A DNA stretch of 64,000 nucleotides from Paracoccaceae bacterium (GTDB lineage: Bacteria; Pseudomonadota; Alphaproteobacteria; Rhodobacterales; Rhodobacteraceae), in assembly GCA_902554885.1 (NCBI GenBank), contig CACDPV010000001.1:62001-126000 (forward strand). Direction: 5' to 3'. This document shows positions 1-64,000 of the stretch, piece by piece. Numbering within the stretch: position 1 is the stretch's first letter; each line of letters opens with the position of its first letter. The translations under genes were made by a program, and so were the position numbers. Below the pieces are notes generated by a model that saw only the letters and a program-made list of their open reading frames with translations, had not been told where the DNA came from and did no database searches.

Positions 1-79
1 TGGATAGGTTAAGGTCTTTCGTCGCTATCACACCGCCAAATTGTTTATTAAGGTTTTTAATTTCTAATATATCAGCCAC
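1..79 (-). CDS. livG: LivG-type ABC transporter ATPase, 5' end only
   Basis: This is the first 26 codons of a gene that runs off the left edge. Read on the minus strand from a GTG at 79 it gives an N-terminus with ILEIKNLNKQFGGV, the usual opening of LivG-family ATPases, which power branched-chain amino acid type (HAAT) importers. AAGG lies 8 nt before this GTG. Another in-frame GTG at 88 would add three residues. The Walker motifs lie outside the window. It follows the LivM-type permease by about ten bases, so it is probably the fourth gene of the importer operon, and a LivF-type ATPase is expected beyond the edge. The assignment rests on a short peptide plus context. Confidence 0.75.
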   Translation of the reverse strand, partial: MADILEIKNLNKQFGGVIATKDLNLS

Positions 80-89
80 AATTTGCACC

Positions 90-1037
90 TTACTTTGATA
101 AGAGTGAGGATAAGCCGCCCCTAAAAAAGAGGACCACAGCGATTAAAAGGAGCCCAAAAGGGAGGTGCCAATAAATTGTAATTGAAGATAAAACCTCTTC
201 TAAAATGACAAACACTATTGCACCAAAAAGGGGACCCATCACCGTCGCGACACCTCCCAGTATTACCATAAACATCAATTCCCCAGACCTGGACCAATCG
301 ATCATTTCGGGAGATATGAACGTAGTAAAGTTTCCTAAAAGCACCCCAGCGAAACCACAAATAATTCCTGAAAATACAAAAGCTATTAATTTGTGAAGAT
401 AAACATTGTAACCTAGTGAAACCATACGGGCTTCGTTATCTTTGATTCCAGATAAAATTAAGCCAAAGTTTGATTTTGTAATAAGTTGAACAAGCCACAT
501 AAAAAAGATCAAGCTCGAAAATGATACTAAAAACATTTGGATGGGGTCGTCTAGATTAATTAGTGGTATCTGTGATCTAGTATTTATAACCAAACCGTCA
601 TCACTGCCATATTCTTCAATTGACACAAATAGATAGTACGCCATTTGTGAAAATGCCATCGTAATCATTATAAAATAAACGCCCTTTGTCTTTAAACATA
701 TCAGTCCTGTTAAAAATGCAAATAATCCGCTAATCACTATAGCAATCGTGATATGTATAAACCCATTGTTCGTTGCTAGAAAATCTAATCCGCCATAAAG
801 CCAGTGATGTGCTGGTATCCCAACAGCATAGGCGCCAAGCCCCAAATAAGCTGCATGGCCAAAAGAAATCATACCACCATATCCGAGGATAAGGTTCAAA
901 CCAACTGCAGCTATCGCCAAAATACATAAACGAGTAGCCAAATCCAGATAGAATGACATTCCGATTTGATTAAAAATGATCGGCAAGACTAATAGAGAAA
1001 CTAAAATGAGAAACTTAAATGATCTGATAAATTGCAT
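90..1037 (-). CDS. livM: Branched-chain amino acid type ABC transporter permease (LivM family)
   Basis: An inner-membrane permease subunit of a HAAT-family importer, 315 aa. The N-terminus is hydrophobic and the protein is mostly membrane segments, perhaps eight to ten. The family signature GYGGMISFGHAAYLGLGAY is at residues 52-70. A conserved cytoplasmic loop that should contact the ATPases lies near residues 195-230, around NEARMVSLGYN. Its length is normal for LivM. It starts 10 nt after livH and is followed by livG, so the genes are co-transcribed. The family is clear. The substrate is not: relatives carry branched-chain amino acids, amides, urea or aromatic acids. Confidence 0.9.
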   Translation of the reverse strand: MQFIRSFKFLILVSLLVLPIIFNQIGMSFYLDLATRLCILAIAAVGLNLILGYGGMISFGHAAYLGLGAYAVGIPAHHWLYGGLDFLATNNGFIHITIAIVISGLFAFLTGLICLKTKGVYFIMITMAFSQMAYYLFVSIEEYGSDDGLVINTRSQIPLINLDDPIQMFLVSFSSLIFFMWLVQLITKSNFGLILSGIKDNEARMVSLGYNVYLHKLIAFVFSGIICGFAGVLLGNFTTFISPEMIDWSRSGELMFMVILGGVATVMGPLFGAIVFVILEEVLSSITIYWHLPFGLLLIAVVLFFRGGLSSLLSK

Positions 1038-1047
1038 GAGCGTAGAT

Positions 1048-1971
1048 TTACCCTAATCTTGGAGGGAACAAACCCTTTGGTTTAAACGACAGTATCAACG
1101 CCATCATTAAGTAGATCGACATTGACGAAATCGCTGGAGCCGAATTTTCGGCAGCACCTGTACTCATGAAGAGTTTGAAAAGATCGTCTAGAAAAGAGCG
1201 TCCAAGGGTATCAATTAATCCGATAAGCAAAGCAGCTACAAATGCACCTTTTACAGAACCAATTCCGCCTACTATAATTACCACAAAAGCAGTTATAATT
1301 ATATTGTTTCCCATACCAAGTGAAGCTTCTGTAATAGGCGCAATTAGCATCCCTGCAATTCCGGCCAGAGTTGCGCCAATAGCAAATACGATTGCAAACA
1401 GTGTTCTTATATCAATGCCTAATGCTGCAACCATTGTTCTATTAGATGCGCCTGCCCTTATTAACATTCCTAATTTGGTAAAATTTACAAGCCAGAGTAG
1501 ACCAAACGCTGCTGTTAGTCCCACCACGATTATCAATAGCCTAAATGTAGGTATTTCAATATTTTCTGAGATCGTGATTTGTCCATCTAAGTAGTTTGGT
1601 AGAGGAATGGCAATTCCAGCCGGGCCCCAAATCAAATGAGCAATCGTATCAATCACCAAAATTGCACCAAATGTTCCTAGTACATGATCCAGATGATCCC
1701 TCGCGTAGAGTGGGCGTGCCAAAAAAATTTCAAACGCATATCCAATTATCGCAATAACGGGTAACGACAATATTACCGCAAATAAATAACTATCGAGTGC
1801 ATAAGTAAGTGAAGCACATATGAACGCTCCCAACATATAAATCGAACCGTGTGCAAGGTTTACGAAATCTAAAATTCCAAAAATTAAGGTAAGCCCCGAG
1901 GCAACCAGAAATAGAAGGACGCCCAATTGAAGCCCATTTAGTACCTGTATCAAAAGCAGAGTATAGTCCAA
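1048..1971 (-). CDS. livH: Branched-chain amino acid type ABC transporter permease (LivH family)
   Basis: The second inner-membrane permease of the importer, 307 aa and highly hydrophobic. The LivH signature GLTLIFGILDFVNLAHGS occurs near residues 26-43, and a glycine-rich conserved stretch VIIVGGIGSVKGAF near 230. It would pair with LivM to form the channel. It lies about 60 nt after the binding-protein gene and 10 nt before livM. There is no sign of truncation. The substrate cannot be set from the sequence. Confidence 0.9.
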   Translation of the reverse strand: MDYTLLLIQVLNGLQLGVLLFLVASGLTLIFGILDFVNLAHGSIYMLGAFICASLTYALDSYLFAVILSLPVIAIIGYAFEIFLARPLYARDHLDHVLGTFGAILVIDTIAHLIWGPAGIAIPLPNYLDGQITISENIEIPTFRLLIIVVGLTAAFGLLWLVNFTKLGMLIRAGASNRTMVAALGIDIRTLFAIVFAIGATLAGIAGMLIAPITEASLGMGNNIIITAFVVIIVGGIGSVKGAFVAALLIGLIDTLGRSFLDDLFKLFMSTGAAENSAPAISSMSIYLMMALILSFKPKGLFPPRLG

Positions 1972-2030
1972 TACTGCCCCTAGATCTTTATAAGCTAATT
2001 GTCAAAGTTTTATAGTGATTGAACTATTAA

Positions 2031-3212
2031 CTATTTTAACTTGCATTCGGCGGCATATGGATCCTGATGATTTGTCAGGACAGTGTCAATTACTTCTGTG
2101 GTCCAATTTCCATCTGAGTCTTCAACGACCTCTCTCAGGTAAAAATTTTGAATTGGAAAATTATTATTACCGTAAGAATATTTACCCCTTACTGAATTAT
2201 AATCAGCGCTTTTTAGTGCCGACCGAAGCCCGACTAAATCACTCATATCTCCATCCACTGCGATCACTGCAGAAGCAATCATATTTATTGTATCGTAAGA
2301 TTGAGCTGCGTAGAATGAAGGGTATTTTCCAAACCGTTCTTTGAAATCTTTAACAAACCGTTTATTAGCTTGATTATCCAAGGATGGGTCCCATTGTTGT
2401 GTTACTTTTGATCCGACAATGCCTGAGAAATTTGCAGCCTGAAGTTTAGGTAATGATATGCCATCGATTGTAAATACTGAATATAATGGAAGCAAATCCT
2501 TTAGCCCTGCTTGGTGATATTGTTTTGTAAAAGCTCCAGATGCAGCTCCAGGATAGAAAACGAACAACCCGTTAGCCCCCGATACCTTTGCCTTTGCAAG
2601 TTCAGCGGAAAAATCTAGTTGGGCATCAGCACCCCATTTCGTCAGATCTTTACCAACCACTTGTCCTTTAAATGTGCGCTCTATTCCAGCTACCATATCT
2701 TTACCGGCTGCATAATTAGGAGCCATAATATAGAGCGATTTTATTCCATCTTTATTAAAAACTTCACCCATTGCCATTGGGGTTTGATCATTCTGCCATG
2801 AGGCGGAGAAAAAATTCTCGTGGCATAATTTACTAGCTATTTGTGATGGCCCAGCATTGGAAGAAATCAATATTTTTCCGGCATCCAAAACGGACTTGCG
2901 CGATGCCAATAACACATGGCTCCATATATAACCGGAAATAATGTCAACTTTATCTTGCTTTAACAGCCGATCAGTTACTTGCTTTCCAGTATCAGGCGCA
3001 AATCCATCATCACCAAATACTACTTCAATATTATGTGGGCCAGCTTTTCCGTTTAAATGTTCTAATGCCAAATTAACCGCATTTTTCATATCTTCACCGA
3101 TAACTGCAGCTGGTGTTGTTAATGTAGTTACAAACCCAACTTTAATATCAGCAGCAAAAACTGATGATATCAGAAAATTGCAAAATATTATCGCAGCAAG
3201 CACTTTTTTCAT
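2031..3212 (-). CDS. Periplasmic substrate-binding protein of the LivK type (Peripla_BP_6)
   Basis: The solute receptor for the importer downstream. I place the start at the ATG at 3212, giving 393 aa; a longer reading frame adds eight residues. The chosen ATG has GAGGAG seven bases upstream and opens with a signal peptide (MKKVLAA, hydrophobic core, cleavage after SVFA). The mature protein begins ADIKVGFVTTLTTPAAVIG, typical of the leucine-binding fold, with the conserved GDDGFAPD region and a C-terminal ligand-binding half. It is the first gene of the operon. The form resembles receptors often annotated for amides or aromatic acids as well as branched-chain amino acids, so the ligand is open. 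Confidence 0.85.
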   Translation of the reverse strand: MKKVLAAIIFCNFLISSVFAADIKVGFVTTLTTPAAVIGEDMKNAVNLALEHLNGKAGPHNIEVVFGDDGFAPDTGKQVTDRLLKQDKVDIISGYIWSHVLLASRKSVLDAGKILISSNAGPSQIASKLCHENFFSASWQNDQTPMAMGEVFNKDGIKSLYIMAPNYAAGKDMVAGIERTFKGQVVGKDLTKWGADAQLDFSAELAKAKVSGANGLFVFYPGAASGAFTKQYHQAGLKDLLPLYSVFTIDGISLPKLQAANFSGIVGSKVTQQWDPSLDNQANKRFVKDFKERFGKYPSFYAAQSYDTINMIASAVIAVDGDMSDLVGLRSALKSADYNSVRGKYSYGNNNFPIQNFYLREVVEDSDGNWTTEVIDTVLTNHQDPYAAECKLK

Positions 3213-3295
3213 TTTTCTCTCCTCAAAAACCGTCATTAGCAGCGAGAGCCTACCACAAACTCATCCAAGGTAAACTTAGTTTATGAAATTATTTT

Positions 3296-6004
3296 TCACA
3301 ACCGACCATGGCAGTGCTTAAACTTTTTTCCTGAACCGCATTGACATAATTCATTCCGGCCCGTTGCCTGCCAACCTTTAGGCATTTGTTCAGGTGGGGT
3401 TTTTGCTCCCAGCGGCATTGAAGAATTTGATTTAAGTGCTTTAGAACTCGCCGTTTTAGAAGTTTCCTTAGGTTTTTTTTGTCCATCCAAAAACTTCGCA
3501 ATCATTGTCTTGCGTTCGGCATCAGTGAGAGGTCTTACTATGCTGAGCTGTTTTGTGACATCATATCGTAGACCATTTAGAAGACGCTCAAATAATTGGA
3601 ACGCTTCATTTTTATACTCATTTAACGGATCTCTCTGTGCGTACCCCCTGAACCCCACAACGGATCTCAAATGTTCTAGAGTAATAAGGTGCTCCCTCCA
3701 TTTGGTGTCAATTGTCTGAAGCAAGAGCTGTTTCTCCACTTGTTGCATTGCTTCTTTGCCAAACGCTTTAGTTTTGTTGGCCATCATTGAGTTTGCCGCA
3801 TCTTCAATACGTTCGGTTAACAACTCATCGTCTACGCCTTCTTCATTCGCCCAATCATCAATTGGTAAATCGAGGTTTATACCTTCTTTTACCGCATCTT
3901 TAAGACCATCAAGGTCCCATTGGTCGGGATATGACTTAGGTGGAATATGAACATTAATAAGATCATCGATTACATCATTACGCATATCGTCAATTATCTC
4001 GGTTTGATCTTCAGCACGCATTATATCGAGGCGTTGTTCAAATATAGCAATTCGCTGATCATTCATCACATCGTCGAATTTTAATAATTGTTTACGGATG
4101 TCGAAATTTCGGGCTTCAACTTTGGATTGTGCACGTTCAAGGGACTTATTTACCCATGGGTGTATAATCGCTTCCCCTTCTTCCATACCTAGTGTTGACA
4201 AGACTTTATCTAGTCTCTCTGAACCAAAGATACGCATTAAATCATCTTCTAAACTCAGAAAAAAACATGTTTTCCCAGGATCTCCTTGTCTGCCGGAGCG
4301 ACCTCTCAATTGATTATCAATTCTACGGCTCTCGTGACGTTCTGATGCTAAAACAAACAAGCCGCCAGCTTCGAGAACCTGGTTCTTGTCTTTTGAATGC
4401 TTTTCTTCAATAGTTTTACGTATTAGCTCTGGATTGGATTTTGGCTTGTCTTGCAAAGCTTCCAGAACTTGCATTTCCATGTTTCCGCCTAACTGTATAT
4501 CAGTGCCACGGCCGGCCATGTTCGTTGCTATTGTTACTGCCCCAAATTTTCCGGCGTCAGCAACAATAGCTGCCTCTTGCTCATGTTGGCGTGCATTTAA
4601 TACATTGTGTTTTATACCTGAATCTTTCAGCAAACTCGATAAGAGTTCAGATTTTTCAATTGAAGTCGTTCCCAGAAGAACTGGTTGACCATTTGAATTT
4701 GCATCTTTGACTTCTTCTACTATGGCAGCGTATTTCTCTTTTGCAGTTCTATATACTCTGTCATCTGAATCTACTCGCGTTATAGGCATATTTGTCGGAA
4801 TTTCTAATACACCAAGCTTATATATCTCCATAAATTCGTCTGCTTCAGTGGCAGCAGTTCCTGTCATACCGGATAACTTTTCGTATAATCGGAAGTAGTT
4901 TTGGAAAGTGACGCTTGCTAACGTAACATTTTCGGGCTGAATATCACAGCCTTCTTTCGCTTCAATCGCTTGGTGAAGGCCTTCTGACAACCGTCTCCCA
5001 GACATCATTCGTCCAGTGAATTCATCGATGAGCACTACCTGTTTGTCCCTTACGATATAATCTTTATCTTTTGAAAACAGCTTATGCGCTCGAAGCCCTT
5101 GGTTCACATGATGGACTACCGTTGTACTTTCGGGGTCATACAGCGATTGAGTATCTGGCAGAAGGTCTCTTTCCCGAAGTTGTAATTCCAAAAAATCGTT
5201 TCCTTCGTCTGTAAACGTAACATTTCTCGATTTTTCATCGATTGTGAAATGATTTTCTTCTAAACTGGGGATTAGTTTATCAATTTGTATATACAGCTCT
5301 GATCTATCTTGAGCGGGACCGGATATAATGAGTGGAGTTCTAGCCTCGTCAACTAAAATGCTATCAACTTCGTCTACAATAGCAAAATAATGATGCTTTT
5401 GAGCAATTTGATCAATACTGGGTTTCATATTATCGCGCAGATAATCGAAACCTAACTCATTATTTGTCGCATATGTAATATCGCAAGAGTATGCTTCCAG
5501 CTTTTCTTCATCTTCTTGCTGGGGATAAACTACCCCTGTTGTCATTCCTAGCGCAGTATAGACCTTCGACATCCACTCTGCATCTCTTTTTGCAAGATAA
5601 TCATTAACCGTAACAATATGCACACCTTTTCCAACAAGAGCATTTAGATATGCTGGGAAGGTTGCCACCAAAGTTTTCCCTTCACCGGTTTTCATTTCGG
5701 AAATGTTCCCGCGATGCAGAAAAATTCCTCCAACCAATTGGACATCAAAAGCTCTCAGACCCAAAGCCCGCTTTGCAGCTTCGCGACAGTTAGCAAATGC
5801 CTCTGGAAGTAATTTATCAAGGGTTTCTCCCTCTCCATAACGCTGCTTAAACTCTTCGGTTTTTGAGCTTATTTCATTGTCAGAGAGAAGGCTGAAATCT
5901 TTTTCAAGTGCGTTTATATTCTCGACGATAGCTTGTACTTCTCTTATCCGTCGATCATTTGGAGTGCCGAAAACTTTCTTTGCAATTTTTCCAAGACCTA
6001 ACAT
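3296..6004 (-). CDS. secA: Preprotein translocase ATPase SecA
   Basis: The motor that pushes unfolded secretory proteins through SecYEG. From the ATG at 6004 the product is 902 aa, the usual SecA length; a frame starting at 6022 would add six residues. AGGAA lies just upstream of the chosen ATG. Visible features are the DEAD-type Walker A MKTGEGKT (GEGKT at 107-111), Walker [13 protein letters not shown] near 207, [11 protein letters not shown] and RQGDPG in the second nucleotide fold, and a C-terminal zinc/SecB-binding tail with C887, C889, C898 and H899. The gene appears monocistronic with a long upstream gap shared with argJ. Related genomes often keep a peptidyl-prolyl isomerase gene between secA and argJ; it is absent here. 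Confidence 0.98.
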
Positions 6005-6362
6005 TATATTCCTAACCCACACAGGATTTAAACTCTATGACTACTGCTTTTATGGCCGGAAAACCTTAAAAGTTTAAAGCGCCTTAGTATAAACACATTA
6101 TGCGATTTAAGGGGATGCATAAAAAGTGTCAACGTTCTCTATAATTTTACAACCGCTTTTAGTCGCTTTATTCATAGCTTACACTAATATATGAGTATTT
6201 TGTGCATAAAAATCGTGGACTATTTGCTTAAATATATTCAAAGAACATGTTTTCTTAATCAATATAGACCCTACCGTTTTTGTTGATTAAAAGGGCTGAA
6301 TAAAATTTATATTAGTATAAGTTCTTTTGAAAAATTTTTAATTCTTTGTCTGGGGTCATGTC
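6005..6362. other. Intergenic region between divergent secA and argJ (358 nt)
   Basis: The longest gene-free stretch in the window. It is strongly AT-rich and I see no credible ORF or tRNA. It should hold promoters in both directions: the secA candidate at 6104-6132 and, for argJ on the plus strand, TTGATT near 6282 with TATATT about 19 nt downstream. No convincing terminator hairpin or operator palindrome was seen. Confidence 0.6.
6104..6132 (-). promoter_or_regulatory. Candidate sigma-70 promoter for secA
   Basis: On the minus strand a perfect TTGACA (6132-6127) is followed after 17 nt by TAAATC (6109-6104), about 100 nt before the secA start. The -35 is a full match but the -10 is poor (3 of 6), so this is suggestive only. 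Confidence 0.4.
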
Positions 6363-7595
6363 ATGTCTGTTATTTTAAAAGTTTCACCGTTGGCTCCAAA
6401 AAATTTTCCAAATATGTATCCTATACCAGGAGTAAGATTTGCCACAGTAAATGCTGGAATAAAATCAGGAGATGGTGAAGATGTAACTCTTATTGTTTTG
6501 GAAGCAGAAACGGTAGTTGCTGGTCTATTCACAAAGTCTATGACGAGATCAGCACCTGTAATTGATTGCCAAAATAAAATTGGAATGAAGATCAAAAATA
6601 ACGGGGCTGCAATAATTATAAACGCAGGTAACGCAAATGCGTTCACGGGACGCCAAGGTGAAATAGCGGTTCATGAAATTATCACAGCACTTTCAAAAAG
6701 AGTTGAGGTACCAGTCGAAAGAATATTTTCATCGTCGACTGGAGTAATTGGTGAGCCGCTTGAATACGAAAAGATAATAAATGTGCTCGATTATCTGGTC
6801 GCTTCGGTTCATGAAACCAAAATAGAGGAAGCGGCCAAGGCTATAATGACTACGGATACATTTCCTAAAGGTAGTAGTGTCGAACTTAGTGATGAAGGAG
6901 CCAAAATCAAAATTTCTGGCATTGCGAAAGGTTCAGGTATGATTGCTCCTAATATGGGTACTATGCTGGTTTATATCTTTACAGACGCATTAATTGATCA
7001 AAGTGAATTACAATCAATTATCACAGATTTGAATGAGGAAACCTTCAACTGTATTACAGTCGACAGCGATACCTCAACTTCCGACACCTTATTTGTGAGC
7101 GCAACGGGGAAAAGTGGTATTAAAGTTAATAAGAGCAATTTGGAGTTCCGTGAGGGATTACGTAAAGTGATGCTCGACTTGGCCCATCAAGTTGTATGCG
7201 ATGGTGAGGGGGCAAGTAAGTTTATTCAAGTTCGTGTAAGTGGTGCAATTGACCAAAAAGAAGCTAAATTGCATGCCATGTCTATTGCTAATTCACCTTT
7301 AGTGAAAACTGCTGCTGCTGGAGAAGATCCAAATTGGGGTAGGATTGTTATGGCAATTGGTAAATCAGGTGCATCAGCTGATAGAGATAAATTGTCGATA
7401 AGGTTAGGTGAAATTTTGGTGGCCGAAGATGGCTGGGTGTCTCCAACCTATAAAGAGGCAGATGGGGCGACATATATGAAGCGACAACATTTAAGTTTGA
7501 ATGTTGATTTGGGCCTTGGGACAGGTGAGGCAACAGTCTGGACCTGTGATCTGACTCAAAGTTACATACAAATAAATGCTGATTATAGATCATGA
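6363..7595 (+). CDS. argJ: Bifunctional glutamate N-acetyltransferase / ornithine acetyltransferase ArgJ
   Basis: A cytoplasmic arginine biosynthesis enzyme that moves the acetyl group from N-acetylornithine to glutamate, and may also use acetyl-CoA. The product is 410 aa, full length. The family is self-cleaving, and the cleavage motif is present as [10 protein letters not shown] with the nucleophilic Thr at 200, so it should mature into alpha and beta chains. Other family marks are [11 protein letters not shown] (86-96) and GEDPNWGRI in the C-terminal half. The ATG at 6363 overlaps out of frame with a second ATG at 6358. The stop overlaps the mutT start (ATGA), so the two genes are translationally coupled. 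Confidence 0.97.
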
Positions 7596-7990
7596 AAGTT
7601 ATATTAGTATCAGCAGTTGCACTTATCGATATAGATGGAAGAGTTTTAATTACGCAAAGGCCTAAGGGGAAAAGCATGGAGGGCTTGTGGGAATTCCCGG
7701 GTGGAAAAATTGAGTCGGGAGAAACTCCAGAAGATGCTTTAGTTAGAGAGCTATATGAAGAGTTAGGAATTGAAACCTGGTCTAGTTGTCTTGCTCCGCT
7801 AACTTTCGCCAGCCATGGGTACTCTGATTTTCATCTGTTAATGCCACTTTTTGCTTGCCGAAAGTGGGATGGAACTCCTAAACCCAAAGAAGGTCAAAAC
7901 CTAAAATGGGTGCATGTAAAATGTTTAAAAGATTTTCAAATGCCACCTGCAGATATTCCTTTGATAGCGGTTCTGCGTGATTGGCTATGA
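7592..7990 (+). CDS. mutT: Nudix hydrolase MutT (8-oxo-dGTP diphosphatase)
   Basis: A 132-aa nucleotide-pool sanitising enzyme that removes oxidised dGTP before it enters DNA. The Nudix box is complete at about residues 38-60: G, then E at 44, RELYEELG near 52-59. Length and N-terminus ([19 protein letters not shown]) match MutT. It overlaps the argJ stop by four bases and ends two bases from the convergent infB stop, so the two transcripts must overlap or terminate inside each other. A neighbouring Nudix specificity cannot be excluded, but the argJ-mutT arrangement is common in the group. Confidence 0.9.
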
Positions 7991-7992
7991 AA

Positions 7993-10476
7993 TTAATCTA
8001 GATTACGCTCAATTTCTTGGCGCTCGAAAATCTCTATGACATCATCATTTCGGATATCTTCATAATTCTCAAAAGCCATACCACATTCTTGGCCTGATTG
8101 AACTTCAGGGACTTCATCTTTGAAGCGTTTTAATGTTTTTAGGGTTCCTTCATGTATTACCACATTGTCACGCAATAAGCGAACACCAGCACTACGTCTT
8201 GCAACGCCCTCTGTTACAATACAACCTGCAACTTTACCTACTCCAGAAACTTTGAAAACCTCTTTAATTTGAGCATAACCAATAAAATTTTCTCGGATTT
8301 CGGCTGATAGAAGACCACTTGCTGCAGCTTTAACATCATCAACGAGGTCATAGATTACGGAATAATATCTGACCTCTACACCCTTTTGACTAGCCACCTG
8401 GCGAGCCGAAGCATTCGCACGAACATTAAATCCAATTACTGGTGCATTAGAAGCTTCAGCTAGGCTAACGTCTGTGTTTGTAATAGCCCCGACACCATAG
8501 TGTAGTACACGCACTCTTACTTCTTCATTTCCAATTTTTTCCATTGCTTGTACAATTGCTTCTGCAGAACCTTGCACGTCAGCTTTAACTAAAATTTGAA
8601 GCTCTGAAACATTTTCATCTTCTTTAGCTTTTGCCATCATTTGTTCCAAGGTTGATGCACCAGCAGTCGCTCTCTTCTCTTTTGCAACTGCAATCCGGTA
8701 ATCTGCAATTTCTCTTGCTTGGGCTTCAGTTTCAACAACATTCAAAACATCACCAGCTTCAGGTGTTCCATTCAATCCTAATACTTCGACAGGTACTGAC
8801 GGCCCCGCGTTCTCAACACGTTTACCTTGGTCATTAATAAGTGCTCTAACTTTACCCCACTGCTCGCCCACTACGAAAATGTCACCCTGTTGTAACGTAC
8901 CGCGCTGAACAAGTACCGTTGCTACTGGTCCGCGGCCTACATCTAGTTGTGCCTCTATAACTGCACCTTGAGCGGCCCTTTCTGGATTTGCAGTAAGTTC
9001 CAGTATTTCAGCCTGCAGCGCTATAGCTTCCAGTAATTCATCTAGTCCTGCTCCACTTATAGCGGAGACTTCAACATCTTGAACCTCGCCAGATAGTTTC
9101 TCCACAATTACTTCGTGTTGAAGTAGATCAGTCCGTACTTTGTCTGAATTGGCTTCGGCGCGGTCAATTTTGTTAATTGCAACAATCATTGGCACATTCG
9201 CAGCCTTAGCATGATTGATAGCCTCTACTGTCTGAGGCATTACAGCGTCGTCTGCAGCTACAACTAAAACCACAATATCTGTAACCTGGGCACCTCTTGA
9301 ACGCATCGAAGTAAAAGCAGCGTGTCCTGGAGTGTCAAGAAAGCTTATAACATCACCTCTTTTTGTCTCGACTTGGTATGCGCCAATATGCTGGGTAATT
9401 CCACCTGCTTCCCCCGCTGTTACCTTGGTATCTCTAATTGCATCGAGCAAAGATGTCTTGCCGTGGTCGACATGACCCATGATTGTAACTACCGCTGGCC
9501 GTGGTTTTAAGTCAGTCTCTGCATCTGTTACCTCGTTGATAACATCTTCAACGTCCGCGTCAGAAACTCGAACAATCTTGTGTCCAAATTCTTCGACAAT
9601 TAACTCTGCGGTATCAGCATCAATAACCTCATTTTGGGTTACCATCATGCCCATTTTCATGAGCGCTTTTACGACTTCAGCTACACGTTCAGCCATCCTG
9701 TTTGCTAATTCAGAAACCACTATCGCTTCAGGAACTTGAACGTCTCTGACAACTTTCTCGCGCTCCTGCATTTGGCCCATCGCCTTTTGACGGGCTCTTT
9801 CTTGTTTGCGCCTCATTGCGGCCATTGATTTTTGTCGACCACCTTCGCCTTCCAAGGCTTGACTAATGGTTAGCTTACCAGATCGCCGTCCAAATCCTTC
9901 ACGCCCTTTAGTGTTTCTTCTTTCGCTAGGTTCGTCCGCACGGGTCTTCTTTCTTTGAGCTGATAGAGGGTTTTTTTGATCTTTCAGTACAGTGTCGGGA
10001 TCACCCTTTGGTACTGGTGCATTAAGGGCCGCTTGTTTTACTAACTCTTCCGCTTCTATCTTTGCTCTTTCTTCATCAGCCTTTTTGCGAGCCTGACTTT
10101 CAGCATCGCGTTGTTCTTTTTCTTTTGCTTCCTGCTCGGCTATTTTTCTATCACGTTCCTCTTGCCGTGTCTGTTCTTCAGCAATGCGTTCAGATTTTTC
10201 TTCAGCTTCGCGGGCTTTTGCAGCCTGCAAAGCTTTCATTCGACGTTCCATTTCCGCATCTGTAACACCTGAAGGCCTTGCACTTGCAGTTTTTTCAGAT
10301 TCTTGCGTACTACCATCCATAGTTTTTGCTGTAACTGGTTTTGGAACAACTACACGTTTGCGTTTGGTTTCGACAACAACACTCTTGCTACGTCCGTGGC
10401 TAAAGCTTTGTTTGACATTACCTGCTCGGGGACCACCCCGTAAACCTAGAGTTTTTTTGCCATCACTATCGCTCAT
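7993..10476 (-). CDS. infB: Translation initiation factor IF-2
   Basis: The GTPase that brings initiator tRNA to the 30S subunit. The product is 827 aa. Residues 1-240 are a charged, Ala/Glu/Lys/Arg-rich low-complexity arm, as in alphaproteobacterial IF-2, with long predicted helix around 75-150. The GTPase domain begins near 328, with G1 GHVDHGKTS (334-342), G3 DTPGH (381-385) and G4 NKID near 436. Domains II to IV follow, including the C-terminal tRNA-binding barrel. It is the last gene of the rimP-nusA-ylxR-infB operon and overlaps the preceding gene by 11 nt. Confidence 0.98.
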
Positions 10477-11104
10477 TTAGTTGTCTTTTCCTTTCAGGTG
10501 ATTTTTCACCAAATTTTCGTCGAAGACCCTTTAACCGGTGTGCTTCCTGTACTATACGTTTAGCTAAACCGCCAGACGTAACTGCACAATGAATTGCATT
10601 TTGTCTCTCAAATGCCTCTCCCAGCTCAAGTGCACTTAAGCATCCAATAAATTTTGCGTTATCAGGAGTACTAAGTTTTGCCTTTCCTCGACCGGAGCCA
10701 TCATAGGCTTGTATCAGTACCGAAACTTTATCTTTTGACAGTAATTCTTTGACTTTCTCATAACCACATACCGCTTGGCCAGCTTTACGTGCCAGACGGA
10801 TCATATCTAGTAATCTTTTTGATTGGAGGTTTTCTATCTCGCAAATCAAACCCTCTTTAATCTTCAAACTTTTTTTAGCCGACTTCTCAAAAAGGTTTTT
10901 TTCTATAGCCAATTTCAAAGATGACTGATTGGCCGAGACCCAAAAACCCCTTCCAGGGAGTTTGGCAGCTAAATCTGGCAAAATTTGATTATCAGGATCA
11001 ATTATAAAACGGTACATTTCGTCTCGATCTCTGATTTCGCCAGTCACGATACACTTTCTTTCATTACTAAGTAGTGTGTCTTTATGTTCAACAGTATCTA
11101 TCAT
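10466..11104 (-). CDS. YlxR/L7Ae-like RNA-binding protein (DUF448 fusion)
   Basis: A 212-aa protein combining two small RNA-binding folds. The N-terminal half has the YlxR (DUF448) marks ERKCIVTGE (15-23), RF(I)IDP and GRGFWVS (about 51-57). The C-terminal half resembles the L7Ae/YlxQ fold, with a helix [21 protein letters not shown]. In Firmicutes the two are separate genes in the same operon; alphaproteobacteria commonly carry this fused form. It lies between nusA (13-nt gap) and infB (11-nt overlap). YlxR of Gram-positive bacteria has been reported to bind RNase P RNA; whether that holds here is unknown. Confidence 0.88.
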
Positions 11105-11117
11105 GCCGGCTTTCTAA

Positions 11118-12719
11118 TTAATTTTCCTCTTCTGTTCCTAAAGAATTTGTAGGAGCAATATCATCTGGATTTACCCATCCAAGGATAACCCGTGCCGTCA
11201 TAACTAAATCTTGAGCCTCCTCAAGGCTAACCCCAAAGTTTTCCAAAAGCCCATCATCTTTGACCCGTTCACCATCGACCGTTGTCCAACCGCCTGCGAG
11301 TTCCCAGTCGGCACATTTTGCGAACTCTTCGACAGATTTTATGCCGTCATCAGCCAGCGCAATTAGCATTTTCGGAGAGAGACCGTCAAAGTTTAGCAAT
11401 GCTTCTTCTACACCTAGCTCCCGCAACTTTTCGAGAGCTTCCTGAGTTTCCTTCTCAATGAACTCGCGGGCTCTAGTTTGCAATTCACTGGCGGTCTCTT
11501 CATCCAAACCGTCAATTACCATTAACTCATCTAATTCTACATAAGCTACTTCTTCCAGACTAGCGAAGCCCTCAGAAACGAGTAATTGTGCAAAAAATTC
11601 GTCTAAATCTAGAGTTTCCATGAACAAGGTAGTGCGCTCCTCAAATTCTTTCTGGCGTCGCACTGATTCCTCAGCCTCAGTCAATATATCAATATCAAGA
11701 TTGGTTAACTGGCTTGCTAAACGAACATTTTGTCCTCTGCGCCCAATTGCAAGAGATAGTTGATCATCTGGAACAACTACCTCGATTTTTCCAGCTTCTT
11801 CATCTAGAACAACTTTGGTCACTTCTGCAGGCTGCAAAGCGTTAACTAAAAATGTTGGTTGGTCATCGTTCCACGGAATAATATCAATTTTCTCACCTTG
11901 TAATTCGTTTACTACTGCTTGCACACGACTTCCTCGCATACCGACGCAAGCTCCCACTGGATCAATTGAACTATCGTTGGTGAATACTGATATTTTTGCG
12001 CGTGATCCAGGATCTCTTGAAACAGACTTTATTTCGATAATTCCTTCGTAAATTTCTGGCACTTCCATTTTAAATAGCTCAGCCATAAATTCGGGGGCGG
12101 TTCTTGATAAAAAGATTTGAGGGCCTCTCATCTCTCTTCTTACTTCCTTGATATAACAGCGAATTCTATCTCCTGAGCGGTAACTTTCTCTGCCAATTTT
12201 CTCATTTCGGCGAAGCATTGCCTCACCTCTACCAACATCAACTATGACGTTTCCGTATTCTTCGCGTTTCACGACTCCATTTATAATAGTACCAGCACGA
12301 TCCTTAAATTCTTCGAATTGCCTATCGCGCTCGGCTTCTCGCACTTTTTGCAAAATTACTTGTTTAGCTGATTGAGCCGCTATGCGCCCCATATCTACTG
12401 GGGGTATTTCCTCAATGAATTGCTGTCCAACTTCTGGATTTTCCATGTACTGCTTCGCCTGTTCCACAGTCATCTCAGCCTGATAATTCTCTAACAATTC
12501 TTCTTCGACAACTGTACGGACACGTCGAAATGTTGCTCGGCCAGTCTTCCTGTCAATGGACACTTGTATATCCATTTCAGAGCCATAGCGTGATTTAGCT
12601 GCTCGTGCTAAACTCTCTTCCATTGCTTCCACTACTAGACTTGGGTCTATCATTTTTTCGCGTGCTACAGCCTCAGCCGTTTGCAATAGTTCTAACTGAT
12701 TTGCAGAAGTTATAGCCAT
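11118..12719 (-). CDS. nusA: Transcription termination/antitermination factor NusA
   Basis: An RNA polymerase elongation factor acting in pausing, termination and antitermination. The 533-aa product shows the expected order: N-terminal polymerase-binding domain (1-130), S1 domain (about 137-200), two KH domains (GACVGMRGSRV near 256 and AIGRRGQNVRLASQL near 325), then C-terminal acidic helix-hairpin-helix repeats (from about 365). The acidic repeats are typical of proteobacterial NusA. It follows rimP by 24 nt. The operon leader contains a terminator-like hairpin, which makes autoregulation by NusA a reasonable inference. Confidence 0.97.
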   Translation of the reverse strand: MAITSANQLELLQTAEAVAREKMIDPSLVVEAMEESLARAAKSRYGSEMDIQVSIDRKTGRATFRRVRTVVEEELLENYQAEMTVEQAKQYMENPEVGQQFIEEIPPVDMGRIAAQSAKQVILQKVREAERDRQFEEFKDRAGTIINGVVKREEYGNVIVDVGRGEAMLRRNEKIGRESYRSGDRIRCYIKEVRREMRGPQIFLSRTAPEFMAELFKMEVPEIYEGIIEIKSVSRDPGSRAKISVFTNDSSIDPVGACVGMRGSRVQAVVNELQGEKIDIIPWNDDQPTFLVNALQPAEVTKVVLDEEAGKIEVVVPDDQLSLAIGRRGQNVRLASQLTNLDIDILTEAEESVRRQKEFEERTTLFMETLDLDEFFAQLLVSEGFASLEEVAYVELDELMVIDGLDEETASELQTRAREFIEKETQEALEKLRELGVEEALLNFDGLSPKMLIALADDGIKSVEEFAKCADWELAGGWTTVDGERVKDDGLLENFGVSLEEAQDLVMTARVILGWVNPDDIAPTNSLGTEEEN

Positions 12720-12743
12720 TTTCTAATCCTCATTACTTTCCAA

Positions 12744-13301
12744 CTAGGTCTCGATTTCGTCAAAGTTTTCTTCATTTAAAATAGTCGTTTTTGTATTTTT
12801 TTTCTTAAGTATTTGCTTGATCAAATCATCTGATAAAATTAATTTTGCGTCTGATAGCCAATTAAATTCCAAACCGACTGTGCCTTCTTCAAGATTGATC
12901 AGCACTTCATCGTTACTAATTCCAGCTAAAATACCTTTAAACCTACGTCGCCCATCAATGAGTTCTGTAGTTTCTAGTTTGGCTTCAAACCCTTGATAAT
13001 TGTCAAAATCTTTTTTTCTTGTAAGCGGTCGATCGATGCCGGGGCTCGAGATCTCCAATGTATAATTTTCCGCTATTGGGTCTTCTACATCAAGTATTGT
13101 TCCAATTGAGGTATTTATATTTGCCAAATCATCAACCCCGATTTGCCCGTTCATGCGATCTGCCATAATTTGGAGGGTACTAGTATCGCCACTGGACAAT
13201 CTAATGCGCACCATCTCAAAACCCAAATCTTCTAAAATGGGATTTAAGAGTTCTGCAAGTTTTTTGTCCATATTGGATTTTGCTATTAAGTTATTAATCA
13301 T
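12744..13301 (-). CDS. rimP: Ribosome maturation factor RimP
   Basis: A 185-aa protein needed for 30S subunit maturation. I chose the ATG at 13301 because the following MINNLIAKSN-DKKLAELL aligns with the usual start of the family in Rhodobacterales. A reading frame open to 13451 would translate across the hairpin/terminator element upstream and is not credible. An ATG at 13271 is a less likely alternative. Key conserved segments are LEDLGFEMVRIR, LDVEDPI and LEISSPGIDRPLTR. Ribosome-binding sequence is weak (GAG at about -7). First gene of the operon; the oligo-T end of the leader terminator lies only ten bases before the start codon. Confidence 0.93.
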   Translation of the reverse strand: MINNLIAKSNMDKKLAELLNPILEDLGFEMVRIRLSSGDTSTLQIMADRMNGQIGVDDLANINTSIGTILDVEDPIAENYTLEISSPGIDRPLTRKKDFDNYQGFEAKLETTELIDGRRRFKGILAGISNDEVLINLEEGTVGLEFNWLSDAKLILSDDLIKQILKKKNTKTTILNEENFDEIET

Positions 13302-13311
13302 TATCTCAAAT

Positions 13312-13335
13312 AAAAAAACGGGCCCGCGGCCCGTT
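13312..13335 (-). terminator. Intrinsic terminator before rimP (possible attenuator)
   Basis: A perfect 8-bp stem, AACGGGCC / GGCCCGTT (13335-13328 and 13324-13317 on the minus strand), with loop GCG, runs straight into seven T residues. It points toward rimP and ends 10 nt before its ATG, so polymerase starting at the promoter upstream must pass it to transcribe the operon. Confidence 0.8.
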
Positions 13336-13378
13336 ACGTTAAATCGGTGGAGTGTAGGTTTCCCAACACGCCGCTGTC
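13312..13378 (-). ncRNA. Candidate structured leader or small RNA upstream of rimP
   Basis: Between rimP and modB the minus strand has a complete transcription unit of about 67 nt. A promoter-like pair ends at 13385. Then comes a hairpin, GUGUUGG-GAAA-CCUACAC, with one U-U mismatch and a GNRA tetraloop, flanked by CGG/CCG pairing, and finally a GC-rich terminator. The element lacks a start codon with a reasonable ORF. It sits directly before the rimP-nusA-infB operon, where leader attenuators (the Rfam rimP-leader family, from memory) have been proposed in other bacteria. It could be an attenuated leader, a free-standing small RNA, or both. Family membership was not tested. Confidence 0.55.
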
Positions 13379-13384
13379 GATCGT

Positions 13385-13413
13385 CGTATAATTGTAATAT
13401 TTTGTATTTGCAA
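13385..13413 (-). promoter_or_regulatory. Sigma-70-type promoter for the rimP leader
   Basis: TTGCAA (13413-13408) and TATACG (13390-13385) on the minus strand are separated by exactly 17 nt. Each box matches consensus at 4 of 6 positions. The predicted start near 13378 lies just before the hairpin element. Confidence 0.6.
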
Positions 13414-13485
13414 GTGTTCAATTTTGAAGTTGTCAGTTGCTTTAGCTCCATGATAAAAAAAAGGCACTAGTAATGGATAGTAACT

Positions 13486-14178
13486 TTGGAATTAAGCCCT
13501 CAGGAAATAGACGCAATCTTTTTATCTATCAAGGTATCAATTTGGTCTGTTGTCTTTAGTTTATTGCCTGCGGTCTATATCGCCTATGTTTTATCCAGAA
13601 AAAATTTCTGGGGCCGCCAGGCACTTAATGTTATAGTCCATATTCCGTTAATACTCCCTCCCGTAGTCACCGGATATTTTTTATTGATCTTATTTAGTCG
13701 GACCGGGTTAATTGGACGTTTTTTAGATACCTATTTTGGAATTACAGTTGCCTTTCATTGGTTCGGAGCCGTGCTAGCCGCTGCTATAATGTCTTTTCCA
13801 TTGATGGTTCGAGCTTTCAGATTAGGCTTTGAGAGTGTCGATCCAAAATTAGAAGTGGCTGCGTATTCATTGGGCGCAAACAGGTTTATGATTTTTCTCA
13901 CGATAACTTTGCCGTTAGTCATTCCAGCTTTAATAACCGGAGCGGTTTTAGGTTTTGCAAAATCAATGGGAGAATTTGGAGCTACAATTACCTTTGTATC
14001 GAATATTCCAGGCCAGACCCAAACAGTGCCATCGGCAATTTTTGAATTTTTACAACTTCCTGGTAATAATTTTATGACAATAAGATTAGTTTGTCTTTCC
14101 TTACTAATTTCTATCGTAGCGTTGTACATTTCTGAGGTTCTCGCTAGCAGATTAAGTAGCAGAGAGCACCGAGAATGA
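13486..14178 (+). CDS. modB: Molybdate ABC transporter permease ModB
   Basis: An inner-membrane permease for molybdate, 230 aa with about five membrane segments. The ABC-permease EAA loop is clear in EVAAYSLGANRFMIFLTI (near 124-141), followed by GAVLGFAKSMGEFGATI. The start is a TTG at 13486: the frame is closed by a stop at 13471 and no ATG in it lies early enough. The ribosome-binding site is weak. The gene overlaps modC by ATGA. The expected binding-protein gene modA is not present; the upstream neighbour is the divergent rimP leader. Confidence 0.9.
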   Translation: MELSPQEIDAIFLSIKVSIWSVVFSLLPAVYIAYVLSRKNFWGRQALNVIVHIPLILPPVVTGYFLLILFSRTGLIGRFLDTYFGITVAFHWFGAVLAAAIMSFPLMVRAFRLGFESVDPKLEVAAYSLGANRFMIFLTITLPLVIPALITGAVLGFAKSMGEFGATITFVSNIPGQTQTVPSAIFEFLQLPGNNFMTIRLVCLSLLISIVALYISEVLASRLSSREHRE

Positions 14179-15257
14179 GTATCAATGTCAACATTGATAA
14201 GATCATGGGTAACTTCTACCTCAAAACGAAATTTGATGCTGATATCGGTATAACTGCTATTTTTGGACCTTCTGGTGCTGGTAAATCAACGCTGGTAAAC
14301 CTCATCGCCGGGCTAATGAAACCAAATAAAGGTTATATAAAAATATTTAATGAATTAGTTTTCGATAGTGAACAAAAAATCAATGTTCCAGTTAACAAGC
14401 GAGGGATTGGTTTTGTGTTTCAAGATGCAAGACTATTTCCGCACATGAAAGTTGAGGCAAATTTAAAATATTCATCCAGGTTTGGTAGAAGGGGTCAACT
14501 TGGCGCTTTTTCAGAAATTGTGGAGGTTCTAAACTTAGAAGGCATTTTAAATCGACTACCTGAAAACTTATCAGGTGGTGAAAAGCAAAGGGTGGCGATG
14601 GGTCGTGCTTTGCTGAGCAACCCAAAAATACTGATTTTGGATGAACCCTTGGCTAGTCTTGATGAAGGTTTAAAATCAGAAGTTATTCCTTACCTAGAAT
14701 TTTTGCGTGATAATTTTAATTTACCAATTTTGTATATCAGCCATTCCCAATCTGAAGTTGCCAGACTTTCTGATAAAATAGTAGTTCTTGAAAAAGGTAG
14801 CATTCTCGAACAGGGAAAAACCTTGGAAATATTATCCAGTTTCAGTGTCGCAAAGAAATTGGGTTTGAGAGATCTTTCATCGTTTATTGAAGCAACGGTA
14901 TACAATCATGCACCTGATGGTATCACGGAATTAGATTTTGCAGGTTCTAAGTTATTTTTGCCAATGATAGACACGCCTTTAGGTAGAAAAGTTAGTTTAA
15001 GAATCTTAGCAAAAGATATCACGCTCGCGATAGACAAACCTCAAAAGATTTCTGCTCTAAACATACTCAAAGGAGAGGTGGTTGAAATCATATTAGGAAG
15101 TGGACCAGGTGCTGTTATTGGTATCAAAGTTGGAAATCACAAGCTTATTACGCGGATAACGCAACGTTCGCTTAATGCTATGGATTTGAAGCTTGGAAAA
15201 ACTTGCTTTGCATTTTTAAAATCCGTTTCTGTGGCTACTTCCGATATTATTGTTTGA
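14175..15257 (+). CDS. modC: Molybdate ABC transporter ATP-binding protein ModC
   Basis: The 360-aa ATPase of the molybdate importer. Walker A GPSGAGKST is at 31-39, the signature LSGGEKQR at 132-139 and Walker B ILILDEP ending at 158. A C-terminal TOBE domain (from about 290, LKGEVVEIILGSGPGAVIGIKVG) is where ModC proteins sense oxyanion. It starts within the modB stop. Molybdate would supply molybdopterin enzymes such as the xanthine dehydrogenase encoded 8 kb away. Its last 11 bases overlap the end of the convergent small gene. Confidence 0.92.
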   Translation: MSINVNIDKIMGNFYLKTKFDADIGITAIFGPSGAGKSTLVNLIAGLMKPNKGYIKIFNELVFDSEQKINVPVNKRGIGFVFQDARLFPHMKVEANLKYSSRFGRRGQLGAFSEIVEVLNLEGILNRLPENLSGGEKQRVAMGRALLSNPKILILDEPLASLDEGLKSEVIPYLEFLRDNFNLPILYISHSQSEVARLSDKIVVLEKGSILEQGKTLEILSSFSVAKKLGLRDLSSFIEATVYNHAPDGITELDFAGSKLFLPMIDTPLGRKVSLRILAKDITLAIDKPQKISALNILKGEVVEIILGSGPGAVIGIKVGNHKLITRITQRSLNAMDLKLGKTCFAFLKSVSVATSDIIV

Positions 15258-15495
15258 AATGTTTTTTGTGAAATCTCGAGTAAACTCCTTCTGGGAGATT
15301 GATCGCAGCACTTAAGTCTTTTATCTGTGCCATAGAAAATGTTATTTTATTAATCTTATCAGTCCTTGCATCGTATTGTTCAATTGTTACACATTCGGAA
15401 AAATTATTTATAATCAGGTCTTCCTGTAATTGGGCAGTCCCTTCATCTACTAAAGTTATAATTGTTGAATCAAATTCATGTTCGATTGAAAACAT
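15247..15495 (-). CDS. Small conserved-looking protein of unknown function (82 aa)
   Basis: I do not recognise a named domain. The 82-aa product is acidic, lacks a signal peptide or membrane segment, and looks like a real protein: MFSIEHEFDSTIITLVDEG, then an EQYDARTDKI segment and a C-terminal INLPEGVYSRF. TGAGG lies about six bases before the ATG. It is convergent with modC and overlaps its end by 11 nt. An antiparallel frame at 15299-15544 is less protein-like. My impression of similar small proteins in other Rhodobacterales is from memory. No function can be offered. Confidence 0.6.
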   Translation of the reverse strand: MFSIEHEFDSTIITLVDEGTAQLQEDLIINNFSECVTIEQYDARTDKINKITFSMAQIKDLSAAINLPEGVYSRFHKKHFKQ

Positions 15496-15577
15496 AACGG
15501 CCTCAGCATCTAGTGTAATTTGTAATATCGTAGATCACTTATGAAGTATGTTTCAATAAGCACAGCCGAATTTGATA

Positions 15578-16231
15578 CTATTTTTTCGCTACGAACATTA
15601 AATTATTAGAAGGCATTTCGATAATCGCTTCAGGCGATAAATTATTTGCTTCTATTTCATCAAGTATATCGAAGTCATCTTTATATCCGATATCTGGGTC
15701 GCATTCGATAAGTGAAGTGTGAAACTTGATATCTTGATCGCTTGTTAATTCACCACCTCTCATAAATGGGCCGTAAATTACAAAATAGCTATTGGTTTGA
15801 AGTGCTAATGAACTTTCACGAATAAGCGTTTTCATTTCTTTATTGCTAATAAGATGAAAAAAATTAATCGTGATTATTACATTGTAAGTATCAATTTCTT
15901 TGGCCCAGTTTTCGGCGGTGGCATCAAGCGAGAGTGGCATGTTAATGTTTACTTGGTTTGTTTCCTTTATATAGGCTTGAATGCTGTCTAAACGCTTGGG
16001 ATTAATTTCACTTGGTTGCCACTCAAGATTACAAAAAGCCTCGGCAAAGTATGTGCAGTGCTGACCCGTCCCGCTAGCAATCTCTAATACTTTTCCTTTA
16101 TCTGGAAGATATTGAGATAAAACCTCCAATATGAATGGAGCATTCCGTGCAGCAGAGGCTGAATATAATTTGTTCTTCCCAATAATTTCGGCCTGACTAG
16201 CCGTTGAGGGTAGATTTTCTCGAAGTGGCAT
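15578..16231 (-). CDS. DUF938 family SAM-dependent methyltransferase-like protein
   Basis: A 217-aa cytosolic protein with a class I methyltransferase fold. The SAM-binding motif I is GKVLEIASGTGQH (about 44-56), followed by an acidic loop WQPSEINPKRL. The N-terminal LYSASAARNAPFILEVL is characteristic of DUF938. The substrate is unknown for the family. Its ATG overlaps the stop of the upstream oxidoreductase gene (TAATG), so it is the last member of the xdh/BMP transcription unit or of a two-gene unit with that oxidoreductase. Confidence 0.8.
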   Translation of the reverse strand: MPLRENLPSTASQAEIIGKNKLYSASAARNAPFILEVLSQYLPDKGKVLEIASGTGQHCTYFAEAFCNLEWQPSEINPKRLDSIQAYIKETNQVNINMPLSLDATAENWAKEIDTYNVIITINFFHLISNKEMKTLIRESSLALQTNSYFVIYGPFMRGGELTSDQDIKFHTSLIECDPDIGYKDDFDILDEIEANNLSPEAIIEMPSNNLMFVAKK

Positions 16232-17304
16232 TAAAATCTACCAGGTAAGAGAGCCTGAAGTGTTTCGTCCTCAATTGAAACTTTTCTTCCAATAAATAAA
16301 TCACACAAGAGTTGACTTGCGGCAGCAGTCGTTTGGAACCCATATCCACCTTGACCCGCAAACCAGAAAAAAGACGGGTTATTTCTATCTGGTCCTATTA
16401 CTAAATTTCCATCTGGAGCGAAGCTCCTTAATCCAGCCCAGTTAGATAGCATTCGGTCTACTGGAGCATTTATTATGCCCTGAAAAGACTCAACGCCAGC
16501 TGCTAACGTCTCATCATCTGCCCAGGCGTCATGAGGTTCCACCAGTTTTTTGTCAGCAGGTGATATTATGAGGCTCCCCGCATCAGGTTTTGCATACCAA
16601 GTTTCTCCAACACCATCGATCATAGGCCAGTTTTGGACATTGATGCCTGCGGGCGCCTGCATTCTAGCAATAGAGCGTTTATAAGGCTTAATATTGAGTT
16701 TTGAGACCCCACAAAACTCCGCAACCTGATCGGCCCAAGCACCCGCTGCATTGATTAATGCGCTTGCAGAAATGTCACCGTCTGAACTTTCTATTTCCCA
16801 TTTTTTATTTTTTAGATAAGCAGTTTTCAGCTTTGTTTTTTTTCTTATTTGAGCTCCGTGTTCTAGGGCACTCTTTCTGTAGTACTCGTAGAGCTTATTT
16901 GTATCAATATCGTAAACATCAGGCCTGTAGGCTTGTCGCGTTATACTTTCTCCATTGAGGGCTGGGACGAGTTTGAAAGCTTCGTCAATGGAAATACACT
17001 CTAAGCCTAAATCTTCGGAGTCAGTTTGGAACTGTGCTTCTTGACCTTTTTTACCAAGTAATAGAAGGCCTCGCTTTTTTAAAAATCCTTGGCTCTCGGC
17101 TTTAAGGAAAGTCAAGCTTGCTTTATTTAGTGCTTTTGTAACCTGGTTACCATAGTCTTCAATATATGTTGCTGCAGATCTTCCAGATGAATGATAGCAC
17201 AGCTCGGGTTCAGCTTCTAACAAAACGACTTTAACATATTGTGCTAACTGAGCGCATGCAGACATCCCTGCAATTCCGCCACCGATTATTACGACGTCAG
17301 TCAT
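16231..17304 (-). CDS. FAD-dependent oxidoreductase of the D-amino acid/glycine oxidase (DAO) family
   Basis: A 357-aa flavoenzyme. The N-terminus has the Rossmann FAD motif VVIIGGGIAGMSACAQL (4-20) and the acidic ribose-binding residue in LLEAEPE. The C-terminal end carries the second FAD contact, FWFAGQGGYGFQTTAAAS. Length and layout match single-domain DAO-fold oxidases or dehydrogenases that act on secondary or D-amino acids. No covalent-flavin motif is evident. It lies after the BMP receptor, with a 9-bp hairpin between them, and is coupled to the DUF938 gene. The substrate is unknown. Confidence 0.82.
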   Translation of the reverse strand: MTDVVIIGGGIAGMSACAQLAQYVKVVLLEAEPELCYHSSGRSAATYIEDYGNQVTKALNKASLTFLKAESQGFLKKRGLLLLGKKGQEAQFQTDSEDLGLECISIDEAFKLVPALNGESITRQAYRPDVYDIDTNKLYEYYRKSALEHGAQIRKKTKLKTAYLKNKKWEIESSDGDISASALINAAGAWADQVAEFCGVSKLNIKPYKRSIARMQAPAGINVQNWPMIDGVGETWYAKPDAGSLIISPADKKLVEPHDAWADDETLAAGVESFQGIINAPVDRMLSNWAGLRSFAPDGNLVIGPDRNNPSFFWFAGQGGYGFQTTAAASQLLCDLFIGRKVSIEDETLQALLPGRF

Positions 17305-17330
17305 TAGTTAGGTTCCATCGGTAGTTTTAG

Positions 17331-17354
17331 AGCCCCCATAAATTAATGGGGGCT
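17331..17354 (-). terminator. GC-rich hairpin after the BMP receptor gene
   Basis: A perfect 9-bp inverted repeat, AGCCCCCAT / ATGGGGGCT (17331-17339 and 17346-17354), with a 6-nt loop, starts nine bases past the receptor stop codon. There is no T-run on either side, so it may be an mRNA-protecting 3' hairpin or a partial terminator that keeps receptor mRNA abundant relative to the genes after it. Confidence 0.6.
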
Positions 17355-17362
17355 TCAAATCA

Positions 17363-18433
17363 TTATTGAGGCACGTCTCCGTTGATGCCCTCTACGTAAA
17401 AGTTCATTCCTAACAGAGTTCCATCATCCGCTGTTTCGCCTGCAGCTAACCAAACTGAACCGTCTTGCTTATTGATGGGTCCTGTAAATGGATGATAATC
17501 TCCAGAAGCAATTGCATCTTTCATGGCGAGTGCTTCTGCTTTTACATCGGCTGGAACTGCAGCAGTAATTTCTCCAATACCAACCATACCCGGCCCAATA
17601 CCGTCCCAAGTGTCAGTTGAGGTCCACGTTCCATCTAGGACAGCCTGAGTTCTGGCAATATAGTATGGTGCCCAATCGTCAATAATTGATGATACTCTGG
17701 GTGTAGGTTTAAACATTGCCATATCTGAAGCCTGACCAAAAGTTATTACCCCACCTGCTTTTTCTGCCGCAGCTTGTGGTGCAGTGGAGTCAGTATGTTG
17801 TAAAACGACATCGCAACCCTGTTCGATTAAAGCGGTTGCAGCGTCTGCTTCTTTTGCAGGGTCAAACCAGGTATAAATCCAAACGATATTAAATTCGACA
17901 TCTGGATTAACCTTCCTAGCATGTATGAAGGCTGAGTTAATGCCTCTTACAACTTCTGGAATCGGAAAAGACCCAATATAACCAACTTTATTGGTTTTGG
18001 TCATCTTTCCTGCGATATGACCTTGTATAGCTCTTCCTTCATAAAATCGGGCTGAATAGGTGGAAACGTTGTCAGCTCGCATATAGCCAGTAGCATGCTC
18101 AAATTTTACATTAGGAAACTTTTCAGCAACGTTTATAGTTGGTTCCATATAACCAAATGAAGTTGTGAAAATTAAATCAGCTCCCTGCAAGGCCATCTGG
18201 GTCATAACCCTTTCGGAGTCAGCTCCCTCTGGGACTAATTCTTGGTAAACGGTTTCTACTTTATCACCGAAATGTTCTTCTACAGCCAGTCTGCCTTGAT
18301 CATGCTCATATGTCCATCCATAGTCACCAACTGGTCCAACATAAACAAACCCTACTTTGACATCAGCTGCCAAAGCTGCTGCCGCAATTCCAACCGAAGC
18401 TATTGCGCCAGCTATTACAGATTTTATGTACAT
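17363..18433 (-). CDS. BMP-family ABC transporter substrate-binding protein
   Basis: A 356-aa periplasmic receptor of the basic membrane protein (BmpA/PnrA) family, whose characterised members bind purine nucleosides or related bases. A signal peptide ends near residue 22 (AAALAADVKVGFVY); the cleavage context is AxA and no lipobox Cys is visible. Family features include the early aromatic PVGDYGWTYEHDQG and the later GYIGSFPIPEVVRGINSF-like stretch. It is preceded 27 nt upstream by the two permease genes. The link to xdhABC suggests a purine-type ligand; that is inference from context. Confidence 0.88.
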   Translation of the reverse strand: MYIKSVIAGAIASVGIAAAALAADVKVGFVYVGPVGDYGWTYEHDQGRLAVEEHFGDKVETVYQELVPEGADSERVMTQMALQGADLIFTTSFGYMEPTINVAEKFPNVKFEHATGYMRADNVSTYSARFYEGRAIQGHIAGKMTKTNKVGYIGSFPIPEVVRGINSAFIHARKVNPDVEFNIVWIYTWFDPAKEADAATALIEQGCDVVLQHTDSTAPQAAAEKAGGVITFGQASDMAMFKPTPRVSSIIDDWAPYYIARTQAVLDGTWTSTDTWDGIGPGMVGIGEITAAVPADVKAEALAMKDAIASGDYHPFTGPINKQDGSVWLAAGETADDGTLLGMNFYVEGINGDVPQ

Positions 18434-18460
18434 ATATCTCTCCCTAAATTGAAATAGGCC

Positions 18461-19384
18461 TCACGATGAGGCGTGAAATGGTCGTCCCAGGGATGCGGGC
18501 GCTCCCTGATTCCCCCGTGATGAAATGATAACAAGAACTATAATTGTAATCAAATATGGTGACATTGATAAGTACTCGACAGGAATAGAAGCTCCAGCCG
18601 CCTGTAAATTTAGCTGCAACACTGTCACACCGCCAAAAATATAGGCACCAAATAAAACTCGCCACGGTCTCCAACTTGCGAAAACTACAATCGCTAGGGC
18701 TATCCAACCTGCACCGGCAGTCATTCCTTCAGTCCACTGTGGGACTCTTGCTAGTGAAATATAAGCGCCTCCTAAGCCACTGGTGGCGCCACCAAACATT
18801 ATAGCAAGCATTCGCACCCTAACGACTTTGTATCCAAGTGCGTGTGCCGCGTCATGATTTTCCCCTACTGCTCTCAAAACCATTCCAGCGTGTGTGAATT
18901 TTAAAAACCACCAAACAATAGCTACTAAAAAGACTGAAAAATAAATCATTAAATCGTGCGAAAATAGCATTTTCCCCAAAACTGGAATGTCTCCTAAGAA
19001 TGGTATGTCAAGTGCCCTCAGGGTAGGTGACTTCATTCCCTCATAAGGCCTCCCAAGTAATGCAGATAAACCTAACCCCACTAATGTGAGGCCAAGGCCA
19101 GTAGCTACTTGGTTAGATTTTAAATATTGAGTGAGTATTCCGAATATCATCGAGAATATACCTGATACGATCGCAGCACATATGAATCCTAAAAGTGGCG
19201 CGTTAGTATTAACTGCTATTATAAAGCCTACTACTGCTCCAACAATCATCATACCCTCGACACCGAGGTTTAATACTCCAGATTTTTCCGCAACCGCCTC
19301 TCCAATGGCGGCCAATAAGATTGGTGTTGCGGAGACCATTAGTGAAGCTATCAAAAGAGCCGGATTGATACTAGAAAAGTCCAT
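18461..19384 (-). CDS. BMP-type ABC transporter permease 2 (YufQ/NupQ-like)
   Basis: A 307-aa membrane protein with eight or more hydrophobic segments. The conserved N-terminal stretch ATPILLAAIGEAVAEKSGVLNLGVEGMM (from about residue 19) is typical of the second permease in nucleoside importers. The internal loop AVGENHDAAHALGYKVVRVR (from about 163) is the ATPase contact region. It begins two bases after the first permease gene. The pair forms the transmembrane pathway. Confidence 0.9.
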   Translation of the reverse strand: MDFSSINPALLIASLMVSATPILLAAIGEAVAEKSGVLNLGVEGMMIVGAVVGFIIAVNTNAPLLGFICAAIVSGIFSMIFGILTQYLKSNQVATGLGLTLVGLGLSALLGRPYEGMKSPTLRALDIPFLGDIPVLGKMLFSHDLMIYFSVFLVAIVWWFLKFTHAGMVLRAVGENHDAAHALGYKVVRVRMLAIMFGGATSGLGGAYISLARVPQWTEGMTAGAGWIALAIVVFASWRPWRVLFGAYIFGGVTVLQLNLQAAGASIPVEYLSMSPYLITIIVLVIISSRGNQGAPASLGRPFHASS

Positions 19385-19386
19385 TA

Positions 19387-20463
19387 TTAGTTTGTTCCTA
19401 TCTTAACTCGGTAATTTGCAAACAGGTCTGTTGCGAGAAGGAAAAACAGAAGCATCCCTTGAAACAACTGAATAGAAGCTCCAGGCAAACCCAGCATTAG
19501 CTGTGCTAATTCACCCCCAATATATGTCAGAGCAATCAGTAAACCAGATAGGAGTATCCCAATAGGGTGTAGTCTTCCCAGAAAAGCAACTATAATTGCA
19601 GTAAAGCCATAGCCAGAATTAAATTCTATTGTTATCTGACCAGATGGCCCAGCTACTTCGAACATCCCAGCAAGGCCTGCGAGCGCCCCCGAAATACCGA
19701 GACAAAATACTATATTTGCAGTCGGATTTACACCAGAAAATTTTGCTGCTCGTGGGGCCTCGCCAGTGAGTTGAATATTAAATCCTTGAATGTGTCTGGT
19801 CAAAACAATGTATGAGAAAATTACTGTTATAAATGCAAATAAAACACCCCAATGCATTCCAGAATTGCTGATGATTTCTACATTAGCAGCGCTTTCGTAT
19901 TTTTGTAGATTGCGCGAGCCAGGAAATCCATATCCATCAGGATTTTTTAGAAGACCCTGACTCACAGAAGCCAGTATCGATTCAGCAACATAAACAAGCA
20001 TAAGCGAAACTAAAATTTCATTTGTATTTAGCTTTGCCTTCAAAAAAGCTGGTATCATTCCCCATAGAAACCCGCCTAGGGCACCAGCAATTATCATTAA
20101 TGGGAAAATTAATTTACTTTCCATTGGATAAAAAGCTAATGCTAGACTTGCCCCAAAAATAGCACCCATTATGTATTGACCCTCAGCTCCAATATTCCAA
20201 ACCCCAGCCTTGAACCCAAATGATAGGCCAATGGCGATTAATATTAGAGGCCCTGCCTTTACAAGTAATTGTGGGCGAGAGTAGCTTGCAAAGTTTGGAT
20301 CAAATAATGGGTCCCAGAAGATAATGCGTATAGCCTCAAATGGATTTTCACCTAATATAGCGAAGAGAATTCCGCCGGAGATCATTGTAATAACGACTGC
20401 TAGGAATGGAGATAAGTAAATCCATTTTTGAGACTGTTGTGGACGTTTTTCTAATTTAAACAT
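19387..20463 (-). CDS. BMP-type ABC transporter permease 1 (YufP/NupP-like)
   Basis: A 358-aa inner-membrane permease. The conserved GLSFGFKAGVWNIGAEGQYIMGA segment (about 79-101) and the loop TGEAPRAAKFSGV mark the family. It overlaps the end of the ATPase gene by 8 nt and is followed two bases later by the second permease. The arrangement ATPase-permease-permease-receptor is a complete BMP importer. Confidence 0.9.
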   Translation of the reverse strand: MFKLEKRPQQSQKWIYLSPFLAVVITMISGGILFAILGENPFEAIRIIFWDPLFDPNFASYSRPQLLVKAGPLILIAIGLSFGFKAGVWNIGAEGQYIMGAIFGASLALAFYPMESKLIFPLMIIAGALGGFLWGMIPAFLKAKLNTNEILVSLMLVYVAESILASVSQGLLKNPDGYGFPGSRNLQKYESAANVEIISNSGMHWGVLFAFITVIFSYIVLTRHIQGFNIQLTGEAPRAAKFSGVNPTANIVFCLGISGALAGLAGMFEVAGPSGQITIEFNSGYGFTAIIVAFLGRLHPIGILLSGLLIALTYIGGELAQLMLGLPGASIQLFQGMLLFFLLATDLFANYRVKIGTN

Positions 20464-21973
20464 TTCTTGCTTCCAGGTCTTTGGCCCCTCCCATCATGAG
20501 ACCAATTTGTTCAAAAGAAAGGTCGGCAGTCTTTTCAATCTGAGATAATGTTCCCTCATTTAAGGCAGCAAACCGGTCACTAATTTCTAATAGCTCATCA
20601 AGATCTTGCGATATAACTAAAATTGCCGCCCCACTTTCTGACAAGGTTAGAAGTGCTTGCCTAATCGAAGATGCAGCAGCAGCATCAACACCCCATGTTG
20701 GCTGGTTCACAATAAATACAGTAGGATTTTGCAAAATTTCTCTACCAATTACGAATTTTTGCAAATTTCCTCCAGAAAGTGATCCAGCTGTATTTTTGGA
20801 GCTTGGAGTTCTTACATCAAACTCTTTTATGACTTTTTCTGCAAACGCTTTACTTTTCTTCCAGTCAATAAACCCTCTGGATACAAGGTCTTGAGACTGT
20901 TCCGCAGTAATTAATATATTTTCTATTAGGCTCATATTAGGTGCCGCTGCGTGTCCTAAGCGCTCTTCCGGTGCAGACAGCAGGCCTATTTCCCGTCGTT
21001 GGTTGGGAGTAAATTTAGTTATATTACTTTCGTTGAAACTAATACTTCCTTTTTGTGATATTTGCTCGCCTGATAAAACGGCAAATAGTTCATCTTGTCC
21101 ATTACCCGCAACTCCGCCAATTCCTAGTATTTCTCCCTGCTTTAAATCAAACTCTATATTGGTAAGGGGAGTGCCAAATTGGCTCTTACTTAGGGAGCAA
21201 ACATTCTCAATTTTTAGTAAAATCCGCCCGGCTGGTTTATTTATTTTTTTGGGTGCCTTAATACTAGAACCAACCATCATTTCCGCTAATTTTTTTGTGC
21301 TTGTGTTTTTGGGTGTGCAGGTATCTACTTTCTTTCCGAGACGCAGAATTGTAGCTGTATCACATAATTTTCTTATCTCTTCTAACTTATGACTAATATA
21401 TAAAATGGAGGTGCCCTCAGACCTAAGCTTTAGAAGTGTTTTAAATAAAATATCTACCTCTTGTGGTGTCAAAACTGATGTGGGCTCATCCATTACTAAT
21501 AACTTTGGATTCTGTAATAGGCAGCGAATAATTTCTACTCTTTGACGTTCTCCGACCGAAAGTGCACCAACTGTCTTTGCTGGATCCAGGGGTAGCCCGT
21601 AAGACTCGGATACAGATTTGATTTTTTCGCCTAAGTCTTTTTGATTTGGGGGATGATCCATACCTAGTGATATATTTTCAGCAACGCTCAGCGCCTCAAA
21701 TAGGGAAAAGTGCTGAAATACCATTGCAATCCCTGCTTTTCGGGCTTCACTTGGAGTGCCTGGTTTAAATGGAGCACCATTTAATAGTAAGTTACCACTA
21801 TCGGGCTTGACCAACCCATAGATTATTTTCACTAATGTGGACTTTCCAGCACCATTTTCACCGAGCAAAGCGTGGACTTCACCGACATTTATATCAAAAG
21901 AAATGTTACTATTAGCTATAACACCAGGGTATGATTTAAAGATGCCATCGAGCTCAAGCAATTTTTTTATCAA
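20456..21973 (-). CDS. BMP-type ABC transporter ATPase, double nucleotide-binding domain (YufO/NupO-like)
   Basis: A 505-aa ATPase with two fused ABC modules, as in sugar and nucleoside importers. The first half has Walker A GENGAGKST (38-46), signature LSVGERQRVEI near 140 and Walker B LLVMDEPTSVL. In the second half the P-loop is replaced by GGVAGNGQDELF, lacking the Lys-Ser/Thr, which is normal for this family, and the signature is LSGGNLQK. It overlaps the end of xdhC by 20 nt, firmly tying the importer to xanthine dehydrogenase expression. Confidence 0.9.
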   Translation of the reverse strand: MIKKLLELDGIFKSYPGVIANSNISFDINVGEVHALLGENGAGKSTLVKIIYGLVKPDSGNLLLNGAPFKPGTPSEARKAGIAMVFQHFSLFEALSVAENISLGMDHPPNQKDLGEKIKSVSESYGLPLDPAKTVGALSVGERQRVEIIRCLLQNPKLLVMDEPTSVLTPQEVDILFKTLLKLRSEGTSILYISHKLEEIRKLCDTATILRLGKKVDTCTPKNTSTKKLAEMMVGSSIKAPKKINKPAGRILLKIENVCSLSKSQFGTPLTNIEFDLKQGEILGIGGVAGNGQDELFAVLSGEQISQKGSISFNESNITKFTPNQRREIGLLSAPEERLGHAAAPNMSLIENILITAEQSQDLVSRGFIDWKKSKAFAEKVIKEFDVRTPSSKNTAGSLSGGNLQKFVIGREILQNPTVFIVNQPTWGVDAAAASSIRQALLTLSESGAAILVISQDLDELLEISDRFAALNEGTLSQIEKTADLSFEQIGLMMGGAKDLEARNV

Positions 21974-22910
21974 ATATTAAGCCCTTTTCTAATTCATGAT
22001 TTCTTTCTAGCCAATTTACTGCAACACTCAAAGCGATCTGTTGAGGATGCTTTCCGTAATTCTTATATCCTATTGGGCATTGAATTTGGTCAATTGTTTT
22101 TTCTGTGTGCCCAAATGATAAAAGTTTCTTTTTAAATCGGTTAAATTTTGTTTTTGACCCTATTAATCCAACCCATTTAAAATCATGGTTAAGGATCTTA
22201 TCACAAATTTCGAGGTCGATTTTGTGTGAGTAGGTTAAGATCAAATGTTCGGCATTAGGGTGCGCCCGTTTTATAAATTGCTCTGGGGAGTCGTATATTA
22301 TTTTATAGACGTTGGAGAACTCTAGATCTGGAAATCTGCTATTATCGGTATCCAACCAATAAATCTCTAAATTTGGCATAGGCGCCAAAAGTGATAATAT
22401 CGCAGAGCCTACGTGTCCTGCCCCCCATATCCATATGGGAGACCTTGCAGTAATAACTTTCTCAATCAACCATTCATCGGAAAGCTTATGGTCAAAGCTA
22501 ATTTGTTCATTTTTATATTTATTTATAAGCTTTTTTACTTTTTTTGGAGCCTCTGTTGCACCTGAAAGTGATCTTATATTTAAGCTCTGATCCTTCAAAT
22601 TAGTAACAGCTTTTTCATCGTAATACTCAGTCAATAATTTTACATGACCGCCACAACACTGTCCCAATTCAGGACCCAACGGATAAGACTTAAGTTTTGT
22701 CTTTCTTGTTTTTAAAATTTCTTGGGCCGATTTAATTGCCTCAAATTCAAGAGTGCCCCCTCCGATTGTGCCTTGGGTACCGTTGGCCCAAACATACATC
22801 TCGGTGCCACTTCCTCTTGGAGTCGAACCCTTAATCTCGAGAATTAAGATCCTTGAGACTGGTCCATTCTTATCTACAACCCGTTTTAGAGTACTATAAT
22901 CAAGTGCCAT
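21954..22910 (-). CDS. xdhC: Xanthine dehydrogenase accessory protein XdhC
   Basis: A 318-aa molybdenum-cofactor chaperone that binds Moco, has it sulfurated and inserts it into XdhB. The N-terminal XdhC domain shows ILEIKGSTPRGSGTEMYV (26-43), TIGGGTLEFEAI, and the Cys-containing GQCCGGHVKLL. The C-terminal Rossmann-like half starts around PIWIWGAGHVGSAIL. The gene overlaps both neighbours, by 11 nt with xdhB and 20 nt with the ATPase gene. Length fits the family. Confidence 0.93.
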   Translation of the reverse strand: MALDYSTLKRVVDKNGPVSRILILEIKGSTPRGSGTEMYVWANGTQGTIGGGTLEFEAIKSAQEILKTRKTKLKSYPLGPELGQCCGGHVKLLTEYYDEKAVTNLKDQSLNIRSLSGATEAPKKVKKLINKYKNEQISFDHKLSDEWLIEKVITARSPIWIWGAGHVGSAILSLLAPMPNLEIYWLDTDNSRFPDLEFSNVYKIIYDSPEQFIKRAHPNAEHLILTYSHKIDLEICDKILNHDFKWVGLIGSKTKFNRFKKKLLSFGHTEKTIDQIQCPIGYKNYGKHPQQIALSVAVNWLERNHELEKGLIFDKKIA

Positions 22911-25200
22911 CTACGTACCTGATTGCCTTGAGAATGTTTTCAGGTGTGGCAGGTGCTTTTAAGTTGGGCCAATTATTGCCACAGGCAGAGATTGCATCTC
23001 TTATTGCAAGGAATACCGAAATACCAAGCATAAACGGTGGTTCTCCAACAGCCTTTGATTTGTAGATTGTATTTTCTAGGTTCAAGTTATCAAACAATCT
23101 TACATTAAAAATTTTTGGCCGATCGGATGCACAGGGAATTTTATAGGTTGATGGTGCATGAGTTTTTAAATCGCCCTTTTCATCCCATACAAGTTCCTCG
23201 GTCGTTAGCCAACCAAGGCCTTGGATAAACCCACCTTCTATTTGCCCGATATCAATTGCGGGATTTAAGCTTTTGCCAGCATCGTGTAATATATCAGTCC
23301 TTAATAATTTGAATTCTCCCGTTAAAGTGTCTACTACAACTTCAGAGACCGCTGTACCGTAAGCAAAATAGTAGAATGGTCTACCTTTTCCTACAATTCG
23401 ATCCCACTGTAAGTCAGGTGTTTTGTAAAATCCAGTTGATGACAGGCTTATACGTTGAGTGTAAATTTCGTGAACTGCATCTTCAAAAGCGATGTCGAAG
23501 TTGCTACCCTTAATTCTTCCATCTTTAAATTTAACGTCATTTGTATTGGGTCGATACTTGTCAATGAAATAGGATGAGATCCTAGCGCAAATAATATCGC
23601 AAGCTTGCTTAACGGCCATCCCATTGAGGTCACTTCCTGAACTTGCGGCAGTAGCCGAGGTATTTGGGACTTTTGCCGTATCAGTAGCAGTTATTTGGAC
23701 TTTGTTTGTCTCTATACCAAAAACATGGGCAGCCACTTGAGCAACTTTCTGAAAGAGACCTTGTCCCATTTCTGTGCCACCATGATTAATTTTCACAGAG
23801 CCATCATTATATATGTGAACTAATGCTCCGGCCTGGTTAAGTTGTGTCAATGTGAAAGAAATTCCAAACTTTACAGGATTGAATGCTATCCCTCTTTTCA
23901 AAATTTTGTTCTCTCTATTCCATTCTTTCACTTTACTCTTGCGCGTCTGGTAATCACAATCTTCTAAAAGTTTCTCCATCATCTCATGAACTATGAAATC
24001 TTTAATCTCCATGTCATAATGGGACTTCTGGGGTTTGAACCCGTCTTTGATTTTCTTTTCAGCCGTATAAAAGTTTCGCTTCCTGACTGCATCTGGATCT
24101 GCACCAACAGTAAATGCAATGTGATCAATTATACTTTCCATACCGATCATTCCTTGCGGCCCACCAAAACCTCTAAATGCAGTCGCACTTTGGGTATTAG
24201 TTTTTAATCTGTGGCTTTCGACTCTAAAATTTGGAATGTGATAACAATTATCAGCATGCAGCATAGCCCTATCAGCTACTGGCAGGGATAGGTCCTGCGA
24301 CCAACCGCAACGAACATAATGCTTAACATCAAGAGCTTTGATATTACCTAATTTGTCAAAGCCAGCAGTGTATTCTATTTGGAAATCATGACGCTTACCT
24401 GTAATTTTCATATCATCGTCGCGATCATACCGCATTTTTACAGTTGAGTTGTTCCGCACTGCCGCTATTGCGCAAGCGCAAGCTAAAGCATTTCCTTGGC
24501 TTTCTTTTCCGCCAAAGCCACCACCCATTCGGCGGACTTCAACTTTGACAAGGTTCATATCTAGGCCCAATGTTTCAGCAACTTTGTGCTGAATTTCTGT
24601 AGGATGTTGGGTGGAGCTATAAATTACCATTTCTCCGTCATCTTGCGGAGATGCAATAGCGGCTTGACCTTCAAGATAGAAGTGCTCTTGTCCACCCAAT
24701 TCAAGTTTGCCCTCAAGGGTCATCGGGGAGGTCTTGAATGCTGATAAAATGTCCCCTTTTTGATAAATTCTTGGACCGTCCTCAAAGCGACTATTCAGGC
24801 TAATAGCGTCCTTGATACTTAAAACTGGTTTTTCTTCAGTATATTCAATGATAGCCAATTTCGCGGCATATCTTGCTTCTGTATGTGACTTTGCAGCTAC
24901 AATAAAAATTGGTTGGCCGATAAAGTTCACATTTAGATCCGCGAGCAAGGGCTCGTCATTTGCATTTGGTGCGACGTCATTTTTAAATGGAAGGTCGTGT
25001 GATAGTATAATATCTGCGACACCAGGCGCTTCTTTAACGGCTGAAAGATCAATCGATTTTATTTTACCTTTAGCTATAGTTGATAGACCAAAAGCAAGAT
25101 GCAAGGTCCTTGCTGGAATCGGTATATCATCAACATAGCGCGCTGCACCAGTTACATGCAGTTTTGCTGAGTCATGTGGTACAGCTTTGTTCATGTTCAA
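22900..25200 (-). CDS. xdhB: Xanthine dehydrogenase molybdopterin-binding subunit XdhB
   Basis: The catalytic subunit that hydroxylates hypoxanthine and xanthine to urate, 766 aa and close to the Rhodobacter enzyme. Moco-binding motifs include GGGFGGKE (226-233) and FRGFGGPQGM; the catalytic glutamate of the GEPP motif is at 720. The N-terminal sequence MNKAVPHDSAKLHVTGAARYVDDI is typical. It starts within the xdhA stop (ATGA overlap) and overlaps xdhC. It should assemble with XdhA as an (alpha-beta)2 complex in the cytoplasm. Confidence 0.96.
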   Translation of the reverse strand: MNMNKAVPHDSAKLHVTGAARYVDDIPIPARTLHLAFGLSTIAKGKIKSIDLSAVKEAPGVADIILSHDLPFKNDVAPNANDEPLLADLNVNFIGQPIFIVAAKSHTEARYAAKLAIIEYTEEKPVLSIKDAISLNSRFEDGPRIYQKGDILSAFKTSPMTLEGKLELGGQEHFYLEGQAAIASPQDDGEMVIYSSTQHPTEIQHKVAETLGLDMNLVKVEVRRMGGGFGGKESQGNALACACAIAAVRNNSTVKMRYDRDDDMKITGKRHDFQIEYTAGFDKLGNIKALDVKHYVRCGWSQDLSLPVADRAMLHADNCYHIPNFRVESHRLKTNTQSATAFRGFGGPQGMIGMESIIDHIAFTVGADPDAVRKRNFYTAEKKIKDGFKPQKSHYDMEIKDFIVHEMMEKLLEDCDYQTRKSKVKEWNRENKILKRGIAFNPVKFGISFTLTQLNQAGALVHIYNDGSVKINHGGTEMGQGLFQKVAQVAAHVFGIETNKVQITATDTAKVPNTSATAASSGSDLNGMAVKQACDIICARISSYFIDKYRPNTNDVKFKDGRIKGSNFDIAFEDAVHEIYTQRISLSSTGFYKTPDLQWDRIVGKGRPFYYFAYGTAVSEVVVDTLTGEFKLLRTDILHDAGKSLNPAIDIGQIEGGFIQGLGWLTTEELVWDEKGDLKTHAPSTYKIPCASDRPKIFNVRLFDNLNLENTIYKSKAVGEPPFMLGISVFLAIRDAISACGNNWPNLKAPATPENILKAIRYVDGT

Positions 25201-26558
25201 GGCTCTACGTCTTGAACGTTTGTATTTGCACCCAGAGTTTCGTAATAGTAGCGGAGCAACAAATTGTGAGCAGTAGTCTGGCGGTATTCCGAAGAGCTCC
25301 TTAAGTCAGATAATGGACTAAAATCCTCTCCCCAAGTTTTGCGACATGATTGCAATACTTCTTTCTCCCACAGATGATCTAGTAATTTATTTTCAACATG
25401 AATCGCCCTCTTCGGTATTCCTGCCATTCCACCAAAAGCAATTACGCATTTTTTGATTAATCCGTCGTCTAAAACGATATTAAAACAGCCACAAACAGAG
25501 GATATATCTTGATCAAATCGCTTGCTAATTTTATAGCATTTTGTTGAAATATTTTTTTTAGGAATAATAAAGTATTCTACGAACTCACCTTTATTTATGT
25601 CCTGTTTTTTGTAATCCAGGAAGAAATTTTCTAACTTTATCTTTCGCTGTCCTTTTGAGTGCCTTAAGACAAGTTCAGTCTCCATAGCAATCAATGCTGG
25701 AGCACTATCACCTATGGGAGATCCATTTGCTATATTTCCTCCCAAAGTTGCTGCAGATCGAACTTGTGTAGATCCATACCTCTTAAGCAATTTTGCAAAT
25801 GATGGTGCCTCATCGGACGCCCAACTGCGCAGTTTTTCTATAGTAGTTCCCGCTCCGATATGCCAAGCTTCAGGTTGTTCCTCAATATTTGAAAAATCAG
25901 ATACTTGATTTAAAAAGGCAACATTTTGAAATTTTTGGAAGTCTTTATTTACCCATAATCCAATGTCTGTTGCGCCTGCTATTAATTGAGTATTTGGCTC
26001 TTTCTTTAGTATCTCTGCTAACTCTTCCTTAGATTTTGGTAATTCTTTCGATCCTGATTTTGGCAGATCAGAAAGTCTTTTAAAATCTTCCTCCACCCAA
26101 GCTGGTTTTTTTTCATCTTCTGAAGCCCTAGCTGCCTTGACGATAGGTTCATAGCCAGTACATCGACAGAGATTACCAGCTAGAGTTGTGTTGTGGTCTC
26201 TGTCTCCATTGATATTTGCGGCAACCATTGAGGTAATAAAACCCGGAGTGCAGAATCCACATTGTGAGCCGTGAAATTCAACCATTTTATCTTGTACTTT
26301 ATGTTTTCTTATTCCCTCTATTGTGCGAACTGCTTTACCATCAATCTGAGGGAGAAATAGAATACAAGAATTCAAAGGTCTTATGGACTTTTCTTTGTCA
26401 ATGAGGATAATAGTGCAAGCCCCACAATCGCCCTCATTGCAGCCTTCTTTTGTTCCAGTAAGCTGATTATCAATTCTTAACCAATCTAACAGAGTTTGAG
26501 TCGCGTCAACATTAGTTAAAGCGACGGGCTCCCCATTAAGAAGAAACCTGATATCCAT
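25197..26558 (-). CDS. xdhA: Xanthine dehydrogenase Fe-S/FAD subunit XdhA
   Basis: The electron-transfer subunit, 453 aa. The plant-type [2Fe-2S] cluster is held by C40, C45, C48 and C64, and the second cluster by C100, C103, C131 and C133 (QCGFCTPGF, NLCRCTGY). The FAD-binding domain occupies about 190-450 and includes ATLGGNIANGSPIGDSAP. Electrons pass from XdhB to NAD+. First gene of the long minus-strand unit that continues through the BMP importer. The 179-nt gap to the divergent dnaE should hold its promoter; no regulator gene is adjacent. Confidence 0.96.
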   Translation of the reverse strand: MDIRFLLNGEPVALTNVDATQTLLDWLRIDNQLTGTKEGCNEGDCGACTIILIDKEKSIRPLNSCILFLPQIDGKAVRTIEGIRKHKVQDKMVEFHGSQCGFCTPGFITSMVAANINGDRDHNTTLAGNLCRCTGYEPIVKAARASEDEKKPAWVEEDFKRLSDLPKSGSKELPKSKEELAEILKKEPNTQLIAGATDIGLWVNKDFQKFQNVAFLNQVSDFSNIEEQPEAWHIGAGTTIEKLRSWASDEAPSFAKLLKRYGSTQVRSAATLGGNIANGSPIGDSAPALIAMETELVLRHSKGQRKIKLENFFLDYKKQDINKGEFVEYFIIPKKNISTKCYKISKRFDQDISSVCGCFNIVLDDGLIKKCVIAFGGMAGIPKRAIHVENKLLDHLWEKEVLQSCRKTWGEDFSPLSDLRSSSEYRQTTAHNLLLRYYYETLGANTNVQDVEP

Positions 26559-26737
26559 CCAGAATACCTACCGCCTTACCCCAGTAAACTTACGATGTAC
26601 CACCTCGATGCGGTGTAGAAATGGCCAACAAATACTATCTTCATATATAGAGAACCGAAAAATTTAGTTTTTTCAAGTATGAAATTTAATTGCAGCGAGG
26701 CCTTTAGTTTTTTTATATCGCGCAATAGAGTATAACA

Positions 26738-29700
26738 ATGACTGGCTATCCGAAATATATTCATCTTCGAGTGCACACAGAATATTCTCTACTTGAAGGC
26801 GCAACGCGCTTAAAAAAACTACCAGAATTTTGTAAAGCTAATGATATGCCTGCTATTGCAGTGACGGAAACCAATAACCTATTTAGTGCTTTAGAATTCT
26901 CGGTTTTGTTCAAAGATCATGGTTTGCAACCAATAATTGGATGTCAAATTGATTTTAAATTTACAGATGTGGTTCCAGATAGGCGGAGTCCAACAACCGC
27001 TCCAATAGTACTACTCGCACAAAATGAACTTGGTTACAAAAACCTTATGAAGCTTAGTTCAGAAATGTATATTCAAAATGATGATGAAAAAGTAGAAATT
27101 TCCTTTGAACAATTGGAGAAGCATGCAGATGGGCTGATATGTCTAACTGGTGGATCTAAAGGACCGCTGGGACAATTAATACTGACGGCACAAGATAAAG
27201 CAGCCAGGGATTTACTTCTAAAATTTCATGATATTTTTTCGGACCGTCTCTACCTTGAATTACAAAGGCATCCGCAAGGGGCTGGGCTACCCAAAGAAGA
27301 AAATGACTCTGAGCCTGTTTTTATAAATATGGCATATGATTTGAACATTCCTCTTATTGCAACAAATGATGTATATTTTGATAATGGCGAGATGTATGAG
27401 GCCCACGATGCTCTATTATGCATAGCCGATGGGGTTTATGTTGATCAGCAGGAACCTCGCAGAAGTGTAACAAACCAACATTACTTCAAAACGCAAGAAG
27501 AAATGGCCACTTTATTTGCTGACCTTCCAGAAGCTTTAGAGAGTACGATAGAGGTTGCGCAACGTTGTGCATTTATGGCTACTTGCCGTGACCCAATCCT
27601 TCCATTATTTGCAAGTGACGAGATAAGTGAGTTACATCGACAGGCTAAAGAGGGTCTGAAAAATAGATTGTCAGTTATTCCACATGCCGCACCAATATCT
27701 GAGTATGAAAAAAGAATAGAATTTGAACTCAAAATTATTGAGCAAATGGGATTTCCAGGTTATTTTTTGATCGTTGCGGATTTTATAAAATGGGCGAAGG
27801 AAAAGGATATACCAGTCGGCCCAGGCCGCGGCTCGGGTGCTGGCTCACTTGTTGCATACGCACTTACAATTACCGATCTTGATCCTCTAAGATACAATCT
27901 TCTTTTTGAAAGGTTCTTGAACCCAGATCGGGTATCGATGCCAGATTTTGACATAGATTTTTGTATGGATAGGCGAGAAGAAGTAATTCAATACGTACAA
28001 GAAAGATATGGGCATGATAAAGTTGGGCAAATTATAACATTTGGCGCGTTGTTGTCTAAGGCAGCAATTCGCGATATCGGGCGTGTCTTGCAGATGCCGT
28101 ATGGACAAGTCGATCGCTTGGCAAAACTAATTCCAATAGAAGGTGTCAAGCCCTTGAGTATTGAGCAAGCACTTGCAGAAGAGCCTCGCTTAAAAGAGGA
28201 AGCCGAACGAGAAGAAGTTGTCGATCGATTACTTAACTATGGTCAAAAAGTTGAAGGTTTGTTGCGGAATGCTGCTACTCATGCCGCTGGTGTTGTAATC
28301 AGTGATCGTCCACTAGATGAACTTGTGCCTGTTTATAAAGATACTCGGTCTAGTATGCCTGCGACGCAGTTCAATATGAAATGGGTTGAACAAGCTGGGC
28401 TCGTTAAATTCGATTTTTTGGGTTTAAAAACACTAACGGCAATTCAAAATGCGATTGAAATAATAATAGCTTCTGGGCGTTCGCTGCATCAAGCGGCCGA
28501 TGGCCGTCAATTATTTAAGCCCATAAATAATGCCGAAAATCAAATCAATACGATACCATTAGACGACAAATCGACTTACGATTTATATGCTTCGGCTAAA
28601 ACCGTTGCCGTTTTTCAGGTAGAGAGTTCTGGGATGATGGACGCGCTCAAGCGTATGAAGCCTACATGTATCGAAGATATCGTGGCTTTAGTTGCTTTAT
28701 ATCGACCTGGACCAATGGAAAATATAGCTGCTTATTGTGATGTGAAAAATGGTGTTAAGGATCGTGTATCCATCCACCCCATGATTGATGATATTCTTGA
28801 AGAAACTCAAGGGATAATTGTGTATCAGGAGCAAGTTATGCAAATAGCCCAAACCATGGCGGGTTACTCACTGGGTGAGGCGGACTTACTCAGGCGTGCG
28901 ATGGGTAAAAAGATAAAAGCCGCTATGGATGCTGAACGCCCAAAATTTGAAGCAGGCTCTAAGAAAAACGGTATAACTGCGAAGAAAGCTTCAGAAATAT
29001 TCGATTTATTGGAAAAGTTTGCAAACTATGGCTTTAATAAATCACATGCAGCTGCGTATGCTGTTGTAAGTTATCAAACAGCTTGGCTGAAAACAAATCA
29101 TCCGCTTGAATTTATGGCAGGTGTAATGAATTGTGATATCCATTTAACAGATAAGCTTTCTCAGTATGTGGATGAGGTTAGAAAAGGTTTGAAATTACCT
29201 TTTGTTTCTCCCTGTGTAAATCGTTCTCAACCAAAATTTTCTGTAATGGAAAACTCACTAATTTATGGATTGGCTGGGTTGAAAAATGTTGGTTTGGAGG
29301 CAATGGAGGTACTTGTTAAGGTCAGAAATAAAAAGATTTTTGTGAATTTATTTGACTTTTCAAGACGCTTGGATTTGCGGAAAATTGGAAAACGACCTCT
29401 CGAAATGTTGGTCCAAGCAGGCGCTTTTGATGTACTAGACACAAATAGGCACCGTATATTTGAAAGCCTAGATGCATTAGTTGCTTATTCCGCTGCCATT
29501 CATGATCAGAAGATCTCAAAGCAAGTTTCTCTGTTTGGAGAAGCGGGAGACGATTTGCCTGAACCTGTGTTATCTTCAGTTTCTGACTGGTTACCGGCCG
29601 AGCGTTTGTCGCGTGAGTTTTCAGCCATAGGTTTTTACGTTACTGGGCATCCACTTGATGACTATAAATCGGCCTTTAAAGTAAACGACATACTTACAAT

Positions 29701-30238
29701 AGAAGAGGTTGAAAAAAAAGTATTATCAGGCCCTCATTTGGTAAAAATTGCTGGGGTGGTTGTTGGACGGCAAGAAAGAAAGTCGGCAAGGGGTAATAGA
29801 TTTGCTTTTGTGCAGTTAAGTGATTTCACAGGGAATTTTGAAGTTACTTTATTCTCTGATGTACTAGAGAAGTCTAGGAATAACCTAGATAGTGGAGCGC
29901 GGGTTATTTTGACGGTTGAGGCCTCATTTGAAGGGGAGCAGTTAAAATTATTATGCAGGTCAGTTACAAATATTGATGAGGCTATTTCGACGGATACATC
30001 GCATGGAATTAAGATTTTTGTAGAAGACACTAAAATACTCCCTTCGTTAATATCTGTATTGGGTCAGGCGTCAGAAAATAGAAAAATTGTCTCTAAAGGT
30101 CCTATCCATTTATGTTTAATTAGTTCTGGATTGCCCGGTGAGGTTGAACTGGATACCGGCCTAACCTGCGATACAAGTCCTCAAATCAGAGGAGCAATCA
30201 AAAGTTTAGATGGTGTCTTGGATGTTCAAGAGATTTAG
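26738..30238 (+). CDS. dnaE: DNA polymerase III subunit alpha
   Basis: The replicative polymerase, 1166 aa and full length. The N-terminal PHP domain begins HLRVHTEYSLLEGA (9-22). The catalytic region shows GPGRGSGAGSLVAYAL and the metal-binding aspartates in PDFDIDF (402-408, D403 and D405). FNKSHAAAYAVVSYQTAWLK marks the fingers. A helix-hairpin-helix region follows, and an OB domain lies in the last 180 residues (VAGVVVGRQERKSARGN-like segment). It is divergent from xdhA. A T-rich run follows the stop codon, but the preceding stem is weak. Confidence 0.98.
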   Translation: MTGYPKYIHLRVHTEYSLLEGATRLKKLPEFCKANDMPAIAVTETNNLFSALEFSVLFKDHGLQPIIGCQIDFKFTDVVPDRRSPTTAPIVLLAQNELGYKNLMKLSSEMYIQNDDEKVEISFEQLEKHADGLICLTGGSKGPLGQLILTAQDKAARDLLLKFHDIFSDRLYLELQRHPQGAGLPKEENDSEPVFINMAYDLNIPLIATNDVYFDNGEMYEAHDALLCIADGVYVDQQEPRRSVTNQHYFKTQEEMATLFADLPEALESTIEVAQRCAFMATCRDPILPLFASDEISELHRQAKEGLKNRLSVIPHAAPISEYEKRIEFELKIIEQMGFPGYFLIVADFIKWAKEKDIPVGPGRGSGAGSLVAYALTITDLDPLRYNLLFERFLNPDRVSMPDFDIDFCMDRREEVIQYVQERYGHDKVGQIITFGALLSKAAIRDIGRVLQMPYGQVDRLAKLIPIEGVKPLSIEQALAEEPRLKEEAEREEVVDRLLNYGQKVEGLLRNAATHAAGVVISDRPLDELVPVYKDTRSSMPATQFNMKWVEQAGLVKFDFLGLKTLTAIQNAIEIIIASGRSLHQAADGRQLFKPINNAENQINTIPLDDKSTYDLYASAKTVAVFQVESSGMMDALKRMKPTCIEDIVALVALYRPGPMENIAAYCDVKNGVKDRVSIHPMIDDILEETQGIIVYQEQVMQIAQTMAGYSLGEADLLRRAMGKKIKAAMDAERPKFEAGSKKNGITAKKASEIFDLLEKFANYGFNKSHAAAYAVVSYQTAWLKTNHPLEFMAGVMNCDIHLTDKLSQYVDEVRKGLKLPFVSPCVNRSQPKFSVMENSLIYGLAGLKNVGLEAMEVLVKVRNKKIFVNLFDFSRRLDLRKIGKRPLEMLVQAGAFDVLDTNRHRIFESLDALVAYSAAIHDQKISKQVSLFGEAGDDLPEPVLSSVSDWLPAERLSREFSAIGFYVTGHPLDDYKSAFKVNDILTIEEVEKKVLSGPHLVKIAGVVVGRQERKSARGNRFAFVQLSDFTGNFEVTLFSDVLEKSRNNLDSGARVILTVEASFEGEQLKLLCRSVTNIDEAISTDTSHGIKIFVEDTKILPSLISVLGQASENRKIVSKGPIHLCLISSGLPGEVELDTGLTCDTSPQIRGAIKSLDGVLDVQEI

Positions 30239-30264
30239 TTTTTTTAATATGTGCAAACCAAATC

Positions 30265-31920
30265 TTATCTTGAGAATTTTTTATGTTTTATCCGTTTAGG
30301 TTCTAATGCATCCGGTCCTAACCGACGTTTCTTGTCTTCTTCATAATCTTCAAAATTACCTTCAAACCATTCGACGTGTGCATCCCCTTCAAAGGATAAT
30401 ATATGAGTACAAATTCTATCTAAGAAAAAACGATCGTGAGAAATTACGACCGCACAACCAGCAAAATCTACCAGTGCGTCTTCCAAAGCTCTTAATGTTT
30501 CCACGTCTAGATCGTTTGTTGGCTCGTCCAGAAGCAAGACATTACCACCTTCCTTAAGTAGTCGCGCCATATGTACTCTGTTACGCTCTCCCCCAGACAA
30601 AAGTGATAATTTTTTCTGTTGATCACCACCTTTAAAATTAAATGATGAACAGTATGCTCTTGAGTTAACTTGAGCATCACCCAATTCAATTATTTCTGCA
30701 CCGCCAGAAATTGCTTCCCATACAGTTTCATTATCTTTTAAGTCATCTCTAGATTGATCAACATACGATAATTGAACTGTTTCCCCCATAGAAATATCAC
30801 CAGTGTCAGTCGGTAGTTCTTTTGTGAGCATTTTAAATAGGGTTGATTTTCCCGCACCGTTTGGACCAATTACGCCGACGATCCCTCCAGGAGGCAACGA
30901 AAAGCTTAAATTTTCAATAAGTAATTTATCACCCATAGCCTTTTGTAAATTACTTACTTCGATTACTTTTGACCCTAGTCTGGGTCCATTAGGAATTACA
31001 ATTTGTGCTTTTGCTATCTTTTCCCTCTCGGATTGGCCTGCAAGGTCGTTATAAGCATTAATCCGCGCTTTTTGTTTGGCTTGACGAGCTTTTTGACCTT
31101 GTCGCATCCAGTCCAGTTCACGCTCTAGGGTTTTTTGTCGACTTTTATCTTCTCTTGCCTCTTGTGCTAGCCGTTTTGCTTTTTGTTCCAGCCAGCTAGA
31201 ATAATTTCCCTCGTAAGGTATTCCTTGCCCTCTATCTAATTCCAAAATCCATCCAGTAATATCATCGAGGAAATATCGGTCGTGTGTCACAATCAGAATA
31301 GTACCATTGTAGTCTATCAGATGCTTTTGCAACCAAGCTATTGTTTCAGCATCTAAATGGTTAGTAGGCTCGTCAAGTAATAACATTTCAGGAGCTTCCA
31401 ATAATAACTTGCATAGTGCTACGCGACGGCGCTCGCCACCTGATAAACTACCTACATCAGCATCATCTGGAGGACACCTTAGGGCTTCTAAAGATACGTC
31501 AATTTGGCTATCTAAATCCCATAAATCTTCGGCATCAATTTTATCTTGTAATTCTGCCATTTCATCTGCTGTCTCATCGGAATAATTCATTGCTAATTCA
31601 TTGTATCTATCAAGAATGGCTTTTTTCTGGGCAACACCAAGCATTACGTTTTCGCGAACTGTCAGTGTTTCATCTAACTCAGGTTCTTGTGGTAGATAAC
31701 CAACTCTAGCGCCTTCTGCTGACCAAGCCTCTCCTTGAAACTCTTTATCAAGGCCAGCCATTATTTTCATTAATGTTGACTTACCGGCACCGTTTACTCC
31801 CACAACTCCGATTTTTACACCTGGCAGAAAGGATAAATGAATATTTTCAAAACATTTTTTTCCTCCAGGGTATGTTTTTGAAACACCCTGCATGTGATAT
31901 ACATATTGATAGGAAGCCAT
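30265..31920 (-). CDS. ettA: Energy-dependent translational throttle protein EttA (ABC-F)
   Basis: A 551-aa ABC-F ATPase that binds the ribosomal E site and gates early elongation in response to energy state. I start at the ATG at 31920 (MASYQYVYHMQGVSK), which has GGAG nine bases upstream, rather than four codons earlier. Walker A motifs are GVNGAGKST (41-49) and GPNGAGKST near 350; signatures are LSGGERRR and LSGGERNR; the linker is the basic coiled region QKARQAKQKARINAY. EttA is recognised by its N-terminus and the arm insertion. It appears to be a single-gene unit. Confidence 0.95.
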   Translation of the reverse strand: MASYQYVYHMQGVSKTYPGGKKCFENIHLSFLPGVKIGVVGVNGAGKSTLMKIMAGLDKEFQGEAWSAEGARVGYLPQEPELDETLTVRENVMLGVAQKKAILDRYNELAMNYSDETADEMAELQDKIDAEDLWDLDSQIDVSLEALRCPPDDADVGSLSGGERRRVALCKLLLEAPEMLLLDEPTNHLDAETIAWLQKHLIDYNGTILIVTHDRYFLDDITGWILELDRGQGIPYEGNYSSWLEQKAKRLAQEAREDKSRQKTLERELDWMRQGQKARQAKQKARINAYNDLAGQSEREKIAKAQIVIPNGPRLGSKVIEVSNLQKAMGDKLLIENLSFSLPPGGIVGVIGPNGAGKSTLFKMLTKELPTDTGDISMGETVQLSYVDQSRDDLKDNETVWEAISGGAEIIELGDAQVNSRAYCSSFNFKGGDQQKKLSLLSGGERNRVHMARLLKEGGNVLLLDEPTNDLDVETLRALEDALVDFAGCAVVISHDRFFLDRICTHILSFEGDAHVEWFEGNFEDYEEDKKRRLGPDALEPKRIKHKKFSR

Positions 31921-32046
31921 TTGTAACTCCAAAAATTTTGCCTGATAGAGTGATAACCTGATGATACTGTAGGGGCAATACTCACTCGCTATAAATAGGG
32001 CCAGTGAGAAAGTGATGCTCTTGCTTTTTAAAAATAATTCTGGCTT

Positions 32047-32637
32047 ATGGTTTTTATGGAAATTCCTTTAGTTTCTAGACGACAGAAGATTGGCCTTCTC
32101 GGAGGGTCTTTCGATCCTGCCCATGAAGCTCACCTACACATCAGTAAATATGCACTAAAATATTTTAATTTGGATCAAGTATGGTGGATACTTTCACCCT
32201 CAAACCCATTAAAAAAGAACAATCCAGGTCCGATGAATGAGAGATTCTATCATGCAAATTTATTAGTTGAGCATCCTAAAATCTTTGTAACTAAAATAGA
32301 AGAGGAACTAAATACGGTTTATACTGCTCAGACTTTAAAGTTAATCCAGCAGAGACTTCCGAATGTAAGGTTTGTATGGCTAATGGGCGCTGATAATATG
32401 ATCCAGTTAGACAAATGGATGAACTGGACCGAAATCGTAAATCGTGTTCCAATTGGTATTCTAGCTAGGCCCGATAACACGTTGGCACCACTGAAATCAA
32501 AAATGGCAAGGACTTTTTCAGCTTTTAGACTCAATGCAAATCAATCTCGTAATCTTGCAAACCTGAAAGCGCCATCTTGGTGTTATAAAAATCTTCCACT
32601 AATTAATTTATCATCATCTCAAATTAGAGCATCATGA
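32047..32637 (+). CDS. nadD: Nicotinate-nucleotide adenylyltransferase NadD
   Basis: Transfers AMP from ATP to nicotinate mononucleotide in NAD synthesis. The 196-aa product has the nucleotidyltransferase motif GGSFDPAHEAHL (19-30) and the C-terminal signature SSSQIR (189-194), after which the protein ends almost at once. A start at 32056 is also possible; neither ATG has a strong ribosome-binding site. Its last six bases overlap the convergent TerB-like gene. Confidence 0.92.
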   Translation: MVFMEIPLVSRRQKIGLLGGSFDPAHEAHLHISKYALKYFNLDQVWWILSPSNPLKKNNPGPMNERFYHANLLVEHPKIFVTKIEEELNTVYTAQTLKLIQQRLPNVRFVWLMGADNMIQLDKWMNWTEIVNRVPIGILARPDNTLAPLKSKMARTFSAFRLNANQSRNLANLKAPSWCYKNLPLINLSSSQIRAS

Positions 32638-33063
32638 AGGGATAGTTTTGTGCCTGGCTCTAGATCCAGTTTCAATCGCAGCAGCGTGTAATCGGTCTAT
32701 CTCAAATTCATAACGTATTTCTTCTAGCAAACGCAGTTCGGTCTCAAATATTAAACCATCTGCAGCAGCAACGTCACAGCACAAAGCATATGCTGTTTCA
32801 TTAAGGTCAGCTGGTAAATTTTCTTTTACAAGGCCGAACAGGGCATCGAGACCTTCCTCCTGTTCAAAAAGATCAAAAACTATTTGTGAAACGGTATTTA
32901 GCCTATCGATGTCGTATTCTGCGAAAATCGGTAGATTGTTTACTGCTGATTGGATCTTTACTAGCTCAGATGTTCTGATTGTTTCATCTGATACAGATAT
33001 TGCAACCATGAGCGCTACCAAACAGTCTTGAGCGGTCATTGCATGTGATATTTCACGTGTCAT
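32632..33063 (-). CDS. TerB-like family protein
   Basis: A 143-aa acidic, all-helical soluble protein resembling the TerB/DjlA N-terminal fold. Marks are an early CLVALMVAISVSDETIRTSELVKI helix pair and the later AALCCDVAAADG-like repeat with ETELRLLEEI. The two DG/SDE-containing helices are where TerB-like proteins bind metal. Despite the family name, no other tellurite genes are nearby, so tellurite resistance should not be assumed. It overlaps the nadD end by six bases. Confidence 0.75.
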   Translation of the reverse strand: MTREISHAMTAQDCLVALMVAISVSDETIRTSELVKIQSAVNNLPIFAEYDIDRLNTVSQIVFDLFEQEEGLDALFGLVKENLPADLNETAYALCCDVAAADGLIFETELRLLEEIRYEFEIDRLHAAAIETGSRARHKTIPS

Positions 33064-33130
33064 TTTTTTGCTTTCTTAAACAATGGTCGCCCCAGAATAT
33101 TGACCAATGCCTAATGTATCAATAGGAAGC

Positions 33131-33145
33131 ATCACATTGTGTGAT
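33131..33145. promoter_or_regulatory. Palindrome upstream of lysK
   Basis: ATCACA-TTG-TGTGAT, a perfect 6-bp inverted repeat with a 3-nt spacer, lies 28 nt before the lysK start codon and overlaps the likely promoter or leader. It is operator-like in form, but no regulator can be named. Confidence 0.35.
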
Positions 33146-33173
33146 ATTTATTCACTTTATACGGAGATTTTTG

Positions 33174-34754
33174 ATGCCTGAAATGCGAGAAGCTGGTTTG
33201 ACTTCTAAATCATGGCCCTTTGAGGAGGCTCGCCGCGTATTAAAGCGCTATCAAAATGCTCCCCCCGAAAAAGGTCATGTCCTATTTGAGACAGGATATG
33301 GACCATCTGGATTGCCTCATATTGGAACCTTTGGAGAGGTGGCAAGAACTTCTATGGTGATGAGGGCTTTTCGTGAGCTAAGCGATATACCATGTAAATT
33401 AATCTGCTTCTCTGATGACTTAGATGGCATGCGAAAAGTGCCTAAGAATATTCCAAATCAAAAAATGTTGGAAGAAAATCTTCAAAAGCCACTTACTTCC
33501 GTCCCTGACCCATTTGAAAAATATGAAAGTTTTGGTCAACACAACAATGAGCTGCTGAAAAAATTTCTAAATACATTTAATTTTCAATACGACTTTATTA
33601 GTGCAACAGAATTTTACAGATCGGGTAAATTTGATAATATTCTGATAAAAGCACTAGAAAACTATGATGAGATAATGGCGGTGATGTTGAAATCACTGCG
33701 AGATGAGCGTCGAGAGACTTACTCAATTTTCTTACCCATCCATCCCGAGACGGGGAGGGTTTTGTATGTGCCCATTTATGACGTCAACTCAGATGAAGGC
33801 ACAATTACGTTTAAGGATGATAATAGTAAAGAATGGACGCTGCCCGTTACTGGTGGAAACGTGAAATTACAGTGGAAACCAGATTTTGGTGCACGTTGGG
33901 CCGCATTAGGTATAGATTTTGAAATGTATGGAAAGGATCATTCAACAAATACCCCGATTTATGACAAAATTTGCCGAATTCTTGGGCACCGTCCACCAGA
34001 GCATTTTACGTATGAACTTTTCCTAGATGAAAACGGTCAGAAAATTTCAAAAACAAGTGGAAACGGTGTCGCTATTGAGGAGTGGCTCAAATATGCCAGC
34101 AGTGAATCTTTATCGTATTTCATGTATCAAAAACCCAAAACAGCTAAGCGTCTTCATTTTGAGATAATCCCAAAGATGGTTGATGAATACCATCAACAGT
34201 TAAGGGCTTATTCAGGTCAAGATTTTTTAGGTAAGTTAAATAATCCTGTCTGGCATATTCATGGTAATAGTGTGCCTAATTCTCATATGGCTATTCCTTT
34301 TTCTATGCTGCTAAACCTAGCCTCAGTTTCTGGAGCAGAAGAAAAGGGAACTTTATGGGGATTTATTAAGCGCTATCAATCTGAAGCCAGTCCAGAAACA
34401 CATCCTGATTTGGATCAAGCGGTTGGTTTTGCTGTTGCTTTTTACAATGATTTTGTGAAACCAAAGAAGATTTACCGAGAAGCTGATGAACTCGAAAGAG
34501 AGGCAATCATAGACTTAAGAAATAAACTGAGTGATTATGAGGGTGACCTTGATGCTGAGTCACTCCAAAGTATTGTATTTTCGTGTGGTCGCGAACGTTT
34601 TGATCCACTCCGTAAATGGTTTCAAGCACTTTACGAGATATTGCTGGGTGCATCACAAGGTCCAAGGTTTGGTGGATTTATTGCTTTGTATGGGATCGAA
34701 GAAACAATCGCCTTAATTGACTCTGCCCTTGACGGTCAGTTTTGTACTAATTGA
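33174..34754 (+). CDS. lysK: Lysyl-tRNA synthetase, class I
   Basis: Charges tRNA-Lys. This is the class I (archaeal-type) enzyme found in alphaproteobacteria, unrelated to class II LysS. The ATG at 33174 gives 526 aa and has GGAG nine bases upstream; a longer frame adds eleven hydrophobic residues and is unlikely. The HIGH-type motif is HIGT (49-52) and the KMSKS-type motif is KISKT (290-294). The N-terminal SKSWPFEEARRVLKRY is typical. It is followed by a small secreted-protein gene. Confidence 0.96.
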   Translation: MPEMREAGLTSKSWPFEEARRVLKRYQNAPPEKGHVLFETGYGPSGLPHIGTFGEVARTSMVMRAFRELSDIPCKLICFSDDLDGMRKVPKNIPNQKMLEENLQKPLTSVPDPFEKYESFGQHNNELLKKFLNTFNFQYDFISATEFYRSGKFDNILIKALENYDEIMAVMLKSLRDERRETYSIFLPIHPETGRVLYVPIYDVNSDEGTITFKDDNSKEWTLPVTGGNVKLQWKPDFGARWAALGIDFEMYGKDHSTNTPIYDKICRILGHRPPEHFTYELFLDENGQKISKTSGNGVAIEEWLKYASSESLSYFMYQKPKTAKRLHFEIIPKMVDEYHQQLRAYSGQDFLGKLNNPVWHIHGNSVPNSHMAIPFSMLLNLASVSGAEEKGTLWGFIKRYQSEASPETHPDLDQAVGFAVAFYNDFVKPKKIYREADELEREAIIDLRNKLSDYEGDLDAESLQSIVFSCGRERFDPLRKWFQALYEILLGASQGPRFGGFIALYGIEETIALIDSALDGQFCTN

Positions 34755-34797
34755 AATTGATCAAAGCTGCTCTACCTTACTACAAGGAGGGTCTAAT

Positions 34798-35199
34798 ATG
34801 TGGAAAATTCTTACATTTATTTTTTTCGCATTTTTTGCAGCTCAGGTGTTTGCAAACAGTAATGATGCGATAAAAAAAACTATTGAAGACCAAATAGCAG
34901 CATTTAAACTTGATGATTTCGAAACAGCCTTTGGATTTGCTACTCCGTTCCTGAAAGAAAGGTTTGGTAGTGCTGAAAATTTTGGCAAAATGGTGCGTAA
35001 TGGATACCCCATGGTATGGCGTCCATCGAAGGTAATATTTTTAGAAAATGAAAAATATCACCATGGACTTGCTCAAGTCGTACAAATTGTAGACGCGAAG
35101 GGTAAGTCACATTATCTTAGATACTACATGATAGAATTTGATGGATCGTGGCGCATAGGTGGAGTTGAATTTCTACCAGCATCAGACTTTAGTGTATAG
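34798..35199 (+). CDS. DUF4864 family exported protein
   Basis: A 133-aa protein with a clear signal peptide (hydrophobic FIFFAFFAAQVFA, cleavage before NSND). I chose the ATG at 34798 because AGGAGG lies nine bases upstream; the longer frame from 34717 overlaps lysK. The mature part has IEDQIAAFKLDDFETAFGFATP and ends with a WRIGGV segment, the pattern of DUF4864 (NTF2-like in outline). It is probably periplasmic. Function is unknown. It ends three bases from the convergent uvrB stop. Confidence 0.8.
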   Translation: MWKILTFIFFAFFAAQVFANSNDAIKKTIEDQIAAFKLDDFETAFGFATPFLKERFGSAENFGKMVRNGYPMVWRPSKVIFLENEKYHHGLAQVVQIVDAKGKSHYLRYYMIEFDGSWRIGGVEFLPASDFSV

Positions 35200-35202
35200 A
35201 TA

Positions 35203-37378
35203 CTAAATTTTCTTTCGGCTTTTACCTCTGTAAGCTCTGGTGCCACCTTTTCCTGCAGTAGAGCGTCCAATAGATCCTTCGTTTTCAGCTGCATTAATTA
35301 CTGATTGACGAGCAAGTGGGTCGTCTGAAATAGCTAATTCGACTGCTTCCAGACGACGTACCTCGTCTCTTAAACGTGCAGCCTCTTCGAATTCTAAGTT
35401 TTCGGCAGCTTTGCGCATATCACTGCGAAGGCCGTCTAATACTGCTTGAAGATTAGATCCGCCTTGTAAATTTGCTTCGACTGTTGCAGTAACTCGAGAT
35501 TGATCAGTGTCACCTTTATATAAACCAGACAGTATATCCTCGACATTTTTTTTGACTGTTTCGGGCGTAATTCCATTTTCTACGTTGTATGCTAACTGCT
35601 TTTCTCGTCGCCTATTTGTCTCAGCTAAAGCACGCTCCATGGAGCCTGTAATTCGATCGGCGTACATTATGACTCTTCCATCAACATTTCTTGCTGCTCG
35701 GCCAATAGTTTGAACTAGTGATGTTTCTGATCTTAAGAACCCCTCCTTATCTGCATCTAGGATAGCCACTAGTCCACATTCGGGAATATCCAAACCCTCT
35801 CTAAGAAGGTTTATTCCTACCAGCACATCGAAAGTGCCTAGTCGTAGGTCACGAAGTATTTCTATTCTTTCAATGGTATCTATATCCGAATGCATATATC
35901 TTACTCTTATACCTTGCTCATGCATATATTCTGTAAGATCTTCGGCCATGCGTTTTGTTAAAGTGGTTACAAGGGTTCGGTACCCTGATTGAGAAACTTT
36001 CCTGACTTCATCAAGTAAATCATCTACCTGCATCTCAACCGGTCTTATTTCAATCTCTGGATCTAGTAATCCAGTCGGTCTGATAACTTGCTCAGTGAAA
36101 ACACCAGCGGTTTGTTCTATCTCCCATTTTCCTGGAGTTGCAGACACATAAATTGACTGTGGCCGCATAGCATCCCATTCTTCAAATTTAAGTGGGCGAT
36201 TATCCATGCAAGACGGCAGTCGAAAACCATGCTCAGCCAGTGTAAATTTTCGTCTGTAGTCGCCGCGATACATTCCACCAATTTGGGGTATGCTTACATG
36301 GCTCTCGTCTGCAAAAACTATTGCGTGGTCTGGAATAAATTCAAAAAGTGTTGGTGGAGGTTCTCCCGGGTTCCTTCCCGTTAAATATCGTGAGTAATTT
36401 TCTATCCCATTACAAACACCTGTAGCTTCTAGCATTTCTATGTCAAAATTTGTCCTCTGTTCTAGCCTCTGAGCTTCTAACAACTTCCCGTCAGCGACAA
36501 GTTGGTCCAATCGGTTTTTTAATTCTTTTTTTTATATTAACTATAGCCTGCTTCATAGTTGGCTTAGGTGTTACATAGTGAGAATTTGCATAAATCCGAA
36601 TTTTATCAAATTGGTTTGTCTTTTGCCCAGTGAGAGGATCAAACTCAGTTATATTTTCCAAATCATCCCCAAAAAAAGATAACCTCCATGCTCGATCCTC
36701 TAAATGCGCAGGGAATATCTCCAGTACATCACCCCTGACTCTAAAAGCACCTCTTTGGAAGGCTTGGTCATTTCGTCGATATTGCTGCGCGACTAGATTA
36801 CCAATAACTTCTCTTTGGTTGTAAACTTCACCTGCGGTCAACTCCTGTGTCATTGCTCCGTAGGTTTCGACTGACCCAATACCATAAATGCAACTAACAG
36901 ACGCAACAATAATTACATCATCCCTTTCGAGCAGTGCTCTCGTTGCAGAGTGTCTCATCCGGTCAATTTGCTCATTGATCTGACTTTCTTTTTCGATGTA
37001 TGTGTCTGACCTTGGAACATAAGCTTCAGGTTGATAATAATCGTAATAGCTGACAAAATATTCTACGGCATTTTCTGGGAAAAAACCTTTAAATTCACCA
37101 TAAAGCTGAGCTGCTAAAGTTTTATTTGGTGCTAAAATGATCGCTGGTTTTTGCGTTTTCTCTATCACTTTAGCCATAGTAAAGGTTTTTCCTGTGCCTG
37201 TTGCTCCCAGGAGAACCTGGTTTCTTTCACCCCCTAAAATTGCATTTGATAACTCTGCGATGGCGTTTGGTTGATCTCCTGCTGGGTCAAAGTCGGTTGC
37301 CATTACAAAACTTTTACCGCCCTCTAATTTAAGCCGGGTTTCTAAATGATCTTTTGTAATTATATTAATGTCAGTCAT
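35203..37378 (-). pseudogene. uvrB: Excinuclease ABC subunit B, disrupted by a +1 frameshift
   Basis: UvrB verifies DNA lesions in nucleotide excision repair. The gene is in two frames: codons from 37378 encode the N-terminal third and end at a stop at 36491, while 36510-35203 encodes the rest. Removing one base would give a 724-aa protein. The N part has Walker A GATGTGKT (58-65) and the YYDYYQPEAYVP damage-probing hairpin (111-122); the C part has helicase motifs and a terminal UVR domain ([17 protein letters not shown]). Both halves look unrelaxed. The shift maps to an A8 run (36526-36533, minus strand): with seven A residues the sequence reads [18 protein letters not shown], matching the family. 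Sequencing error, recent mutation or polymerase slippage are all possible. Confidence 0.9.
36526..36533 (-). other. A8 homopolymer at the uvrB frameshift
   Basis: Eight consecutive A residues on the coding strand, followed by GAATT and then a second run of six. One base less in the first run joins the two uvrB frames with good conservation; one base less in the second run also joins them, with a less typical sequence (KKRIKNRL). A ribosomal -1 shift would meet a stop codon, so only loss of one A or gain of two restores the frame. Confidence 0.75.
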
Positions 37379-37402
37379 CCTCTATTCGTCTCTCAGTAAA
37401 AG

Positions 37403-37426
37403 GATCTATAGATCAAAATGATCTAT
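37403..37426. promoter_or_regulatory. Overlapping palindromes between uvrB and the NDUFS4-like gene
   Basis: GATCTATAGATC (37403-37414) is a perfect 12-bp palindrome. It overlaps ATAGATCA-AAA-TGATCTAT (37408-37426), an 8-bp perfect inverted repeat. GATCTAT is also directly repeated 17 bp apart. This lies about 25 nt upstream of the uvrB ATG and looks like an operator. The alphaproteobacterial LexA pattern GTTC-N7-GTTC was not seen. Confidence 0.45.
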
Positions 37427-37448
37427 TATTTTCATTTAGATTTGTAAC

Positions 37449-37479
37449 TTGCTCATAAAGAGTAAATAGAGCATATACT
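37449..37479 (+). promoter_or_regulatory. Candidate promoter of the NDUFS4-like gene
   Basis: TTGCTC (37449-37454) and TATACT (37474-37479, 5 of 6) with 19-nt spacing, 24 nt before the ATG at 37503, which has GAGGG as ribosome-binding site. The -35 and the spacing are imperfect. Confidence 0.4.
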
Positions 37480-37502
37480 AATCAATAAAAGAGGGTTTCA
37501 AA

Positions 37503-37814
37503 ATGAGTGTCAAAATATATAAGCCGGCGAAAACAGCAATGTCCTCAGGTTCAGCAAATACAAAATCTTGGGTCTTAGAATTTTCGCCATCGGCGGCTCG
37601 TGAAGTTGACCCATTAATGGGTTGGACTTCATCAGTTGATACCCAATCACAAATTAAATTAAATTTTTCTTCCAAGGAGGCTGCTATTGACTATGCAAGG
37701 TCTAAGGGATTGGAATTTGTTGTTTTAGATCCTCAAAAGCGCCGCCCAAATATTCGAAAAAGGGGGTATGGGGAAAATTTTGCAACGGACAGAAGAACTG
37801 TATGGACCCATTAA
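37503..37814 (+). CDS. NDUFS4-like respiratory complex I accessory subunit
   Basis: A 103-aa protein of the ETC complex I conserved-region family (NDUFS4, 18-kDa subunit). Family marks are [14 protein letters not shown] at the start, WVLEFSP (about 25-31), [16 protein letters not shown] and [15 protein letters not shown] near the end. It has no signal or membrane segment and should sit on the matrix-equivalent arm of NADH dehydrogenase. Alphaproteobacteria encode it outside the nuo operon, as here. It is divergent from uvrB and convergent with mutL. Confidence 0.88.
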
Positions 37815-37838
37815 AGGTCTCTCTTCGACTTTAGTGTG

Positions 37839-39698
37839 TCACTTTCGACCGAATAAGCGCTCTAGGTCGCTAAGCTTTAGTGAAATATGGGTAGGCCTCC
37901 CATGATTACATTGACCCGAGTTAGGTGTATTTTCCATTTCTCTTAAGAGGGAGTTCATTTCTTCAATTCTCAATCTACGACCTGAGCGAATAGATCCATG
38001 GCAAGCTATCCTTGACAGTACAGCATCGATTTTTTTCTCTAAACTCTCTGAATTTTCAAGATCTGCCAGTTCGTCTAAAATATCACTAATCAATTTTCCA
38101 ATATTTTCGGAATTCAAAATTGCTGGAATTTCTTGGACTGCAATAGAGTTTATACCGAACTGATTTATTTTCAGCCCATAACCGCTTAGCTTATCCTTAT
38201 ATTCCAGAAGTATAAGAATTTCTGATTCTGAGAATTCCAAAATTTCTGGAACTAAAAGTACTTGTACTTCAATCTTATTGTCTTTGATTTGTTTTTTTAA
38301 TTTTTCGTAAACCAATCGTTCATGTGCAGCATGCTGATCGATAATTACTATACCGTTATTGTTTTGTGAAATAATGTAGTTCTCATTAAATTGAGCAAGT
38401 GGTGCGCCTAAAGGAAAATTTTCAAATTCTTCTTTGAATTTAGCGGTTTGGTCTTTGGTCCCGAGATCGCGAGCCGAAGGTTCCCATGTTTCTTTAAAAG
38501 CTGGTTCAATAATTTTAGAGGGAGATCGGTTAATACCGGTGTAATTTTTACTTCGTAATCTATTATCAAATTTTTCCTCTACGGTGCTGGTCATATCGAG
38601 AGTCCCACGGCGCATACTTCCTAGGGCAGCTGTAGATAGAGTGCTTGATGATCTCTGTCCTTCAATTGCGATTAGCTTCTTAATTCCTGTAATTATTAAA
38701 CTGCGCACAGATTGGGGATCCCGAAAGCGCACTTCAGCTTTACCAGGGTGTACATTGACGTCTACAAATTCTGGACTGCAATTTATATAAATCGCCGCTG
38801 CAGGAAATCTATCTCGCGGCATAAAATCTGAATATGCTGCGCGCAGCGCCCCAATTAATTGTTTATCTCGTACTTGTCGGCTATTTACATAAAAATACTG
38901 CATAGCATTAGATGCGCGAGCATACGTTGGCAAGCAAACATACCCAGTTAAGTTTATGTCATCTCGGGTTACATCAATTGAAATAGCGTTTTTTGAAAAT
39001 TCTTTTCCCAATATTCTTGAGAGACGATTTTTTTTCGCTTTTATAGTGTCATCGCTCTCTTTCTGTACCTGGAGTAACATCCTGCTTTTTCCGGCTGTCT
39101 TGTCTATTAAAGTAAACCCAACACTAGGAGTAGAAATGGATAAACCCTTAACTGCGTCCGTAATGGCTTTTAGTTCAGATTTATTTGAGCGCAGGAATTT
39201 TAGCCGGGCTGGAGTGGCATAAAATAGGTCTCTTAATTCAATTGTTGTTCCTGGAACCCTTGCGGCTGGTTTTGTATTGGAAAAGTCTCCACCATTTACC
39301 GTAATTTCATAAGCACCGTGACCTTCCTTGTGAGAAACTATTCTTAGGCGGCCTACTGCTCCCAGGGATGGCAATGCTTCGCCCCGGAAACCAAAACTAT
39401 TAATGTCTAGCAAATTGTTATTCTTTAATTTAGAAGTTGCGTGCCTTCTAAGTGCCATTGGTAAATCAATCTCTGACATGCCGTGGCCGTCATCTGTTAC
39501 TCTTATTAGTGTCTTACCACCATCTGCTACTTCGATGAAAATATCTGTAGAACCAGCATCGATTGAGTTCTCTATTAATTCTTTTACTGCGGAGGCCGGC
39601 CGCTCTACAACTTCACCAGCGGCAATTTTATTTATTACAGTTTCATCTAACTGTTTAATCTCATTAGTTTGGCTTATTTTGTGGTCTATTTTGTTCAT
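37839..39698 (-). CDS. mutL: DNA mismatch repair protein MutL
   Basis: Couples mismatch recognition to strand removal. The 619-aa product has the GHKL ATPase N-terminus: KIAAGEVVERPASAVKELIENSIDAG with catalytic E40, DDGHGM and FRGEALPS near 108-115. The C-terminal domain carries DQHAAHERLVYE near 453-464, the metal-binding endonuclease motif DQHA-x2-E-x4-E, plus ACHGSIRSG and CNHGRP at the end. So this is the nicking type of MutL, unlike that of E. coli. No mutS is in the window. It appears to be a single gene. Confidence 0.95.
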   Translation of the reverse strand: MNKIDHKISQTNEIKQLDETVINKIAAGEVVERPASAVKELIENSIDAGSTDIFIEVADGGKTLIRVTDDGHGMSEIDLPMALRRHATSKLKNNNLLDINSFGFRGEALPSLGAVGRLRIVSHKEGHGAYEITVNGGDFSNTKPAARVPGTTIELRDLFYATPARLKFLRSNKSELKAITDAVKGLSISTPSVGFTLIDKTAGKSRMLLQVQKESDDTIKAKKNRLSRILGKEFSKNAISIDVTRDDINLTGYVCLPTYARASNAMQYFYVNSRQVRDKQLIGALRAAYSDFMPRDRFPAAAIYINCSPEFVDVNVHPGKAEVRFRDPQSVRSLIITGIKKLIAIEGQRSSSTLSTAALGSMRRGTLDMTSTVEEKFDNRLRSKNYTGINRSPSKIIEPAFKETWEPSARDLGTKDQTAKFKEEFENFPLGAPLAQFNENYIISQNNNGIVIIDQHAAHERLVYEKLKKQIKDNKIEVQVLLVPEILEFSESEILILLEYKDKLSGYGLKINQFGINSIAVQEIPAILNSENIGKLISDILDELADLENSESLEKKIDAVLSRIACHGSIRSGRRLRIEEMNSLLREMENTPNSGQCNHGRPTHISLKLSDLERLFGRK

Positions 39699-39755
39699 AC
39701 CACAACCAGTAGCATGTATAAGTCCGATTCTACCAAAGAAAAATGTAAGGTTTCA

Positions 39756-40934
39756 TTACTTACATACAAATTGTACAGCGTGTTTACCTGCCATACGGCC
39801 AGTAGCCATGCATGTCGTAATAAGATAGCCTCCAGTCGGTGCGTCCCAGTCCAGCATTTCGCCAGCACAGAATACTCCTGGTTGGCGTCTTAACATAAAA
39901 TTTTCATCTATTGAGTCCAGTTTCACTCCACCGGACGTGGAGATTGCAGTTTGGATTGGTCCCGTTCCGTTTAAAGGAACTTTGAGAGACTTTATACTTT
40001 TGGCTAGCAAAACTGGGTCATTGAAAACGTCCATGGCAAACTCTCTAAGTACAGTCTGCTTTATAGGTTCAAGCCTTAGACGCTTCCTAAGAATATTTGC
40101 TTTGCTAGACTTACCTATAGGTAAAGTTAATAATTTAGTTATTTTTTCAATTTCCCAGTCGGGTAGTAGATCAATTTTGAGATCTTCTCCTTTTTTTAGT
40201 GGTGCGGATAGTGAGTAAATTCCGCCACCCTCTATCCCGTTTCGTGAAATGACTATTTCTCCCCTTGAGGATGCACTTCCCGCAGATAGTTTGATCGATT
40301 TCAGAGGTTGTCCGAAATATTTGGACATTTTCGTAGACCATTTTACTAAAAAGCTACAGTTTGAGGCATGAAAATTTTCTACTTCAGTTGGGTCAAAAAG
40401 TGATTTCCAATCACCTGTGGAGCCCAGTTTAGGCCAGCTTGCTCCACCTAATGCTAAAATAATCCCATCGGCAGCCTCATTTACTAAACCTTGCGGTGTT
40501 TCGAAAGTAGCGATCTTATTAGATAAAGATTTTAGCTTCCAACGATTTTTACGTAAAACGCCAAATTCATCGAGTTTAGTTATCCAGTTTCGCAGCAATG
40601 GAGATGCTTTCATTTCTTTTGGGAAAACGCGACCAGTTGAACCAATAAAAGTTTGTATACCCAAAGAATTCGCAAATTTTATTACTTCAATTGGTCCGAA
40701 TTCATCTAATGCTCTATTAATAAAATTACCATTATGAGTGACATTTTTTTGGAAAACTTTGCCGTCTTCATGCATGGTCAGATTGAGCCCAGATTTTCCA
40801 GCCATTAGGAACTTTCTACCAAAAGTCGGCATGGAATCCACAAGAGTAACCTTTACGCCGCAGCGGATTGCAAAATCTGCAGCCATTAGTCCAGTCGGGC
40901 CACCTCCCACTATTAGTATTTTTTTATTAGTCAT
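39756..40934 (-). CDS. HI0933/TIGR03862-type flavoprotein
   Basis: A 392-aa putative NAD(P)/FAD oxidoreductase of the HI0933 (YhiN/BaiN) family. The FAD motif is KILIVGGGPTGLMAADFAI (4-22), then the family-specific GRKFLMAGKSGLNLT (about 40-54), and at the C-terminus GVFCAGEMLDWDAPTGGYLI. This is the TIGR03862 subgroup common in alphaproteobacteria, with an N-terminal FAD lobe and an inserted beta domain. The biochemical role is unproven. It is preceded by a divergent HNH gene. Confidence 0.88.
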   Translation of the reverse strand: MTNKKILIVGGGPTGLMAADFAIRCGVKVTLVDSMPTFGRKFLMAGKSGLNLTMHEDGKVFQKNVTHNGNFINRALDEFGPIEVIKFANSLGIQTFIGSTGRVFPKEMKASPLLRNWITKLDEFGVLRKNRWKLKSLSNKIATFETPQGLVNEAADGIILALGGASWPKLGSTGDWKSLFDPTEVENFHASNCSFLVKWSTKMSKYFGQPLKSIKLSAGSASSRGEIVISRNGIEGGGIYSLSAPLKKGEDLKIDLLPDWEIEKITKLLTLPIGKSSKANILRKRLRLEPIKQTVLREFAMDVFNDPVLLAKSIKSLKVPLNGTGPIQTAISTSGGVKLDSIDENFMLRRQPGVFCAGEMLDWDAPTGGYLITTCMATGRMAGKHAVQFVCK

Positions 40935-41047
40935 TCTTTATGTTTACATCCGATAGTGAACGATGTCGTTACTTATTCACAGGCAAAAAACAGTAAAAAT
41001 TGTCCTTTTCAGTTAGAAATAGAAATGAAGCATGCTACTTTTATACT

Positions 41048-41332
41048 ATGCTTGTGTGTGGATTATGTAACCGGCCCATTCCTTCTGATGCCCCCCAAAG
41101 CGTGCATCACTTAATTCCAAGGTCAAAAGGCGGTAAAAATGGTCCTACGGTTACCCTTCACCATTTATGCCATAAGGAAATTCACATTACTTTGTCGGAA
41201 ACTGAGCTGGCGCGCACTTATAATAATGTAGAGGCGCTGAGGACACATCCTAGGCTCGCAAAGTTCATTTCATGGGTTAAAAAAAGGCCACCAGAATTTT
41301 TGTCCAGATCGCGTGTGCGAAAAAAAAAGTAA
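41048..41332 (+). CDS. Small HNH nuclease-family protein
   Basis: A 94-aa protein from the ATG at 41048; the frame extends 16 codons upstream without good evidence. It has a zinc-ribbon CxxC (C4, C7), the HNH core VHHLIPRSKGG (H20, H21), LHHLCHKEIH (H38, H39, H42, H46), and a basic tail. This compact standalone HNH protein is common in alphaproteobacteria and is not linked to any phage or restriction gene here. Whether it cuts DNA is unknown. It ends directly against the convergent crotonase-like gene. Confidence 0.8.
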   Translation: MLVCGLCNRPIPSDAPQSVHHLIPRSKGGKNGPTVTLHHLCHKEIHITLSETELARTYNNVEALRTHPRLAKFISWVKKRPPEFLSRSRVRKKK

Positions 41333-41944
41333 TTACGGGATCATTTTTTTAATTGCTGAAGTTTGGTTGATTTTTGAATTTGATATGCCCAAACACAATT
41401 CATCAATTCTGGATAAAAAATTATCTTCTGAGACTATCTCATCAACCAACCCAAACTCATAAGCTGTTTTGCAACTAATTTTTTGACCTGCTAAAAGTAT
41501 AAATTTAGCCCTAGAAGAGCCGCAAATTTTGCTTAAGCGTAACGCATCACTGGGTTGGGGTAGGTAGCCCATTTTCATCACTGGATAGAAGAACTTTGCG
41601 TCTGCTAAACTAATGCGAATGTCGCATGCGAGTACCATTCCCATAGCTCCACCGGCAACCGTTCCGTTCAGCGCTGCAATAGTCATACAGGGCAAACGGT
41701 GTATTGTATCGGATAATAGTTCCCACTTAGGAGAAGTCGCTAATCCATTTTTTTTCACCTCATCTAGGTCTGCTCCAGCGCTAAAAACTTTTCCCGACCC
41801 AGAAATAATCACAGCTTTATTTTTATTTGATTGACTTACTATTCTGACGAGCTCATCAAGCATCTCAGATGTTATCGCGTTGGCTTTATCTGCTCGGTCT
41901 ATGGTAATGTATCGTATGTCATTTTTTAAGTGTGAGTTGATCAT
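41333..41944 (-). CDS. Crotonase-fold protein (enoyl-CoA hydratase/isomerase family)
   Basis: A 203-aa protein, shorter than the usual ~257 aa. The oxyanion-hole stretches are present: SAGADLDEVK and NGTVAGGAMGMVLACDI. The two catalytic glutamates of true enoyl-CoA hydratase appear to be lost: the position in GGGCE is glycine here, and QPE is replaced by YPV. It likely does another CoA-thioester reaction or is inactive. It overlaps the upstream SDR gene by four bases, so the pair is co-translated. Confidence 0.82.
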   Translation of the reverse strand: MINSHLKNDIRYITIDRADKANAITSEMLDELVRIVSQSNKNKAVIISGSGKVFSAGADLDEVKKNGLATSPKWELLSDTIHRLPCMTIAALNGTVAGGAMGMVLACDIRISLADAKFFYPVMKMGYLPQPSDALRLSKICGSSRAKFILLAGQKISCKTAYEFGLVDEIVSEDNFLSRIDELCLGISNSKINQTSAIKKMIP

Positions 41945-42690
41945 TTCATACCAATCTTCTGTCGTATTGTTGCATCTCGCAAACTAACTTCTTTGCCCAA
42001 ATATTCATTACCTGAATATGAGGCTAACCAAAGCAAGGCCTTTGCCGGCCACTTAGGGTCAATATGTGCAGACCACTCTAATTTGCTAACTTGATTAATT
42101 TGGCTATTCTTTATTTTGCGCTGCATATCTGTAGCAACTGTGCCAGGAGATAAGCCAATTGAACGAAGACCCAATTGTCGATATTCCAAATCTACACAGC
42201 GAACGAGCATATTTACGGCTGCTTTTGAAGTACAATAGTGGCTCCAAGCCTCTAATGGGTTGTGAGCGGCTCCAGAACTTAAAGTGAGAAATGTGCCACC
42301 ACCATTTTGCAACATAGAGGGGACTGCTAATTTGATAGCATAAAAAACACCTTTTAAATTTACATCAATTACATGATTCCAGTCATCTATGCTAATGTCC
42401 GTTAGGCTCTGAATTGGACTTATCGTTCCTGCATTGTTAATTACTATATCAATTTTTCCAAATTCTCTTAATGTTGTTGCAAACATCGTTTCCATTTGCT
42501 TAAATTCGGCGATGTTCACGACATGGACTCGTGCTTTGGGTCCAATTTTCTTTGCAAGCTGTGAGAGTTTTTTTTCATCTTGCGCTACTAACACAACCGT
42601 TGCCCCGTTGCGCGCAAATTCTTCTGCCGTGGCAGCCCCGATCCCACGACTTGCACCAGTCACAATTACGGTTTTTCCATTTAAGCTCAT
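41941..42690 (-). CDS. Short-chain dehydrogenase/reductase
   Basis: A 249-aa SDR. The cofactor motif TGASRGIG is at 11-18, NNAG near 90, and the active-site YxxxK in SHYCTSKAA near 156. The C-terminal GTVATDMQ and GKEVSLRD segments are typical. Cofactor preference is not clear, although a residue pattern without an Asp after the second strand would fit NADP. First gene of a two-gene unit with the crotonase-like protein; the substrate is unknown. Confidence 0.88.
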   Translation of the reverse strand: MSLNGKTVIVTGASRGIGAATAEEFARNGATVVLVAQDEKKLSQLAKKIGPKARVHVVNIAEFKQMETMFATTLREFGKIDIVINNAGTISPIQSLTDISIDDWNHVIDVNLKGVFYAIKLAVPSMLQNGGGTFLTLSSGAAHNPLEAWSHYCTSKAAVNMLVRCVDLEYRQLGLRSIGLSPGTVATDMQRKIKNSQINQVSKLEWSAHIDPKWPAKALLWLASYSGNEYLGKEVSLRDATIRQKIGMK

Positions 42691-42785
42691 TTTTTGGCCA
42701 AATTGTTTTCAAATTAAAACTATCTGGGTTGACGATAGACTAAGCAGACCCCAGATTAAAGCATATGTTTTGGCAGAGAAAACTC

Positions 42786-44315
42786 ATGATACCTAAGAAA
42801 CTACTTACAATTATTGTTCTTGTACTTTTTTCAGCTAGTTCTTCAAACTCTTGGGCACAAATGAATGCCACAATAGTTTGGGATGAAATTAAACACATTG
42901 CGTCTGAAAACGGATATAAAATTTCTGCTTTAATAAACCAAAGTGAAAATGGCATAAAAATCAATGACTTTTCCTTAATTAACAAAGCTACTGAAACAAG
43001 CGAAGTTGCAACTGTCGAAATAGATTTATTAGATATACAGATTCTAGAAACAAGTGATGGGTCCGTGGAAATTCGGCCTGATTACGGCCAAGAAATAACG
43101 ATTAAATTGTATGAAGGAGGCGAGGTTTCATCATTTGTTTTGAAGCCTCTGAGTGATAATACAACTATGGTAATCAGTGGAGAAGTGGGTGCTCCAGCTT
43201 TTCAAATAAATTCCTCACTCTTTGGGCTGCAATTAATAGAATACGACTTACCATCAATGTATCAAGGAAATGAATTTTTTGAGGCTAGCATAATTTTAAA
43301 TGAAATGGTCTCAAATCAAGCTTTTGCGGGAAAAATACAAGATAGTCCAAAAAGTTCATTCCAGGCAGGTTCTATAAATCTGTTTTTGAACTTTGATCTA
43401 CCCGCTGAGCAAATGTCTGGACTTGTCAAATATAATTTAGAGGACATATTAGTAATTTCGAGACAAGATAATTTAGGCTCAAATACTTCAGCAAAATTAA
43501 CTAATTTACTAGAAACGGGCTACAGTGCTCTAGGTTCTTATAGTGTCGGGGCAGGCTCTATTGAATTTGATTTTTCAAGTCCAGATGGCAATTTAAAGGG
43601 CAAATTAGCATCCGAAAACTCTAATGTCAGTAGCAGTCTAACGCAGAATGGACTTCTTTTTGACGCATATTTTGCGAATGGACTTTTCAAGTTAAGCTCA
43701 TCAGTAATGCCAATTCCTGTTGATATATCTTTGAAGAATGGAAATTATGGTTTTACTGTACCAATTTTAAAACAAATGCAGTCTCAGAATTTTGGCTTAC
43801 GACTTGGTTTCTCGGACCTTCAAATTGCACAAGATTTATGGGAATTGTTAGATCCCAACAACACTCTTAAAAATGACCCAATCAATGCGAAGATCGCTTT
43901 TTCGGGCAAGGCTAAGTTGCTTGAAAATTTAATAGAGCTTCGCCCTGACATCTATGAAGATAATAACTTGAACCCAGTTCCCTTTGAGGTTGACGAGATG
44001 TTTCTTGAAAAATTAGATCTTTCCTTGATGGGAACATCCTTACAAGGTGAGGGAAGTGTTTCTCTCGACAATGAAGATCTTACAACTTTCGCTGGGTTCC
44101 CCAAGCCAGTTGGCTCATTTGAATTTGTCTTATCTGGTGTAAATGGACTTGTTGATAAACTAATAAGTAGCGGGTTTATAGATTCTGACACAGGAATGGG
44201 TGCAAGAATGATGTTGAGTATGTTTACCATACCAACTGGTGAAGATGAGCTAAGTTCAAAGATAGAGTTTAACAGCCTTGGCCACATTTTAGCTAATGGA
44301 CAAAGGCTGAGGTAA
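42786..44315 (+). CDS. DUF2125 family exported protein
   Basis: A 509-aa protein from the ATG at 42786; AGAG precedes it, and the longer frame adds seven residues. A signal peptide (KKLLTIIVLVLFSASSSNSWA) is cleaved before QMNA. The remainder is beta-rich, with many Ser/Asn/Asp and repeated short strands, consistent with DUF2125, a periplasmic or outer-membrane-associated family of alphaproteobacteria with no known role. No transmembrane anchor is seen at the C-terminus. It is followed after 52 nt by tldE, possibly in the same transcript. Confidence 0.8.
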   Translation: MIPKKLLTIIVLVLFSASSSNSWAQMNATIVWDEIKHIASENGYKISALINQSENGIKINDFSLINKATETSEVATVEIDLLDIQILETSDGSVEIRPDYGQEITIKLYEGGEVSSFVLKPLSDNTTMVISGEVGAPAFQINSSLFGLQLIEYDLPSMYQGNEFFEASIILNEMVSNQAFAGKIQDSPKSSFQAGSINLFLNFDLPAEQMSGLVKYNLEDILVISRQDNLGSNTSAKLTNLLETGYSALGSYSVGAGSIEFDFSSPDGNLKGKLASENSNVSSSLTQNGLLFDAYFANGLFKLSSSVMPIPVDISLKNGNYGFTVPILKQMQSQNFGLRLGFSDLQIAQDLWELLDPNNTLKNDPINAKIAFSGKAKLLENLIELRPDIYEDNNLNPVPFEVDEMFLEKLDLSLMGTSLQGEGSVSLDNEDLTTFAGFPKPVGSFEFVLSGVNGLVDKLISSGFIDSDTGMGARMMLSMFTIPTGEDELSSKIEFNSLGHILANGQRLR

Positions 44316-44367
44316 CTCTAGCTAGTACCTTGAACGAAATGAATCCAATTAAGAAGAATGATTTAAA

Positions 44368-45717
44368 ATGATTCCTGATACTCTTGAGGTAGTTGCTCAG
44401 AAATTGCTAGACTGCGCTAAATCGATGGGTGCAGATGAAGCAGACGTGATAGCCACTAAAGGGCAGTCAATAAATGTTGATGTTCGAAACGGTGCTTTAG
44501 AAAATGCTGATCGCTCTGAAGGTGCAGAAGTGGGCTTGCGCGTACTGGTTTCGCAAAGGCAAGCAATCGTCTCATCATCTGATATATCTGATACCACGCT
44601 TGATCTTATGGTCGAGCGCGCAATTGCTATGGCAAAAGATGCCCCTCCAGACAAATATGCAGGTCTGGCTAGTGTCAATCAATTGGCTAAACAGCGAGAT
44701 TTGTCTGAGCTGGAAATCTGTGACCCTGCCAGTGAACCATCTCCAACTAAATTACAGGAAAAGGCAGAAATAGCGGAGGCCTCTGCGCTTGAAGTGGGTG
44801 GTGTTTCTCAGGTATCTGGTGCGTCAGCATCTTATGGTAAATACTCTGTTTTTATGGCTGCCACTAATGGGTTTACAGCTAATTATGACAGATCAAGTAA
44901 TTCAGTTTCTTGTGTTGCAATTGCCGGCGAAGGCTTAAATATGGAACGTGATTATGATGCGGATACACGCGTGTATCAGTCTGATCTAAGGTCATCTGAT
45001 GAAATTGGCCGAACGGCTGGGTTGCGAGCTGTAGAACGTTTAAACCCCAGACGGCCAGCTACTGGTAGTTACCCGGTTATATATGATGAAAGAATATCAT
45101 CTGGGCTAGTTGGTCATTTTCTTAGCGCGATAAACGGAGCTGCAATTACTCGAGGTTCGAGCTGGCTTAAAGATTCATTAGGCAAGCAAGTTTTGCCGAG
45201 TACGTGTAAATTAGTTGAAAACCCTCATCGCTTGAGAGCTGGAGCATCGAGGTTATTTGACTCAGAAGGTTTAGCCACAAAGAAGCGTGAGATTTTGAGT
45301 AAAGGCGTTTTGAATGGTTGGACATTAGATCTAGCCAGTGCGAGAAAATTGGGTATGAAACCGACTGCAAACGCCTCAAGGAATGTGAGTTCAAACCCTT
45401 CACCAACAAATTGGAATATAGAACTCAGTTCTCCTGAAAATTACTGTGATAATTTGTTAAGTGAGATGAGAAATGGTCTCCTTGTGACATCTTTAATCGG
45501 CTCCACAATAAATCCTAATACTGGAGATTACTCGCGAGGTGTCTCTGGATTTTGGGTAGAGAATGGTCAGATATGTTATCCAGTCAGTGAAATTACAATA
45601 GCTGGTAATCTAAAAGAAATGCTCAAAAAAATTATACTGGGAAATGACGCTCAACGGCACCTTTCATATGTTGTACCTTCGATTTTAGTTGAGGATATGA
45701 CACTTGCAGGATCCTGA
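44368..45717 (+). CDS. pmbA: TldE/PmbA metalloprotease-family protein
   Basis: A 449-aa member of the TldD/PmbA family; in E. coli TldD-TldE cleaves peptides such as unfolded microcin and CcdA. N-terminal family features include DVRNGALENADRSEGAEVGLRVLV (about 35-58). The HExxxH motif belongs to TldD and is absent, so this is the TldE/PmbA partner, not the catalytic subunit. The C-terminal half has GDYSRGVSGFWVENG. The tldD gene is not in the window. The stop overlaps the next gene by 14 nt. Confidence 0.9.
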   Translation: MIPDTLEVVAQKLLDCAKSMGADEADVIATKGQSINVDVRNGALENADRSEGAEVGLRVLVSQRQAIVSSSDISDTTLDLMVERAIAMAKDAPPDKYAGLASVNQLAKQRDLSELEICDPASEPSPTKLQEKAEIAEASALEVGGVSQVSGASASYGKYSVFMAATNGFTANYDRSSNSVSCVAIAGEGLNMERDYDADTRVYQSDLRSSDEIGRTAGLRAVERLNPRRPATGSYPVIYDERISSGLVGHFLSAINGAAITRGSSWLKDSLGKQVLPSTCKLVENPHRLRAGASRLFDSEGLATKKREILSKGVLNGWTLDLASARKLGMKPTANASRNVSSNPSPTNWNIELSSPENYCDNLLSEMRNGLLVTSLIGSTINPNTGDYSRGVSGFWVENGQICYPVSEITIAGNLKEMLKKIILGNDAQRHLSYVVPSILVEDMTLAGS

Positions 45718-46483
45718 TCTTAACCTCCTGATAACAGCAGCTCAAAAAGCTGGCGAATTAGCTAAGAAATATGACTTGGAAAGGCTTAAAGTTTGGGAGA
45801 AAGAGGGTGCCGCAGGTCCAGTGACCGAGGCGGACATTGAAATAGATAGAATGCTTTTTCAATACTTAACTGAAGCGAGACCAGACTATGGTTGGTTATG
45901 TGAGGAAAGCACGTATGATTTTCCACATTATGAGAGATCGTGTTCTTTTGTAATTGATCCCATAGATGGAACTAGAGATTTTATCAAAGGTGGTAACAAC
46001 TGGTCACATTCTTTTGCCGTTGTTAAAAATGGTAAAGTAAGCGCAGCAGTTGTCTATGTGCCGCGACAAGACTTACTTTTCTCAGCATATCTTGGTGGCG
46101 GTTCTTGGTTAAATGGTAAGAGAAATCAAATAAAGGCAATAAACAAGACTGGTGAGTTTGATTTAATCGCCGCTAAGTTGGTTGAGGATGATAAAATTTG
46201 GAAGTTAAATTCAAAGCCGAGGTTCAATCGAGAACATAAGCCTTCTATTGCATTTAGAATGGCCAGTGTGTCTCAGGGACAATACCATGCAATGATGACA
46301 TTGAGAGACTCCTGGGAATGGGATGTATGTGCAGGGTCTCTTTTAATAACCGAGTCAGGCGGAATTGTTCTAGATCGCTATATGAAGCAGCCAATCTTTA
46401 ATACAAAAAGACTAAAGACCAGCGGTATAATAGCCGGTACTGCAGAAGTGGTTAATTTAATTGGGTCTTCTCTAAATCTTTAA
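45704..46483 (+). CDS. Inositol monophosphatase/CysQ-family phosphatase
   Basis: A 259-aa lithium-sensitive-type phosphatase. Metal-site motifs are WLCEES (64-69), DPIDGT (85-90) and WEWDVCAG near 205. It may hydrolyse 3'-phosphoadenosine 5'-phosphate (CysQ) or inositol phosphates; motif order alone does not decide. The start is TTG at 45704 with GAGGA eight bases upstream; the nearby ATG is in another frame. The start overlaps tldE by 14 nt. The end overlaps the convergent chrR by 12 nt. Confidence 0.85.
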   Translation: MQDPDLNLLITAAQKAGELAKKYDLERLKVWEKEGAAGPVTEADIEIDRMLFQYLTEARPDYGWLCEESTYDFPHYERSCSFVIDPIDGTRDFIKGGNNWSHSFAVVKNGKVSAAVVYVPRQDLLFSAYLGGGSWLNGKRNQIKAINKTGEFDLIAAKLVEDDKIWKLNSKPRFNREHKPSIAFRMASVSQGQYHAMMTLRDSWEWDVCAGSLLITESGGIVLDRYMKQPIFNTKRLKTSGIIAGTAEVVNLIGSSLNL

Positions 46484-47128
46484 AAATGGCTGCACCAGTT
46501 TGTGTACAAATGTTTGAAATTTCAAAGGAGCATCTGTAACTGCTAAACAAACACAATCTTCGCCTTCTACTGCTACTGGTTGGTGGTCAAGATCTTCATC
46601 TGCCATTTCAACATCACCTGGTCCAAAGCGAGCGACTTCGTCTTCAAAGGCACCTTTCAATACCAAAGTAAGTTCATTCCCGTTATGACTGTGATGAGGA
46701 ACTGCTGTGCCAGCAGGTATATAAAGTAACCTGGCTGTCGAATTGCCTGATGTTTTTAGAAGCGATTGTTTTACGCCCAATCCGATCGGCCGCCATTTTA
46801 CATCATGTAGCGATCCACCAATATAATCACTCAAAGCTGATGGAACATCTGATGCGGCTCTCTCAAGAATCTGTGTGGTTTGAGTCGGTTGGCTTTCTAT
46901 TAATGCCATAACACTTTCAAAACTTTCGTCACTCATTTCCTCTGGATCAGATACGTCTAATAATGCACCGCCCACTGCTTCATAACTTTCTAAAGCGGCT
47001 CTACAGTCGTCACACATCGAGATATGAGTGGCAACTGCAAGTGAGAATGCTTCACACAGTGTCCCATTAGAATATCTCATTAATAAATCTTCACTTAAAT
47101 GGTGCTTAATTTTTTTATCGTTTTTCAT
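46472..47128 (-). CDS. chrR: ChrR-type zinc anti-sigma factor
   Basis: A 218-aa cytoplasmic anti-sigma factor that holds RpoE until singlet oxygen or related stress. The N-terminal zinc-binding anti-sigma domain has H9/H10, H35, C39 and C42 (THISMCDDC). The C-terminal cupin domain has H146, H148, E152 and H182, matching the metal ligands of R. sphaeroides ChrR with a shift of five. It follows rpoE by two bases, the standard operon. All ligands needed for the known mechanism are present, so it should be functional. Confidence 0.93.
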   Translation of the reverse strand: MKNDKKIKHHLSEDLLMRYSNGTLCEAFSLAVATHISMCDDCRAALESYEAVGGALLDVSDPEEMSDESFESVMALIESQPTQTTQILERAASDVPSALSDYIGGSLHDVKWRPIGLGVKQSLLKTSGNSTARLLYIPAGTAVPHHSHNGNELTLVLKGAFEDEVARFGPGDVEMADEDLDHQPVAVEGEDCVCLAVTDAPLKFQTFVHKLVQPFLKI

Positions 47129-47130
47129 AT

Positions 47131-47772
47131 TTATCCCATTGCATGACGCAATCTTTCTAAGGCTAATCTAATTCTAGATTTAATTGTGCCAAGAGGCAAT
47201 CCTGTTTCAAGTGCTATTTCGCTATGCGATAACTCTTTGAAAAAGGCTTTTTCAACTAATTGGCGCTGTTTCTCTGGGAGATTTTGGATTGCATCTGCCA
47301 AAATTTCAGATTGTTGTTTTAGTTCAAGAGCTTCCTCTTGCGCAGGCTCTATTTCATCCGGCCAAGTTAACTCATCAGGTTCGGGTCTACGAATTTTTCT
47401 TATTGCATCAATCCGTTTATTTCTAGCAATTGTAAAAATCCAAGTAGATGCACTTGCTCGGGTTGGGTCAAAGAGTTTTGCCTTATTCCAAACCGTTGCC
47501 ATTGCTTCCTGACTACACTCTTCTGCCATTGTTGAATCCGCTCCCGCCTTCATTAAGAATGATTTTATTCTGGGCGCAAAATGGTTAAACAACTGTCTGA
47601 AAGCAACGCGATCTTTTGCTTCGCTTACCATCAACAAAAGCTCTTCCCAATCATGGCTCTTATTATTTTCCAATACACTTAGTCCCATGCCAGCAGCATA
47701 CTCGGGCACGCTAGCACTACTAATTCCCGATTGCGAGTAGGGATTTTCAATATCATCGAATAATTTTAACAT
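47131..47772 (-). CDS. rpoE: ECF sigma factor RpoE (ChrR-controlled, singlet-oxygen type)
   Basis: An ECF11-type sigma factor. The conserved part begins at DWEELLLMVSEAKDRVAF and includes region 2 (CSQEAMATVWNKAKLFDP, STWIFTIARNKRIDAIRK) and region 4 (HSEIALETGLPLGTIKSRIRLAL). The start is uncertain: 47772 gives 213 aa, 47688 gives 185 aa, the usual length, and a frame extends to 47892. None has a clear ribosome-binding site. A TGATCC element at 47806-47801 would start transcription near 47771, favouring the shorter form. The partner chrR follows immediately. Confidence 0.9.
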   Translation of the reverse strand: MLKLFDDIENPYSQSGISSASVPEYAAGMGLSVLENNKSHDWEELLLMVSEAKDRVAFRQLFNHFAPRIKSFLMKAGADSTMAEECSQEAMATVWNKAKLFDPTRASASTWIFTIARNKRIDAIRKIRRPEPDELTWPDEIEPAQEEALELKQQSEILADAIQNLPEKQRQLVEKAFFKELSHSEIALETGLPLGTIKSRIRLALERLRHAMG

Positions 47773-47776
47773 AATG

Positions 47777-47806
47777 GTTATTCGCGAAAACTTATTATTT
47801 GGATCA
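47777..47806 (-). promoter_or_regulatory. Possible RpoE-type autoregulatory promoter of rpoE
   Basis: A perfect TGATCC (47806-47801), the -35 of R. sphaeroides RpoE promoters, faces rpoE. Eighteen bases later is AATAAC; the expected TAAG is only partly matched and shifted by a base or two. Autoregulation is known for this sigma family, but the -10 is weak. Confidence 0.4.
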
Positions 47807-47819
47807 AAAATATTTTGTT

Positions 47820-47849
47820 TCATCCAAACGGTGGCTTGGATCGTAAGAA
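47820..47849 (+). promoter_or_regulatory. RpoE-type promoter of the flavin oxidoreductase operon
   Basis: TCATCC (47820-47825), an 18-nt spacer and TAAGAA (47844-47849) on the plus strand. The consensus recalled for R. sphaeroides RpoE is TGATCC-N18-TAAGA; this matches 5 of 6, the exact spacing, and all of the -10. The predicted start is near 47856, with GGAG at 47864 and the ATG at 47874. Confidence 0.7.
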
Positions 47850-47873
47850 CAATCAAAAATACCGGAGAATAAT

Positions 47874-49169
47874 ATGAATTTTGTTGCGACACCTAGCCCA
47901 ATTAAAATTGCAGTGATAGGGGGTGGCATCTCTGGGATGGGTGCAGCGTATCAGCTGTCTAATTTTGGAAAAGTGACGTTATTTGAATGCGAGCGAAGAT
48001 TAGGAGGCCATGCCAGAACAGTTTTAGCTGGGAAGCATGGCGACCAACCAGTCGACACTGGGTTTATTGTATTCAACAAAATCAATTATCCCCATTTAGT
48101 TGCGCTTTTTAAAGAACTCAATGTTCCAATTTGTCATAGTAACATGAGTTTTGGTGCATCGGTTCGAGGGGGTGAAGTAGAGTATGGTTTAAGGAATTTT
48201 CAATCCTTATTTGCTCAGCCAAAAAATCTTGCAAACATTAACTACCTCAAAATGTTATTGGATATTTTAAAGTTTAACAAAAATGCAGTATCGTTAGCGA
48301 CTGATACTTCAATTACCATAGGAGAGTTGTTAGATCTATTGGGTACAGGCGACTGGTTTAGGGACTACTATCTTCTTCCTTTTTCGGGAGCCATATGGTC
48401 GACACCTAAAGACAAAATACTTGATTTCCCAGCCCATTCGATGATCAGCTTCTTTGAAAATCATGCGCTCTTAAGCCGCACCGGCCAGCATCAATGGTTT
48501 ACGGTAAGCGGCGGCTCAGTACAGTACGTGGATCGGCTCAATAGAGAATTAGTTAACCGAAATGTTGAGCTGCGTTTGGGTGATCCAATTAAAGAGGTAC
48601 GTCGAGGTCCATTTGGTGTCCAGATTTTAAGTCAAAAGAGTGAAACCGAGTTCTTTGATCATGTAGTATTTGCGACCCATTCTGATGATACCCTTAAGAT
48701 GCTTGCAGACCCCAGTATAGGTGAGGCTACAGCCTTGGGTGCCATAAAATACCAACCTAACCAGGCGGTGTTGCACCATGATCAAAATGTGATGCCAAAA
48801 AATAGAAATTGTTGGGCAAGTTGGGTATACACGGAGGATAAGAAAACATCACTTGACCCAATCGGGTTAACTTACTGGATGAATTCTCTTCAGCCAATTC
48901 CTGAGTCAGATCCAATGTTCGTTACTTTAAATTCAAAAAACAAAATTGATCCGTACAAGATATATGATGAAGCGACTTTTATGCATCCGGTTTATGACTT
49001 ACCTGCATTAAATGCTCAGAAAGATCTTTCAGAAAACAATGGTAAGAAAAACACATGGTTTTGTGGCGCATGGATGAAAAATGGATTTCATGAAGATGGA
49101 TTGGCTTCAGCGATAGATGTCGTAGCTAAATTTTCAGATAAAATATCAGTAAAGATTGCGGCACAATGA
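47874..49169 (+). CDS. FAD-dependent amine oxidase/desaturase-like flavoprotein (RpoE-linked)
   Basis: A 431-aa flavoprotein with an N-terminal dinucleotide motif KIAVIGGGISGMGAAYQL (11-28), the acidic E in LFECERRLGGHA, and a long substrate domain including PVDTGFIVFN. The family includes amine oxidases and carotenoid-type desaturases and is regularly found next to DUF1365 genes. First gene of a four-gene operon with ATGA overlaps and a good RpoE-type promoter. In R. sphaeroides a similar operon is in the singlet-oxygen regulon and one member takes part in fatty-acid modification (from memory). GGAG is seven bases before the ATG. Confidence 0.85.
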   Translation: MNFVATPSPIKIAVIGGGISGMGAAYQLSNFGKVTLFECERRLGGHARTVLAGKHGDQPVDTGFIVFNKINYPHLVALFKELNVPICHSNMSFGASVRGGEVEYGLRNFQSLFAQPKNLANINYLKMLLDILKFNKNAVSLATDTSITIGELLDLLGTGDWFRDYYLLPFSGAIWSTPKDKILDFPAHSMISFFENHALLSRTGQHQWFTVSGGSVQYVDRLNRELVNRNVELRLGDPIKEVRRGPFGVQILSQKSETEFFDHVVFATHSDDTLKMLADPSIGEATALGAIKYQPNQAVLHHDQNVMPKNRNCWASWVYTEDKKTSLDPIGLTYWMNSLQPIPESDPMFVTLNSKNKIDPYKIYDEATFMHPVYDLPALNAQKDLSENNGKKNTWFCGAWMKNGFHEDGLASAIDVVAKFSDKISVKIAAQ

Positions 49170-49918
49170 GTAACGTAGAGTATGTTGATGCGTACACTTG
49201 GCATGGCCGAGAGGGCAATCTAGAAAACGCCTTCAAGTATAAAGTTGGTTTTGTATTGCTGGATCTCGACAACAAGATGGAAAGCCCAGCTTTATTTTCT
49301 AGAACGTCCGGAAAGTTTTTTGGTGTTTTGGACAGTGACTATGGTGGCCACCCAGGCGCTGGCAGAAGTAGTCAGTGGGTAAGAGAAGTTGTAGCCGATC
49401 ACGGCCTCAAAGGTGTCGATAAAATATTACTCCTTGCGCAACCTAGAGTATTTGGTCACATATTTAATCCAGTAAGCTTCTGGCTTTGTTATAAAAACGA
49501 CAGTTTATTAGCGGTAATTTCTGAAGTTACAAATACCTTTGGTGATAGACATTGGTATATCTCATATAATAACGATCAGTCGGAAATTTTGCCTAAACAT
49601 CGTTTGAAAGCAAAGAAGATTTTTCATGTTTCTCCATTTCAGCCAATTGACGGTCAATATGAATTTAGGTTCGACATAAAAAAAGATAAAATTGGTATTT
49701 GGATAGATCTTAACTACCTGAATGGAGGGATCAAAACTAATCTCATCGGGAGTAGGAGTAAATTAACCAATCTGGAGATTGTAAAGTCAATAATTTCTCG
49801 GCCTCTTGGTTCTAGGCGAGTACTTGGTTTGATTCATTGGCAAGCACTCAAGCTATGGTTTAAAGGAGCACGTTACCGAACTCGGCCAGAACCTCCCAAA
49901 ATAGATGTTAGTCAATGA
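49166..49918 (+). CDS. DUF1365 family protein
   Basis: A 250-aa soluble protein. The family core is visible in VFGHIFNPVSFWLCY (about 94-108) and EVTNTFGDRHWYI (near 118-130), together with KKIFHVSPFQPIDG. The conserved Asn-Pro-Val-Ser-Phe-Trp and Thr-Phe-Gly-Asp patches probably form an active site, but no reaction is established. Starts inside the stop of the flavoprotein gene and runs into the MFS gene by ATGA. Co-occurrence with the flavoprotein and a cyclopropane synthase elsewhere suggests lipid modification; no cfa gene is present here. Confidence 0.88.
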   Translation: MSNVEYVDAYTWHGREGNLENAFKYKVGFVLLDLDNKMESPALFSRTSGKFFGVLDSDYGGHPGAGRSSQWVREVVADHGLKGVDKILLLAQPRVFGHIFNPVSFWLCYKNDSLLAVISEVTNTFGDRHWYISYNNDQSEILPKHRLKAKKIFHVSPFQPIDGQYEFRFDIKKDKIGIWIDLNYLNGGIKTNLIGSRSKLTNLEIVKSIISRPLGSRRVLGLIHWQALKLWFKGARYRTRPEPPKIDVSQ

Positions 49919-51156
49919 AACAGGCCCAACATCGCTTTTCAAGCCTTGCTTTCGTTATTGGTATGGCGGGGCTACCTGTATACATACATGCACCTAAGTA
50001 TTTCGTAGATGTTTACGGAATAAGTTTAGTAACGATGGGGGTTATAATATTTTTTTTGCGTCTTGTTGATGTTTTCCAGGATCCAATCCTAGGGATTATT
50101 GCTTCAAAAACTACCCGCTTTGGTGCGCTACCAATCGCATTATCAGTAGTTGCAATGTGTGTTGGAATGATAATGTTATTCGCAATACACAGCCCTGTAT
50201 CGCCATCACTGTGGTTTTCTATTTCGCTTTTTCTTGTATTTTCAGGTTTTAGCTTTGCCTATATTCGCTCTTATGCTCAGGGCTTAATAAATTTGGGAGC
50301 AAAGGATCAAATCCGGTTAGCGCGGTGGCGTGAAGTTGGAACAACTTTAGGGATTTGTGTTGCAGCAATTTTACCCACTACTCTACTATTAGTTTCAGCT
50401 GATGGATATCCATTGTTCGCAATATTCTTCTGCCTAATAGCTATCCTAGCACTTGTGCATGTTTGGTCTCAATTTCCTGCTTCTAATTCCTTTCAGGATA
50501 GTCAGAACTCCTTTTCAAGCTTGCTAAGTGCAACCAGAAACTTTCGGATCAGAAATTTGCTATTTCTTGCATTGGTAAATTCAAGCCCCGTTGCTCTCAG
50601 TTCCACTCTTTTTTTGTTTTTTGTTGAAAGCCGTTTAAATGCCCCTGACTGGGCAGGAATTTTTCTAATATTATTTTTCTTGGCAGCTGCAATAGCTACC
50701 CCCTTCTGGACAAAATTGGCGGATGTCCATGGTGTCTTTAAAATTTTAAAAATATCTATGCTCTTATCAATCATTTCATTTTTTGGAGCTACGTTCTTAG
50801 CAGAGGGTGATGGATTAATTTTTTCTGCCATCTGTTTATTAAGTGGTGCAACTGTTGGCGCCGATCTTGCGCTATTACCGGTATTATTTGCTCGCCAGAT
50901 AGAAAACAGTAGTATAGTACCAGATCTTGGATTCAGTCTTTGGAACTTTGTTTCAAAAGCAACATTAGCCTTTGCAGCAGTTATTTCTCTCCCACTACTG
51001 GAGCTCGTTGGTTTCAATTCGAGTGGGCCAAATTCCGAAAATGCTTTACTGGCGCTTACTTTCGGTTATGCAGTTTTACCTTGCATATTGAAATGCATAT
51101 CAATTTTTTTACTTTTTAAAATTATGCGCGATGAGGTGCAAATTTCTCATGCGTGA
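49915..51156 (+). CDS. MFS transporter of the RpoE-linked operon
   Basis: A 413-aa inner-membrane protein with about twelve hydrophobic segments. The loop DVFQDPILGIIASKT (about 52-66) resembles the GPH/MelB-type cation symporter pattern rather than the classical MFS loop. The last segments are intact. The stop overlaps the SDR start by eight bases. Substrate unknown; context suggests a lipid-related molecule or stress metabolite. Confidence 0.85.
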   Translation: MKQAQHRFSSLAFVIGMAGLPVYIHAPKYFVDVYGISLVTMGVIIFFLRLVDVFQDPILGIIASKTTRFGALPIALSVVAMCVGMIMLFAIHSPVSPSLWFSISLFLVFSGFSFAYIRSYAQGLINLGAKDQIRLARWREVGTTLGICVAAILPTTLLLVSADGYPLFAIFFCLIAILALVHVWSQFPASNSFQDSQNSFSSLLSATRNFRIRNLLFLALVNSSPVALSSTLFLFFVESRLNAPDWAGIFLILFFLAAAIATPFWTKLADVHGVFKILKISMLLSIISFFGATFLAEGDGLIFSAICLLSGATVGADLALLPVLFARQIENSSIVPDLGFSLWNFVSKATLAFAAVISLPLLELVGFNSSGPNSENALLALTFGYAVLPCILKCISIFLLFKIMRDEVQISHA

Positions 51157-51883
51157 CTTCCAAAATAAGACTTATTGGATAGTTGGTGCAAGCGAAGGCT
51201 TGGGTAGAGCTCTTGCATTACAACTAGCTAAGGTAGGTGCACAAGTTATTATTTCTGCAAGAAATGAAGAACGGCTACTTGAATTAGCTGAGGAAATTGG
51301 ACCGAATTCATCGGTTTTACCTATGGATGTATCAGACGGATCTAGCGTTCGGAAAGCGTTTAGTAAATTACCCAAAACTTTAGATGGGTTTGTATTTTTA
51401 TCGGGTGTCTACTGGCACATTAACGCTTCTTCATGGGATGTAGAAAAAGCAGAGGAAATGGTCGATGTAAATCTTGTTGGAGCAATGAGGTGTTTAGGCC
51501 ATTTGGTTCCTAAATTTACAAGCCAAGGATTTGGACATATCGTATTAACTGGAAGTATTGCCGGTTATCGTGGCTTGCCTGGTTCAGTGGGCTATTGTGC
51601 TTCAAAAGCAGGGCTGATGTCTCTTGCAGAAACACTAAAAATAGATCTAGCCAAAGCCAATATAGATGTTCAGCTTTTGAACCCTGGATATATTAAAACT
51701 AGGTTAACTGATAAAAACCCCTATAAAAAAATCTATGTTATGACACCAGAAAGAGCAGCACAATTTTCTGTGATGCATATGCAATCCAATCGTTTCCAGT
51801 CATCATTTCCACGTGTTTTTTCGATAATAAGTAAAATTATAAAAAATTTTCCAGACTGGCTATATTTTAAAATTTTCAGTTAA
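51149..51883 (+). CDS. Short-chain dehydrogenase of the RpoE-linked operon
   Basis: A 244-aa SDR. I use the ATG at 51149 (MRDFQNKTYW), with GAGG about ten bases upstream, instead of 51131. The cofactor motif is GASEGLGRALA (about 13-23), the active site SVGYCASKAG near 146-155, and PGYIKTRLT follows. It ends in a hydrophobic, basic tail (IIKNFPDWLYFKIFS) that may touch the membrane. Last gene of the operon; convergent with a saccharopine dehydrogenase gene 24 nt away. Confidence 0.86.
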   Translation: MRDFQNKTYWIVGASEGLGRALALQLAKVGAQVIISARNEERLLELAEEIGPNSSVLPMDVSDGSSVRKAFSKLPKTLDGFVFLSGVYWHINASSWDVEKAEEMVDVNLVGAMRCLGHLVPKFTSQGFGHIVLTGSIAGYRGLPGSVGYCASKAGLMSLAETLKIDLAKANIDVQLLNPGYIKTRLTDKNPYKKIYVMTPERAAQFSVMHMQSNRFQSSFPRVFSIISKIIKNFPDWLYFKIFS

Positions 51884-51907
51884 GCGAAAGCTATTTAAAG
51901 ATTTGAA

Positions 51908-53047
51908 TCAGTGATGCTGAATGACTTTGAGGTATTGTGCCAAGTTATCAATTTTTGACAACCAGTCATCGACTATTTTCATGTTGCTTGGAGCAGCTTG
52001 AACTCCTGCTTCTAGTTTTTTATGCAACACGGCTTCAACTGCAAGAGATACCGGCTGTGATACCAGCCTCGACATGGCACTGCCCTCACCATCTCCCCAT
52101 GCATCCATAACAAATGTCTTATGCCATTCAATTGAGTTTTTCATTTCTGCTTTAAGTGACACACACAAAACCACTCTATCTGGTTCATCTTTTTCGTAAG
52201 CATTTTCACTCCAGAATTGATCCGACATTTCCTTTAAGCGATTATCGCCAGCTTTTCCGGTTAATCTCTCTATTTCCTTGAAAATATCTTGCCACGCCAA
52301 GCTCCACCCATTCAGGCGGAGCGTTCCGCGCACGAAATCTTTTACTATCCAAGTGGGATCAAATTTATAGTCCTCCATGAAAGGTAGGCTATCTCGATTT
52401 GGATAGACTTCAAATGTTTCAGCTTTTTCTAGTGGTGCTTGATAAGATGAAATTGCGTCCCATGGGCGGTCTACATTAAACTCTTTGAAATTACGCAATG
52501 ATTTAGAGGGTGACTTAAGGGCTTTAAGTACTCCTAATGGAGACCAGCTAAATTTGTATTTAAAATCATTTTCAAATTTTGGAATACCACCACAATAAGA
52601 TAGAAAGCTCAGTTCATTCTCAATGTTATATTGTTTCGACTGGCGATAATCGGTAACCAGTTTATGAGCCATTAAATGATCAATTCCAGGATCTAATCCT
52701 ACCTCATTAATACAAACTAGATTTGCTTTTTTAAATTTACCATTAAGTAGCCGCATCTCAGGCGCTATGTAGGAAGAGCTCACAAAATGTGCCTTTTCTG
52801 ATAATGCCACTAAGGCTAAAGGCACATGCCAGTCTGCGGGGAGCATTGATACTATAATGTCATTTTCTTTGAGACAATTTTGAAGTGAGTCTTTGTTAAA
52901 TACTCTAATGCTATTTGTAATGTCACCAACGGCCTCAGTAGCCTTTTCAAGAGTTCTATTCCAAACAACTACATCATATCCATCTTTTATAAGTCTTCGT
53001 AGACCTGGAATTGCTGATAGACCTGCTCCACACCAATGAACTGTCAT
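51908..53047 (-). CDS. Saccharopine dehydrogenase, glutamate-forming type (Lys9-like)
   Basis: A 379-aa member of the family that splits saccharopine to glutamate and aminoadipate semialdehyde. The N-terminus HWCGAGLSAIPGLRRL is a Rossmann motif and the CINEVGLDPGIDHLMAH segment (about 112-128) is diagnostic. SFLSYCGGIPKFE also fits. One base after the lysine-forming gene, so they are co-expressed. Together they give a two-enzyme bacterial counterpart of the saccharopine lysine route. Direction (lysine breakdown) is inferred from taxonomy. Confidence 0.86.
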   Translation of the reverse strand: MTVHWCGAGLSAIPGLRRLIKDGYDVVVWNRTLEKATEAVGDITNSIRVFNKDSLQNCLKENDIIVSMLPADWHVPLALVALSEKAHFVSSSYIAPEMRLLNGKFKKANLVCINEVGLDPGIDHLMAHKLVTDYRQSKQYNIENELSFLSYCGGIPKFENDFKYKFSWSPLGVLKALKSPSKSLRNFKEFNVDRPWDAISSYQAPLEKAETFEVYPNRDSLPFMEDYKFDPTWIVKDFVRGTLRLNGWSLAWQDIFKEIERLTGKAGDNRLKEMSDQFWSENAYEKDEPDRVVLCVSLKAEMKNSIEWHKTFVMDAWGDGEGSAMSRLVSQPVSLAVEAVLHKKLEAGVQAAPSNMKIVDDWLSKIDNLAQYLKVIQHH

Positions 53048-53048
53048 T

Positions 53049-54104
53049 TTATATTAGCTCCATATTATCCAAATAAGTTTGATGTGCTCGCAGCCACACG
53101 CTTTCGTTTATTCTGTCTATTTCCATTAAACTTGGCAACAGTTGAGATGCAAAATCTATCGAACTTTCTAGGGGCAGAAGTGAAGGTAGATTATCGATTG
53201 CCATCACGTCTAAAATAGGATTTTCACTCACGCGAGTTACTGGCTCTGACCAGGTCGTAACATCGTTATATACGGCGACTGGATTGTTCATATTACCTGG
53301 ATCACACGCTATATCTCCAATTATACTAAGGTTTTGGCCCTTTTGAATTATTTCTTCTGAAATGAAGGTTGGAGTTTCCTTATTTGAAACTACACAATTG
53401 AAGAATAAATCATGGTTTAATATTTCTGAGAAATTCTCCTTCGTAGTTGTCTCTTTAATATCCCACTTTGTTGTCTCGATATTCATCTTTCCACACAAGT
53501 CTATAACACCGCTACCCACTCGGCCAAGGGAGCCTATAACCATCGCATTTCTTGGTAAGAGTTTGCTATTCTTCAATTCACCTTTTATTTGGGCGTCCAA
53601 GCTTTCTTTATCTCGATATGTTGTAAAAACATTTGGACGTTTATTTGTTTTTTGAGAAACCCAGCATGATATGGTTACGGCGGCGCCAGCATATCCAGCC
53701 CAGTAGCCGAATGCAGCTACCCTTTTGCCAGTATGGCTGACTAAATATTCAATATCATAAAGAGCACCACCACCGACTTTGAATCTGTTGAGCAAATTTT
53801 GAGCTGTTGGTTGACCCTTAAAGGCGTGACCAAACATAATATGTCGATGTTTTAGTGCGAAAGGATACTCAGGTAATTCCTTTAAACCAAATATTATTGT
53901 TTCCAAAGGTGCATTAGGCCAACTATTTTCTTCGACAATTTCGCACCCTACATCACGATATTTTGAAATAGGAATAATTCGTGATTTACTCTCTTCAATT
54001 GAAATTTTAATTCCCATTTTTAAAAGGTTTTTAGCTTCTAATGGTGTTATACCAACTCGTTTTTCATTGTCTCTGCATTCTGCTCTTATCAAAATATGTG
54101 TCAT
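53049..54104 (-). CDS. Saccharopine dehydrogenase, lysine-forming type (Lys1/LKR-like)
   Basis: A 351-aa enzyme that interconverts lysine plus 2-oxoglutarate with saccharopine. The N-terminus ILIRAECRDNEKRVGITPLEAKNL is the alanine dehydrogenase/PNT-like start. GHAFKGQPTAQNLLNRFKVGGGALYDIEYL and AAFGYWAGYAGAA are characteristic of Lys1, and the second Rossmann fold is VIGSLGRVGSGVIDL. It is linked to the Lys9-like gene (1-nt gap) and the upstream phosphatase gene (23-nt gap). Confidence 0.87.
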   Translation of the reverse strand: MTHILIRAECRDNEKRVGITPLEAKNLLKMGIKISIEESKSRIIPISKYRDVGCEIVEENSWPNAPLETIIFGLKELPEYPFALKHRHIMFGHAFKGQPTAQNLLNRFKVGGGALYDIEYLVSHTGKRVAAFGYWAGYAGAAVTISCWVSQKTNKRPNVFTTYRDKESLDAQIKGELKNSKLLPRNAMVIGSLGRVGSGVIDLCGKMNIETTKWDIKETTTKENFSEILNHDLFFNCVVSNKETPTFISEEIIQKGQNLSIIGDIACDPGNMNNPVAVYNDVTTWSEPVTRVSENPILDVMAIDNLPSLLPLESSIDFASQLLPSLMEIDRINESVWLRAHQTYLDNMELI

Positions 54105-54127
54105 TTAGAAGCTCGTTTGTTGGAGTA

Positions 54128-54787
54128 TCAGAAATATGTTCGGGATTTAATTCTGCTTGAATGATCCAAATGCGGTAGAGCGTTTACTTGTTCGACGTTA
54201 AATTGACCATTTGAGTAATTAAGAATTGTTACGCCCGTATTCATTGAAGCTAATAGGAATTTTATCATCACTTTATCGCTTAAACCTAAGAAATTTTGAA
54301 GTGCCTTTGCTATAATTCCCCCAGAAGTGACAACTAATATAGACTCTCCACTATTTTTAAGGATGTCAAAAACCTCGGATACCCTTTCTACAAAATTAAC
54401 GTAAGATTCAGGGGTGTTTTGTATCTCGTTGGCCTTCCATTTTGACATAATGAACTCAAAGTGCTCTTCAAAATCTTGGCCAGATTTTGGTGGCTGTTTT
54501 TCAAATTGTTGCTCTACAAGTGTGGATAGCGTGTAGTATTGGATCTCATTTAACCTCGGATCTCTTATTATTTCTTTTTTATTGTGTACGTCTAATAAAT
54601 TCGCAGTATCTCTTTGACGAAACAGTGTACCACTAAAGCAGGCATCAAAGTTGAATTCATTTTTCTTAAAATATTGTCCAAGCCAGCCAGCTTGTATTTT
54701 ACCTAAGGCGCTAAGCCTGTCATATGATACTTCATCTTTAGCTTCTGAGTTTGCCTGCCCATGGCGTATTAAGAAAATTCGAACCAT
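54128..54787 (-). CDS. Histidine phosphatase family protein
   Basis: A 219-aa protein of the phosphoglycerate mutase superfamily. The catalytic RHGQ motif sits in VRIFLIRHGQANS (2-14), and the second catalytic histidine is replaced or shifted: TSGGIIAKALQNFLG is present where most members have SHG. The loss of the second His would impair catalysis if the alignment is right. It is first in the operon with the saccharopine genes. A phosphatase role there is unexplained. Confidence 0.82.
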   Translation of the reverse strand: MVRIFLIRHGQANSEAKDEVSYDRLSALGKIQAGWLGQYFKKNEFNFDACFSGTLFRQRDTANLLDVHNKKEIIRDPRLNEIQYYTLSTLVEQQFEKQPPKSGQDFEEHFEFIMSKWKANEIQNTPESYVNFVERVSEVFDILKNSGESILVVTSGGIIAKALQNFLGLSDKVMIKFLLASMNTGVTILNYSNGQFNVEQVNALPHLDHSSRIKSRTYF

Positions 54788-54907
54788 TTAAATTGCTCTT
54801 CTAAATTTTTATAGAATGATATTTGTAAAGTTTGTACTAAGCTTTAAAGAGAAAACACAACAACATTAAGACTACTTTGGCAACCATATCGTGATATTTT
54901 CCATCAA

Positions 54908-55840
54908 TTAATAACCAGTCTCTTTATCTACTAAATGTAGTAACTCTTTACCATTTTCGGCTCTTTTTATGTTCTTCGCAATGACTTGGGATGATGTTTT
55001 TGGTCTCGTTTCGGATGCTTTGTGAGGGACGACTGTTACTTTTTTATGAGACCAATATCTGTGGTTTTCAGGTAGTGGTTCAACCCTGAACACATCTAAG
55101 GTGGCGTGTTCAAGTTGACCACTGTCTAATGCGGCTATCAAGGCGTCATCATCAATAAGAGGACCTCTACCAGGGTTTAGTACAACAGCACCTCTTTTTG
55201 TCAGATTAAGTGTATGATGATTTAAAACATTTTGAGTCGGTGGTGTGTCTGGGAGTAGTAGAATTACTATCTCAGCATCTGTCAGCGATAAGTCGATTTG
55301 ATCATTGCCATAAAAGCAGGAAATACCATCTATGGATTTTTTTCTTCTTGACCACCCGCGAACATTGAAGCCAAGACTTCTTAGAGCTGTTCCGCATGCA
55401 GTTCCTAGGGTGCCAAGTCCTAATATCGTTACAACGCGGTCTTTTGCTAATGGCGGCACATATGAACGCCATACACCATCTTGCCCATGAATATGTTTAT
55501 CGATACCAAGGTGGTGACGTAAGGTGTGACCAGTAACCCATTCTACCATTCCACTGGTTAAACCTGAGTCGACCATTCGTGCCAGTGGTACTTTAAGTGT
55601 TTCATTGAATGCTACCCCCTCCACTCCAGCCCATAAGTTCAAAACTGCTTTGAGGGATGTGAATGGTGAAAAATCCTGAAGTGAGCTGCTAGGGGCATAG
55701 ATGATGTAATCCACTTCGCTTGGTGCAAAACTTGTTCTCAAATCATAATCTAGGGAAACCGAAGCAAACGCCTCTTCTAATGGCGCTTTATACTCGCTCC
55801 AATTTTTTTTGCTTGCTGAAAATAAAATTTTCAGTGTCAT
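54908..55840 (-). CDS. ghrA: Glyoxylate/hydroxypyruvate reductase (GhrA-like)
   Basis: A 310-aa D-isomer-specific 2-hydroxyacid dehydrogenase. The NAD(P) motif VTILGLGTLGTACGTAL is at about 137-153, followed by WSRRKK, whose Ser-Arg-Arg favours NADP. Catalytic residues are in NPGRGPLIDDDAL and the His of VVPHKASETRP. The GhrA subgroup is distinguished from SerA and LdhA by its short N-terminus. It overlaps the rodA stop by four bases, so it is carried at the end of the cell-shape operon although the functions are unrelated. Confidence 0.85.
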   Translation of the reverse strand: MTLKILFSASKKNWSEYKAPLEEAFASVSLDYDLRTSFAPSEVDYIIYAPSSSLQDFSPFTSLKAVLNLWAGVEGVAFNETLKVPLARMVDSGLTSGMVEWVTGHTLRHHLGIDKHIHGQDGVWRSYVPPLAKDRVVTILGLGTLGTACGTALRSLGFNVRGWSRRKKSIDGISCFYGNDQIDLSLTDAEIVILLLPDTPPTQNVLNHHTLNLTKRGAVVLNPGRGPLIDDDALIAALDSGQLEHATLDVFRVEPLPENHRYWSHKKVTVVPHKASETRPKTSSQVIAKNIKRAENGKELLHLVDKETGY

Positions 55841-56985
55841 GCGTTATCCCTAGGTCGGTGGACATGAGCTGATTGAATTAAGCCAAAAGCACCCATAAGA
55901 ACAAGCATAGCAGATCCCCCATAACTAATTAGAGGTAAAGGTACACCCACAACTGGCGCCAGGCCCATCACCATCGACATATTTACTGAAAAAAATAAGA
56001 AAAAGGTCATTGTTAGGCCAAGGGTTAAAAGTGATGAAAATCTCTCTCTGTGTCTCAATGCAGAGTGCAGACAAAAAACCATAATTCCTACATAAATTGC
56101 CAGAATCGAGATGGTCCCAATGAATCCAAGCTCTTCAGCGATAGTCGTGAATATAAAATCTGTGTGTTTCTCAGGTAGAAAATTTAAGCGAGATTGTGTT
56201 CCTTCCATGTATCCCCTACCAGTCCAGCCCCCTGAGCCTAAAGCAATTTTTGATTGACTAATGTGATATCCTGCGCCCAAAGGATCACTGTCAGGATTCA
56301 AAAATGTATCAATCCTTGAAAACTGGTAGTCTTGTAGCAACTGCCATTCTGTTCCTCTGCTTTTGAAAAGAGCTAGCACAAAACCACCTGTAAATGCGAT
56401 TACCGTTCCAAAATAAACCCAGTGGACTCCCGCAAGAAACATTACTGTTACACCTGAGAGAAGTAACAGTAATGACGTACCGAGATCAGGCTGTTGAAGA
56501 ACGAGCAAAACAGGTAAAGATATGAAAGCTATTGGTACTGAGATCCAAAGTGGTTTTGAAACTTTATCAGCAGGAAGCCAGTCATAGTAAGCTGCCAGTA
56601 GCATTACTAGGGCTATTTTTGCTACTTCGGATGGTTGTAAATTGATAAACCCTAAGTTTATCCATCTTTTAGCACCCATTCCAGTACTTCCTAAAAATTC
56701 AACTAGTAAAAGTAACACTATAGCAAGCATATAAATCGGAACTGAAACATTCCGCCAAATCCAAATAGGCGTCATTGCGATAATAAACATTGCTAACAAC
56801 CCAATTGAAAATCTTTGCATTTGAGATAATGCCCATGGTTCAATATTCCCGCCTGCAACTGAGATAAGCATTGCAAACCCGGAAAATGCGGCACCAATTA
56901 TTAAAGCAATCAAGCCCCAATTCATGAATAAAACTTTTCTCCAGCCTGCTGGTATCGTTTTAACTCGATACTCAAGGTAACTCAT
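55837..56985 (-). CDS. rodA: Rod-shape peptidoglycan glycosyltransferase RodA
   Basis: A SEDS-family polymerase, 382 aa with about ten membrane segments. Signature segments are GAKRWINLGFINLQPSE (about 103-119), LQQPDLGTSLLLL, FLPEKHTDFIFTTIAEELG (about 268-286) and PLISYGGSAMLVLM. It makes glycan strands with PBP2, whose gene is immediately upstream and overlaps by four bases. No truncation. Confidence 0.96.
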   Translation of the reverse strand: MSYLEYRVKTIPAGWRKVLFMNWGLIALIIGAAFSGFAMLISVAGGNIEPWALSQMQRFSIGLLAMFIIAMTPIWIWRNVSVPIYMLAIVLLLLVEFLGSTGMGAKRWINLGFINLQPSEVAKIALVMLLAAYYDWLPADKVSKPLWISVPIAFISLPVLLVLQQPDLGTSLLLLLSGVTVMFLAGVHWVYFGTVIAFTGGFVLALFKSRGTEWQLLQDYQFSRIDTFLNPDSDPLGAGYHISQSKIALGSGGWTGRGYMEGTQSRLNFLPEKHTDFIFTTIAEELGFIGTISILAIYVGIMVFCLHSALRHRERFSSLLTLGLTMTFFLFFSVNMSMVMGLAPVVGVPLPLISYGGSAMLVLMGAFGLIQSAHVHRPRDNA

Positions 56986-58922
56986 GCCTGGACTTTCGAT
57001 GACTTTGTCGTTCTTGGCATCAATTTCTTCAATTCACGTTGCTGATTATAAATTTTGGCTCGATCTTCTACAGGGTATGCAGTTATTGGGGGAGTACCCT
57101 TATAGATGGCTTGAAGTGTAATATCCCTCGCAATTGGTGCTGCGACAGTTGATCCGCTTCCACCATGTTCTACGACAACTGAAACTGCAATTTTTGGATC
57201 ATCGTATGGTGCATAATTTACAAACAAAGCATGGTCACGTTGTTCCCAGGGCAGATCTTTGTTTTCCAAAACACCTAGCGTCCGTTCAACTGCAGAAATG
57301 TTTCTAACCTGAGATGTGCCAGATTTTCCTATAATTTGACTTTTCTTAGTTAAAACTCGTGAGTCATATGCCGTACCTCTTTTATCATTCGTAACCTCAA
57401 AAAGGGCTTTTCGTATAAGATTTAAGTTATTTTTCTTTAACTTTAACTTGCTTGTTTCTTTATTTGCCTCAACCCCATTTACGGACTTAATCAGTCTTGG
57501 TAAAATTTGGTTCCCTGTTGCGATGCGTGCAATCATAACTGCAAGCTGTAAAGGCGATGCTAGCACATATCCCTGACCTATTGATGAGTTGACAGTATCG
57601 CCAACAACCCACTCTCTCGAGCGCGCACTTAGCTTCCAAAGTTTGTCTGGTACAATACCTGATGTTACAGCAGACATTTCAATGTCAAACGATTGGCCTA
57701 GACCTAAAATACGGGCAACTTCGGCAATTTTCTCGATGCCTACTTGCTGAGCTAACTCGTAATAGTAAACGTCACAACTTTCTCTAAGAGATTTTACTAA
57801 GTCTACGTTGCCGTGGCCGTCACGTTTCCAACAATGAAATTTTCTGTTTGATACTTCTACATGTCCATTACATCTAATTTTGTCTCGATGATTTATAATT
57901 CCTGCCTCAAGTGCTGCAAGGATTGTTACCATTTTGAATGTAGATCCGGGTGGATATGCATCTTGCACAGTCTTTGACGCTAGAGGCCTGTGGTTGTCAT
58001 CTCGTAATGTACCGTAATCATTAAAAGATATCCCGCGTACAAATTTATTTGGATCATAAGCAGGTGAAGAGCAAATCGCCAAAATTTCCCCACTGTTACA
58101 ATCCATAACAACCACTGATGCACTTTCATTCCCCAATCTTGCCCGCACATATGCTTGTAAATTTGTATCCAAAGTGAGTTTTAAATTGGCCCCTTTAGAA
58201 CCTTCTTTTCGCTCTATTTCTCGCATCACCCGACCAAGTGCATTTACCTCTACTTTTTTAGTTCCTGCTTTACCACGAAGAGTGATCTCTAATTCTCTCT
58301 CTATTCCTACTTTACCAATTTGAAATCTAGGTATTCTCAAGAGCGGATCAGGGTCTTTTCTTAATTCTAAATCACGGGTACTAACTGGGCCAACGTATCC
58401 GACAACATGCGCAAAAATTTCACCCAAAGGATAAGTTCTTGAAAAGGCTATTTCTGGGTTGATGCCTGGCAGCATTGGGGCGTTGAATGCAATTTTTTCA
58501 ATATCGTCTCTTGCTAGTCTATCCACGATTGTTACAGGTAGAAATTTTGCGCTTTGTTTGAGCTCTGCCTTAGAGCGCTCTATATCTTCAGGTGATAAAT
58601 TAATTAGTTTTGAAAGACGTTCTAAAATTAAATCTATATCGCCTGCATCTTCTGCAACCATCGTAATACTATAACTTGCTTCGTTTCCTGCTAGTTTAAC
58701 TCCATTCCTATCGTATATTTCGCCTCTTTGGTTTGGGATTAGTCTTAGGTTTATCCTATTTTCATCTGCGACTAGTCTAAAGCTTTCTGCTTTCTCAACT
58801 TGAAGATGGTGCATACGCCAAGCTAATAATCCACAAAAGCCAAGCTGAATACCACCAACTAATAAACCACGCCTTGCTGTACGAAAATGTCGATATGAAA
58901 CGATATTTGACTTCTGCCACAT
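56982..58922 (-). CDS. mrdA: Penicillin-binding protein 2
   Basis: The elongation-specific transpeptidase, 646 aa. One N-terminal membrane segment (about 18-36), a PBP dimerisation domain (50-230), then the transpeptidase domain with active-site S327 in PPGSTFKM (SxxK), SCD near 386 in LRESCDVYYYEL, and the KSGTSQ box near 530. Partner of RodA. It is preceded by mreD with a 10-nt gap. All catalytic motifs are intact. Confidence 0.96.
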   Translation of the reverse strand: MWQKSNIVSYRHFRTARRGLLVGGIQLGFCGLLAWRMHHLQVEKAESFRLVADENRINLRLIPNQRGEIYDRNGVKLAGNEASYSITMVAEDAGDIDLILERLSKLINLSPEDIERSKAELKQSAKFLPVTIVDRLARDDIEKIAFNAPMLPGINPEIAFSRTYPLGEIFAHVVGYVGPVSTRDLELRKDPDPLLRIPRFQIGKVGIERELEITLRGKAGTKKVEVNALGRVMREIERKEGSKGANLKLTLDTNLQAYVRARLGNESASVVVMDCNSGEILAICSSPAYDPNKFVRGISFNDYGTLRDDNHRPLASKTVQDAYPPGSTFKMVTILAALEAGIINHRDKIRCNGHVEVSNRKFHCWKRDGHGNVDLVKSLRESCDVYYYELAQQVGIEKIAEVARILGLGQSFDIEMSAVTSGIVPDKLWKLSARSREWVVGDTVNSSIGQGYVLASPLQLAVMIARIATGNQILPRLIKSVNGVEANKETSKLKLKKNNLNLIRKALFEVTNDKRGTAYDSRVLTKKSQIIGKSGTSQVRNISAVERTLGVLENKDLPWEQRDHALFVNYAPYDDPKIAVSVVVEHGGSGSTVAAPIARDITLQAIYKGTPPITAYPVEDRAKIYNQQRELKKLMPRTTKSSKVQA

Positions 58923-58932
58923 GTTTAGATCT

Positions 58933-59475
58933 CTAGATTATACGTCCACTCCGGGTGAAGTAAGGTCTTTTAACACGAAATATATAATGAGAAACCAGAA
59001 CAATAAACGGATATATAGATATATTAAATATTGTTTGGATTAAGCTAATTCTGAGTTGTGATGTATTTACAAATGATAATGTAAGTACCAAATGGTAGAT
59101 TAATGAAATAGCTGCAAAAGCCAATGATACTCGAACCCACTCAGCCAGAAATGATTTGTCGTCAGAGCTATCTGTTATCGCCTTTATCAAAATTAATATC
59201 ATAACGCTTATTCCTGAAAATAATCCTGGTGGGCGATGCAGCAAAAAATCTTGCAAAAGAAGGACAGCTATAATTAGTGGAACTGGTACAAAATTTGGCT
59301 CTCTCAGTGACCAGCAGAATATTACGAGCAACAGAATATTTGGCCAAGGCCAGCGTTGAGGTATCATTTGTAGTGGCATCAGATTAGCCAAAATTAGAAA
59401 AATAGCGACTGCGATAAATATAAAGCGGTAAATCCATATACGTTCGCTTGGAATGTTACTCACTGGACGCCTCAT
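58933..59475 (-). CDS. mreD: Rod shape-determining protein MreD
   Basis: A 180-aa inner-membrane protein with about five hydrophobic segments, linking MreC and the RodA-PBP2 complex. Sequence conservation in MreD is weak; the assignment rests on size, topology, the short RWPWPNILLLVIFCW and LLLQDFLLHRPPG segments, and its place between mreC (20-nt overlap) and mrdA. Confidence 0.88.
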   Translation of the reverse strand: MRRPVSNIPSERIWIYRFIFIAVAIFLILANLMPLQMIPQRWPWPNILLLVIFCWSLREPNFVPVPLIIAVLLLQDFLLHRPPGLFSGISVMILILIKAITDSSDDKSFLAEWVRVSLAFAAISLIYHLVLTLSFVNTSQLRISLIQTIFNISIYPFIVLVSHYIFRVKRPYFTRSGRII

Positions 59476-60382
59476 TTACTGTTTTAGAGGGCTCGTTAGT
59501 GTTAGATGCATCAGGTGACATTTCTTTCGATTTTATTAAACTTCCAAAGCTTTTAATTTTTTCTGTTCCATAATCGCGCAACACTTTCAGGAACTCTAAC
59601 CGTTCGTAGTCAGCTACTAATCTGGCTCGTAGTCTGCCATTCGGGTCCATGGCGAGTGTTCCAACTAGCAGTCCTGCTGGTAACACACCACCTCCTCCAG
59701 ATGTAATAACTCTATCGCCAGGCCGAACTAGGTCAACATTTTCGATAAATTCTACCGGAGGAGCAAATGAATTGTCGCCCATAAGTATTGCGCGCTGTCC
59801 AGAAGGCTGAACGATAACAGGTATTTGACTTGCGTTGTCTGTCAGTAAAATAACGCGACTTGTTGAAGAACCTACTCCCGAAATTCGACCGACTAACCCT
59901 AAACCATCCATCGCAGCCCATCCATCTTGTATACCATCTCGAGAGCCAATGTTTAATAAAACTGACTGACGAAAAGGAGACCCGCTGTCTGCTATAACGA
60001 TGCCACTGACATGAGTTAATTTGCTATCAAGTTTCAGCTGGTTAAGATCCAATAAACGGGCATTTTCTTGTTCTAATTGCAAAGCTGCTTCTTTCCAGCT
60101 TTTCATTTGCTGAAGTTCTCTTCTTAATTCTTTATTTTGTTCTAAAAGTTTTTCATAATTTTGGTAATCCTGTGCAAGTTTTACGACAGATGTCATCGGG
60201 CGCAATATCCATTCAAAGTTAGGTACGAAGGTATCAATCACTAGAGCTCTAAATTTTTCAACTCTGGGATTATCAATCCTCCATACTACAAAAAGCCCAA
60301 AGAGAATTAAAAGTAAGACAGCGGTTATTAACCTGCGAAGAGGAGCAAAGTAGTCAGTCCGCGTCTGTCGATCATTATTCAA
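59456..60382 (-). CDS. mreC: Rod shape-determining protein MreC
   Basis: A 308-aa bitopic protein with a short cytoplasmic N-terminus, a membrane segment (about 17-35), a periplasmic coiled coil (about 65-110, EKLLEQNKELRRELQQM) and a beta domain with VLLNIGSRDGIQDGWAAM and GLVGRISGVG. It activates PBP2-RodA. It lies 18 nt after mreB and overlaps mreD. A Ser/Asn-rich tail of about 30 residues ends the protein. Confidence 0.93.
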   Translation of the reverse strand: MNNDRQTRTDYFAPLRRLITAVLLLILFGLFVVWRIDNPRVEKFRALVIDTFVPNFEWILRPMTSVVKLAQDYQNYEKLLEQNKELRRELQQMKSWKEAALQLEQENARLLDLNQLKLDSKLTHVSGIVIADSGSPFRQSVLLNIGSRDGIQDGWAAMDGLGLVGRISGVGSSTSRVILLTDNASQIPVIVQPSGQRAILMGDNSFAPPVEFIENVDLVRPGDRVITSGGGGVLPAGLLVGTLAMDPNGRLRARLVADYERLEFLKVLRDYGTEKIKSFGSLIKSKEMSPDASNTNEPSKTVNEASSE

Positions 60383-60400
60383 AAGATAAATTTACTCTAT

Positions 60401-61735
<1,335 letters not shown>

Positions 61736-64000
61736 ATGAAGACCCATTTTAAAGTAGTTGTAGTAGGTGGTGGTGCAGTTGGAACATCAATTGCCTATCA
61801 TTTGGCCAAAGGGGGCTGGAAGGATGTCGTGCTGTTGGAACGCGATGAATTAACATCTGGGTCAACATGGCATGCCGCAGGTCTCCTACCCCTATTTAAT
61901 ATGTCTTATGCAACAACTCACATTCATCAATATTCTGTAGAGTTCTACAAGACGCTTGAAGCTGAAACTGGATTAAACGCAGGGTTCTCTATTGTCGGGA
62001 ACCTTCGCATGGCTCAAGGTCAGGAGCGAATGGACGAGTACATGTTATATGCTTCTACAGCTGAAACTTGTGGTGTCCCATTTGAATGGATGACCCCAAA
62101 CCAAATCAAAGATCGTTGGCCGTTAGTAAGAACAGAAGATTTAGTTGGAGCTATATACCACCCCACCGATGGTTACATAAATCCTGCCGATGTTACCATG
62201 GCAATGGCAAAGGGGGCTAGGCAAAGAGGGGTATCAATTAAGCGTAAAGTTCAGGTCGACTCTTATTGTTGGAAAGGGTCCGAGTGGGAAATTATATGCA
62301 GTAAAATGGTTGAAAAGGGTGGTAACTTGGTAGCGAGTAATGAAAAAATTACTATTACTTCTGAGCATGTGGTTACTGCCACTGGAAATCATGCCCAAAG
62401 GACTGCAGCTTTACTAGGAATTAAAATTCCAGCAATACCAGTTGAGCATCAGTTCATTGTTACAGAGCCTGACAAAGAACTAGTTAAATTTAGGGAACTA
62501 GGTAATTCAGAACACCCAGTGCTGCGGGATGCTGACGCAAAATGGTATGTGCGTGAAGAGCGAGGTGGCTGGATACTGGGACCCTACGAAAAAAATGCAC
62601 CTGCTCGTTTTGAGTATGGGGTGCCGGATAGTTTTAGAGCAGATCTATTTCCGTTGGACTTGGACCGCATTGAGCAAGAATATTTGTCAATGATCCATAG
62701 AATACCATCTACTGAAAACGTTGGTCTAAAGGACGATTTTAATGGGCCAATATGTTACACGCCTGATGGAAATCCTCTTGTTGGTCCAGCACCTGGCTTG
62801 CGAAACCTTTGGCTCGCTGAAGGATTTAGTTTCGGTATCACAGCGGCTGGTGGAACAGGCCATTATTTAGCTCAGATGATGATAGAGGGTGAGGCTGAAA
62901 TTGACATGGCATCGCTAGATCCCAAGCGGTATGGCAAATGGATGACTACTGAATATGCAGCGAGAAAAAATGAAGAATGTTATGAGCATGTTTATATTTT
63001 GCACCATCCTGATGAAGAGCGACAAGCATGCAGGCCTCTAAGAACCTCTCCCTCCTATGAACGCCAGAAAACACTGGGTGCGCAATTTGGTCAAGTAAAT
63101 GGTTGGGAGCGTCCAAATTATTTTGGCCCGCATAATGCAGATGAAAATTTTGACCATGATGCAAGGAGTTTTCGTCGGGGTGCGTGGTGGAAATATACTC
63201 TTGCAGAAGCAAGCGCAATCAGAAATAACCTTGGAATAATTGATGCTACTGCGTTCACTAAACACCTTGTTAAAGGTCCGGGGGCAGTGCGCTTTTTGGA
63301 TTGGTTTACTTGCAATAAACTACCAAAAGTTGGTCGTATAAATTTAACTTATGCTTTAACAAATGCAGGTACAACGCGGACCGAATATACGATAGTTAGG
63401 TTGAAGCAAGACGAGTTTTATCTTGTTTCGGCAGGAGCTTGGACGGACTACGATGCCGACTACTTGCGTAAATCTGCTGAAGATAAATCCCCTGAATTTG
63501 GGTATATTGAAATACATGATGTAACATCGCAATGGGGTGTTTTTGCTGTAGCTGGGCCAAAATCCCGTGATTTTTTATCCCAACTTGTCAGGGACGAAGA
63601 CCAAGAGACAGCGTTATCAAATGAACGGTTCCCTTGGCTTAGTTTTAAAAGAGTTGAGTTAGGTATGTGTTCGGTTAATGCAATAAGAGTTTCATACACT
63701 GGAGAATTAGGATGGGAATTACATCATCCAATAGAAATGCAAAATTATCTATTTGATCTCTTACATAGTGCTGGAGAGAAATATGATTTGAAATGGGTTG
63801 GGGCTAGAGCTCAAAATTGGTTGCGTCAAGAAAAGTCATATCGAGCATTTGGAACAGAATTAGGTAGGGATGCTACGCCCTTAGAGGCGGATCTTCCACG
63901 ATTTGTGGATATGTCAAAGGATTTCAATGGTAAGGCGCAAATGGAAAAGATAGGTATAAGGTCAAAATGTGTTACTCTACTTATCGACGGGCCAGAGGAC
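61736..64000 (+). CDS. Dimethylglycine/sarcosine dehydrogenase-like flavoprotein, 3' end missing
   Basis: An open frame of 755 codons to the right edge; relatives are about 800-830 aa. The N-terminal DAO domain starts VVVVGGGAVGTSIAYHLA (7-24). ELTSGSTWHAAGL follows, with His46 at the position of covalent FAD attachment in sarcosine and dimethylglycine dehydrogenases. A middle FAO_M-like region and a C-terminal GcvT folate domain (YRAFGTELGRDATPLEADLP near 700-719) complete the layout. It likely oxidises an N-methylated amine and passes the carbon to tetrahydrofolate. Substrate (dimethylglycine, sarcosine or other) is not resolved. Divergent from mreB. Confidence 0.88.
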   Translation, partial: MKTHFKVVVVGGGAVGTSIAYHLAKGGWKDVVLLERDELTSGSTWHAAGLLPLFNMSYATTHIHQYSVEFYKTLEAETGLNAGFSIVGNLRMAQGQERMDEYMLYASTAETCGVPFEWMTPNQIKDRWPLVRTEDLVGAIYHPTDGYINPADVTMAMAKGARQRGVSIKRKVQVDSYCWKGSEWEIICSKMVEKGGNLVASNEKITITSEHVVTATGNHAQRTAALLGIKIPAIPVEHQFIVTEPDKELVKFRELGNSEHPVLRDADAKWYVREERGGWILGPYEKNAPARFEYGVPDSFRADLFPLDLDRIEQEYLSMIHRIPSTENVGLKDDFNGPICYTPDGNPLVGPAPGLRNLWLAEGFSFGITAAGGTGHYLAQMMIEGEAEIDMASLDPKRYGKWMTTEYAARKNEECYEHVYILHHPDEERQACRPLRTSPSYERQKTLGAQFGQVNGWERPNYFGPHNADENFDHDARSFRRGAWWKYTLAEASAIRNNLGIIDATAFTKHLVKGPGAVRFLDWFTCNKLPKVGRINLTYALTNAGTTRTEYTIVRLKQDEFYLVSAGAWTDYDADYLRKSAEDKSPEFGYIEIHDVTSQWGVFAVAGPKSRDFLSQLVRDEDQETALSNERFPWLSFKRVELGMCSVNAIRVSYTGELGWELHHPIEMQNYLFDLLHSAGEKYDLKWVGARAQNWLRQEKSYRAFGTELGRDATPLEADLPRFVDMSKDFNGKAQMEKIGIRSKCVTLLIDGPED

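Follow-up and report, generated by a model that had tools for sequence, protein, structure and literature searches.

The leader in front of rimP has been called the most ubiquitous transcription attenuator; as that account describes it, its general form shows no visible antiterminator, so that the manner of its switching was not settled (PMC2965389). A complex gammaproteobacterial version of the rimP-leader has a second, upstream terminator with a potential antiterminator of its own (PMC2965389). In Escherichia coli, the terminators t1 and t2 precede rimP and NusA has a role in its own regulation (PMC6511841), and in Bacillus subtilis NusA-stimulated termination in a leader autoregulates NusA (PMC12288461). 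Within the Rhodobacteraceae, UpsM is described as a terminated 5′ UTR RNA in front of mraZ that undergoes Hfq-dependent cleavage by RNase E, with about 1 in 100 read-through (PMC5089854).

We analyzed a rimP leader in a 64,000-nt stretch of DNA, the whole of which we call the window. On its minus strand, a TTGCAA-17-TATACG promoter, a hairpin and an intrinsic terminator follow one another, and the T run ends 10 nt before the rimP ATG at 13301. We conclude that this unit is very probably a transcription attenuator of the rimP-nusA-ylxR-infB operon. The initial annotation had read the unit as an attenuator in the leader of rimP-nusA-infB, akin to the rimP-leader already known and with an RNA of about 67 nt as the expected terminated product, and our analysis supports that proposal. 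It also adds a probable antiterminator strand at the RNA 5′ end, which the first reading missed.

Architecture of the leader and its operon

The operon lies on the minus strand. The rimP gene (12744..13301; Pfam PF02576, E 8.9e-21, and PF17384, E 1.7e-10; alternative start ATG 13271) is followed by nusA (11118..12719; PF08529 and PF13184), ylxR (10466..11104; PF04296) and infB, encoding IF-2 (7993..10476; PF11987 and others). A putative, weak Shine-Dalgarno sequence, GAG, is located at 13305..13307 before ATG 13301. Divergent from rimP, the plus strand carries genes for the permease of an ABC transporter, listed with a TTG start, and an ATPase with a TOBE domain (13486-15257), possibly of the molybdate type. 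Because these plus-strand genes occupy the DNA from about 13486, no minus-strand upstream neighbor that would need a terminator is seen. The window has no tRNA before rimP of the kind present in E. coli.

All parts of the leader are on the minus strand. The -35 element TTGCAA is at 13408..13413 and the -10 element TATACG is at 13385..13390; the 17-nt spacer between them and the spacing from the -10 to the downstream GCGG are kept in relatives. The predicted transcription start, from promoter spacing, is at about 13378, where most relatives have AACAGCGG. The 5′ strand GCGGC (13370..13374) comes next, followed by the upper hairpin P1b (GTGT-T-GG-GAAA-CC-T-ACAC, 13352..13369), whose stem in the window contains a U.U mismatch and whose GAAA loop is at 13362-13359, and by the P1 3′ arm ACCG (13345..13348). 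The CCG of this arm (13347-13345) can pair with CGG 13373-13371 of the 5′ strand, forming the lower helix P1a, or with CGG 13333-13331 of the terminator left arm, forming a helix that we call B.

The intrinsic terminator hairpin AACGGGCC-GCG-GGCCCGTT (13317..13335) contains GCCGC (13330-13326), the candidate partner of the 5′ strand, and runs into a U-tract of seven T (13312..13318), the end of the predicted RNA. Its stem had been described as a perfect 8-bp GC stem; there are indeed 8 pairs, with 6 of them G-C, and two T of the run pair with A of the stem, so that the term GC stem is slightly loose. The initial description of the -35/-10 pair with its 17-nt spacing, the hairpin, the seven T and the 10-nt distance to rimP is otherwise confirmed. 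The stem CGGGCCGCGGGCCCG plus TTTTTTT at 13333-13312 has the form of a GGGc...gCCC stem followed by a T stretch. Terminator-like sites in the surrounding 10 kb number 15, compared to 8.5 expected (sd 2.8), and the folding energy of the leader is equaled or bettered by 1 of 200 shuffles (z -3.07). The predicted terminated RNA spans 13378-13312 (67 nt), the predicted whole leader is about 77 nt long and the part before the terminator is about 45 nt. The distance from terminator to gene start, 10 nt in the window, is 9-63 nt in 30 leaders.

Conservation across the Rhodobacteraceae

A rimP match was found in 70 of 81 genomes, and the hairpin and terminator were present in all 30 of the rimP upstream regions taken from those 70 (window included; the promoter is masked in one region, L010). 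We built a covariance model, R1, from 30 sequences and ran it on a set of Rhodobacteraceae genomes that represents each genus once. At a threshold of E <= 0.01, it matches 139 of the 149. Six of the ten missed genomes have no rimP match in the assembly (G034, G115, G116, G143, G145 and G180), and four have rimP with a divergent leader (G023, G032, G048 and G130). GCGG and CCGC are still present in G032, G130 and G023; in the G023 leader (L064), GCGG follows a TAAATA box, the loop is CCGC and the predicted fold is not the antiterminator. After secondary matches of L107, L016 and L123 were dropped, 219 elements remained, 214 of them distinct. Two leaders, L066 (G048) and L115 (G137), have kept the rimP terminator and have neither the hairpin with GCGG nor the terminator loop conserved elsewhere.

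Searching 115 genomes of the class with R1 gave 5 matches, 2 of them from the family, under the stricter filters that apply to sets of this size and that can lose weak matches. The three non-family matches are weak (E 1.8e-4 to 5.9e-4); L266 adjoins rimP, and the other two have no significant rimP match in the locus. A divergent relative of the element outside the family is possible. Among 40 further upstream regions, the 25 from outside the family have other leaders by eye, and in the 15 from the family the element is present or divergent. A pattern for the classic GGGC..GCCC terminator is found in 9 of the 25 non-family regions. In leaders of other alphaproteobacterial families (L034, L036 and L038-L044), a (g)TGGGC..GCCC terminator with a T run precedes rimP. 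A box resembling a promoter element, TATTAT or similar, is often present as well, and the intervening sequence and 5′ parts vary by family.

One reading of a promoter, hairpin and terminator that form a complete short unit is that they make up a small RNA gene, whose 67-nt product acts in trans, with read-through into rimP being secondary; such a role has been proposed for Rhodobacter sphaeroides UpsM (PMC5089854), a precedent from the same family. The genomic distribution argues against this reading. Promoter, terminator and short distance to rimP are kept together, and scanning named genomes with a strict pattern gave at least 120 loci, all of which, among those listed, precede rimP: in 119 of 120, tblastn places rimP 10-92 nt downstream, and one incomplete locus, read directly, begins like RimP. 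We found a single copy in the window's own genome (about 53% complete), with no extra copies that would make up a regulon and no free-standing ones. The matched changes between the RNA 5′ end and the terminator loop, described below, also point to a function in cis, with which an added role in trans would be compatible. Overall, we regard a gene that works primarily as a small RNA as very unlikely. Weak extra matches occur in relatives, from E 1.5e-5 among those listed; the one inspected, L118 (G184:C22:11093-11159), is a second, weaker match at E 1.5e-5 with a AACAGCGG hairpin and a strong terminator of other sequence, and has no rimP match in the locus. It could be a free-standing relative or a chance match.

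Local statistics contribute little to the case for the promoter. The surrounding 10 kb contains 20 promoter-like sites, compared to 20.0 expected by chance, and the scan missed the TTGCAA/TATACG pair because its -10 element does not end in T, listing instead two others nearby (13420-13391 and 13380-13351). With such sites at chance frequency and the pair unlisted, the promoter match alone is worth nothing, and the case for the promoter is its conservation. In 203 distinct leaders that keep GCGG, a -10 element is recognized in 194, and in all 194 the best -35 element is 17 nt upstream and starts with TTG (TTGC in 178, TTGA or TTGT in 16). The distance from the end of the -10 to GCGG is 10 or 11 nt in 186 of the 194 (9, 10, 11 and 12 nt in 4, 134, 52 and 4 leaders, respectively). 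Based on this spacing, the transcript should begin at or a few nucleotides from (A)ACAGCGG. By its sequence, the 10-nt gap between terminator and ATG is too short for a promoter plus leader. In the Planktomarina leaders L147 and L169, a family-type -10 is not recognized at the usual place, and the element still fits the strict pattern. As judged from its sequence, the unit is real, family-wide and far beyond chance, because conservation, rather than local promoter statistics, decides the matter.

Hairpin P1 and a probable antiterminator

The initial annotation had looked to relatives for conservation of the hairpins, and they are kept across the family. On A1, an alignment of 30 leaders made with MAFFT, each of the 7 P1b pairs shows two-sided changes, and the whole terminator-state structure has 39 two-sided-change cells compared to 11.4 in shuffles. 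P1a and the terminator stem show no two-sided changes on A1, and P1a shows a few on A2, a larger model-fitted alignment built from 99 loci that still includes the secondary matches of L107, L016 and L123. P1 also has a conserved asymmetric internal loop. The GAAA tetraloop, which the initial annotation had singled out, is local to the window's lineage and finds no support as a defining feature; GGCAAC and ACUAC are examples of other P1 loops in same-genus relatives, and UCCAM occurs in the hairpin region of 122 of 203 family leaders, in what we judged by eye to be the apical loop.

We propose that the leader has a good chance of forming an antiterminator in which GCGGC at the RNA 5′ end pairs with GCCGC of the terminator left arm and loop (helix A), and CCG of the P1 3′ arm pairs with CGG of the left arm (helix B). 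RNAalifold on A1 picks such a three-way junction around P1b over P1a plus terminator; its consensus pairs the 5′ CGGY with GCCG of the terminator left arm and loop, and the CCG of P1 with the left-arm CGG. In the window, helix A would consist of G13374-C13326, C13373-G13327, G13372-C13328, G13371-C13329 and C13370-G13330, and helix B of C13347-G13331, C13346-G13332 and G13345-C13333. Directly after GCGG, opposite a G of the terminator stem, 202 of 203 leaders have C or U. An alternative is that helix A is a pseudoknot with the terminator loop, although this base and the location of pairs 8-56 and 9-55 in the terminator stem speak against it.

Folding calculations place the antiterminator and the terminator close together. 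We used the 187 leaders with exact GCGG and exact CGGGCCGC. When the RNA is exposed up to the left arm CGGGCCGC, helix A is in the minimum-energy fold of 184 of the 187, and pairing of the left arm with upstream RNA averages 0.910, compared to 0.649 with shuffled upstream sequence. In full leaders, the mean gap between the antiterminator and the minimum is 3.4 kcal/mol (sd 2.7, range 0.0-13.7; n=187), and for the window the two energies are -17.9 and -23.7 kcal/mol, respectively, a difference of 5.8 kcal/mol. Folded at full length, 122 of the 187 leaders have the terminator as their minimum-energy fold and 28 have the antiterminator; the remaining 37 have neither by the criteria used. Based on this split and on the energies, terminator and antiterminator are close rivals by computed energy. 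Stepwise folding of the window's leader gives the hairpin alone, then the antiterminator (52-58 nt) and then the terminator (from 61 nt).

These leaders also bear on whether a ribosome translating a leader peptide chooses the fold. A short GTG-started frame can be read by eye in the window's leader, which would suit such coupling, and sensing by translation had been considered at the outset. It finds no support here: an ATG, the presence of which was all that we scored, occurs in only 34 of 187 leaders, and the leader before the terminator offers only its ~45 nt. Coupling to translation is thus highly improbable.

Natural changes at the paired positions provide a comparative view of helix A. 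Counted in register, 185 of the 214 distinct leaders have GCGG/CCGC and 7 have GCGG/CCGU, with a wobble kept. Most positions of helices A and B are invariant and helix B hardly varies; therefore, the support from covariation rests on few changes. We performed two pattern scans of 394 genomes, in which either of two 5′ positions had to differ from the standard sequence. The patterns also specify the flanking bases, both terminator arms and a loop of 4 nt, and they therefore miss other variants. Of the 12 matches, 4 lie in loci that lack rimP, 5 come from rimP leaders whose GCGG end is normal and which were matched internally, and 3 are genuine. All three genuine 5′ changes are compensated in the loop: GAGG/CCUC in G165, and ACGG/CCGU in both G425 and G490, the last counted together with Rhodovulum steppense (L222), which has nearly the same sequence. 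The matched changes thus come from two genera at pair 5-59 and from one at pair 6-58.

On A2, helix A has 3 two-sided cells compared to 0.3 in shuffles, and both the cell count and the covariation score are reached by 0 of 500 shuffles; one helix-A pair has two-sided changes, a result reached by 153 of 500 shuffles. A permutation analysis was carried out on 212 leaders, with L105 and L116 left out as they have no recognized U-tract. Among the 23 with a non-standard 5′ end or loop, it gives p = 0.03 with relatedness ignored, and the standard 5′ end pairs with their loops better on average (-8.0) than their own 5′ ends do (-6.9).

Some leaders depart from the usual pairing. A CUGU or CUGC loop replaces CGC in L020, L024, L027, L104, L108, L055 and L154, where full helix A is impossible in the usual register and only a shifted CAG:CUG pairing could form; a shifted antiterminator register is possible in this group. 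L024 and L055 have also lost the 5′ CGG and kept ACAG, for which CUGU or CUG is a possible partner. L103, L106 and L128 each lose one helix-A pair, uncompensated in the usual register.

A simpler explanation is a rimP-leader attenuator that has no RNA antiterminator. The terminator's efficiency would be fixed or tuned by NusA, P1 would be a protein-binding or pausing element, and the complementarity between 5′ end and loop would reflect coincidence or a weak pseudoknot. For the general rimP-leader, in which they saw no antiterminator, Naville and Gautheret proposed direct recognition by a protein (PMC2965389). Consistent with this explanation, P1 has covariation of its own, in P1b and in the few P1a changes on A2, and helix A is broken in the leaders just described. 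In addition, nine alphaproteobacterial leaders from outside the family with the classic terminator show no consistent antiterminator pairing (p 0.07-0.98), in a small control with guessed start sites. Against these observations stand the three matched and zero unmatched changes from the two restricted scans of 394 genomes. The change in G165 breaks P1a and yet keeps helix A, and L117 has lost the P1 3′ arm and yet keeps GCGG with CCGC. Conversely, L066, L114 and L115, in which the 5′ element and helix A are absent, no longer have the CGC terminator loop. On balance, we find an attenuator without an antiterminator rather unlikely.

Proposed mechanism, candidate sensor and relation to known leaders

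We return to the antiterminator reading and consider it likely, with somewhat more reserve than for the pairing itself, that the attenuator has two mutually exclusive folds, terminator and antiterminator, with NusA as the most likely candidate for the sensor. In the proposed mechanism, the parts, their conservation, the P1b covariation and the few helix-A matches are taken from sequence, the fold order and energies from computation and the sensor from inference. The conserved promoter would start the RNA at or near (A)ACAGCGG, and P1 would fold first. As the left arm CGGGCCGC leaves the polymerase, it could invade P1, GCGGC and GCCGC forming helix A and CCG and CGG forming helix B, with P1b still standing between them. 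The right arm GGCCCG, once it emerges, would have to displace this three-way antiterminator. When the antiterminator is displaced, the terminator would form and the RNA of about 67 nt would be released; when it is kept, the polymerase would read into rimP.

NusA favors hairpin formation. When abundant, NusA, the product of the second gene, would favor the hairpin and termination, and the operon would limit itself. We favor NusA as the sensor because of the B. subtilis and E. coli precedents (PMC12288461, PMC6511841); by this analogy, it is a possible sensor that we name tentatively. A bolder proposal is that P1, with its asymmetric internal loop and UCCAM, is a dedicated sensor that responds to NusA, RimP, a ribosomal protein or a small molecule, in the last case as the aptamer of a riboswitch, and thereby switches the 5′-terminal antiterminator. 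The leader would then be a distinct, family-wide class of regulatory RNA that sets NusA and IF-2 levels, and the released 67-nt RNA may also act in trans. We consider this proposal unlikely, though credible.

Because this leader offers a candidate antiterminator, a promoter at a fixed position and paired changes that occur in nature, the question of switching can be tested directly in cultured Rhodobacteraceae. The covariance model can be used for annotating the leader in many genera, and the analysis suggests how Rhodobacteraceae set NusA and IF-2 levels.

A check against the Rfam rimP-leader family, RF01770 (rimP, 102 positions; gathering cut-off 47 bits), gave no match at the locus up to E 10. 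The same model reached its cut-off in 0 of 21 genomes and 0 of 20 related leaders, and in only 1 of 14 control genomes. Rfam had no gathering-level match in the window. Weak matches around the site, to Bp1_162, STnc50 and CRISPR-DR46 on the other strand and to S414 and snoZ122 on the minus strand, were below cut-off (E 0.2-4.3) and were taken as chance; a match to STnc40 in L057 was weak, below cut-off and located about 35 nt upstream of the element. Within open-licence PMC papers, a set in which absence proves little, we found no published rimP or nusA leader from the Rhodobacteraceae.

In B. subtilis, transcription into the NusA gene is controlled by an intrinsic terminator of its 5′ leader (PMC12288461), an arrangement shared with the leader described here, likely with the same logic. 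The NusA dependence is reported there and inferred here, whereas an RNA antiterminator is proposed here only. The UpsM/mraZ leader is likewise family-wide, with its own promoter, a strong terminator and a predicted refolding between terminator and alternative structures (PMC5089854). It is described as having no other start site for its operon, and here too, by sequence, no promoter lies between terminator and rimP. It differs in operon and sequence and in its length of 268 nt, compared to the ~77 nt predicted here. According to the S5 legend of that report, the alternative fold of UpsM was not recovered in its family consensus (PMC5089854), whereas the alternative fold proposed here is recovered in the consensus.

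A close relative is the rimP-leader of Naville and Gautheret 2010 (PMC2965389). It shares the operon, the terminator right before rimP and the GGGc...gCCC stem (here CGGGCCGC-GG-GCCCG), and the 10-nt distance in the window is within its described terminator-gene spacing of 4-130 nt. The general form, as that account describes it, has no larger conserved element and no visible antiterminator (PMC2965389). What sets the Rhodobacteraceae leader apart from that general form is its conserved 5′ hairpin, together with a promoter at a fixed position and a probable antiterminator strand at the 5′ terminus. Based on the antiterminator consensus, the fold order and the matched changes, we consider this leader a variant of the rimP-leader and not a plain member.
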